Positions 1 through 32,515 of a DNA stretch of 32,515 nt are shown here, one piece after another. The stretch is from contig NZ_JANFNH010000064.1 in the NCBI RefSeq assembly GCF_024436055.1, positions 1-32,515 of the forward strand, read 5' to 3'. The position numbers and the translations under genes were made by a program. Below the pieces are notes generated by a model, which saw only the letters and a list, made by a program, of their open reading frames with translations, was not told where the DNA came from and did not search any database. The stretch's first letter is position 1, and every line of letters begins with the position of its first letter. This DNA comes from Streptantibioticus rubrisoli. Lineage in GTDB: Bacteria > Actinomycetota > Actinomycetes > Streptomycetales > Streptomycetaceae.

Positions 1-72
1 GGGGGGGCGCCCGCCCCCCCCCCCCCCCCCCGCGCCTGTCTGGCCCGTGAGGCGGATCGGAACGGCCAGTAG
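1..72. other. Low-complexity G/C homopolymer edge
   Basis: The first 31 bases are a G7 run followed by an uninterrupted 18-nt C run (14-31). No coding signal is visible before the stop codon of the hydrolase gene at 73. A pure homopolymer of this length is unlike the rest of the window and probably marks a contig end or polishing artefact. Confidence 0.6.
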
Positions 73-897
73 TCAGCGGGCCTCCTGACCGTGGTCGGAC
101 GCGGCGGCTTCGCGTACGGCCTCGGCGATGGCCGGGAAGTCCTTGCGCAGGATCGCACCGTGGTTGCTGGCGGTCTTCGCGCTGATTCGGATGTTCGCGT
201 TGCGGGCGGTCACCGCGTCGAGGCTGGCACGTATCCGTTCCTGCTCATCGCCGCGGCTCCCGAGGGACGTCCCCGACGCAACCACATACCGCACCGGGAC
301 GGTGATGTCGTCCAGCACGGGGCCCAACTCGCGCTCGCGGGAGAGCCTGCCGAGCTCGATGTTGCTGTTCGCCTGCTGTTCGGGGGTCATTCGCGGGGTC
401 AGGCCCGTCGGGCGCAGCAGCGGCGCGAACCAGCCCATCCGCCGGAACAGCTTCCGGATCCGCTGCTCCATGGCCTCGTCGAGCCAGTCGTACGGGAACG
501 CGCCGTCGACCAGGACCGCGCCCAAGGCACGCTCCGGATTCCGGTTGGCCCAGTGTGCGGCGACGACCGCGCCATAGGACCAGCCCACCAGGAGCGCCCG
601 GTCCACACCTCTGGCCGCGAGAACGGCATCGACGTCCCGGACGGCGGCCTCGAAGGAATAGTCCGCCGAACGCTTTGACTTCTTGCCGCGGGCCCGCTCG
701 TCGTAGGTGATGTGCCGCCACCCGGGCCCCAGTTCGGCGATGACCCGCCGCCAGTAGCCCTGCGTGGCGAACTGGCCGTTGAGGTAGACCACGGCAACGC
801 CGGGGCCGCCGGTGTCGGTGACGGCCAGGGCCGTGTCGTCGACCGGGACCATGCCGGTCCATGTGGGATTGGTCGAGGAAGTGCTGTTCTTCGTCAT
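73..897 (-). CDS. Alpha/beta hydrolase
   Basis: This is a 274-residue cytoplasmic alpha/beta hydrolase. The N-terminal strand and HG-like turn lie at residues 35-45. The nucleophile elbow is GWSYG at 105-109 (Ser107), and His246 in a SNHG context is the likely catalytic histidine. No signal peptide is visible. I chose the ATG at 897 because a strong AGGGGGA ribosome site lies about 5 nt upstream; the open frame runs further upstream only because GC-rich DNA lacks stops. It lies downstream of, and on the same strand as, the DUF4097 gene at 1062-1727. A large inverted repeat sits between them, so co-transcription is uncertain. Substrate unknown; such proteins are often esterases, haloperoxidase-like enzymes or epoxide-hydrolase relatives. 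Confidence 0.88.
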   Translation of the reverse strand: MTKNSTSSTNPTWTGMVPVDDTALAVTDTGGPGVAVVYLNGQFATQGYWRRVIAELGPGWRHITYDERARGKKSKRSADYSFEAAVRDVDAVLAARGVDRALLVGWSYGAVVAAHWANRNPERALGAVLVDGAFPYDWLDEAMEQRIRKLFRRMGWFAPLLRPTGLTPRMTPEQQANSNIELGRLSRERELGPVLDDITVPVRYVVASGTSLGSRGDEQERIRASLDAVTARNANIRISAKTASNHGAILRKDFPAIAEAVREAAASDHGQEAR

Positions 898-968
898 GGG
901 GTCCCCCTGGTCGCGTGAGGTGGCTTGTACGACTTCTCCAGGGCCGCGCGTGGATCGCGGGCCCGCGG

Positions 969-1048
969 GGACGGACGGCCGGGTCGTTGGCGACGCCCCG
1001 GCAGGAACCGGTCGTGGAACCGGTCGTGGTGGGCCCGGCCGTCCGTCC
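969..1048 (-). terminator. Long inverted repeat after DUF4097 gene
   Basis: Perfect 15-bp arms lie at 969-983 and 1034-1048, just past the stop of the DUF4097 gene (1062, minus strand). The 50-nt loop contains a 12-bp tandem duplication, GGAACCGGTCGT, at 1004-1015 and 1016-1027. No U-tract follows. It may terminate or attenuate transcription before the hydrolase gene. Confidence 0.45.
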
Positions 1049-1061
1049 TGGTTCGGCTTGT

Positions 1062-1727
1062 TCAGAGGCTGCGGGCGGTGATGTCGCCGTAGGAGGTGGT
1101 GGCGCGGATGTCGAGGTCGGCGGTGCCGTTGTTCTTGAGGGCGTTGCTGATGCGGCCGTGGCCGGTGCTGGCGTCCAGGGCGGCCGAGACTCCGGCGGCG
1201 GCGCCGATCGAGATGTCGCCGGACTGGGTGCTGAGCACGACCATGCCGCCCACGGCCTCGGTGATCCGGATGTCGCCCCTTGCGGTGCTGATCTCCGCGG
1301 GGCCGCCCAGCCTGCCGACCTCGATGTCGCCGTCGACCGCGGTGAGGCGGACGCTCGCGGCCTCGTCGATCTTGATCTGCCGGTACGCGCCTTCGAAGAC
1401 GATGTCGCCGAGGCGGCCGACGCCGCGGAGTTCGCAACTGGCGGTCCTGGCCTCGATGCGGGAGCCGACGGGCAGCTTGACGGTGACCTCCAGGGATCCG
1501 GAGGGGCCGAGGATCTGGTTCTTGGGCTCGGAGGTGCTGATCCGCAGGACGCCGTCGGCGTAGGCGACGGCGGTCTGCTCGGCGGCCTTGATGTCGCGGC
1601 TCTTGGAGGGGTTGGCGGGCAGGACCTCGACGGCGGTGTCGGCGCGGTCGGCGGCGATCAACTGGATGCGTCCAGCCGGGATGTCCAGGACGACGCGGAT
1701 CGGGGCGGGGGTGTCGAACTTCTGCAT
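1062..1727 (-). CDS. DUF4097 beta-strand repeat protein
   Basis: This 221-residue protein is built from repeating short beta strands with G-D-I and G-x-I turn motifs (for example VDGDIEVGRL, ARGDIRITEA, QSGDISIG, SYGDITAR), typical of the DUF4097 putative adhesin/beta-helix family. There is no signal peptide or membrane segment, so it is probably cytoplasmic. The ATG at 1727 has a good AGGAGA site about 6 nt upstream and begins MQKFDTP, matching the start MPSFDTP of the second DUF4097 protein at 4835-5680. It is divergent from the HTH/MarR regulator at 1964, which probably controls it through the palindrome-rich region between them. Biochemical role unknown for this family; members often sit beside ABC exporters and regulators. 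Confidence 0.88.
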   Translation of the reverse strand: MQKFDTPAPIRVVLDIPAGRIQLIAADRADTAVEVLPANPSKSRDIKAAEQTAVAYADGVLRISTSEPKNQILGPSGSLEVTVKLPVGSRIEARTASCELRGVGRLGDIVFEGAYRQIKIDEAASVRLTAVDGDIEVGRLGGPAEISTARGDIRITEAVGGMVVLSTQSGDISIGAAAGVSAALDASTGHGRISNALKNNGTADLDIRATTSYGDITARSL

Positions 1728-1750
1728 CGTGCTCTCCTGTGCTCGTCGGT

Positions 1751-1770
1751 CGTTTCTGACGTCAGAAACG
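1751..1770. promoter_or_regulatory. Perfect 20-bp palindrome, candidate operator
   Basis: CGTTTCTGACGTCAGAAACG is a perfect palindrome lying 24 nt upstream of the DUF4097 start and within the region shared with the divergent regulator. It is a good candidate for a dimeric repressor site, most simply the regulator encoded at 1964-2725. Confidence 0.6.
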
Positions 1771-1773
1771 CTA

Positions 1774-1899
1774 CGTTGCTTTCTGGGTTCCGGCAACGCG
1801 CCTGTTGCATGAAATTGGAATAAAGCCAGGTGAGAGTAGTAAAACTGTTGCAATGGGCTGGCGAGTAACGCAACGAAGCCTCTCGATCGTTGCAATGGG
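1774..1899. repeat. GTTGC/GCAAC word cluster
   Basis: Six GTTGC or GCAAC words occur in 126 bp: CGTTGC at 1774 with GCAACG at 1793 (an inverted pair), then GTTGC at 1804, 1847 and 1889, and GCAAC at 1870. Two are extended exact 11-mers, GTTGCAATGGG, at 1847-1857 and 1889-1899. These are 42 bp apart, about four helical turns. A role as regulator half-sites is inferred. Confidence 0.45.
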
Positions 1900-1963
1900 T
1901 GAGAGGTGAACGCTATGGTGAGGGCGTCAGGGGCCACCACAAAAGACCACCGAGGAGATTGCG

Positions 1964-2725
1964 ATGCCGGGAGGCAGGCTCACCCAGCAGGAACGCCAGC
2001 AGATCGCGCTGGGGCTGGCCGACGGCCTCCCGTACGCCGAGATCGCCCGACGCCTCGACCGGCCGACCTCGACGGTCACGCGCGAGGTGATGCGCAACGG
2101 CGGTCCCACCGCCTACCGTGCCGACCTGGCCCACCGCGCCACCGAACGCCGCGCTCACCGACGCAGGCCCGCCGCCTCATCCCGAGGACCGGAGGCAGCC
2201 CCACAGCCCCACGGACGCGACGCCGAGGCGGTGGCCGAGTACCAGGAGAGGCTCACCACCGTCTTCATGGTGTCGGGCCTGCCCAAGATGACGGCCCGAG
2301 TGCTGGCCTGCCTCTACGTCACCGACGCGGGCAGCCTCACCGCCTCCGAACTCGCCCAGCGCCTCCAGGTCAGCCCGGCGTCCATCTCCAAAGCGATCAC
2401 GTTCCTCGCGGACATGGACCTGGTTCGCCGGGAACGCGACGAACGGCGCCGCGAGCGCTACTTCGTTGACGACGACCTCTGGTACCAGTCGATGATCCGC
2501 AGTGCCCGATCCAACGACCAGGTCGTCGAAACCGCACGGCAGGGCGTCGGCGTCCTCGGTCCCGGCACCCCGGCCGCCACCCGCCTTGAGAACGTCGCCC
2601 GCTTCCTCGACTTCGTCTCCGAGAGCCTCATCCGCGCCGCGGAGCAGGCCCGCGAGATCCTCTACACCAGACCCGAAACGCCGACCACGGACCAGCCCGC
2701 ACCGCCCGCCGTTCCGGCCCCGTAG
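1964..2725 (+). CDS. HTH_38–GbsR/MarR fusion regulator
   Basis: This 253-residue regulator appears to carry two DNA-binding modules. Residues 6-60 (LTQQERQQIALGLADG...YAEIARRLDRPTSTVTREV) match the helix-turn-helix at the N terminus of IS30-type transposases. Residues 88-200 look like a GbsR/MarR winged helix: LTASELAQRLQVSPASISKAI followed by a basic wing DERRRERY. A Pro/Arg-rich linker (64-85) joins them, and the tail is Pro-rich. The ATG at 1964 has GAGGAGA 6 nt upstream. It is divergent from DUF4097, with 236 bp of palindromic intergenic DNA between. No transposase catalytic domain is present, so the N-terminal module seems to have been co-opted as a DNA reader. Ligand unknown. Confidence 0.87.
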   Translation: MPGGRLTQQERQQIALGLADGLPYAEIARRLDRPTSTVTREVMRNGGPTAYRADLAHRATERRAHRRRPAASSRGPEAAPQPHGRDAEAVAEYQERLTTVFMVSGLPKMTARVLACLYVTDAGSLTASELAQRLQVSPASISKAITFLADMDLVRRERDERRRERYFVDDDLWYQSMIRSARSNDQVVETARQGVGVLGPGTPAATRLENVARFLDFVSESLIRAAEQAREILYTRPETPTTDQPAPPAVPAP

Positions 2726-2932
2726 CGGCGACGGCGACGGCGGCGACACCGTCGCGCTCTGTGGGCGCGGCGCGAGTTCAGGCCCGGGAGGTCAGCGAGA
2801 TCGGCGAGATCGGCGGCGCGGGCGCGGCAGGTATGGGGAAACGCCGGTGGGCGGCGTACGCCGACGTGGGGTCGGAGTGCGCCGCCCTGGAGTGGGGCGA
2901 GGTGCGGGCCGCGGCCCGTGAGTTGCTGGTCG

Positions 2933-3751
2933 CTACTTCGGGTCGCGGGTGAACAGTGACTTGGACCAGAAGTAGCCGAGCACGGCCAGCCCCAGGCACC
3001 AGCCGACTGCCAGCCACCCGTTGTCGCCGATCCCGGTGCCCAGCAGCAGCCCGCGCAGCGTCTCGATGGCCGGGGTGAACGGCTGGTACTTGGCGATCGG
3101 CTGGAACCAGCCCGGCATCGCGTGGACCGGCACGAAGGCGCTGGACAGCAGCGGTAGGACCATCAGCGGCAGCGCGTTGTTGCTGGCCGCCTCGGCGTTC
3201 GGGCTGGACAGGCCCATCCCGACCGCGATCCAGGTGAGCGCCAGGGCGACGAGCGCCAACAGCCCCACCGCCAAGAGCCAGTCCACGGCGGTGGCATGCG
3301 TGGCCCGGAACCCGATGGCCACCGCGACGGCCCCGACGAGGACCACGCTCATCACGCACTGCAGCACGCTGCCGATGACGTGTCCGATGAGCACCGAGCC
3401 GCGGTGGATCGCCATCATGCGGAAGCGGGCGATGATGCCCTCGTTCATGTCCGTGGCGACGGACACCGCGCTGCCGATCGTGGTGCCGCCGATGGTCAGC
3501 AACAGGATGCCCGGGACGATGTACGCGAGGTACTCGGACCGGTCCGCCCCGCCGTGCCCGATGCCCGCGCTCATCACGTCGCCGAAGATGTAGACGAAGA
3601 GCAACAGCAGCATGACCGGTGTGAGCAGCAGGTTGAGCGTCATGGACGGGTAGCGCCGCGCGTGCAGCAGGTTCCGCCGCAGCATCGTCGACGAGTCGCG
3701 CACGGCGAGGGAGATCCGGGTCGGGCGGGCGGGAGCCAGGGGGGAGCTCAT
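2933..3751 (-). CDS. ABC-2 type exporter permease (DrrB-like)
   Basis: This 272-residue integral membrane protein has about six hydrophobic helices: around 38-58, 72-98, 118-146, 157-178, 188-208 and 243-262. It has the layout of the ABC-2 (DrrB/daunorubicin-type) permeases. The internal stretch with AMPGWFQPIAKYQPFTP is typical of the family just before the last helices. Its start ATG overlaps the stop of the ATPase gene by 4 nt (ATGA, 3748-3751), so the two are translationally coupled and form one exporter. Substrate unknown; relatives export drugs, lipids or glycolipids. Downstream, the MarR-fusion gene converges, leaving about 200 bp in which I see no convincing gene. Confidence 0.93.
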   Translation of the reverse strand: MSSPLAPARPTRISLAVRDSSTMLRRNLLHARRYPSMTLNLLLTPVMLLLLFVYIFGDVMSAGIGHGGADRSEYLAYIVPGILLLTIGGTTIGSAVSVATDMNEGIIARFRMMAIHRGSVLIGHVIGSVLQCVMSVVLVGAVAVAIGFRATHATAVDWLLAVGLLALVALALTWIAVGMGLSSPNAEAASNNALPLMVLPLLSSAFVPVHAMPGWFQPIAKYQPFTPAIETLRGLLLGTGIGDNGWLAVGWCLGLAVLGYFWSKSLFTRDPK

Positions 3752-4773
3752 CGCGCAGTCTCCTTGGGCTGGTTGGTCTGCTTGGGCTGGGTGGGCTGGT
3801 TCGGCACGGTGGCGGCGGTCAGGGCGAAGAACACGTCGTCGAGGTCGGGGGTGTGCACGGTCAGCTCGTCCGCCTCGATACCGGCGGAGTCCAGCCAGTC
3901 GAGGATGGAGCGCAGCTCTCGCTGGCTGCCGTCGCTGGGGATCTGCAGCGCCAGCGCCTCGTCGTCCCGGGTGACCTCGCGCAGCGCCAGGGCGGCGCTC
4001 TGGTACGCCGACGGATCGGAGAAGCGCAGCCGGATGTGCCCGCCGGGGATCAGCCGCTTCAGCTCATCGGCGGTGCCCTCGGCGGCGATCTTGCCGTTGT
4101 TCAGCACCGCGATGCGGTCGGCGAGTTCGTCGGCCTCCTCCAGGTACTGGGTGGTGAGGAAGACGGTGACGCCGTCGGAGACGAGTTCGCGGATGATCTG
4201 CCACATGTTGTGGCGGCTGCGCGGGTCGAGGCCGGTGGTCGGCTCGTCGAGGAAGATGATCCGCGGGTTGCCGACGAGGGTCATGGCGATGTCGAGGCGG
4301 CGCTTCATGCCGCCGGAGTAGCTCTGGGCGGGCTTCCTGGCGGCGTCGACGAGGTCGAACCGCTCCAGCAGCTCGGCGGTGACCCGCCGCCCCTCGCGCT
4401 TGGACAGGTGGTGCAGGTCCGCCATGAGGAGCATGTTCTCCTCGCCGGTGATCAGCCCGTCGACGGCGGAGAACTGGCCGGTGACGCCGATCGCGGCGCG
4501 CACCCCGTCCGGGGACGTGGCGACGTCGTGGCCCGCGACCTGGGCCTGCCCGCCGTCGGCGGTGATGAGTGTGGACAGGATCTGCACGGTGGTGGTCTTG
4601 CCCGCGCCGTTGGGGCCGAGCAGCGCGAACACGGACCCGGCCGGGATGCGCAGATCGATGCCGTCGAGCACGGTCTTGTCGCCGTACGACTTGCGCAGAC
4701 CGACAGTGGAGACGGCGGCGGGCGACTGCGGACCGCTGGCTCGGCTGGACGTGAGCATGACAGATGAAGGCAT
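3748..4773 (-). CDS. ABC transporter ATPase (DrrA-like)
   Basis: This 341-residue ATPase has Walker A GPNGAGKTT (53-61), Q-loop Gln100, signature YSGGM (152-156), Walker B IIFLDEP (172-178) and the TTQYLEEAD motif (207-215) typical of the DrrA drug-exporter group, where Gln stands at the H-loop position. Residues 235-341 form the usual C-terminal accessory domain, ending in a Gln/Pro/Thr-rich tail. The ATG at 4773 is supported by GGGAGGG about 5 nt upstream; an internal Met6 is less well placed. It lies 61 nt downstream of the DUF4097 gene on the same strand and overlaps the permease by 4 nt. It powers export by the 2933-3751 permease. Confidence 0.94.
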   Translation of the reverse strand: MPSSVMLTSSRASGPQSPAAVSTVGLRKSYGDKTVLDGIDLRIPAGSVFALLGPNGAGKTTTVQILSTLITADGGQAQVAGHDVATSPDGVRAAIGVTGQFSAVDGLITGEENMLLMADLHHLSKREGRRVTAELLERFDLVDAARKPAQSYSGGMKRRLDIAMTLVGNPRIIFLDEPTTGLDPRSRHNMWQIIRELVSDGVTVFLTTQYLEEADELADRIAVLNNGKIAAEGTADELKRLIPGGHIRLRFSDPSAYQSAALALREVTRDDEALALQIPSDGSQRELRSILDWLDSAGIEADELTVHTPDLDDVFFALTAATVPNQPTQPKQTNQPKETAR

Positions 4774-4834
4774 GAGCCCTCCCGTTCGAAGGCTGAAGTG
4801 ACTGGGGAGTGGGGTGAGTTCGCGGGACCGGTGC

Positions 4835-5680
4835 TCAGGCCTTGGCGCGGAGGATGTCGATGTTTCCGTACCGGGTGCGGGCGCGGATCCTGACGGTGTC
4901 CTCGGTCTGCTCCGGGGCCTCGGAGGCGGTGAGCGTGTTGCGTACCTGGCCGGATCCCGAACTGACGTCGAGCCAGGCGGCCGTGCCGTGGCGGACGCCG
5001 ACCTCGATGGCGCCGTAGGAGGTCTCCAACTGGACGGTGCCACGGGCCACTTCGCCGACGCGCAGGGTGCCGTGGGCGGTGGTGGCGGTGACCGAGTCCT
5101 CGGCGCGGGCGATGTCGATGTCGCCGTTGGCGCCGCTCACCCGCAGCTCGCCGGTCGCGGCGCCGACGGTCGTGGTGCCGTGCGAGTTCTTCAGGACGGC
5201 GGGGCCGTCGACGGTGCCGACGCGCAGGCTGCCGGAGCTGGTGGTGATCTCGGCCATGCCCTCGACGCGGTCCACGGTGATCGAGCCGTGGGAGGCGGTC
5301 AGCTGCAGCGGGCCGGTCGCATCGAGGCGGACGTCGCCAGCCGTGGTCTTCACGCGGACCTCGCCGAGCCGCCCCTCACCGAGCAGTTGGGCCCAGGCGC
5401 CGGTCATGTCGACGCGCGAGCCGGTGGGCAGTTCGACCGTCACATCGACGGTGCCGGTGCGCCCGAGGCGGTAGCGCGGCTTGGGCGTCCTGATGGTCAG
5501 GGCGCCGCCCGCGTAGGTGACCTCGGTCTGGTCGGCCGCCCGCACGTCCAGGTCCTTCTTCGGGTCGCGGGGCCGCACCTCGACGACGGTGTCGAGGCGG
5601 TCGCCCGCGGTAAGGCGGAGGGAACCGGCCTCCACGTGGGCCGTGGCCGAGATCGGTTCGGGAGTGTCGAAAGAAGGCAT
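4835..5680 (-). CDS. DUF4097 beta-strand repeat protein
   Basis: This 281-residue beta-repeat protein has many short strands with G-x-I/L-x-V turns (SHGSITVDRV, SSGSLRVGTV, SHGTTTVGAA, ANGDIDIARA, SYGAIEVGV, RYGNIDIL). It is a paralogue of the 1062-1727 product: the first 100 residues align well (SFDTPEPI, DVRAADQTEVTYA, VTVELPTGSRV), and this copy has about 60 extra residues of repeat. No signal peptide. The ATG at 5680 has GAGGACGG about 9 nt upstream. It sits between the ribbon-helix-helix gene and the ABC exporter genes, probably in one operon. Repeat copy A (5773-5883) separates it from the ribbon-helix-helix gene. Function unknown. Confidence 0.9.
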   Translation of the reverse strand: MPSFDTPEPISATAHVEAGSLRLTAGDRLDTVVEVRPRDPKKDLDVRAADQTEVTYAGGALTIRTPKPRYRLGRTGTVDVTVELPTGSRVDMTGAWAQLLGEGRLGEVRVKTTAGDVRLDATGPLQLTASHGSITVDRVEGMAEITTSSGSLRVGTVDGPAVLKNSHGTTTVGAATGELRVSGANGDIDIARAEDSVTATTAHGTLRVGEVARGTVQLETSYGAIEVGVRHGTAAWLDVSSGSGQVRNTLTASEAPEQTEDTVRIRARTRYGNIDILRAKA

Positions 5681-5730
5681 GGCTGTACCGTCCTCATGAG
5701 TCCTTGGGGCGTCCCCGCTGGTGGGACGTG

Positions 5731-5778
5731 GTGTGGGTGAAGCGGTGTGCGGGTGAAGCGGTGCGGGCGGTGAAGGGG
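5731..5778. repeat. Short degenerate tandem repeat beside copy A
   Basis: Three head-to-tail units of 14-18 nt (GTGTGGGTGAAGCG at 5731, GTGTGCGGGTGAAGCG at 5745, and a degenerate unit at 5761) directly abut and slightly overlap dispersed repeat copy A. Confidence 0.6.
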
Positions 5779-5883
5779 CGCGGGGCTGTGTTCATGTGCG
5801 GCTCCGCCGCGTGGGCGCGACCAGCCACAGCGGCGCCGCAGACGATCGACGGCATATGGCCCCCGCACTCCGAGCGGAGCGCT
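5773..5883 (-). repeat. Dispersed repeat, copy A
   Basis: Copy of a roughly 110-nt element also found at 6639-6748, 29687-29835 and 30826-30978. Read on the minus strand it starts with GCGCTCCGC directly at the TAA stop of the ribbon-helix-helix gene. It continues through a strongly conserved core with a GCGGC-GGA-GCCGC hairpin and ends at the GCGCCCCTTC side. Its place between two genes of one apparent operon suggests an attenuator or RNA-processing role (inference). Confidence 0.85.
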
Positions 5884-6398
5884 TAGCGCACCCAGCCCGT
5901 GAAGCTCTGTGCGATGGTCTGGGTCTTCTCCGCCGTACGCGGCCGCGTGCCGCCCTCGACGGCGGCTGACACGGCGCGTACCAACCAGGCGTTCACCGAC
6001 AGGCCCGCGCGGCTCGCGGCTTCCTCGGCGCGGGCCTTGAGGTGTGCCGGTAGCCGCAGATTGACGCGGGCGGTGCCGCCCTCCTCGCCGTCGGCCGGGG
6101 CCGGGGTCGTGAGCGGTTCGGCGGGCTCGACCGGCTCCACGGCACCGCCGTCGGCGGGCGGAAGCGTCACCACGAAGTCGGGGTCCAGCCCGCGCAGCCG
6201 TACGTCGACCGAGCCGGGGGCGAGTTCGCGGGTGATCTCGTCCATCGCGGCGGAGAGCACGTTGAGCATGGTCAGCCGGGTCGCCGACTCCAGGGGAGCG
6301 GTGAGCCTCTCGGCCAGCTCGCGAGCATCTTCCCCGCCAGCTTCGGCGGCCACCGCGAGTTCACGGCGGAGGGTGTCGACATACGGGGTGAGGTCCAT
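5883..6398 (-). CDS. HicB-like ribbon-helix-helix protein
   Basis: This 171-residue protein has a helical N-terminal part (1-60), an acidic Pro-rich linker (80-108) and a C-terminal ribbon-helix-helix at 111-148 (RVNLRLPAHLKARAEEAA...SVNAWLVRAV). It resembles the DNA-binding half of HicB-type antitoxins and CopG/Arc regulators. I prefer the ATG at 6398 (MDLTPYV) over that at 6434, because the intervening 36 nt contain a near-palindrome that looks like an operator. Neither start has a clear ribosome site. No HicA toxin gene is visible next to it; the downstream genes are DUF4097 and the ABC exporter. It is more likely an operon regulator than half of a toxin-antitoxin pair. Confidence 0.82.
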   Translation of the reverse strand: MDLTPYVDTLRRELAVAAEAGGEDARELAERLTAPLESATRLTMLNVLSAAMDEITRELAPGSVDVRLRGLDPDFVVTLPPADGGAVEPVEPAEPLTTPAPADGEEGGTARVNLRLPAHLKARAEEAASRAGLSVNAWLVRAVSAAVEGGTRPRTAEKTQTIAQSFTGWVR

Positions 6399-6406
6399 GG
6401 CGTCAT

Positions 6407-6429
6407 CATGGCACCATCGTGGCGCCATG
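6407..6429. promoter_or_regulatory. Near-palindrome upstream of RHH gene
   Basis: A 23-bp imperfect inverted repeat runs from CATGGC at one end to GCCATG at the other, with only a few mismatches near the centre and in mid-arm. It lies 8 nt upstream of the chosen start of the ribbon-helix-helix gene. The related words TGGCACC and GCGCCA recur at about 6440-6465. Autoregulation is inferred from family behaviour. Confidence 0.4.
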
Positions 6430-6570
6430 TGCAAGTGCTGGATGGCACCGTGTGAGCGCCAGGGGCTAAGTCAGCTCTAACGCGCCTCTCTATCTGCGGA
6501 AACGCCGAGGGTTTGGCCTCGAATCGCCGGGGTGCCGTGCGCACCGCTGCACTTCTGGACGTGTGGGGTG

Positions 6571-6640
6571 GTGCCGGTCGGTGCCACCTGGTGTCATGTG
6601 GCGCCAGGTGGCGTCATGTGGTGCCGGGTGGTGGCCCGAA
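6571..6640. repeat. 10-nt tandem repeat array
   Basis: Seven consecutive 10-nt units share the pattern G(T/C)G(C/T)CANNTG: GTGCCGGTCG, GTGCCACCTG, GTGTCATGTG, GCGCCAGGTG, GCGTCATGTG, GTGCCGGGTG, then a decayed unit running into repeat copy B. The period equals about one helical turn. Confidence 0.65.
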
Positions 6641-6748
6641 GGGGCGCGGGACTGTGTTCATGTGCGGCTCCGCCGCGTGGACGCGACCAGCCACAACGGC
6701 GTCGCAGATGATCGACGGCACATCCCCGCACCCCCAACGGAGCGCCTA
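6639..6748 (-). repeat. Dispersed repeat, copy B
   Basis: Second copy of the dispersed element, same orientation as copies A and D. On the minus strand it begins GCGCTCCG directly after a TAG triplet, although no minus-strand gene is recognisable upstream. The conserved GCGGC-GGA-GCCGC hairpin core is present. Confidence 0.85.
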
Positions 6749-6785
6749 GCATCGGCCGGGACGGATCCGGTGGTGGGAGGTCGGG

Positions 6786-7181
6786 ATGGGTGCGGTGTTC
6801 GACGCGGGCAGGGTGCGGGAGGCGGTGCGCGAGTACGCGCTGTCGTTGCCGGAGGCGCGGGAGGAGTTTCCGTGGGGCGGCTCGGTCGCCAAGGTGAACA
6901 AGAAGGTCTTCGTCTTCCTCGGCCCCGACGAGGACGAGGACCGACTCCGCTTCACGCTCAAGCTCACGGACCAGGATGTGCACGCCGATGCGCTGGCCGC
7001 GCCCGGTGCTGAGCCCGCCGGATACGGACTCGGCAAGTCCGGTTGGGTGACCGTGCCCATCCGCGAGGGCATCCCGCCGGTGGAAGTGCTCTGCGAGTGG
7101 ATCGAGGACAGCTACCGGACGATCGCCCCGAAGCGGCTCGCCGCACGCCTGGACGCCTGCCGTCCGCAGTTGCCTTCATAG
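6786..7181 (+). CDS. MmcQ/YjbR family protein
   Basis: This 131-residue protein has the MmcQ/YjbR (double-wing-like) pattern: an N-terminal helix, ALSLPEAREEFPWG (residues 18-31), the strand segment KVFVFLG, then GKSGWVTVPI (81-90), and a C-terminal helix ending IEDSYRTIAPKRLAARL. Length is typical of the family. The ATG at 6786 follows GGGAGGTCGGG. Members are annotated as DNA-binding, but direct evidence is scant and the biochemical role is unknown. It is a single-gene unit converging with the small-gene operon ending at 7369. Confidence 0.9.
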   Translation: MGAVFDAGRVREAVREYALSLPEAREEFPWGGSVAKVNKKVFVFLGPDEDEDRLRFTLKLTDQDVHADALAAPGAEPAGYGLGKSGWVTVPIREGIPPVEVLCEWIEDSYRTIAPKRLAARLDACRPQLPS

Positions 7182-7277
7182 CCCCGGACGCCCCGAACGC
7201 CCTGGAAGCCCCGCACCTCGGCCGACCCCCCGTCGCCCACCGCCCACCCCGTGGAGCTGGCGCCCACCGGCGACCCC

Positions 7278-7360
7278 GTGCCCGGGGCGCCACCGGGCAC
7301 GCCCGGCCACCGGCGCGGGCGGCCAACCCGCACCGTCGAACAGGCCCTGGCACCAGGGCC
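7278..7360. terminator. Two hairpins between convergent genes
   Basis: One inverted repeat has GTGCCCGG at 7278-7285 and CCGGGCAC at 7293-7300. A second has GGCCCTGG at 7343-7350 and CCAGGGCC at 7353-7360, 8 nt beyond the stop of the minus-strand gene at 7369. Neither has a U-tract. They probably act as bidirectional terminators for the convergent YjbR gene and the M-box operon. Confidence 0.5.
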
Positions 7361-7368
7361 GGTACCGC

Positions 7369-7854
7369 TCACCGATCCTCGCGCGCCGCGTCCTCCAGCA
7401 TCCGTGCGACCGACAACCGCAGGTCGAAGTGGCGGGCGATCCACGGTGCGTCGTAGCCCTGGGTGGCGAACACCCAGGCGACATGGAGGCGGTCGAGACT
7501 CGGAGCGTCGGGTCCGGTGAGCGTGGCGTCCAGGGCGTCCGCGGGGAAGCCGGTCAACGCCGTGGCCGGGAACCACGGTTCCTCTGGCACGACCAGCGCC
7601 GGATCGAACGCCCGGACCGTGCAGCGCCGACGCCGTCGCACGGCGCCGACCAGGGCGACCGCGACCACGGCCGCGCACGCCACCGCGGCGACCGCGAACA
7701 CCCCGGCCGCCGGAAGGCCTTCCGGGCGCGGTAGGAGGGCCAGCGTCATCAGCGTCATTCCGGCCACCACCATCCCGGCCCGAAACCCCGTCACCTTGGT
7801 GATGCCCGGAAACCCAACGCCCTCATGCGCGGTCACGGCCGTCCATCGTCGCAC
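7369..7854 (-). CDS. Small two-helix membrane protein, M-box operon
   Basis: This 161-residue protein (GTG start at 7854) has two hydrophobic helices, about residues 26-43 and 49-72, followed by RRRRR, which suggests a cytoplasmic C-terminal part. Residues 121-158 (DRLHVAWVFATQGYDAPW...) closely resemble residues 43-82 of the small protein at 8889-9146, so the two share a module. The start is uncertain: GTG at 7854 overlaps the regulator gene by 32 bp, and GTG at 7836 is also possible. Neither has a strong ribosome site, so translational coupling is likely. It is the last gene of the minus-strand run that begins after the M-box riboswitch. Not recognised as a named family. Confidence 0.78.
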   Translation of the reverse strand: MRRWTAVTAHEGVGFPGITKVTGFRAGMVVAGMTLMTLALLPRPEGLPAAGVFAVAAVACAAVVAVALVGAVRRRRRCTVRAFDPALVVPEEPWFPATALTGFPADALDATLTGPDAPSLDRLHVAWVFATQGYDAPWIARHFDLRLSVARMLEDAAREDR

Positions 7855-8329
7855 GGGGAAGCGGAGAAGCGGGGGCGGGCGTGTAGCGGTAGCCGACCTG
7901 GCGCACGGTGGAGATCAACTGCCGGTGCGCCGCGCCGAGTTTGCCGCGGAGGCGGGCGATGTGCACATCGACGGTACGGGTGCCGCCGACCGCGGGCTGG
8001 TTCCACACCGCGGCGATCAACTGGTCCCGGCTGTGCACCCGTCGGGGGTGCGCGACCAGATGGGCGAGGAGTTCGAACTCCAGATACGTCAGCTTCAGCA
8101 CCCGGCCGTCGATCGAGGCCACCCGGCGCTCGGTGTCGACGGTCAGGCCGGGGGCCGAGGACACCTCGGGGACGGTGACGGCCTGGGCCGACGGGACGGC
8201 TCTGGGGGCTTCGGGCGCGGTGACGGCCTGGGCCGACGGGACGGCCCTGGGCGCCTCGGTCGCGGGGATCTCCCGGAGCGGCGGTATGAAGACGGCATGG
8301 CGGTGGGCTCGGGGGTAGCGGACGGGCAT
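7823..8329 (-). CDS. Receiver-less winged-helix regulator
   Basis: This 168-residue protein has an OmpR/PhoB-type winged helix at about 62-152 (GLTVDTERRVASIDG, LTYLEFELLAHLVAHP, TRTVDVHIARLRGKL, RQVGYRYTP). It has no receiver domain. Instead the N terminus is a Pro/Ala-rich segment with a 15-residue tandem duplication (APRAVPSAQAVTAPE then APRAVPSAQAVTVPE, residues 26-55). The ATG at 8329 has AAGGAG about 6 nt upstream. It lies in the M-box operon, 36 nt after the MgtC-like gene. Without a phosphorylation domain its activity is presumably set by abundance, for example through the Mg2+-sensitive leader (inference). Confidence 0.88.
   Translation of the reverse strand: MPVRYPRAHRHAVFIPPLREIPATEAPRAVPSAQAVTAPEAPRAVPSAQAVTVPEVSSAPGLTVDTERRVASIDGRVLKLTYLEFELLAHLVAHPRRVHSRDQLIAAVWNQPAVGGTRTVDVHIARLRGKLGAAHRQLISTVRQVGYRYTPAPASPLPRATMDGRDRA
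8174..8263 (-). repeat. 45-bp in-frame tandem duplication
   Basis: Two 45-bp copies (8174-8218 and 8219-8263) differ at only a few bases and encode the duplicated Pro/Ala-rich 15-mer of the winged-helix protein. It may vary in copy number between strains. Confidence 0.85.
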
Positions 8330-8365
8330 CGGTGCTCCTTGGGGCCCTGGGGCTGGCGGGATGGT

Positions 8366-8833
8366 TCAGGCGGCTACGGCGTGCGGGCCGCGGGGCGACG
8401 GGGGCCGGGCGTCCACCGCCGTCCAGCGCACGTCGTGGACGCCAGGCTGCAGGAACAGCCGGGAGAGCAGGGGCTTGACGGCCCGGGAGGGCGCGCCGTG
8501 CACGGTGACCGCGGCCTCGAACTCGACGGTGTCGCCTATCCGTTGGGCATTGATGCCCTCGTAGCGCAGGCCCGAGGTGGTGAGGGCATCGCTCAACAGC
8601 GCCCGGACCCGGCGCTCCTGGCGGCCGTCGCACGTCAAGTACACGGTGACGACGGCTCGTTGGCAGTTGCCGTGCGGCAGGGTGGCGGCGCGCGCGGTCG
8701 GCCGGAGCGCGGTGACGACCGGGCTGTGCAGCGGGGCGTCGGCGATCCGGTGGATCGCGTCGGAGAGGAAGCGGCGCAGGCGGGCGGTCGCCGCGGAACG
8801 CGGGAAGCGGGCGGTGGTGATGGTCGTGGTCAT
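8366..8833 (-). CDS. Soluble MgtC C-terminal (ACT-like) domain protein
   Basis: In this 155-residue protein, residues 58-140 resemble the ACT-like C-terminal domain of MgtC/SapB proteins: VVTVYLTCDGRQERRVRALLSDAL, then VEFEAAVTV, then LLSRLFLQPGVHDVRW. The four or five membrane helices of a full MgtC are absent; the N terminus (1-57) is short, basic and not hydrophobic. The ATG at 8833 follows GGGAGG about 10 nt upstream. It is the second gene after the M-box leader. MgtC-type proteins are involved in growth at low Mg2+ and typically lie in Mg2+-controlled units, so the leader supports the family call. Mechanism unknown; it could bind a membrane partner or a small ligand. Confidence 0.72.
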   Translation of the reverse strand: MTTTITTARFPRSAATARLRRFLSDAIHRIADAPLHSPVVTALRPTARAATLPHGNCQRAVVTVYLTCDGRQERRVRALLSDALTTSGLRYEGINAQRIGDTVEFEAAVTVHGAPSRAVKPLLSRLFLQPGVHDVRWTAVDARPPSPRGPHAVAA

Positions 8834-8888
8834 GCTGATGACACCTCCCGAGGAATTCGGGGAGATTGGAAGAGGAGGGGAAGCGGGT

Positions 8889-9146
8889 TCAGCGGGAGGC
8901 GTGTGCCGCCGCTTCGGTGATGCGGTGGGCGGCTGTGAACGGCAGTTGGGCGAACCGGGTCAGCCAGTGGGCGTCGTAGCCCTGGCGGGCGAGTACGTAC
9001 GCGGCGTGCACCAGCCGGTCGTAGACCGGGCCGCCGAGTCCGGTGGCGGGGGAGGAGGCGGGGGTGTCGAGCAGGTAGTCGCGCTCCACGCCGTCGGACA
9101 GCGCGAGGCGGACGGTGGGGGTACGGCGAAGGGTCAGTACGGGCAT
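8889..9146 (-). CDS. Small protein, first gene after M-box leader
   Basis: This 85-residue soluble protein has an N-terminal beta-rich part (MPVLTLRRTPTVRLALSDG) and a C-terminal helical module (43-82: DRLVHAAYVLARQGYDAHW...) shared with the membrane protein at 7369-7854. I chose the ATG at 9146 because GGAGGTGAC lies 6-9 nt upstream; the longer frame to 9218 has no such support. The gap to the MgtC-like gene is 55 nt. It is not a family I can name. Its position directly behind a Mg2+ riboswitch makes it a candidate low-magnesium response protein. Confidence 0.82.
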   Translation of the reverse strand: MPVLTLRRTPTVRLALSDGVERDYLLDTPASSPATGLGGPVYDRLVHAAYVLARQGYDAHWLTRFAQLPFTAAHRITEAAAHASR

Positions 9147-9281
9147 GGAGGTCACCTCCAGGAAGGGGTCACGGGGGCACGACAGCGCTCCCGCGGCACG
9201 CGGGGGGGGGTCGGTCAACGTGCTGGTGTCGCGGGGCGGTTCGGAAACCGCGACGGCGGCAGCGGCGGTCGGCGAAGGGCG

Positions 9282-9413
9282 CTAGCGGTCAGCGGCGGAG
9301 CGCTCGGAGCGCGACACCGGACACGGCGAGTAGGCGCACGGAGCGAGCCGGGTGTGCGGCTGACTGTGGCCCGGAGTGCTCGCGCCGTTCGACGTACTGC
9401 TACTGGGATCCAT
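9282..9413 (-). CDS. Candidate leader peptide, 43 codons
   Basis: This is a 43-residue ORF starting ATG at 9413 and ending TAG at 9282. A strong GGAAGGAGG ribosome site lies about 7 nt upstream. The peptide starts MDPSSSTSNG, contains six prolines and two cysteines, and has no hydrophobic stretch. It lies between the M-box and the first operon gene. By analogy with the proline-rich mgtL leader peptide of Salmonella mgtA it might couple translation to downstream expression, but that is inference. It could also be a non-functional ORF. Confidence 0.38.
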   Translation of the reverse strand: MDPSSSTSNGASTPGHSQPHTRLAPCAYSPCPVSRSERSAADR

Positions 9414-9510
9414 GTCTGTCGCCTCCTTCCGGCCGGGGCCGCGCATCGCACGCGTCATCATCGACTCGGCAGGAGCGGACCGGCCCGTACGACCGACCGG
9501 CTCACCCCAA

Positions 9511-9665
9511 CTCGTCAGAGCTTTGGCACTTCACGGCGTAGTCCCCTGGTGGGGGCAGCCACTTGGGGTCACCCCTTAACTCGGGGAGACCTGTCCTGAT
9601 CCGGAGCGTCTCTCGACGGGTGGGATCAGTGGCCTGTGTCCGTGAAGACGCCTCACCGAACGAGG
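9511..9665 (-). ncRNA. M-box (ykoK) magnesium riboswitch
   Basis: Read on the minus strand, this about 155-nt segment carries the M-box consensus blocks in order and spacing: TCGTTCGGTGAGGC near the 5' end, GAGAGACGC in the middle, GAGTTAAGGGGTGA, and GTGCCAAAGCTCTGACGAG at the 3' end. P1 is formed by CTCGT (9664-9660) with ACGAG (9515-9511). Compared with my memory of the B. subtilis mgtE M-box (GGTGAGGC, AAAGACGC, CAGTGCTAAAGCTCTACGA), these blocks match closely. M-box RNAs fold when Mg2+ is plentiful and shut off downstream genes. The four small genes at 7369-9146 follow. I see no clear U-tract terminator, so the output may be on translation or Rho-dependent termination. Confidence 0.93.
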
Positions 9666-9687
9666 TGCCTCCTGTGGAACCACCGGC

Positions 9688-9718
9688 AGTATAAGCAGCT
9701 AGTTGCGTATCGACGCAA
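9688..9718 (-). promoter_or_regulatory. Promoter of the M-box transcript with inverted repeat
   Basis: On the minus strand, TATACT (9693-9688) is a good -10 box, placing the start near 9680, about 15 nt before the aptamer. TTGCGT at 9718-9713 could be a -35 with a long (19-nt) spacer. That hexamer is one arm of a perfect inverted repeat, TTGCGT-ATCG-ACGCAA (9703-9718), which could be an operator. Confidence 0.55.
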
Positions 9719-9724
9719 GTAGCG

Positions 9725-10771
9725 TCAGGAGCGCGTCAAGGCGCGCACCATGTAGGAGTTCCAGACCGGTGTGGCCCCCAGTGACCGCTGGTGCGCGGGG
9801 TTGAGGTCCTTGAGGAAGCAGGCCATCACCGCGGGCTGGCCGTCGAGCGGCCGCACGGCGTAGACCCGGTTCCGGATGCCGGGCAGGCTGCCGCCCTTGA
9901 CCAGGACGTCCTGGTACAGCTCGGCGTTGCCCGGAACCTCGCGCATCGGCCAGCTCAGCACGGACCGGGCGAACGACAGCGGCGCGCCCTCGAGCGGGCT
10001 GTCCAGAACGGCCTGGAACAGGCCGACCCACTCCCGGGGCGTACCGGCGCAGGTGCGGCGCAGCGCCCGCGGCCCCAGTCCCGCGGAGGGCAGGAACGGC
10101 AGCACCCGGTGCCAGCGCCGCGGATGCTCGGCCAGCCTCTCGTAGTGTGCGGCCAGTTCGGCGGCCGGAAGACGCAGCGTGCGCAGGACGTAGGGCGGCG
10201 AGGTGGCGAGGAACTCCCCGTACAGGGAGGGCACCGGGTCCTGCTCGACCATCCAGTGCCGCCGGGCGAGCTCGGTGACCGCCGGGCTGCCCCCGACCCG
10301 GCGCAGCAGGTAGTCGGTGGAGGCGTTGCAGGAGGCGCTGATCATCGCGTCGGCGCAGTCGCGCAGACTGACCAGCGCATCCGGTGGGGTGTTGACGTAC
10401 GCGTGCCGGTAGGCGCCGCCGTCCGTGCCCGGCAGCCGGAACCGGCGGATCGCATCAAGCGGAACACGTTCCTCCGGATCGATCCGGCCCTCGTGCACCG
10501 CCTCCGAGACCGCGCACAGGACCAGCACCTTGCGCACCGAGGCCAGCGGGAACTTGGCGTCCGCGTTGCGTTCGGCGCGCACCGTCCACCGGCCGTCGCC
10601 GTCCTTGCGGGCGAGCAGGACGCCCGCGTGCTCGCCGCGCTCGCGGAGGAACGCGGCGAAGCCCGCCGGGTCGTCCGGGACGGGACGCCGTGACCGTCCG
10701 CGCCACCAGCGCCCGGTCTGCGACACGAGTGCGGCGAAGGCGAGCAGCAGCCAGGGTATGGACGGGCTCAC
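9725..10771 (-). CDS. Membrane-anchored serine hydrolase, beta-lactamase/PBP fold
   Basis: This 348-residue protein has a short hydrophobic N-terminal segment (5-17) acting as anchor or signal. The three active-site motifs of the penicillin-recognising fold are present: SxxK as SVRK (78-81), SxN as SCN (147-149) and KTG as KGG (292-294). The layout resembles class A beta-lactamases. The GTG start at 10771 overlaps the mycothiol dehydrogenase stop by 4 nt (GTGA), so the genes are translationally coupled. The usual Glu166 loop of class A enzymes is not obvious, so it may be a peptidase or esterase rather than a true beta-lactamase. Its link to formaldehyde detoxification is unclear. Confidence 0.86.
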
Positions 10772-11853
10772 AGCAGGACGACCGAGCGCAGCACCTCACC
10801 CTTCGCCATCTTGTCGAACGCCGCCTCGACACCGTCCAGCGCGATCGTCTCCGAGACGAACGCGTCCAGATCCAGCCGCCCCTGCAGGTAGAGGTCGATC
10901 AGCATCGGGAAGTCACGGGACGGCAGACAGTCGCCGTACCAGGAGGACTTGAGCGCGCCGCCGCGGCCGAACACGTCCAGCAGCGGAAGTTCCAGTTTCA
11001 TCTCGGGAGTGGGCACGCCGACCAGTACGACGGTGCCCGCCAAGTCACGGGCGTAGAAGGCCTGTTGGTAGGTCTCCGGGCGGCCGACCGCCTCGATCAC
11101 CACGTCGGCGCCGTTTCCGTCGGTCAGTTCGCGGATGGCCTCGACGGGGTCCTGCTGGCGCGAGTTGACGGTGTGCGTGGCGCCCAGGCGCCGGGCGGCG
11201 GCGAGTTTGGTGTCGTCGATGTCGACGGCGATCACCTTGGCCGCACCGGCCAGCCGGGCACCCATGACGGCCGCGTTGCCCACGCCGCCGCAGCCGATGA
11301 CGGCCACCGAGTCGCCCCGGGTGACCCCGCCGGTGTTGACGGCCGCGCCGAGCCCGGCCATCACCCCGCAGCCGAGCAGCCCGGCGGCGGCCGGGGAGGC
11401 GGCCGGGTCGACCTTGGTGCACTGCCCGGCCGCCACCAGCGTCTTGTCGGCGAACGCCCCGATACCCAGCGCGGCGGACAACTCGGTGCCGTCCTCCAGG
11501 GTCATCTTCTGCCGGGCGTTGTGGGTGTTGAAGCAGTACCAGGGCCGACCGCGCCGACAGGCCCGGCACTGGCCGCACACCGCACGCCAGTTGAGGATCA
11601 CGAAGTCACCGGGCGCGACGTCGGTGACGCCCTCGCCCACCGACTCCACCACGCCCGCCGCCTCATGGCCGAGCAGGAAGGGGAACTCGTCGGTGATGCC
11701 GCCCTCGCGGTAGTGCAGGTCGGTGTGGCAGACCCCGCAGGCCTGGACCCGTACCACCGCCTCGCCGGGGCCCGGATCCGGCACGACGACCGTCTCGATC
11801 CGCACCGGTTCGCCCCTGCCCGGGGCGATCACACCACGTACCCGCTGTGCCAT
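10768..11853 (-). CDS. mscR: S-(hydroxymethyl)mycothiol dehydrogenase
   Basis: This 361-residue zinc-dependent medium-chain dehydrogenase is predicted to oxidise the formaldehyde-mycothiol adduct to S-formylmycothiol with NAD+, detoxifying formaldehyde; related enzymes also reduce S-nitrosomycothiol. Catalytic zinc ligands are Cys42 (CGVCHTD), His63-Glu64 (GHE) and Cys162 (GCGV). Structural zinc cysteines are 93, 96, 99 and 107. The Rossmann motif is GCGGVG (187-192), with Asp211 at the end of the second strand indicating NAD. The C-terminal stretch [18 protein letters not shown] is characteristic of the mycothiol enzyme. The ATG at 11853 follows AAGGGGAG. In many actinomycetes the next gene is a metallo-beta-lactamase-fold hydrolase; here a PBP-fold protein takes that place. 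Confidence 0.93.
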
Positions 11854-11891
11854 GCGGCTCCCCTTACGCTGCCCGATACCCGTCGTTGCCG

Positions 11892-13172
11892 TCAGCGTAC
11901 GTAATCGATCACGGGGAAGCGCGGGGACGGGCCGTTGAACAAGCCACCGCCGCTGCCGCCGCGCAGCCACTCGTCGAAGAACGCGGTGAGGTAGGCCCTT
12001 TCGGCCGCCACCGCCTGGCCGGGGTCCGCGGTGCCGATGTTCTTGCGCACGGTGCTCGTGGGCAGCCCCAGCTCGTCGGCGACCTGGGGAAGCAGCGACT
12101 CGGCGTCGGTGAACGAGGCGTGCTCACCGCCGCGCAGCGTCAGGTCGCGGTGCCAGCCGGGGCTGTTGTGCCACAACCGCCCCCAGGACGGCACCGTGTG
12201 GTGGTCGTTGCCGTCCTTGCCCATCAGCAGGAACGGCCGCTTCAGCCCGGCCGTGGCCACCGGGAAGGGATTGCCCGGGGTGTGGTCGTCCTGCTCGTAG
12301 GCGAGCACCCCGTCCAGGTCCGCGCCCGCCGTGATGCGCGGGTCCTCGTGCATCGTCTCCAGCGCCGCCATGCCGCCGGAGGACTGGCCGAACATGCCGA
12401 TGCGGTGCGGATCGAGGGCGCCCGCGAGGCTCCTGGGCAGCGCGCGGTGCTCGGCGTCCGGATCGCGCCCGGCGGCCAGGGCGTCCACCTGGTCCAGTAC
12501 GAACCGGGTGTCGGCGATGTTCACCGCCATCACCTTCTTCAACAAGGCGATGATCGCGGCCGGTTCACCCTTGGTGGCGGCGAATTCCTGCGGCAGCACG
12601 GAGCGTTCGACGCCGCCGCCGGGGAACTGCACGGCGGAGGCGTCATAGGTGTGGTCGACGGTGACCACGACGAAGCCGTGCGAGGCGAGGTCGTCCGCGA
12701 GGGTGGTGCCCAGCGAACGCGGATCCAGTGTCCCGGGTTCGTAGAGGACCACCGGCAGTCGGCCGCCGCGCCGGTCGACCGGTGCGCCCTCGTGTGCGTG
12801 TGAGCGGGTGGCCGCCCAGTCGACCTGGCCCTTGGGGATTCCCTCGAAGTTGTTGAGCGCGTCGAACCCGGCCGCCTCCCCGGGCAGCATCTGCGGTGCC
12901 AGCGGATACCGGTCGGCGTCCCGCGCCGGGTAGCGGACGCTCACCATCAGCTCGCGGTGCGGCCGGGAGGCGTTCCAGGGGTCCCGCCGGGCCGGGACGA
13001 CCAGATGCAGGGAGACCGTGCCGACCTGGTGCGTGCCGGTGGGGGCGGGCAGCGTCAGGGGGTTCGGCGCGGCGGTCGCGGCGGGTGCGGTGAGGGCGGT
13101 GGCGGCCAGTGCGGCGCCGAGCAGCAGCCCGGCGCGCCGCCACAGCGGCCTGCGGGTGGTGGGCGTGGTCAT
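11892..13172 (-). CDS. Secreted alpha/beta hydrolase, PAF-acetylhydrolase-like
   Basis: This 426-residue protein has a signal peptide: basic RRPLWRR then a hydrophobic stretch (14-33), with likely cleavage near ATAA-P (about 35). The body resembles secreted lipases of the platelet-activating-factor acetylhydrolase type. It has conserved PVVLYEPGT (140-148), [14 protein letters not shown] (164-177), nucleophile elbow GQSSG (262-266, Ser264) and GGEHASFTD near the C terminus, which probably supplies the catalytic His. The ATG at 13172 has AGGGGGAA 5 nt upstream, almost the same leader as the hydrolase at 897. Substrate is presumably an ester or phospholipid outside the cell. It is 38 nt upstream of mscR on the same strand, so they may be co-transcribed. 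Confidence 0.9.
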
Positions 13173-13277
13173 GGGGTTCCCCCTGGTCGCGGTGCGAAGT
13201 CCCGGCCAGAATTCCGGGTCCGGGCGCGCCGGGACCATGGGGCGGCCAACCGGCCTTGGAGTGGGGTTTTCCTCACC

Positions 13278-13340
13278 GTGAGATCCCTGAGCGGCCCCGG
13301 GGACGTGCCCGGCATCCCCGGGGCCGCTTAGGGATCTCAC
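13278..13340. terminator. 26-bp inverted repeat overlapping the mbl stop codon
   Basis: Arms at 13278-13303 and 13315-13340 pair over 26 positions with one mismatch around an 11-nt loop. The right arm contains the stop codon of the Mbl gene (13337-13339). No U-tract follows. It is a strong candidate terminator separating mbl from the secreted hydrolase gene. Confidence 0.8.
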
Positions 13341-14362
13341 CGCAGCGGGTCGAACGCCACCGGCCGCACCCGGCCCTCCAGCATCGCGCCCAGCCCGCGC
13401 ACCGCGCAGTCGTCCGGGTGCTCCGCGATCTGCACCGGCATCCCGGTGGTCGTACGCAGCATGGTGTCAAGACCCGGCATCGGCGCGCTGCCGCCGGTGA
13501 GCGTGATGCCCCGGTCGGCCAGGTCGGCCACCAGGTCCGGCGGACAGCGGCGCAGCACCGAACGCAGCCCGTCCAGCACCGCGTTCATCGGGGTGCGCAC
13601 CGCCAGCCGTACGCTCTCGGAGTCGACCAGCACCGAGCGGGCCAGACCACTGGCCGCGTCCATGCCGTGCACCTCGGTGCTGCGGATGGCGGTGCCGTCG
13701 GTGTCCAGCATCTGTTGCAGCGGGTTCACCTCCTGGTTGGGGATCATCAACGCGTGGTGGTTGCGCACGTGTTGGATGACCGCGCGGTCCATGACGTCGC
13801 GCCCCACCGGGATCGTCTCGGACGCCACGATGGAGCCCAGCGACAGCACCGCGACCTGGGTGGTCGCCGCCCCGGACATCACGATCATCGTCGCCTCGGG
13901 CAGTTCCACGGGCAGCCCGCAGCCCACGGCGGCGGCGATCAGCGCGTCGACCAGCTCCACCCGGCGGGCACCCAGACCGGCGAGCGTCTCGACGCTGGCG
14001 CGCTGGGCGAGCGGTTCACTGCCGTGCGGTACGCACACCGCGGCGCGCAGCACCGGCTTGAACCGCCACGCCTTGCTGAGCTTGTCGCCGATGAGCGCCC
14101 GCAGCATGCGCTGTGCCATGTCGATGTTGACGACGGTGCCGCCGACGACGGGCCGCACCACCCGGATGTGTTCGGGGGTGCGGCCCACCATGTGCGCGGC
14201 GTCGCAGCCCACGGCGACGAGCGAACCGGTACGGCAGTCGACCGCGGCCACACTGGGCTCGTCCACGATGATGCCGGTGTTCTTCAGGTACACCCTGGTC
14301 CTGGACGGGCCGAGGTCCACGGCGACGGTGCAGCGGCGCAACTGGTCGAGGCTGGCGGTCAT
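13337..14362 (-). CDS. mbl: MreB-like protein Mbl
   Basis: This 341-residue actin homologue resembles Streptomyces Mbl, which takes part in spore-wall synthesis with MreB. Phosphate-1 motif is AVDLGPSRTRVYL (14-26, Asp16), and the adenosine motif is LTGGSAPMPGLD near the C terminus. The phosphate-2 motif, normally DIGGGTT, reads MSGAATT (162-168), and the EPMAAA-type catalytic Glu region reads VDALIAAAVG (Asp139). The nucleotide site is therefore degenerate. The ATG at 14362 follows GGGGAGGAAG about 7 nt upstream. The gene stands alone, not next to mreCD or pbp genes, as expected for Mbl rather than MreB. The stop codon lies inside a large terminator-like hairpin. Confidence 0.87.
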   Translation of the reverse strand: MTASLDQLRRCTVAVDLGPSRTRVYLKNTGIIVDEPSVAAVDCRTGSLVAVGCDAAHMVGRTPEHIRVVRPVVGGTVVNIDMAQRMLRALIGDKLSKAWRFKPVLRAAVCVPHGSEPLAQRASVETLAGLGARRVELVDALIAAAVGCGLPVELPEATMIVMSGAATTQVAVLSLGSIVASETIPVGRDVMDRAVIQHVRNHHALMIPNQEVNPLQQMLDTDGTAIRSTEVHGMDAASGLARSVLVDSESVRLAVRTPMNAVLDGLRSVLRRCPPDLVADLADRGITLTGGSAPMPGLDTMLRTTTGMPVQIAEHPDDCAVRGLGAMLEGRVRPVAFDPLR

Positions 14363-14524
14363 GGGCGCTTCCTCCCCTGGCTGGCTGATACGCCAGATAT
14401 GTACCCCGATAATCAGCTCATTTGGCGTCAGATGTGCCGTGTCGTACGCCAGGTGGCGGAGCTGTCCGGGGGGTTCCGCCCAGATGGCCCGTCAGGGGGC
14501 CAGCGCCCCGTCGGTGACGGCGCT

Positions 14525-14890
14525 TCAGGCGGCCGGGACCTTGTCCAGGAAGCCGTGCACGGTCTGGATCCTGCCGTCCGCCGCGACCGCCAGCACATCG
14601 AATCCGACGGCCAGCGCCGCACCGTCCACCGGCCCCAACTCCCAGGTGAACCGGGCCAGATGGTGGTGCGCGTCCACCGGCCCGGCCAGCCGGAACACCA
14701 GCCCGGGGAACTGGGCCTGCACCGCCGCGATGGTGGCGTCGAACGCCTCCCGCCCCTCGGCGACCGCCAGCGGGTCCACATAGCTGCCGTCATCGGCCCA
14801 CAGGACCTCCAGCTGGCCGCGCCGGGCGGCCGGGTCGGTCTCGTTCCACACGGCGATGTAGCGCTCGACGAGGTCCTGGATGTCGCTCAT
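14525..14890 (-). CDS. NTF2-like / SnoaL-type protein
   Basis: This 121-residue protein has the nuclear transport factor 2-like fold signature: MSDIQDLVERYIAVWNETD, then a DDGSYVDPLAVAEGREAF stretch, HHHLARFTWELG and the C-terminal TVHGFLDKV. Such proteins are often small isomerases, cyclases or binding proteins. The ATG at 14890 is preferred over the one at 14896 because AGGAGG then sits 8 nt upstream instead of 2. It is divergent from the LuxR-family regulator at 15026, with about 135 bp between, so the two may be functionally linked. Substrate unknown. Confidence 0.87.
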   Translation of the reverse strand: MSDIQDLVERYIAVWNETDPAARRGQLEVLWADDGSYVDPLAVAEGREAFDATIAAVQAQFPGLVFRLAGPVDAHHHLARFTWELGPVDGAALAVGFDVLAVAADGRIQTVHGFLDKVPAA

Positions 14891-15011
14891 GGCCATCTCC
14901 TCCTGTTCGACCGCGGGACGTTCCCGCTGGTCGAAAACGTACGGACAACGGCGCTCGGCGGAATCCGTCGCCCTTAGGTATTCCCGTCGCCAGTAGGTCA
15001 GTTGGCGTCGC

Positions 15012-15017
15012 TAGGCT
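15012..15017 (+). promoter_or_regulatory. -10 box suggesting a leaderless LuxR transcript
   Basis: TAGGCT lies 8 nt before the ATG at 15026, and no ribosome site is visible. That geometry fits a Streptomyces leaderless mRNA starting at the ATG. No good -35 is apparent. Confidence 0.45.
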
Positions 15018-15025
15018 CTACGTCC

Positions 15026-17833
15026 ATGCCGACGACGCTGTACGGGAGGGAGCACGAGCGGGCGGTCCTCGTCCGTCTCCTGGCGGAGGCCAGGGACGGC
15101 GCGAGCGGCGTCCTGGTGCTGCGCGGCGAACCGGGGATCGGCAAGACGGCGCTGCTCGACCACGCCGCGGCCACCGGCGCCGCCGCGGGCATGCGGGTGA
15201 TCCGCGCCGCCGGTGTGGAGTACGAGGCCGAGCTGCCGTACGCGGCGCTGCACCTGCTGCTCGGCACCGGACTCGACCGGCTCCCGGCCTTGCCCGGGCC
15301 GCAGCGCCAGGCCCTGGAGGGCGCCTTCGGCCTGGCGCCGCCCGTCGCCACGGACCGGCTGCTGACCGGTCTGGCCGTGCTGTCGCTGCTGTCCGAACTG
15401 GCCGAGGAACGGCCCCTGCTGTGCGTGGTGGACGACGCGCAGTGGCTGGACCGCGCCTCCGCCGACGCGCTGCTGCTGGCCGCCCGGCGACTACAGGCCG
15501 AGCCGGTCGCGCTGTTGCTGGCCGCCCGCGACGGCGAGGGCGGCCCGGCCGCCGTGGGCCTGCCCGAGCTGCGGCTCACCGGACTGGCCGAGCAGGCCGC
15601 GGCGCGGCTGCTGGACGCCCGCTGCGGCCAGCTCCTCGCCCCGGTACGGCACCGGGTGCTCACCGAGGCACGCGGCAACCCGCTGGCGCTCACCGAACTG
15701 CCCGCCGCGCTGGCCGCGGAACCGGCGGGCGCGCCCGAGGTGCCCGGCGCGATCCCGCTCACCGACCGGCTCCAGGTGGCCTTCCACGGCCAGGTCAGCA
15801 GACTGCCCGCGGCCACCCAGACCCTGCTGCTGGTGGCCGCCGCGGAACCCGGCGCCGACCTGGAGGTGCTGCGCCGCGCCGCGGAACCGCTGGGCGCCGC
15901 ACTGCCCGATCTGCGCCCGGCCGAGGAGGCGGGCCTGGTGCGCACCGCCGAGGCGGACCGCACGCTCGCCTTCCGCCATCCGCTGCTGCGGGCGGCCGTC
16001 TACCGCCGGGCGCCGCTGACCACCCGGCTCGCCGCCCACCGTGCGCTGGCCGACGCGCTCGCCGGGTCGCCGGACGACGAGGCCGCCGACCGCCGCGCCT
16101 GGCACCTGGCGCTGGCCGCCCCGGCCCCCGACGAGACGGTCGCGGCCGCCCTGGAACAGGCCGCCGTACGGGCACACGGCCGCGGCGGCCACGCGGCCGC
16201 CGCCGCCGCGATCGAACGCGCCGCCCGCCTCACCCCGGACCCCGACACCGCCACCCGCCGCCTCGCGCTCTCCGCGGAGGCGGCCATCGAGGCGGGCGAC
16301 CTGGCGCGCGCCGAGTCCCTCGCGCGGCGCGCCGCCGCCCGGCTCACCGAGCCGCTGTACGCCGTCCCGGTCATGCCGGGCGAGCCGGGGCTGCGCGATG
16401 TGCTGGCCCATGTGCGGGCCACCGCGCGCTTCCTGCAGGGAGACTTCCCGGGCGCCTACCGGCTGCTGGCCGACGGCGCCGAACTGGCCGCCGGAAGCGA
16501 CCAGCGGCAGGCCGCCCGGATGCTGATGCAGGCCTTCCACGTCGCCTGGTACCTCGGCGAACACGAGCTGGCCGAGGTCCTCGACGGGCTGGGCCGCTTA
16601 GTCCACCCGGTGGACGATCCGGTCACCCCGCTGGTCCGCTACCTCGTCGCCGCCACCGCGCCGGTGCTCGACCGCCGCGCCGAGCCGCTGCCGCCGCTCG
16701 CCGAGACGGTGGCCGCCGCCGAGGCGAACGGCGCCCGGGTGCCGTCGGACGTGGTCCAGGTGTGCGGGGCCTCGCTCATCCTCGGCCGGGACGCGGAAAC
16801 GTACCGCCTCGCCGCGTCACTGGCCGCGGGTGCCCGGGCGAGCGGCGGCTTCGGGCAACTGCCCACCGTGCTGTTCTTCCTGGCCGAGGCCGAACTGTTC
16901 CACGGACGGCACCGCGACGCGCTGGCCAGCGCCACCGAGGCGCTGCGCATCGCCCGGGACACCGGACAGCGCCAGTGGACCAGTCAACTGGCTGGGTTCC
17001 TGGCCTACTTGGCGGCCGTCGAGGGCGACGAGGAGGGCTGCCGCCGACTGGCCGATGACGCCCTCGCCGACACCGGCACCGGCGGCCACCCGGCCATGGC
17101 GCCGGGCGAGCCGTGGACCCGGTGGGCGCTCGGCCTGCTCGACCTCGGCGCCGGTCGCGCGGCGGAGGCGCTGGACCGGTTGGCGCCGCTGGTCGAAGGG
17201 GCGATGCGGCATCACGTCTCGGCCACCCGGGCGGTGCCCGACCTGGTCGAGGCGGCGGTACGGCTCGGCCGCCCCGAGCGGGCCCGGGCCAGCGCGCAGC
17301 GGTTCGCCCGCTGGGCCGGGCGCACCGGGCAGCCCTGGGCCGAGGCGCTGGCGCTGCGCTGCCGGGCGCTGCTCGCCGACAACCCCGCTGACCAGGAGGC
17401 CTGCTACACCGAGGCGCTGGCCGCGTACCGGGAACCGGGCGGGCCTGACCGACCGTTGGAGCAGGCCCGTACCGCGCTGCTGTACGGGGAGTGGCTGCGT
17501 CGCGCCCGGCGCAAGGCGGAGGCCAGGGCGCCGCTGCGGGCCGCCGTCGAGACCTTCGAGCGGCTGGGCGCCGGGCCGTGGGCCCAGCGGGCGCGGACCG
17601 AGCTGGGCGCCACCGGGGAGTCGGTGCCGCGTGCCGCGGGTCGGCCGGGGGCGCTGGCCGTGCTGACCCCGCAGGAGCTGCAGATCGTCCGGTTGGCGGC
17701 ACGGGGGCTGTCCAATCGCGACATCGCCGCCCAGCTGTTCCTCAGCCCGCGCACGGTCGGCTACCACCTCTACAAGGCGTACCCCAAACTGGGCGTCAGC
17801 TCGCGCGGCGAGCTCGCGGAGCTGGGAGACTGA
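15026..17833 (+). CDS. Large ATP-binding LuxR-family (LAL) regulator
   Basis: This 935-residue regulator has an N-terminal AAA-type ATPase, with Walker A GEPGIGKT (34-41) and Walker B LLCVVDD (131-137). A long TPR-like helical middle follows (about 330-830). The LuxR helix-turn-helix at about 878-932 reads LTPQELQIVRLAARGLSNRDIAAQLFLSPRTVGYHL. This is the usual LAL layout and length. Residue 525 is encoded by TTA (16598-16600), the only in-frame TTA I found in the window, so translation probably depends on the bldA tRNA. The ATG at 15026 is likely leaderless. Target genes unknown; the divergent NTF2-like gene and the downstream lipoprotein esterase are candidates. LALs typically activate metabolic or antibiotic genes. 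Confidence 0.93.
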   Translation: MPTTLYGREHERAVLVRLLAEARDGASGVLVLRGEPGIGKTALLDHAAATGAAAGMRVIRAAGVEYEAELPYAALHLLLGTGLDRLPALPGPQRQALEGAFGLAPPVATDRLLTGLAVLSLLSELAEERPLLCVVDDAQWLDRASADALLLAARRLQAEPVALLLAARDGEGGPAAVGLPELRLTGLAEQAAARLLDARCGQLLAPVRHRVLTEARGNPLALTELPAALAAEPAGAPEVPGAIPLTDRLQVAFHGQVSRLPAATQTLLLVAAAEPGADLEVLRRAAEPLGAALPDLRPAEEAGLVRTAEADRTLAFRHPLLRAAVYRRAPLTTRLAAHRALADALAGSPDDEAADRRAWHLALAAPAPDETVAAALEQAAVRAHGRGGHAAAAAAIERAARLTPDPDTATRRLALSAEAAIEAGDLARAESLARRAAARLTEPLYAVPVMPGEPGLRDVLAHVRATARFLQGDFPGAYRLLADGAELAAGSDQRQAARMLMQAFHVAWYLGEHELAEVLDGLGRLVHPVDDPVTPLVRYLVAATAPVLDRRAEPLPPLAETVAAAEANGARVPSDVVQVCGASLILGRDAETYRLAASLAAGARASGGFGQLPTVLFFLAEAELFHGRHRDALASATEALRIARDTGQRQWTSQLAGFLAYLAAVEGDEEGCRRLADDALADTGTGGHPAMAPGEPWTRWALGLLDLGAGRAAEALDRLAPLVEGAMRHHVSATRAVPDLVEAAVRLGRPERARASAQRFARWAGRTGQPWAEALALRCRALLADNPADQEACYTEALAAYREPGGPDRPLEQARTALLYGEWLRRARRKAEARAPLRAAVETFERLGAGPWAQRARTELGATGESVPRAAGRPGALAVLTPQELQIVRLAARGLSNRDIAAQLFLSPRTVGYHLYKAYPKLGVSSRGELAELGD

Positions 17834-18021
17834 TCCTCACCGACGGTGACGGTTGGGCCGCTGTCCCTCGGCTATCACCCCCCTGTTTGTCGGCTGTTAC
17901 GAACCTATGACGTAATTCATGGAGGAAGACGGGATCCGACCGGTCGTTTTCTGCATCTCACACAGGGCAGACGACTCGCTATGGACCCGTTAGGAAGAAC
18001 GATTCGGTGGAGCGACCCTTG

Positions 18022-19023
18022 ATGAAGCGTTGGCTGACCGCGGCTGTGGCCCTGATATCCCTGGGCCTGGTCGCCGGGTGCAGCGACGAAGGCGACCCGG
18101 TGTCGTTCGGCAACACGAACCCGAGCGCCGCGGGCTCCGCGGCGCCCAAGCCGGACAACCCGAACTCTCTGGCACAGATGCCGACCGGCCCGGCCGCTAA
18201 CTTCAAGGTGCAGCGGACGGTCGAGGCGGCGGACAACACCAAGATAGCTGTGACCACCTACCACGGCCCCAAGTCCGGTTTCACCGGCAAGGTGTGGGTC
18301 TGGGCGCCGCCGCAGTACTTCCAGAAGGAGAACGCCAACAAGGGTTTCCCGGTGATCATCGCCCTGCCCGGCGGTGAGGGCTGGCCGACCAACTACTGGT
18401 TCGGCGCCGACCTGAAGCTCCAGGAGGACTTCTACAAGTGGTCCCAGGAGGGCAAGGCACTGCCCTTCATCCTGGTGATGCCGGTGATCAACCCGGACAA
18501 GCAGTACCACGACTGCAGTGACATACCGGGCTCGCAGAAGATGGGCACCTGGCTCACCCAGGACGTGCCGGACCTGGTGAGGGAGAACTTCCGCACCCTG
18601 AAGACCCGTGACGGCTGGGGCTTCATGGGCTCGTCCTCCGGCGGCTTCTGCGGCCTCAAGAGCGTGCTGCAGTACCCGGACACGTTCAAGACCGCGATAC
18701 CCAGCGGTCCGGACATCGTTCCGGACTCGCCGCTGTGGCACGGCGACAGGGCCGCGATGCAGGCCAACAACCCGCAGTACCTGGCCAAGGAGCTGATCAA
18801 GAAGGGCGGCCCGGACGTCTACCTGGGCTTCCAGGTCGGCACCACCGAGACCTCCGACATGCCCAAGGTCAAGCAGTTCATCCAGCAGTACGGGCACGGC
18901 CCGGTCCACACCCGGCTGCAGATAATCGACGGCGGCGAGCACAACGCCCGCAGCTACACCCGGGGCATGGAAGAGGGCACGATCGCCTGGATCAGCCAGC
19001 ACATGCAGGGCCCGTCCGAATGA
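18022..19023 (+). CDS. Lipoprotein esterase, alpha/beta-hydrolase fold
   Basis: This 333-residue protein is a predicted lipoprotein: KRW, a hydrophobic core and the lipobox LVAGC with Cys20. A low-complexity Ser/Ala/Pro linker (30-55) is followed by an esterase D/antigen-85-like domain. Elements seen are VWVWAPPQYF (91-100), FPVIIALPGGEGWP (109-122), FILVMPVINPD (149-159), nucleophile elbow GSSSG (203-207, Ser205) and IDGGEHNARSY near the C terminus for the catalytic His. Related secreted actinobacterial enzymes act on esters or as acyltransferases; here it would sit on the outer face of the membrane. The ATG at 18022 has GGAG 10 nt upstream; a GTG at 18007 is an alternative. Hairpin terminator follows. 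Confidence 0.9.
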   Translation: MKRWLTAAVALISLGLVAGCSDEGDPVSFGNTNPSAAGSAAPKPDNPNSLAQMPTGPAANFKVQRTVEAADNTKIAVTTYHGPKSGFTGKVWVWAPPQYFQKENANKGFPVIIALPGGEGWPTNYWFGADLKLQEDFYKWSQEGKALPFILVMPVINPDKQYHDCSDIPGSQKMGTWLTQDVPDLVRENFRTLKTRDGWGFMGSSSGGFCGLKSVLQYPDTFKTAIPSGPDIVPDSPLWHGDRAAMQANNPQYLAKELIKKGGPDVYLGFQVGTTETSDMPKVKQFIQQYGHGPVHTRLQIIDGGEHNARSYTRGMEEGTIAWISQHMQGPSE

Positions 19024-19055
19024 CCGGCCGACCCAGCTGACAAACCACAGCGTAC

Positions 19056-19083
19056 GGCGCCCCGGGGCTTTCTCCGGGGCGCC
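19056..19083 (+). terminator. Terminator hairpin after lipoprotein esterase
   Basis: GGCGCCCCGG and CCGGGGCGCC form a perfect 10-bp stem with an 8-nt loop containing TTTCT, 33 nt after the stop. There is no long U-tract, as is usual in Streptomyces. Confidence 0.75.
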
Positions 19084-19190
19084 ACGCCGTTCACCGCGCT
19101 CACCGTTCCCGCTGTCGAACGCGCGTGTGGCGCAAGTCGGCGGGCGCGGACCGTTCGCGGCGTCCGAGCCCGCGTCCGGCAGCCCCGGGA

Positions 19191-19262
19191 GCACGACGAA
19201 GCGAAGGGCACGGCGAAGCGAAGGGGCTACGGCGACAAGAAGGAGCACGGCGAAGCGAAAGG
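19191..19262. repeat. Short direct repeats
   Basis: Near-identical 17-mers of the form GCACG(A/G)CGAAGCGAAGG occur at 19191-19207, 19208-19224 and (one base longer) 19245-19262, with a diverged unit between the last two. They lie between two terminator hairpins. No coding sense is evident. Confidence 0.55.
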
Positions 19263-19290
19263 GTCCGCACCTCGACGGTGCGGACCCTTT
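19258..19290 (-). terminator. Bidirectional terminator hairpin
   Basis: A perfect 14-bp stem (AAAGGGTCCGCACC at 19258-19271 with its complement at 19277-19290) has a 5-nt loop. It lies 43 nt past the stop of the minus-strand lytic transglycosylase gene, and the A/T ends give a short U run on either strand. Confidence 0.85.
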
Positions 19291-19333
19291 GGTGTGTGGC
19301 CGCCAGCGGGCTGGTGTGTGGCCGTCAGTTCGC

Positions 19334-19930
19334 TCAGTTCGCCGACTGGCTGGGCGTGGCCCCGATCTGCTTGGCGTAGGTCTGCGTGTACTTCGGGATC
19401 AGCGACTCGATCCGGTTGACGTAGTTCTGCGTCTCGGGGATCTGCGGGATGCCCTGGGCCTTGAGCACGGCGCCGGGGCCCGCGTTGTACGCGGCGAGCG
19501 CGAGCTGGGTCGGGTCGCCGGGGACGCCCTTGACCTCCTTGAACAGGTGGCACATGTAGGCGCCCTGGGCCGGGATGGCGTCGGCCGGGTTCCACACGTC
19601 GGCCTTGCCGTCACCGGTGTAGTCCTTGCCCCACTCCGCCCAGGTCGACGGGTAGAACTGCGCGATGCCCTGGGCCTGGCCGGAGTCCGCCTGCGGGTTC
19701 CAGTGGCTCTCCGCGTCGAGTTGCGCGGCCAGCATCGGGACGCTCAGCTCCGGGCAGGTCTTCGCGGCCGACTGAACGGTCGCCAGGTACTGCTTGGGGA
19801 TGGTGGGCAACGCGGGCGGCCGGGTCAGCCACCAGACGACGCCGACGGCGGCGGCGACTACGAGGACCGCTCCGAGGGCCAGTCCCACCAGACACCCTCG
19901 GCGACCGGAGCGCCTGGTTTGTATCTCCAT
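19334..19930 (-). CDS. Membrane-anchored lytic transglycosylase (SLT domain)
   Basis: This 198-residue protein has a basic N terminus (RRSGRR) and one transmembrane helix (about 13-35), then an extracellular SLT/goose-lysozyme-like domain. It has PMLAAQLDAESHWNPQA with catalytic Glu74, the GIAQFYPSTWAEWG motif, DADVWNPADAI-like segment, and AALAAYNAGPG-type motif, which are diagnostic of peptidoglycan lytic transglycosylases. It cleaves the MurNAc-GlcNAc bond in the cell wall. The ATG at 19930 has a weak GGTGG site. The hypothetical gene at 19967 lies 36 nt upstream on the same strand and may be co-transcribed. Confidence 0.93.
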   Translation of the reverse strand: MEIQTRRSGRRGCLVGLALGAVLVVAAAVGVVWWLTRPPALPTIPKQYLATVQSAAKTCPELSVPMLAAQLDAESHWNPQADSGQAQGIAQFYPSTWAEWGKDYTGDGKADVWNPADAIPAQGAYMCHLFKEVKGVPGDPTQLALAAYNAGPGAVLKAQGIPQIPETQNYVNRIESLIPKYTQTYAKQIGATPSQSAN

Positions 19931-19966
19931 GTAATTCCACCGTAACGGGAGGTTCGTGCTTCCCCT

Positions 19967-20455
19967 CTATACACGGGGAAAGCGGGCCCGCAGGTTCCAC
20001 ACGGCAGGGTTGTCGGCGAGGCCGTCGTGCATGTCTACCAGGTCCGCCAGCACATCGTGCAGGAAGTCCCGTGCTTCGCGGCGCAGATCACTGTGCCGCA
20101 CCGAGACCGGCGGCTCCTCGCTCGCCCAGTCTGCGGTGATCTCCACCCAGCCGAAGCGCCGCACGAGGTGCAGCCGTTCGGTGGACTGCGTGAAGTCCAA
20201 CTCGGCCCGCTGCGGGCGGGCGGCCCGGCTGCCCAGTGGATCCTGGTCGAGTTGCTCGGTGATGTCGCACAGCGCCCAGGCGAAGTCCAGCACCGGCACC
20301 CATCCCCAGGCTGTGGACAGCTCCCGGTCGCCCTCGGCCAGGTAGACGTCGCCGCAGAACAGGTCGTGCCGCAACGTGTACACGTCAGCGGTCCGGTAGT
20401 CGGTCTGCGGCGGGTCGGGGAACCGGCGCGACAGGGCGTATCCGAGTTCGATCAC
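19967..20455 (-). CDS. Conserved-looking hypothetical protein
   Basis: This is a 162-residue soluble protein. It starts MIELGYALSRRFPDPP, has a beta-rich middle (YTLRHDLFCGDVYL, WGWVPVLDFAWALCDI) and ends with a helical segment (RREARDFLHDVLADLVDM). The coding statistics look genuine: acidic, balanced composition, and third-position GC bias. No ribosome site is obvious before 20455. I do not recognise the family. It could be co-transcribed with the lytic transglycosylase. Confidence 0.72.
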   Translation of the reverse strand: MIELGYALSRRFPDPPQTDYRTADVYTLRHDLFCGDVYLAEGDRELSTAWGWVPVLDFAWALCDITEQLDQDPLGSRAARPQRAELDFTQSTERLHLVRRFGWVEITADWASEEPPVSVRHSDLRREARDFLHDVLADLVDMHDGLADNPAVWNLRARFPRV

Positions 20456-20546
20456 CCCGGAATCCTAGGCGTCACCAGCGCGGGCGCCGCTGCGGGGCGG
20501 GCAAAACGGCGTGACGCGAGCGCCGTTACCGGGGATCATGGGAGTC

Positions 20547-20975
20547 ATGTCCGGCCCCCTTGTCATACGCGGTTCGGTCTCCGTGCCGGAGGCCGAGTTG
20601 CTGTGGCGTTTCTCGCGCTCCTCGGGGCCGGGCGGGCAGCACGTCAACACCACTGACAGCCAGGTGGAGTTGCGCTTCGACCTGGCTGCCACCCAGTCGC
20701 TGCCCGCCGCCTGGAAGGAGCGCGCCCTGGACCGGCTGGCGGGCCGCCTGGTGGACGGCGTGCTGGTGGTGCGGGCCAGTGAGCACCGCTCCCAGTGGCG
20801 CAACCGGGAGACCGCGGCGGTACGCCTCGCCTCCCTGCTGGCGCAGGCCACCGCGCCACCGCCCAAGCCGCGCCGTCCCACCAAGGTGCCGCGCGGCATC
20901 AACGAGCGCAGACTGCGCGGCAAGCGCGAGCGCGGCGAGATCAAGCGCGGCCGCAGTGGCCGCGGCTGGGACTGA
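20547..20975 (+). CDS. arfB: Alternative ribosome-rescue factor / peptidyl-tRNA hydrolase ArfB
   Basis: This 142-residue protein has a release-factor catalytic domain: RFSRSSGPGGQHVNTTDSQ with the GGQ at 29-31, then VRASEHRSQWRNRETAAVRL. A basic C-terminal tail (about 105-142, ending KRGRSGRGWD) is expected to reach into the empty mRNA channel of stalled ribosomes. This is the ArfB/YaeJ/ICT1 type; it hydrolyses peptidyl-tRNA on non-stop ribosomes. I chose ATG 20547 because MSGPLVIRGSV matches family N termini; ATG 20538 is an alternative. It converges with the flavin reductase gene, with 17 bp between. Confidence 0.93.
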   Translation: MSGPLVIRGSVSVPEAELLWRFSRSSGPGGQHVNTTDSQVELRFDLAATQSLPAAWKERALDRLAGRLVDGVLVVRASEHRSQWRNRETAAVRLASLLAQATAPPPKPRRPTKVPRGINERRLRGKRERGEIKRGRSGRGWD

Positions 20976-20992
20976 CGGATCCGGCCCGGGGC

Positions 20993-21550
20993 TCAGCCCA
21001 ACTGGTGGTAGCGCCCCCGGAAGTACGCCAGCGGGCGGCCGTCCGCGCTCGGCGTGCGTGCGGTGAGGACCTCCGCTATGACCAGGGTGTGGTCGCCCGC
21101 CGCGACGCGCTGCGTGGTACGGCACTCCAGCACCGACAGCGCGCCGCCGATCAGCGGTGCGCCCGTGGCGGCGCCCCGGGTGTACGGGATGTCGTCGAAC
21201 AGCAGGCGGTCGCTGATCCGGCCGCGCATCGCGAACCGGCCCGCGACGTGCCGCTGGCTCTCGCTGAGCACCGACACCGCCCAGTACGGCTGCCGTTCCA
21301 GCAGCTCGTCCATCCGCGACCCGACCCGCACGCTGACCAGGACCAGCGGTGGCTCCAGCGAGACCGACAGGAACGCGGTCGCGGTCATTCCGACGTCCTC
21401 GCCCGCCACCCCGTCCTCCGGGTCGTGCGCGGTGATCAGCGTGACGCCCGCGGCGAGCCGGGACATCGCGGCACGGAACTCGTCGGCGGTCGCCCGTGGC
21501 TCGCCGGAGCGCGGTTCGGCCGGGCTCACACGATCATCGGGGTTCGGCAC
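20993..21550 (-). CDS. Flavin reductase-like FMN-binding protein
   Basis: This 185-residue protein has a flavin reductase-like split barrel. Visible elements are ADEFRAAMSRLAAGVTLITA, GMTATAFLSVSLEPPLVLVSV (flavin contact region), YWAVSVLSESQRHVAGRFA, and the C-terminal DHTLVIAEVL...PLAYFRGRYHQLG. Such enzymes reduce FMN or FAD with NAD(P)H for a partner monooxygenase. No monooxygenase gene is adjacent. The GTG start at 21550 is inferred from homology (VPNPDDRVSPAEPR); GGAGG lies just upstream but very close. It is divergent from cdgB, sharing about 450 bp. Confidence 0.9.
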   Translation of the reverse strand: MPNPDDRVSPAEPRSGEPRATADEFRAAMSRLAAGVTLITAHDPEDGVAGEDVGMTATAFLSVSLEPPLVLVSVRVGSRMDELLERQPYWAVSVLSESQRHVAGRFAMRGRISDRLLFDDIPYTRGAATGAPLIGGALSVLECRTTQRVAAGDHTLVIAEVLTARTPSADGRPLAYFRGRYHQLG

Positions 21551-21997
21551 GCCTCCAGCATGCGGGATCCCCCCGGTCGGGGGGACGGCTGTGGCGGTCT
21601 GCTCGGGGGAATCCTGCAACACGTACCAAAAGGTAACCGGCGGTCCGGACCGGCGCGTCGGGCGGACGGCCCATCCGGACTCGGCGGCCAGACCTAGGAC
21701 TTCGGTGGCCGGGTGTCGTACGCTCCGGACACAGATTCCGGCCGGGCGTCCGGTATGTAACGTTCGAACCCAAAGTCTTGCGCACGAAACCACTTACCGT
21801 GCCCAACTTCTCACAGGGAGCTGTGACCTCAGTCACAAGGAGGGGGAATTGTTGACCCTGTGTACCCGCCGGGCTGCTCGCTGTGATTCAGTTGCGGTGG
21901 CAATCGGACGATAAGAAATCGCGAACACACCAAGGGATTAACAACCGAGGAACCCAAGAAGTACGAAGTGGAACTCGTCGAGGCTCGGGGGAGAGAC
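21551..21997. promoter_or_regulatory. Divergent regulatory region upstream of cdgB
   Basis: About 447 bp between the flavin reductase gene and cdgB. The clearest element is the perfect inverted repeat TGTGAC-CTCA-GTCACA at 21822-21837. A TTGACC hexamer at 21852-21857 could be a -35, but no convincing -10 follows. The cdgB ribosome site GGGGGAGAG precedes 21998. No gene is seen. Confidence 0.55.
21822..21837. promoter_or_regulatory. CRP-like palindrome upstream of cdgB
   Basis: TGTGACCTCAGTCACA equals the classic CRP consensus TGTGA-N6-TCACA and has 6-bp perfect arms. Its half-sites TGAC/GTCA also resemble BldD half-sites (TnAC/GTnA), but with a 4-nt rather than 5-nt spacer. It lies 160 bp upstream of cdgB. 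Confidence 0.55.
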
Positions 21998-23620
21998 ATG
22001 GACACGGAGTCGGAGCCGTACGTCCGCCTCGCGACTCTGCGCCAGCTGCACCAAGTGGTCGCCGACCTGAACACCGCCCGCAGTCTGGCCGACACCTTGC
22101 AGGCCGTCGCCGACGGCGTGGTCAGCGGGCTGGGGTACGAGCTGTGCGCCGTGAACCTGGTGCGGCCCGACGGCGATCTCGTGGTCGCCGCGGTCGCCGG
22201 GAGCGCGGGCGCGGAGGCACTGATGGCGGGCCGGGTCGGATCCCGGGCCTCCTGGGAACGGCGGCTGGCGATGGGCCACCGGTGGGGATCGCTGCGCTTC
22301 ATCCCCTATGACGAGGGCTGGGTGCTGGACGGCGACGACGTGCCGAGCTGGAGCCGTGAGGACGCGCCCGCGCCCCGCTCCGCCGACGAGTGGCACCCGC
22401 AGGACCGGCTGCTGGCCCCGATGTACGCCACCCCGGCGGGCGGCGGCGAGCTGATCGGCGTGATCTCGGTGGACCGGCCGCGCGGTGGCCGCCGCCCCGG
22501 CGCCTGGGCCCGGGAGGCGCTGCAGACGTACTCGTTCCAGGCCGGCATCGCGATCAGCAACGCCCGGCTGCGCGCCAACATGCAGCGCGCGCTGGTCCGG
22601 CTGGAGCGGGAGCAGCAGGCGCTGCGGGCCAGCGAGGAGAGCTTTCGGCAGGCGTTCGAGTACGCGCCCAGCGGGATGGCGATCGCCGAGATGGGCGGTG
22701 ACCAGCACGGCAAGCTGCTGCGCGCCAATGACGCGCTGTGCCGGATGCTGGGCCGCCCGGCGAACCAGATGCGCCGTTACTCCTTCTCCGACCTGGTGCA
22801 CCCGGAGGACATCGGCACGCTGCTGCGGACCTCGGCCGAGGGCGGGCGTGCCGAACTGCGGCTGCAGCGCCGGGACGGCACATATCTGTGGGTCTCGTTG
22901 CGCAACTCGGTGGTGGCCGACACCACCGACGGGCCGCGCTTCCTGCTCACCCACGTCGAGGACATCGAGGAGCGCAAGCGGCACGAACTCGCGCTGGCGC
23001 ACCGGGCCAGCCATGACTCGCTGACCGGTCTGCCGAACAGCGCCGAACTGCGCGCCCGGCTCAGCGCCCGGCTGTGCTCCCGCCCGTTCGCCGCCGAGGG
23101 CCACACCGCGAGCGCCGAGGACCTGGACGAGTTCGGGTACACCTTCCCCGCGCCGTCCGCGCACCCCTACGACACCCATGTGCACGCCATCGAGCCGGAC
23201 GAGGGCGCCGGCGAGGGCAGCGGCAAGGGGCTGGCGGTGCTCTTCTGTGACCTGGACGGCTTCAAGTCGATCAACGACAGGTTCGGCCACCACACCGGTG
23301 ACGCGGTGCTGATCGAGGTCGCCAGGCGGCTGTCCAGCGTCGTACGGGACGGGGACACCGTGGCCCGACTCGGCGGCGACGAGTTCGTGGTGCTCGCCGA
23401 CGGCCTGGACCGGGACGGCGCGCAGGACCTCGCGGTCCGGCTGCGCAACGCGATCATCCCGCCGATCAGGGTGGACGGCCGGGCGGTGCGGGTCGGCGCC
23501 AGCTTCGGCATCGGCTGGGCGGGCTGCGGAATGACGGTGGAGGAAGTGCTGCACTCCGCCGACCAGCGGATGTACGTCGAGAAGCGCTCCCGTGCCAAGG
23601 CGCAGCGCCGGGCGGGCTGA
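21998..23620 (+). CDS. cdgB: GAF-PAS-GGDEF diguanylate cyclase CdgB
   Basis: This 540-residue cytoplasmic protein has a GAF domain at about 25-190, a short coiled segment (195-215), a PAS/PAC domain at 215-325 and a GGDEF domain at about 330-535. The active site is GGDEF (459-463), preceded at the expected 5-residue distance by an RxxD inhibitory site, RDGD (450-453). It is therefore predicted to make c-di-GMP with product inhibition. About 55 low-complexity residues (355-410) are inserted between the first GGDEF helix and the LFCDLDGFK strand. In Streptomyces, CdgB is a developmental cyclase controlled by BldD. The ATG at 21998 follows GGGGGAGAG; the longer GTG start at 21968 lacks such support. 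Confidence 0.94.
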   Translation: MDTESEPYVRLATLRQLHQVVADLNTARSLADTLQAVADGVVSGLGYELCAVNLVRPDGDLVVAAVAGSAGAEALMAGRVGSRASWERRLAMGHRWGSLRFIPYDEGWVLDGDDVPSWSREDAPAPRSADEWHPQDRLLAPMYATPAGGGELIGVISVDRPRGGRRPGAWAREALQTYSFQAGIAISNARLRANMQRALVRLEREQQALRASEESFRQAFEYAPSGMAIAEMGGDQHGKLLRANDALCRMLGRPANQMRRYSFSDLVHPEDIGTLLRTSAEGGRAELRLQRRDGTYLWVSLRNSVVADTTDGPRFLLTHVEDIEERKRHELALAHRASHDSLTGLPNSAELRARLSARLCSRPFAAEGHTASAEDLDEFGYTFPAPSAHPYDTHVHAIEPDEGAGEGSGKGLAVLFCDLDGFKSINDRFGHHTGDAVLIEVARRLSSVVRDGDTVARLGGDEFVVLADGLDRDGAQDLAVRLRNAIIPPIRVDGRAVRVGASFGIGWAGCGMTVEEVLHSADQRMYVEKRSRAKAQRRAG

Positions 23621-23730
23621 CGGCCGCTGTGGGCGGGGACGCGCGTTGAGCCACCGGATCGGGGTAGGCTCGCGCGCGTCCAGCAATATCCGGTCCGCGG
23701 TGGCCGGACGCAGTGGGGAGTGAGCAGCGG

Positions 23731-24648
23731 ATGACGGCCGCGGGAAACGGCACGCCAGAGCCCGAGAACGACGACCCGTTCGCGTACCTGTACCGCGGCG
23801 AGGGTGACGAGGCCGCGCCCGCGGCCGACCGGCGCGGGATGCCGCGCACCTCGTACCACCAGGTCACCCGGGTCGGCGAACGGCGCCAGGCGCCACAGCA
23901 GGGCGGCTACGGCTATCCGCCGCCGCAACCGACCCAGCCGCAGCAGCAGTACCCGCCTGCCGCGCCCGCCGCGCCCGCCGCGCCCGCCGGGCACCGCGGC
24001 GGCCACGGTGGTAGCCGGGGTTCCGGTTCCAACCGGCGCGGTCTGATGCTGGGGGCGATCGCGGTGGTCGTGGTCGTCGCCGTGGGCATCGGCATCGCCG
24101 CGCTGACCGGCAACGACAAGTCGGACGGCCAGGCGGGCGCCAACACCAGCCCAACGCCCGGCACTTCGCAGTCCCAGGCCCCTTCGCCGTCCGCGAGCGC
24201 CGACCCGAACGCGAAGCTGCCGCAGGAGTTCGCCGCCACGCTGACGTTGAGCGGCGGGGCGAAGACCGACAACAACCACCAGGGCGCCAAGGGCCCCAAC
24301 GGCGCGTTCGTGGACGGCATGGAGACCCCGGGCGCCACCGCCACCTGGAGCGCCACCGTGCCCAAGGCGGGCACCTACGCGCTGTGGGTGCGGTACGCCA
24401 ACGCCCAGCCGGACGACGCGAAGACCACCGTCGTGGTCAACGGCAAGCCGCTGACCTACAAGATCAACCTCAAGAACTACGGCACGGTGGGCAACTGGGA
24501 CTCCTGGTACACCTCGTGGGTCTCGGTCGACCTCAACAAGGGCGCTAACACCATCGCGTTGACCTGTGGCGCAGGCGACGTCTGCCACTACAACCTGGAC
24601 CGGGTGGGCGTAACGGTCAACCAGAACGCGAAGCCGCAAGGCTGGTAA
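23731..24648 (+). CDS. Membrane-anchored carbohydrate-binding (CBM6/35-like) protein
   Basis: This 305-residue protein has a cytoplasmic N-terminal 100 residues that are Pro/Gln/Gly-rich (YPPPQPTQPQQQYPPAAP), then one transmembrane helix (105-127) and a Ser/Pro linker (130-160). An extracellular beta-sandwich at about 165-300 resembles CBM family 6/35 modules: GGAKTDNNHQGAKGPNGAFVDG, ATATWSATVPKAGTYALWVRYAN, and CHYNLDRVGVTV. It likely binds wall or environmental polysaccharide; no catalytic domain is present. The ATG at 23731 has GGGGAG 10 nt upstream. It lies 110 bp after cdgB on the same strand and ends at a triple hairpin. Confidence 0.9.
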   Translation: MTAAGNGTPEPENDDPFAYLYRGEGDEAAPAADRRGMPRTSYHQVTRVGERRQAPQQGGYGYPPPQPTQPQQQYPPAAPAAPAAPAGHRGGHGGSRGSGSNRRGLMLGAIAVVVVVAVGIGIAALTGNDKSDGQAGANTSPTPGTSQSQAPSPSASADPNAKLPQEFAATLTLSGGAKTDNNHQGAKGPNGAFVDGMETPGATATWSATVPKAGTYALWVRYANAQPDDAKTTVVVNGKPLTYKINLKNYGTVGNWDSWYTSWVSVDLNKGANTIALTCGAGDVCHYNLDRVGVTVNQNAKPQGW

Positions 24649-24653
24649 GGGAC

Positions 24654-24741
24654 TTGGGGGGTTTGCCCCCCAACGAGGGCGGGCGGCCCCCAACGGGGGC
24701 TACCGCTCCCCAGCCGGAGGGCTTGGGGGCTTGCCCCCGAG
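24654..24741. terminator. Triple hairpin cluster between convergent genes
   Basis: Three GC hairpins: TTGGGGGGTTTGCCCCCCAA (24654-24673), GCCCCC-AAC-GGGGGC (24686-24700) and GGGGG-CTTG-CCCCC (about 24722-24741). They fill the gap between the CBM gene (+) and the PfkB kinase gene (-), and probably stop transcription both ways. Confidence 0.85.
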
Positions 24742-24743
24742 AA

Positions 24744-25664
24744 CTACTGCTCCGTGACCGACACCTGCGGCAGCAGCGCCTCGTACCGCCCCCGGTCGAA
24801 CTCGCCCGCCGCGGCCGCGGTGACCGTGGCCGCGGACAGCGCTACCGCGCGCGCCAGCCGGTCCGGCCAGGTCAGCCCCTCCACCGTCGCGGACAGCAGC
24901 CCCGCGACGGCCGAGTCGCCCGCCCCGGTCGGGTTGCCGGACAGCCGCCTGGGCGGGGCGGCCCGCCAGATGCCGCGCTCGGTGACCGCCAGCATCCCCT
25001 CCGCGCCCCCGGAGGCGACCACCGCTCGGGCCCCGCGCCGCCGGGCCTCCCGCGCCGCGCGCAACGGCTCGGTGAGGCCGGTGAGTTGGGTCAGCTCCTG
25101 CGAGTTGGGCTTGACCATGTCCGGCCGGGCCGCGATGCCCCGGCGCAGCGCCTCACCGCTGGTGTCCAGCAGTACCGGCACCCCCACCGACCGTGCGGCG
25201 CGCACCAGTTCGGCGTACGAGCCCACCGGCAGGCCCGGCGGCAGGCTGCCGCAGAGCGCCACCGCCCGTGCGTCCGCCAGCAGTTCGTGGTAGCGCTCCA
25301 GGAAGGCCGTCCACTCTTCGGAACTGATCGCCGGTCCTGGCTCGTTGAACATCGTGGTGTCGCCGCTCGTGCCGTCCACCACCGCGACGGTGCGGCGGGT
25401 GTCGCCCGCCACCGTGACCAGCGCGTCGGCCACCCCTGGTGCGGCCTGCCGCAACAGGGCGCGCAGCGCTTCGCCCGTCCGGCCGCCGACCAGGCCGGTG
25501 ACGGTGGTGTCGTGGCCGAGGGCGGCCAGCACCCGCGCGACGTTCAGGCCCTTGCCGCCGGGCCGCTCGACGACCTCGCGCACCCGGTGGGTGGTGTGCG
25601 GTTCCAGCCGTGGCACGCGGTATGTCACGTCGAGGGCGGCGTTGAGCGTGACCGTCAGGATCAT
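24744..25664 (-). CDS. PfkB-family hexose-phosphate kinase
   Basis: This 306-residue protein is a PfkB/ribokinase-fold enzyme of the 1-phosphofructokinase/tagatose-6-phosphate kinase branch. It begins MILTVTLNAALDVTY, has substrate motif GGKGLNVAR (36-44), an anion-hole/ATP motif GNPTGAGDS with catalytic Asp250, and the KPNSQEL stretch (185-191). It phosphorylates a sugar phosphate or sugar; the exact substrate cannot be read from sequence. It is next to nagA and nagK, suggesting an aminosugar or tagatose-type pathway, but a nagA terminator (25739-25770) separates it, so it probably has its own promoter. The ATG at 25664 has only a weak ribosome site. Confidence 0.9.
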   Translation of the reverse strand: MILTVTLNAALDVTYRVPRLEPHTTHRVREVVERPGGKGLNVARVLAALGHDTTVTGLVGGRTGEALRALLRQAAPGVADALVTVAGDTRRTVAVVDGTSGDTTMFNEPGPAISSEEWTAFLERYHELLADARAVALCGSLPPGLPVGSYAELVRAARSVGVPVLLDTSGEALRRGIAARPDMVKPNSQELTQLTGLTEPLRAAREARRRGARAVVASGGAEGMLAVTERGIWRAAPPRRLSGNPTGAGDSAVAGLLSATVEGLTWPDRLARAVALSAATVTAAAAGEFDRGRYEALLPQVSVTEQ

Positions 25665-25738
25665 CGCGCCAGCACCCCTGTCTGAAAAGGACTCGCTCGG
25701 TCTCGGAAGCCGTTTCGCGAGCGATCATGCCAAAAGAA

Positions 25739-25770
25739 CGGCGGTCGGCCCAGAGTCGGGCCGACCGCCG
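25739..25770 (-). terminator. Intrinsic terminator of nagA
   Basis: A 13-bp perfect stem (25739-25751 with 25758-25770) and 6-nt loop are followed on the minus strand by TTCTTTT, giving a textbook U-rich terminator 34 nt after the nagA stop. Confidence 0.88.
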
Positions 25771-25803
25771 TCGGGCTACTCGCCACGAAGCCGCACGAAA
25801 GCG

Positions 25804-26961
25804 TCAGCCGTTGGCGGGCCGCACCACCCACTCGCCCTTGCGCATCACACCCACGAGCGCGAACTCGTCGTCCAGGACCACGAGGTCGGCGTCCTTGCCG
25901 ACCTCCAGCGAGCCGATGGAGTCGTAGAGCCCGAGCAGCTTGGCAGGGGTGGCGGAAATGGCCTGAACGACCTGCTCGACCGGCAGTTGGTCGACGGTCA
26001 CCGCCCGGCGGAACGCGGTGTCCAGGGTGAGCGTGGAGCCCGCGATGGAGCCGCCCTCCACCAGCCGGGCCACCCCGTCCTTGACCTCGACCCGCATCGG
26101 GCCGAGCGGATAGAGGCCGTCGCTCATACCGGCCGCGCCCATGGCGTCGGTGATGAACGCCACCCGGCGGGCGCCCGCGCTGCGGAACGCCAACTCCAGT
26201 ACGGACGGGTGCAGATGGACACCGTCGTTGATCAGCTCCACCGTCACCCGCTCGTCCTGCAGCAACGCGGCGACCGGTCCTGGGGCGCGGTGCGCCAGCC
26301 CGGGCATGGCGTTGAACAGGTGGGTGGCGACGGTCGCTCCCGCGTCGATCGCCTTCAGCGTCGCGTCGTAGTCGCCGTCGGTGTGGCCGACGGCGGCGAT
26401 TACCCCGTGCTCGACCAGCAGCCGTACCGAGTCCAGGCCACCGGGCAGTTCGGGCGCGAGCGTCATCATCCGGGCGGTGCCCCGCGCCGCGTCGACCAGT
26501 TTGCGCACGTCGGCCGGATCGGGGTCGCGCAGCAGCGTCGGCTGGTGCGCGCCGCAGCGGTGCCGGGAGATGAACGGGCCCTCGAAGTGGATTCCGGCCA
26601 ACTCGCCCTGCTCGACCAGCTCGGACAGCGCGGCGGCCTGGCGGGCTAGGTCGTCCAGGTCGCCGGTGACGGTGGAGGCGAGCAGGGTGGTGGTGCCGTG
26701 GGCGCGGTGCGTGCCGATGGCGGTCAGCGCCTCCTCGGCGGTGCCCGCGGAGAACGAGGCTCCGCCGCCGCCGTGTACGTGGATGTCGACGAAGCCGGGC
26801 ACGATCCAGTGCCCCGCGAGGTCGGTACCACCCCGCTCGTCGTGGCGGTTGGCGACGATCCGGCCGCCCTCGACCGTCAGGCTGGCATGGACGACGCCCG
26901 ACGGCAGTACCACCCGTGCCCCGGTGAGGACTTCGCGGCGATCGGTGTGCTGTGTGGCCAT
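25804..26961 (-). CDS. nagA: N-acetylglucosamine-6-phosphate deacetylase
   Basis: This 385-residue amidohydrolase-superfamily enzyme converts GlcNAc-6-phosphate to glucosamine-6-phosphate and acetate in cytoplasmic GlcNAc catabolism. Metal and catalytic residues visible: HxH as HVH (61-63), Glu127 in HFEGPF, His193 in VGHTDGD, His214 in THLFNAM and the catalytic Asp272 in FITDAMGAAG. Length is typical. The ATG at 26961 follows GGAGGT 9-10 nt upstream and overlaps the nagK stop by one base (TGATG), so translation is coupled. The operon is nagK-nagA, probably DasR-controlled through the site at 27921. An intrinsic terminator follows. Confidence 0.95.
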   Translation of the reverse strand: MATQHTDRREVLTGARVVLPSGVVHASLTVEGGRIVANRHDERGGTDLAGHWIVPGFVDIHVHGGGGASFSAGTAEEALTAIGTHRAHGTTTLLASTVTGDLDDLARQAAALSELVEQGELAGIHFEGPFISRHRCGAHQPTLLRDPDPADVRKLVDAARGTARMMTLAPELPGGLDSVRLLVEHGVIAAVGHTDGDYDATLKAIDAGATVATHLFNAMPGLAHRAPGPVAALLQDERVTVELINDGVHLHPSVLELAFRSAGARRVAFITDAMGAAGMSDGLYPLGPMRVEVKDGVARLVEGGSIAGSTLTLDTAFRRAVTVDQLPVEQVVQAISATPAKLLGLYDSIGSLEVGKDADLVVLDDEFALVGVMRKGEWVVRPANG

Positions 26962-27893
26962 CAGGCGGTTACCTCCACGGAGAGTCGGTCCCAGGCGAGC
27001 AGACCCGCGCCCAGGCACCCGGCAGCGTCCCCGAGGGCCGCCGGAACGATGAGGGGGAGCCGTTGGAACGTCAGGCGCTCCGCGACGGCCTCGCGCAGCG
27101 GCGCCAGCAGCGTCTCGCCCGCCTCGGCGAGCCCGCCGCCGATGATCAGCGTGCGCGGGTCGAGCAGGGTGAGCCCGGTCACCAGACCGTCGGCCAGGGC
27201 GCTGATCGCACCCCGCCAGACGGCCAGCGCGCGCGGGTCGTCCTTCTGGACCGCCCGCGCGCAGTCGGCGGCGGTGGCCGCCGGGTCGCCGCTTGCCTCG
27301 GCCCAGTCGCGGGCCACCGCGGCGGCCGACGCCTCGGTCTCCAGGCAGCCGGTCTGCCCGCAGGGGCAGCGGCGCCCGCCGGGCCGCACCACGATGTGGC
27401 CGATCTCGCCCGCCGAGCCGTGCGCGCCCGGCTCGATCCGGCCGTCGATGCCGATGGCTGCGGCGATCCCGGTGCCCAGCGCGAGGAACAGGAACCGGTC
27501 CTGGTCGCGCCCGGCGCCCAGCCGTCCCTCGGCGAGTCCGCCGCAGCGCAGGTCATGGCCGAGGGCGGTGGGGATGCCGCCCAGCCGGTCGGCGAGCAGC
27601 GAGCGCAGCGGTACCTCCCGCCAGCCGATGTTGGACGAGTAGACGGCGACGCCGCGCGCGTCGTCCACCACTCCGGGCACCGCGACCCCGGCCGCGGCGG
27701 CGGGTCCGCCGAGGGTGCGCTCGCCGTGGGCGCGCAGTTCCGCGGCGAAGTCGAGTATGGCGGTGACCACGGCTTGCGGGCCGCGCTCGCGGTGCGTGGG
27801 GCGGCGCGCCTCGTACAGGAGGGTGCCGTCCGCCGCGACCAGCGCGGCCTTCATTCCGGTGCCGCCGACGTCCAGGGCGATGACGTGTTCCAC
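26961..27893 (-). CDS. nagK: ROK-family N-acetylglucosamine kinase
   Basis: This 310-residue ROK kinase has an ATP motif LDVGGTGMKAALV (7-19), catalytic Asp114 (GHDLRCG), zinc-binding GEIGH with His166 and the cysteine cluster CPCGQTGC (176-183). It phosphorylates intracellular GlcNAc to GlcNAc-6-P, feeding NagA. General ROK glucokinases look similar; the fused operon with nagA and the DasR-type site favour GlcNAc. The catalytic Asp is preceded by His rather than the more usual Asn. The ATG at 27893 lies 28 nt downstream of the operator. From memory, the S. coelicolor equivalent is SCO4285, next to nagA SCO4284. Confidence 0.9.
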   Translation of the reverse strand: MEHVIALDVGGTGMKAALVAADGTLLYEARRPTHRERGPQAVVTAILDFAAELRAHGERTLGGPAAAAGVAVPGVVDDARGVAVYSSNIGWREVPLRSLLADRLGGIPTALGHDLRCGGLAEGRLGAGRDQDRFLFLALGTGIAAAIGIDGRIEPGAHGSAGEIGHIVVRPGGRRCPCGQTGCLETEASAAAVARDWAEASGDPAATAADCARAVQKDDPRALAVWRGAISALADGLVTGLTLLDPRTLIIGGGLAEAGETLLAPLREAVAERLTFQRLPLIVPAALGDAAGCLGAGLLAWDRLSVEVTA

Positions 27894-27920
27894 GGGAACC
27901 AGTCTGACCGGTCGCGCCGC

Positions 27921-27936
27921 ACTGGTCTAGTCCACC
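27921..27936. promoter_or_regulatory. DasR-responsive element (dre)
   Basis: ACTGGTCTAGTCCACC agrees with the dre consensus A(C/G)TGGTCTAGACCA(C/G)T at 14 of 16 positions; differences are the second-half A (T here) and the last base. It sits 28 bp before nagK and about 185 bp before the divergent sugar-binding protein gene. DasR is the GntR-family GlcNAc repressor of streptomycetes, released by GlcN-6-P. Confidence 0.88.
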
Positions 27937-28120
27937 CGGCCGGTGCGCCGTCCGGCCACCCGTTCGCCCCGGCGGGAGGGTGGGCGCGAGCCGCCCGAAG
28001 GGCGTCCTTGAGGGGTGGTGGCCGGGCGACGGGTGGGAGGGCGGGCAACGGTCGCCCCGGGCGCGGGACGTCATATTGGCGCTTTCGGTGGGGACACGCA
28101 CAAAAGGCGGTAGGTACACA

Positions 28121-29407
28121 GTGGAGCGGCGGCGGTTCCTTGGGCTCGCGGCGGGGGGTGGCCTCGCGGGAGCGATGTCGCTGACGGGATGCGGTGGCGG
28201 TGCGACGGGCGGCGGCACCAGGCTCACCATGGTCGCGGCGGACTACGGTGACAACGCCACCAACACCTCGCAGACGTACTGGAACGACGTCGCGGGCCAG
28301 TTCAAGCAGCAGAACCCCGACATCACGGTCGACATCAAGGTCTACGGCTGGGACGTGGTGGACAAGAAGGTCGCCGACATGGTGGCCGCCGGGAACGCCC
28401 CCGACATCGCACAGTGCGGCGCGTACGCCGACTACGCGGCCAGGGGCCTGCTCTACAGCGTGGACGAACTGCTCTCCATACCCGCGCAGGCCGACTTCAT
28501 CAGCTCGATGTCGGACGCGGGCAGCGTCAACCGGACCCAGTACGGTATGCCCTTCGTCTCCAGCGCGCGCATGCTCTTCTACAACAAGACGCTGTTCAAG
28601 AAGGCCGGGATCGTCGACGCCAGCGGCGCCGCGCAACCGCCGCAGACCTGGGACGACATCAAGGCGGCCGCGCAGAAGTTGAAGGCGGCGGGCGTCAAGG
28701 TGCCGTTCGGCCTGCCGTTCGGCCCGGAGGAACCGGCCGCGGAGACCCTGATCTGGATGCTCGGCAACGGCGGCAACTACACCGACGACGTGGGCAGTTA
28801 CACCATCAACTCGGCGCAGAACGTCGAGGCCTTCCAGTGGATCAAGTCCAACCTCTCCGACACCGGGCTGTCCGGCCGCAACCCGGCCACCACCAACCGC
28901 CAGGACGTGTTCAACGCGTTCGCCGCCGGTGACTGCGGCTTCCTCAACGGCCACCCCACGCTGATGCAGATGGCCGAAAGGAGCAGGGTCGACTACGGCA
29001 TCGCCAAGATCCCCGGCAAGGGCGGACCGCTGTCCTCCACGGTCGGTGTCGCCGACTGGATGATGGCGTTCCGGAAGAACGGCAACAAGCAGCAGATCGG
29101 CAAGTTCCTGGAGTTCGCCTACAGCCAGCAGAACACGCTGAGGTTCCTGCGCGCCTACGACCTCCAGCCGGTGACGGTGTCGGCGTCCAACGCGATGCTC
29201 GCCGACTCCTCCCTCAAGCCGGTCTGGCCGTTCCTGAAGGAGCTGCCGAACGCCCGCTTCTACCCGGACAACAAGGTCTCCTGGGGCCCGGTCAACGCCA
29301 AGCTCAAGCAGGTCATCGGCAAGGCGGCCACCCAGGACCCGGTGGGCGTGCTCGGCGACCTGCAGCGCACCGCGGAGGCGGCGGACAACAGCGCCGCCGC
29401 GAAGTAG
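28121..29407 (+). CDS. Tat-type sugar-binding lipoprotein (ABC solute-binding protein)
   Basis: This 428-residue protein has a twin-arginine lipoprotein signal (ERRRFLGLAAGGGLAG, then LTGC with Cys24) followed by a cluster-1 sugar-binding fold. Elements seen are YWNDVAGQFKQQNPDITVDIKVYGWD, APDIAQCGAYADYAARGLLYSVDELL, GMPFVSSARMLFYNKTLFKKAGI, and WDDIKAAAQKLKA. It would bind a sugar outside the cell and deliver it to a membrane permease. No permease or ATPase gene lies near it, so it is an orphan binding protein here. The GTG at 28121 is chosen because the signal peptide begins there; AGGT is upstream. Ligand unknown; the divergent nagK and dre site suggest an aminosugar (inference). Confidence 0.92.
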   Translation: MERRRFLGLAAGGGLAGAMSLTGCGGGATGGGTRLTMVAADYGDNATNTSQTYWNDVAGQFKQQNPDITVDIKVYGWDVVDKKVADMVAAGNAPDIAQCGAYADYAARGLLYSVDELLSIPAQADFISSMSDAGSVNRTQYGMPFVSSARMLFYNKTLFKKAGIVDASGAAQPPQTWDDIKAAAQKLKAAGVKVPFGLPFGPEEPAAETLIWMLGNGGNYTDDVGSYTINSAQNVEAFQWIKSNLSDTGLSGRNPATTNRQDVFNAFAAGDCGFLNGHPTLMQMAERSRVDYGIAKIPGKGGPLSSTVGVADWMMAFRKNGNKQQIGKFLEFAYSQQNTLRFLRAYDLQPVTVSASNAMLADSSLKPVWPFLKELPNARFYPDNKVSWGPVNAKLKQVIGKAATQDPVGVLGDLQRTAEAADNSAAAK

Positions 29408-29444
29408 CGTTGGCGGCGTGGGAGCAGCCGAGGAGGTGGCGCCG

Positions 29445-29672
29445 GTGAGCGGGCTGTCCGAGCGCGAGCGCGGCATCCTCGACGTGGCGGGCCGCTCCTG
29501 GCCCACCGTGGGCGCCAAGGAGCGGGTCATCCGGGAGCGGTTGGGCATCTCGCCGCACCTGTACTACCAACTCCTCAACGCGCTGCTGGACGACCCACGC
29601 GCCCTCGCCCACGCCCCGACCACCGTCAACCGGCTGCGCCGACTGCGCGAGGAGCGCCGCGCCAACCGCTGA
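29445..29672 (+). CDS. DUF3263 protein
   Basis: This 75-residue helical protein matches DUF3263: SGLSERERGILDVAGRSW, then KERVIRERLGISPHLYYQLLNALLDDP, ending in an Arg-rich helix RRLREERRANR. The segment looks like an HTH and the family is restricted to actinobacteria. The GTG at 29445 has AGGAGG 8 nt upstream; a GTG at 29418 is a weaker alternative. It begins 37 nt after the sugar-binding protein gene, so is likely co-transcribed with it. Repeat copy C starts 15 nt after its stop. Role unknown. Confidence 0.88.
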   Translation: MSGLSERERGILDVAGRSWPTVGAKERVIRERLGISPHLYYQLLNALLDDPRALAHAPTTVNRLRRLREERRANR

Positions 29673-29686
29673 GCCCTGGGCGCTGG

Positions 29687-29835
29687 GCGCTCCGCTGGGG
29701 GTGCGGCGAGGTGCCGTCGGTCGTCTGCGGCGCCGTCGCGGCTGGTCGCGCCCACGCGGCGGAGCCGCACATGAACACAGCCCCGCGCCCCTTCGGGGGC
29801 TACGAGTCGCGGCGGACTTCGCCCGACCTGCTGAG
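29687..29835 (+). repeat. Dispersed repeat, copy C
   Basis: Third copy of the dispersed element, in plus-strand sense, 14 nt after the DUF3263 stop. Homology with copy D runs further than with A or B: past the CCCCTTCGGGG end it continues through a roughly 35-nt segment containing GAAGTCCGC and GCAGGTCGGG (minus-strand sense). The full element is thus about 150 nt. Confidence 0.85.
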
Positions 29836-29875
29836 CGCCGGGTGCGAATCCGACCTCGGCCGCACCCGGTGCCGG

Positions 29876-29881
29876 TAGGGT
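29876..29881 (+). promoter_or_regulatory. -10 box, possible leaderless otsB start
   Basis: TAGGGT ends 6 nt before the otsB ATG at 29888, which fits a leaderless transcript. No clear -35 is seen. Confidence 0.4.
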
Positions 29882-29887
29882 CGGGGC

Positions 29888-30745
29888 ATGGGCAGCCAAC
29901 CTGTTCCCACCCCCGTCACGCCAGCGGGCAAGGCCGGTCTCGCCGCGCTGCTGGCCGAGCCCAAGCGGGCCGTGGTGGCGCTGGACTTCGACGGCACGCT
30001 GGCGCCGATCGTCGCCGACCCGGAGCAGGCCCGGGCACATCCGGGCGCGGTGCCGGTGCTCTCCCGGCTCGCGCCACGGGTCGCCTCGGTCGTGGTGATC
30101 ACCGGCCGCCCGGCCGGGGTGGCGGTGCGCTACGGGGGCTTCGCGGGCGTACCCGGCCTGGAACACCTGGTCGTGCTGGGCCATTACGGCGCCGAGCGCT
30201 GGGACGCCGTCTCCGGCGAGGTGCGCGGCCCCGGCGACGACCCGGGCGTACTGGCGGTACGGGCCGAGCTGCCCGGGTTCCTGGAGCGGCTCGGCGCCTG
30301 GCGGGACACCTGGGTGGAGACCGCGCACATCGAGCACAAGGGCGGCCGCGCGGTGGCCGTGCACACCCGCAGGACCGACGACCCCAACGCCGCCCTTGAG
30401 GCGCTGCGCGGCCCGCTCACCCAACTCGCCCACCAGCACGGCCTGATCGTCGAGCCGGGCCGCATGGTGCTGGAGCTGCGGCCGCCGGGCATGGACAAGG
30501 GCGTCGCCCTCGCCTCGTACGTACGCAGCACCGGCGCCAGCGCGGTGCTCTACGCCGGGGACGACCTCGGGGACCTGGCCGCCTTCGACGCGGTGGAGGA
30601 GCTGCGGGCGGAAGGTGTGCCCGGGGTGCTGGTGTGCAGCGGCAGCGACGAGGTCGCCGAACTCGCCGCCCGCGCCGACCTGGTGGTCGGCGGACCGGAG
30701 GGCGTGGTGGGGCTGCTGGGGGCGGTGGCGGAGGCGATGGACTGA
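29888..30745 (+). CDS. otsB: Trehalose-6-phosphate phosphatase
   Basis: This 285-residue HAD-superfamily phosphatase has motif I DFDGTLAPI (33-41; Asp33 nucleophile, Asp35 acid), motif II ITGRPA, the conserved GHYGAERWD (98-106 region), a MDKGVAL lysine motif and motif IV YAGDDLGDLAAF. It removes phosphate from trehalose-6-phosphate, the product of OtsA. otsA is convergent and ends at 30978, so the two enzymes are encoded tail to tail rather than in one operon. The ATG at 29888 lies directly behind a -10-like TAGGGT and has no separate ribosome site. Confidence 0.93.
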   Translation: MGSQPVPTPVTPAGKAGLAALLAEPKRAVVALDFDGTLAPIVADPEQARAHPGAVPVLSRLAPRVASVVVITGRPAGVAVRYGGFAGVPGLEHLVVLGHYGAERWDAVSGEVRGPGDDPGVLAVRAELPGFLERLGAWRDTWVETAHIEHKGGRAVAVHTRRTDDPNAALEALRGPLTQLAHQHGLIVEPGRMVLELRPPGMDKGVALASYVRSTGASAVLYAGDDLGDLAAFDAVEELRAEGVPGVLVCSGSDEVAELAARADLVVGGPEGVVGLLGAVAEAMD

Positions 30746-30775
30746 GCTCGCCGCCACATGCGTTGAGTTGGTGGG

Positions 30776-30840
30776 GGACTGAGGAGGTCGGGCTTGGAGG
30801 ACTGAGCAGGTCGGGCTTGGGGGACTGAGCAGGTCGGGTG
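30776..30840. repeat. 23-bp tandem repeat beside copy D
   Basis: Two full 23-bp units (30776-30798, 30799-30821; GGACTGAGCAGGTCGGGCTT type) and a partial third (30822-30840). The third unit runs into repeat copy D, whose outer edge contains the same GAGCAGGTCGGG word, so the array appears to have arisen by duplication of the element's end. Confidence 0.8.
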
Positions 30841-30978
30841 AAGTCCGCTGCGGTTCGGTAGCGCCCCGAAGGGGCGCGGGGCTGTGTTCATGTGCGGCTC
30901 CGCCGCGTGGGCGCGACCAGCCACAACGGCGCTGCGGGCGAGCGACGGCACACCGCCGCACCCCCAGCGCGGAGCGCT
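30826..30978 (-). repeat. Dispersed repeat, copy D
   Basis: Fourth copy, in minus-strand sense, starting with GCGCTCCGC at the TGA stop of otsA and extending about 153 nt to the tandem array. It contains the hairpin GCGCCCC-GAA-GGGGCGC (30861-30877) and the GCGGC-TCC-GCCGC hairpin, so it probably also terminates transcription between the convergent otsB and otsA. Confidence 0.88.
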
Positions 30979-32429
30979 CAGCCGCCCAGCGCGGCGAGCT
31001 GGTCCGTGAACCAGCGCTGCGGCGGCAACGCGGTGGCCGCGGCGGCCAGCCGCTTGGCGCGCATGGCCCGCTCGCCCTCCGGCATCGACAGCCCCTCGTG
31101 CAGCGCCCGGGCGGTCGCCTCCACGTCGTACGGGTTCACCACCAGCGCGTCCTCGCCCAACTCCGCGAAGGCGCCCGCCTCTCGTGACAGCACCAGCGCG
31201 CAGCCGCCCTCGGAGACCACCGGGACCTCCTTGGCGACCAGGTTCATCCCGTCCCTGATCGGGTTGACCAGTGCCACGTCGGCCAGCCGGTACGCGGCGA
31301 GCGAGCGCGCGAAGTCGTCCTTGACGTGCAGGATCAGCGGTTGCCAGTCGGCCGTTCCGTAACGGGAGTTGACCTCCTCCGCGACCCGCTGGACCGTGGC
31401 CGTGTAGTCGCGGTAGACGGCCAGGTCATGGCGCGAGGGGTAGGCGAAGGCGACGTGTACCACGCGGCCGTGCCACTCGGGGTGTGTGGCGAGCAGCCGC
31501 TCGTAGGCCAGCAGGCCGCGCACGATGTTCTTGGACAGCTCGGTCCTGTCCACCCGCACGATCACCTTGCGGTCCGGGCCGATCTGCTTGCGCAGCGCGG
31601 CCAACCGCTCGTCCACGTCCGGGCGGTGCGCGCGCTCCCGCAGGAACTCGGCGTCGGCGCCCAGACCGTGCACCCCGAGCCGGGTGGTACGGCCCGAGTG
31701 ATGGACCGCCAACTCCGGGCCGTCCGTGGTGACTTCGGCGCCCAGCAGGTCGGCGCAGCACGCGGCGAAGGCGGTCGCCCAGCGGCGGGTGAGGAACGCG
31801 GCCCGGTCCGCGCCGAGGATGCCGCGCAGCACCTCGGTGGCGATGTCGTCGGGCAGCAGCCGGAAGTAGTCCGGCGGGGCCCACGGGGTGTGTGAGAAGT
31901 GGCCGATGCGCAGATCGGGGCGGCGCTCGCGGAGCAGTTGGGGTGTCAGTGTCAGGTGGTAGTCCTGTACCAGGACGGCGGAGCCCTCGGCGGCCTCTTC
32001 GGCGAGGGCGTCGGCGAAGGCCGCGTTGTAGCTCTCGTACTGCGACCACTCGGCGCGGAAGTCCTGGTTGAAGACGGGTTCCAGCGGGGTCTGGTAGAGG
32101 AGGTGGTGGACGAACCACAGCACCGAGTTGGCGATGCCGTTGTAAGCCCCGGCGAAGACCGCCGGGTCGATGTCCAGCATCCGCACCCGCTGACCGCCGG
32201 TGTCGGCCGGGTCCAGCCGTCCGTTCATGGCCGCGGCCGCCGCGCGGTCGTCGTCGGAGAGTGCCGCGCACACCCAGACCGAGTCGGTGTCGGTGCCGAT
32301 CGCGCTCAGTCCGGAGACGAGGCCGCCGCCGCCTCGGCGGGCGGTGAGCGAGCCGTCCGGTGCGGGTTTGTACGAGACCGGTCCGCGGTTGGACGCGACC
32401 AGAACCTGGGCTGCGCGGGTAGCGACCAT
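30978..32429 (-). CDS. otsA: Trehalose-6-phosphate synthase
   Basis: This 483-residue GT20 glycosyltransferase makes trehalose-6-phosphate from a nucleotide-glucose donor and glucose-6-phosphate. Visible motifs are VASNRGPVSY (11-20), GGGGLVSGL loop (33-41), WFVHHLLY, VLVQDYHLTLTPQLLRERRPDLRIGHFSHTPW-type segment, RVDRTELSKNI (donor binding) and NPIRDGMNLVAKE near the C terminus. Length fits the family. The ATG at 32429 has no ribosome site; TACGCT lies 6 nt before it on the minus strand, so it may be leaderless. It works with OtsB in osmotic and spore trehalose synthesis. The stop codon abuts repeat copy D. Confidence 0.95.
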   Translation of the reverse strand: MVATRAAQVLVASNRGPVSYKPAPDGSLTARRGGGGLVSGLSAIGTDTDSVWVCAALSDDDRAAAAAMNGRLDPADTGGQRVRMLDIDPAVFAGAYNGIANSVLWFVHHLLYQTPLEPVFNQDFRAEWSQYESYNAAFADALAEEAAEGSAVLVQDYHLTLTPQLLRERRPDLRIGHFSHTPWAPPDYFRLLPDDIATEVLRGILGADRAAFLTRRWATAFAACCADLLGAEVTTDGPELAVHHSGRTTRLGVHGLGADAEFLRERAHRPDVDERLAALRKQIGPDRKVIVRVDRTELSKNIVRGLLAYERLLATHPEWHGRVVHVAFAYPSRHDLAVYRDYTATVQRVAEEVNSRYGTADWQPLILHVKDDFARSLAAYRLADVALVNPIRDGMNLVAKEVPVVSEGGCALVLSREAGAFAELGEDALVVNPYDVEATARALHEGLSMPEGERAMRAKRLAAAATALPPQRWFTDQLAALGG

Positions 32430-32515
32430 GCGGCCAGCGTACCGGCGCTGACGGGGCGCCGTGGCTGGCGTACGGGGGTAATCGGCCTGCCGCGGTCTTG
32501 AGCGGGGGCCGGGGT
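32430..32515. other. Upstream region of otsA
   Basis: 86 bp to the window end. It holds the candidate -10 (TACGCT, minus strand, about 32436-32441) for otsA. No other feature is seen. Confidence 0.4.

Follow-up and report, generated by a model that had tools for sequence, protein, structure and literature searches.

We identified an M-box magnesium riboswitch that probably controls its operon through a short upstream reading frame (uORF), in a window of 32,515 nucleotides that is the complete contig C65 of the Streptantibioticus rubrisoli genome. With a probability of about 0.6, we propose that this OFF-type M-box gates the uORF and not ORF2 directly, that uORF translation gates four small genes (ORF2 to ORF5), and that these genes are transporter-less parts of an NRAMP/MgtC operon whose likeliest role is in trans. 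The unit varies the known M-box/uORF theme in that it leads into a regulatory operon without transporters, which would function at low Mg2+.

The M-box of the window is genuine. A cmscan search of the entire window matched RF00380 over its full length (model positions 1-169 of 169; cut-off 44 bits, E 1.1e-30), and this was the sole above-threshold Rfam match. The first-pass annotation had placed an M-box on the minus strand at 9665-9511, with a -10 box 23 nt upstream; the covariance match bears out the former, and the box corresponds to TATACT, which lies 22 nt before position 9665 and 16 nt upstream of the Rfam aptamer start. The genome (7.26 Mb) contains five M-boxes, each of full length. 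The window copy is 92% identical to the M-boxes preceding both NRAMP genes (the second copy on C30, and C38) and 74-75% identical to the other two, and the aptamer scores 132-136 bits in all three compared genomes of the genus. A Beta-lactamase2-fold protein (PF13354) is encoded on the same strand at 9725-10771, ending 53 nt 5' of the M-box, and was excluded from the M-box unit.

Between the aptamer and ORF2, 85 nt beyond the former, AGGAGG and an ATG introduce the uORF, which the earlier gene list had omitted although it lies inside the region 9282-9693 assigned there to the riboswitch. Each of the five M-boxes of the genome is followed by such an ORF: one begins MDPSSSTSNGASTPGHSQP..., one MDCSSSSPGHSRP..., one MDCSSSSPGHSQP... 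and two MSPWSSPEP. The features of the unit are listed in the table.

Table. Features of the M-box unit in the window, in order of transcription
Feature	Position	Strand	Basis or remark
Promoter dyad CTACTTGCGT-CGAT-ACGCAACTAG	9699..9722	-	core TTGCGT...ACGCAA at 9718-9703; possible operator overlapping -35
-10 box TATACT	9688..9693	-	sequence; 19 nt past TTGCGT; layout shared by two congeners
M-box (ykoK) Mg2+ riboswitch aptamer	9499..9671	-	Rfam RF00380, 135.6 bits
P1 3' strand GGGGTGAGCCGGTC, candidate anti-anti-SD	9495..9508	-	pairs with 9485-9472 in window fold; family test
Candidate anti-SD (alphaSD) GGCCGGTCCGCTCCT	9471..9485	-	hairpin with P1 3' strand
Shine-Dalgarno (SD) AGGAGG of uORF	9422..9427	-	sequence
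uORF, 43 codons, MDPSSSTSNGASTPGHSQP..., actinomycete M-box leader ORF	9282..9413	-	kept in both congeners
GGAGG-TGA-CCTCC, ORF2 SD inside self-complementary stretch	9147..9159	-	identical in two congeners
ORF2, 85 aa	8889..9146	-	C-terminal half homologous to ORF5 C-terminus (tblastn, alignment)
ORF3, 155 aa	8366..8833	-	MgtC_SapB_C PF21770, E 1.9e-11; no membrane part
ORF4, 168 aa, OmpR/PhoB-type winged helix	7823..8329	-	Trans_reg_C PF00486, E 8e-24
ORF5, 155 aa	7369..7836	-	hydrophobic N-terminal half (by eye), ORF2-like C-terminus

Behind the uORF, no transporter was found among ORF2 to ORF5. The first-pass annotation had described four small genes, namely an 85-aa protein in first place, a soluble MgtC-domain protein, a receiver-less winged-helix regulator and a fourth member, and this description stands: all five frames, uORF included, are open in the three genomes of the genus. 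ORF2 gave no Pfam match at E 1; it looks HTH-like, and since a profile of ORF2 and ORF5 retrieved nothing below E 0.11 from PDB sequences, this likeness is a judgement by eye. ORF3 shares the C-terminal MgtC_SapB_C domain with the MgtC family (PF02308 plus PF21770) and matches PDB MgtC 7qa5 at E 5.5e-6; unlike that family, it lacks the membrane domain PF02308, PF21770 being its sole Pfam match. Its N-terminus resembles a small gene of NRAMP operons (46% over 65 aa with the G007 copy) and its C-terminus the MgtC C-terminal domain (41% over 76 aa). ORF4, unlike OmpR/PhoB response regulators, has no receiver domain: Pfam gave Trans_reg_C and a sub-threshold GerE, and NCBIfam regulator models match at their C-terminal part only. 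ORF5 gave nothing over a Pfam cut-off, which leaves two of the four proteins (ORF2 and ORF5) without an accepted Pfam family. In the two other genomes of the genus, ORF2 to ORF5 are 72-89% identical, with order and M-box conserved, and dN/dS within the genus (ORF2 0.16-0.31, ORF3 0.33-0.57, ORF4 0.28-0.39, ORF5 0.34-0.43) demonstrates that the four genes are under purifying selection. The window ORF4 contains a 45-nt tandem duplication (8166-8255), and the ORF4 of the congeners is 15-16 codons shorter.

In other streptomycetes, homologues of ORF2 to ORF5 belong to larger operons of the M-box > uORF type, and no single one holds every piece. These encode NRAMP, ORF2, winged helix and full-length MgtC in G119; NRAMP, a small gene, winged helix, MgtC and ORF5 in G133; and NRAMP, ORF2, a winged-helix match, MgtC and ORF5 in G015 (NRAMP PF01566 at E 4e-77 in the C30 copy, MgtC PF02308 at E 3e-34 in the G133 copy). 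Because of these homologues, the best reading of the window operon is a paralogue of the M-box > uORF > NRAMP ... MgtC operon that lacks the transporters. Since ORF3 joins a small-gene N-terminus to an MgtC C-terminal domain, the window operon would be that gene set without NRAMP and without the membrane domain of MgtC. The earlier suggestion of an undescribed stand-alone system is not supported in view of these operons: synteny of the four genes behind an M-box was recovered in 3/3 genomes of the genus, and elsewhere the genes lie within NRAMP/MgtC operons. M-boxes occur in 54 of 150 genomes of the family. ORF5 homologues are present in 29 genomes, all but one of them (28) with an M-box (Fisher 2e-14, ignoring relatedness), and ORF3/MgtC_C homologues in 35, again all but one (34) with an M-box (Fisher 2e-18, likewise ignoring relatedness). 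Several ORF5 copies are located on other contigs or 47-90 kb away from the M-box, so the link to the M-box is more than adjacency.

The uORF is not confined to the window. We analysed 171 of 182 identified M-box places (one of 84 in f1, three from the class list and seven from the f17 list were left out), where f1 is the family of the window, f17, f18 and f19 are further families of its class, and f4 is a family whose main genus is apparently Mycobacterium, judging from the Pro7 leader peptide and part of the text of PMC12810186. A peptide-blind rule (GGAGG, a start and 12-70 codons, 40-170 nt beyond the aptamer) found a uORF in 78/83 f1 leaders versus 32/1660 shuffled ones (about 2%), in 30/31 versus 13/620 for f17, 24/32 versus 18/640 for f4, 3/4 versus 6/80 for f18 and 3/3 versus 1/60 for f19. 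Across nine families outside the class the figure was 5/18 versus 12/360; there the uORF is rarer, yet not absent, and in several of these families a long ORF (MFFLSK... or MFYL...) begins shortly past the aptamer. Streptomyces sp. RPT161 was the sole named relative found with the leader pattern. In part of f17 (e.g. L053, L058, L153) the uORF is followed by a different protein of about 60 aa (MTITI...); short uncharacterised proteins are thus among the products that M-box leaders serve in this family.

These uORFs likely descend from a common ancestor, judging from peptide comparisons. A profile of f1 uORFs reached at least 8 bits in 17/31 f17 leaders outside its training (20/1760 shuffled leaders), 2/4 in f18 and 1/3 in f19. 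The motif SPG[HRD]S, picked like PGHxRP after inspection of the data, occurs in 41/83 leaders of f1, 8/32 of f4, 6/31 of f17, 3/4 of f18 and 0/3 of f19, versus 3/4150, 1/1600, 1/1550 and 1/200 shuffles for f1, f4, f17 and f18, respectively. The window peptide carries TPGHS, which lies outside this pattern. Most uORF peptides found in f4g20 (MSPGDSPYP..., MSSSDSPGR...) have proline at position 7, a published hallmark of mycobacterial uORF2 (PMC12810186, in part). None of the 32 f4 leaders reached 8 bits with the f1 profile, which leaves position, SD and SPG[HRD]S as the grounds for homology with the mycobacterial uORF. A short ORF in the same place and with the same kind of start is, by these comparisons, not confined to mycobacteria.

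Upstream of the uORF, the P1 3' strand GGGGTGAGCCGGTC pairs with GGCCGGTCCGCTC in a hairpin of the window leader. In 34/77 f1 and 16/24 f4 leaders, no more than 10% of shuffles match this P1-3'/alphaSD hairpin; the same shuffle test gave no enrichment in f17 (5/30), f18 (0/3) or f19 (0/3). Pairing of alphaSD with the uORF SD did not rise above that of shuffled leaders (f1 median fraction 0.57).

At the other end of the uORF, NRAMP leaders contain a second RNA element. The last uORF codons and the stop (mostly GGCACGCGGTA) pair with GCYGCGTGCC in an 11-bp helix, whose downstream arm lies 40-230 nt beyond the uORF end and upstream of the transporter start. The unselected test of this helix comprised all 60 f1 and f17 leaders ending in G-x-R or G-x-P: pairing scored 24.9 with their own arms, 21.4 with swapped and 17.9 with shuffled ones, and 45/60 were at or above the 95th percentile of shuffles. 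The arms covary, with compensatory changes. Twelve CATG arms face GCATGCC (11) or GCGTGCC (1, the counter-example G803, outside alignment A1 below), 40 CACG arms face GCGTGCC in 32 cases and GCATGCC in 2, and all three CACACG arms face CGTGTGCC. Alignment A1 (27 of 28 rows used; L083 was dropped for a wrong arm) has C-G 17 times and U-A 10 times at column pair 8/158; its near-complete pairing is partly by construction, because rows were chosen for a GC[AG]TGCC arm.

The covariance model built from A1 (R1) found, under strict filters, 36 places in 29 of the 150 family genomes. Of these, 21 are the A1 rows themselves. The remaining 15 comprise 13 places that follow a called M-box, one that follows an M-box truncated where its contig stops, and one at the rearranged end of a contig. 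The 34 places with a called M-box lie 123-197 nt from it. At E 1, R1 had no match in two f17 leaders with CACACG arms (L165, L177), and the helix-bearing loci L006, L078 and L085, of eight scanned, gave no Rfam match besides the M-box. Locus L203, at the end of G146:C128, has a uORF-stop helix and an NRAMP-like start without uORF start or M-box; this end has been either rearranged or misassembled. That a CU stretch further upstream masks the NRAMP SD was not established (14/56 leaders at a fraction of at most 0.1, median 0.375), nor was a comparable long-range pairing of the uORF end in f4 leaders (3/24 at a fraction of at most 0.05).

The possibility that the window leader has this NRAMP-type helix was rejected: R1 gave no match there up to E 5, and 0/3 window-type uORF ends reached a fraction of at most 0.05 in the group test. 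The window's own value was 0.075 in that test and 0.025 in another draw, with a partner unlike that of NRAMP leaders. Of the two stages, the window leader thus retains the first, with its aptamer, pairing of the P1 3' strand, SD and uORF, and lacks the second.

How the unit would work can be outlined by analogy. With Mg2+ bound, P1 would retain its own 3' strand, leaving the CU-rich segment 9477-9471 free to mask the uORF SD; with the uORF untranslated, the leader would be exposed to Rho, or the ORF2 start would stay shut in the GGAGG-UGA-CCUCC hairpin. At low Mg2+, the P1 3' strand would pair with the CU-rich segment and ribosomes would translate the uORF, so that transcription and translation may run on into ORF2 to ORF5. 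The switch probably acts directly on the uORF, in line with what has been reported for the pe20 M-box of mycobacteria, and both the SD masking and the putative Rho step are borrowed from that precedent (PMC12810186, in part). ORF2 to ORF5 would be small and regulatory members of an NRAMP/MgtC operon under M-box control, retained without transporters, and would most likely adjust NRAMP and MgtC-like genes elsewhere in the genome during Mg2+ starvation; we infer both this role in trans and the Mg2+ response of the unit. Observed here are the aptamer, the uORF and its conservation, the homology and co-occurrence of the genes, and a P1/alphaSD hairpin that exceeds shuffles in some f1 and some f4 leaders. 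More broadly, and at slightly less than even odds, actinomycete M-box leaders may work in two stages: the aptamer would admit a ribosome to a uORF of about 25 codons, and this ribosome, at a stop that is an arm of the second conserved helix, would cover the entire 5' arm and may open the transporter start. The first stage would then predate mycobacteria, and the window would be a regulator-only offshoot that kept the first stage and steers transporter operons in trans.

The conservation of the uORF bears on two other explanations. It might be no regulatory frame at all, but a conserved RNA element with hairpins that is open by chance, the M-box acting directly on transcription into ORF2, which we consider unlikely; or the peptide itself might be the product that matters, regulating the transporter or the four proteins, as the discoverers of Rv1805A propose for that peptide (PMC12810186, in part), which appears rather less probable still. 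Much of the conservation is at the nucleotide level, in keeping with an RNA element and against a peptide product, since both codon choice and wobble bases are under constraint. AGT accounts for 42% of Ser codons in f1 uORFs versus 3% in the "genes" of this comparison, the longest downstream ORFs, some of which are not true genes given an f1 GC3 of 0.80. The PGHxRP codons fold into a short hairpin, GGGYC/GRCCC, in which C-G is exchanged for U-A in some uORFs; its wobble pair (Gly and the residue before the second Pro) is C-G in 45 of 62 uORFs, U-A in 5, U-G in 3 and G-C in 1, whereas the remaining 8 have no standard pair there. Actual uORF codons have a median stability among the best 14% of synonymous versions (85 uORFs, 11 of them at 5% or better). 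Furthermore, pS is 0.45 and pN 0.38 over 91 uORFs, dN/dS within the genus is 0.47-0.92, indicating weak codon-level selection, and in NRAMP leaders the uORF end is an RNA arm, so that base pairing accounts for the conserved C-terminus. However, a chance frame does not fit the 78/83 leaders that have a start codon behind a strong SD, nor a nucleotide motif that occurs in 90 of 109 f1 and f17 uORFs picked without it, always in frame (90/90) and at nine distances from the start (6 to 45 nt), which indicates that the frame was kept through indels. The hairpin is also weak in the window type (-3.8 kcal/mol in the G002 copy), and translation of the mycobacterial counterpart has been shown by others (PMC12810186, in part). 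A peptide product would agree with an N-terminal motif that recurs in four families and with a mycobacterial copy that occurs outside an M-box (same source). We conclude that uORF conservation reflects both peptide and RNA, RNA weighing more; a mainly protein-level signal was rejected on pS/pN, the frozen wobble and codon choice, and the PGHxRP hairpin.

It is also improbable, slightly more so than a peptide product, that the operon is merely the decaying remnant of an NRAMP/MgtC operon without present function. The missing membrane components (both are absent), an ORF3 that looks like two former genes fused and has a dN/dS of up to 0.57, and the duplication in ORF4 would suit decay, but the five frames are open in every genome of the genus compared, ORF2 and ORF4 have the low dN/dS given above, and the aptamer keeps its score in all three. 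Gating of the four genes through the uORF remains our preferred reading. Several results given here count against it: alphaSD/uORF-SD pairing at the level of shuffles, no hairpin enrichment in f17 to f19, weak codon-level selection on the uORF, no f4 leader reaching 8 bits with the f1 profile, a window uORF without the C-terminal arm of NRAMP leaders, and a one-mismatch dyad count close to that of its control.

The sole experimentally studied M-box with a uORF that we found in the open-access literature is mycobacterial and was reported in 2026: the M. tuberculosis pe20 M-box controls uORF2 via a translational platform and Rho (D'Halluin et al. 2026, PMC12810186, cited for part of its text). 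The window resembles it in the M-box, a P1-end anti-anti-SD pairable with a CU-rich anti-SD, a strong SD, a short SD-led uORF soon after the aptamer with a Ser/Asp/Pro-rich start, and an operon that can contain mgtC; it differs in its downstream genes, which are ORF2 to ORF5 without PE/PPE, and in uORF length (43 codons versus 24-29 in f4 leaders). The uORF2/Rv1805A peptide has been called mycobacteria-specific in that source, whereas here SD-led uORFs follow most M-boxes in four other actinomycete families. We found no report of the M-box/uORF arrangement outside mycobacteria in the open-access literature, covered as main texts with few subscription papers; the main text of four Streptomyces Term-seq papers (PMC8780764, PMC8914203, PMC8269248, PMC6742748) contains no mention of magnesium, M-box, ykoK, uORF or leader peptide.

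Other magnesium-responsive leaders share single aspects with the window. It has the aptamer in common with the B. subtilis ykoK M-box (RF00380). That M-box uses an intrinsic terminator and controls its transporter directly. It is described as a transcriptional OFF-switch (PMC12810186, in part). The Salmonella mgtA and mgtCBR leaders are alike in working. One of their short leader ORFs is mgtL, beside mgtM and mgtP. To our knowledge, these leaders have no M-box, and their RNA and peptides are unrelated to those of the window. Translation of such an ORF reshapes the RNA before Mg2+ stress genes (PMC3641672, in part).

If the pattern holds, M-box control via a translated uORF would be general among actinomycetes and could be tested in harmless Streptomyces. 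Because the end of the uORF overlaps an RNA helix, there is a concrete candidate for a second switching stage, supported by compensatory base changes, and since the uORF end doubles as a helix arm, the peptide looks conserved without strong codon-level selection. Additionally, the transporter-less operon contributes four small proteins whose link to Mg2+ supply comes from co-occurrence in genomes or from a shared operon.

A dyad in the promoter may add a further layer of control. TTGC-N8-GCAA lies 45-49 nt upstream of 8/83 f1 M-boxes, among them those of the window, both congeners and the C38 NRAMP gene, and occurs 11 times in total in 171 M-box upstream stretches versus 2 times in 830 control blocks (400 nt). 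The longer dyad pattern, with at most one mismatch, has three places in the S. rubrisoli genome, two of which are M-box promoters; the backwards control pattern has two places. The window promoter and the C38 NRAMP M-box promoter have a related dyad in common, and it is plausible that dyad-bearing M-box promoters share a regulator, for which ORF4 is a candidate by position only.

M-boxes also occur in pairs. On C30 (L006:2891-3890) a tandem M-box pair encloses a gene for a 92-aa protein (MRIELTWP...) without a Pfam family, and the M-box on C93 is followed by a similar 90-aa protein (L007:4518-4790). In L117 (G077:C15), two divergent M-boxes lie about 200 nt apart, with ORF2/ORF4-like genes on one side and an NRAMP-like gene and an MgtC_C match on the other.
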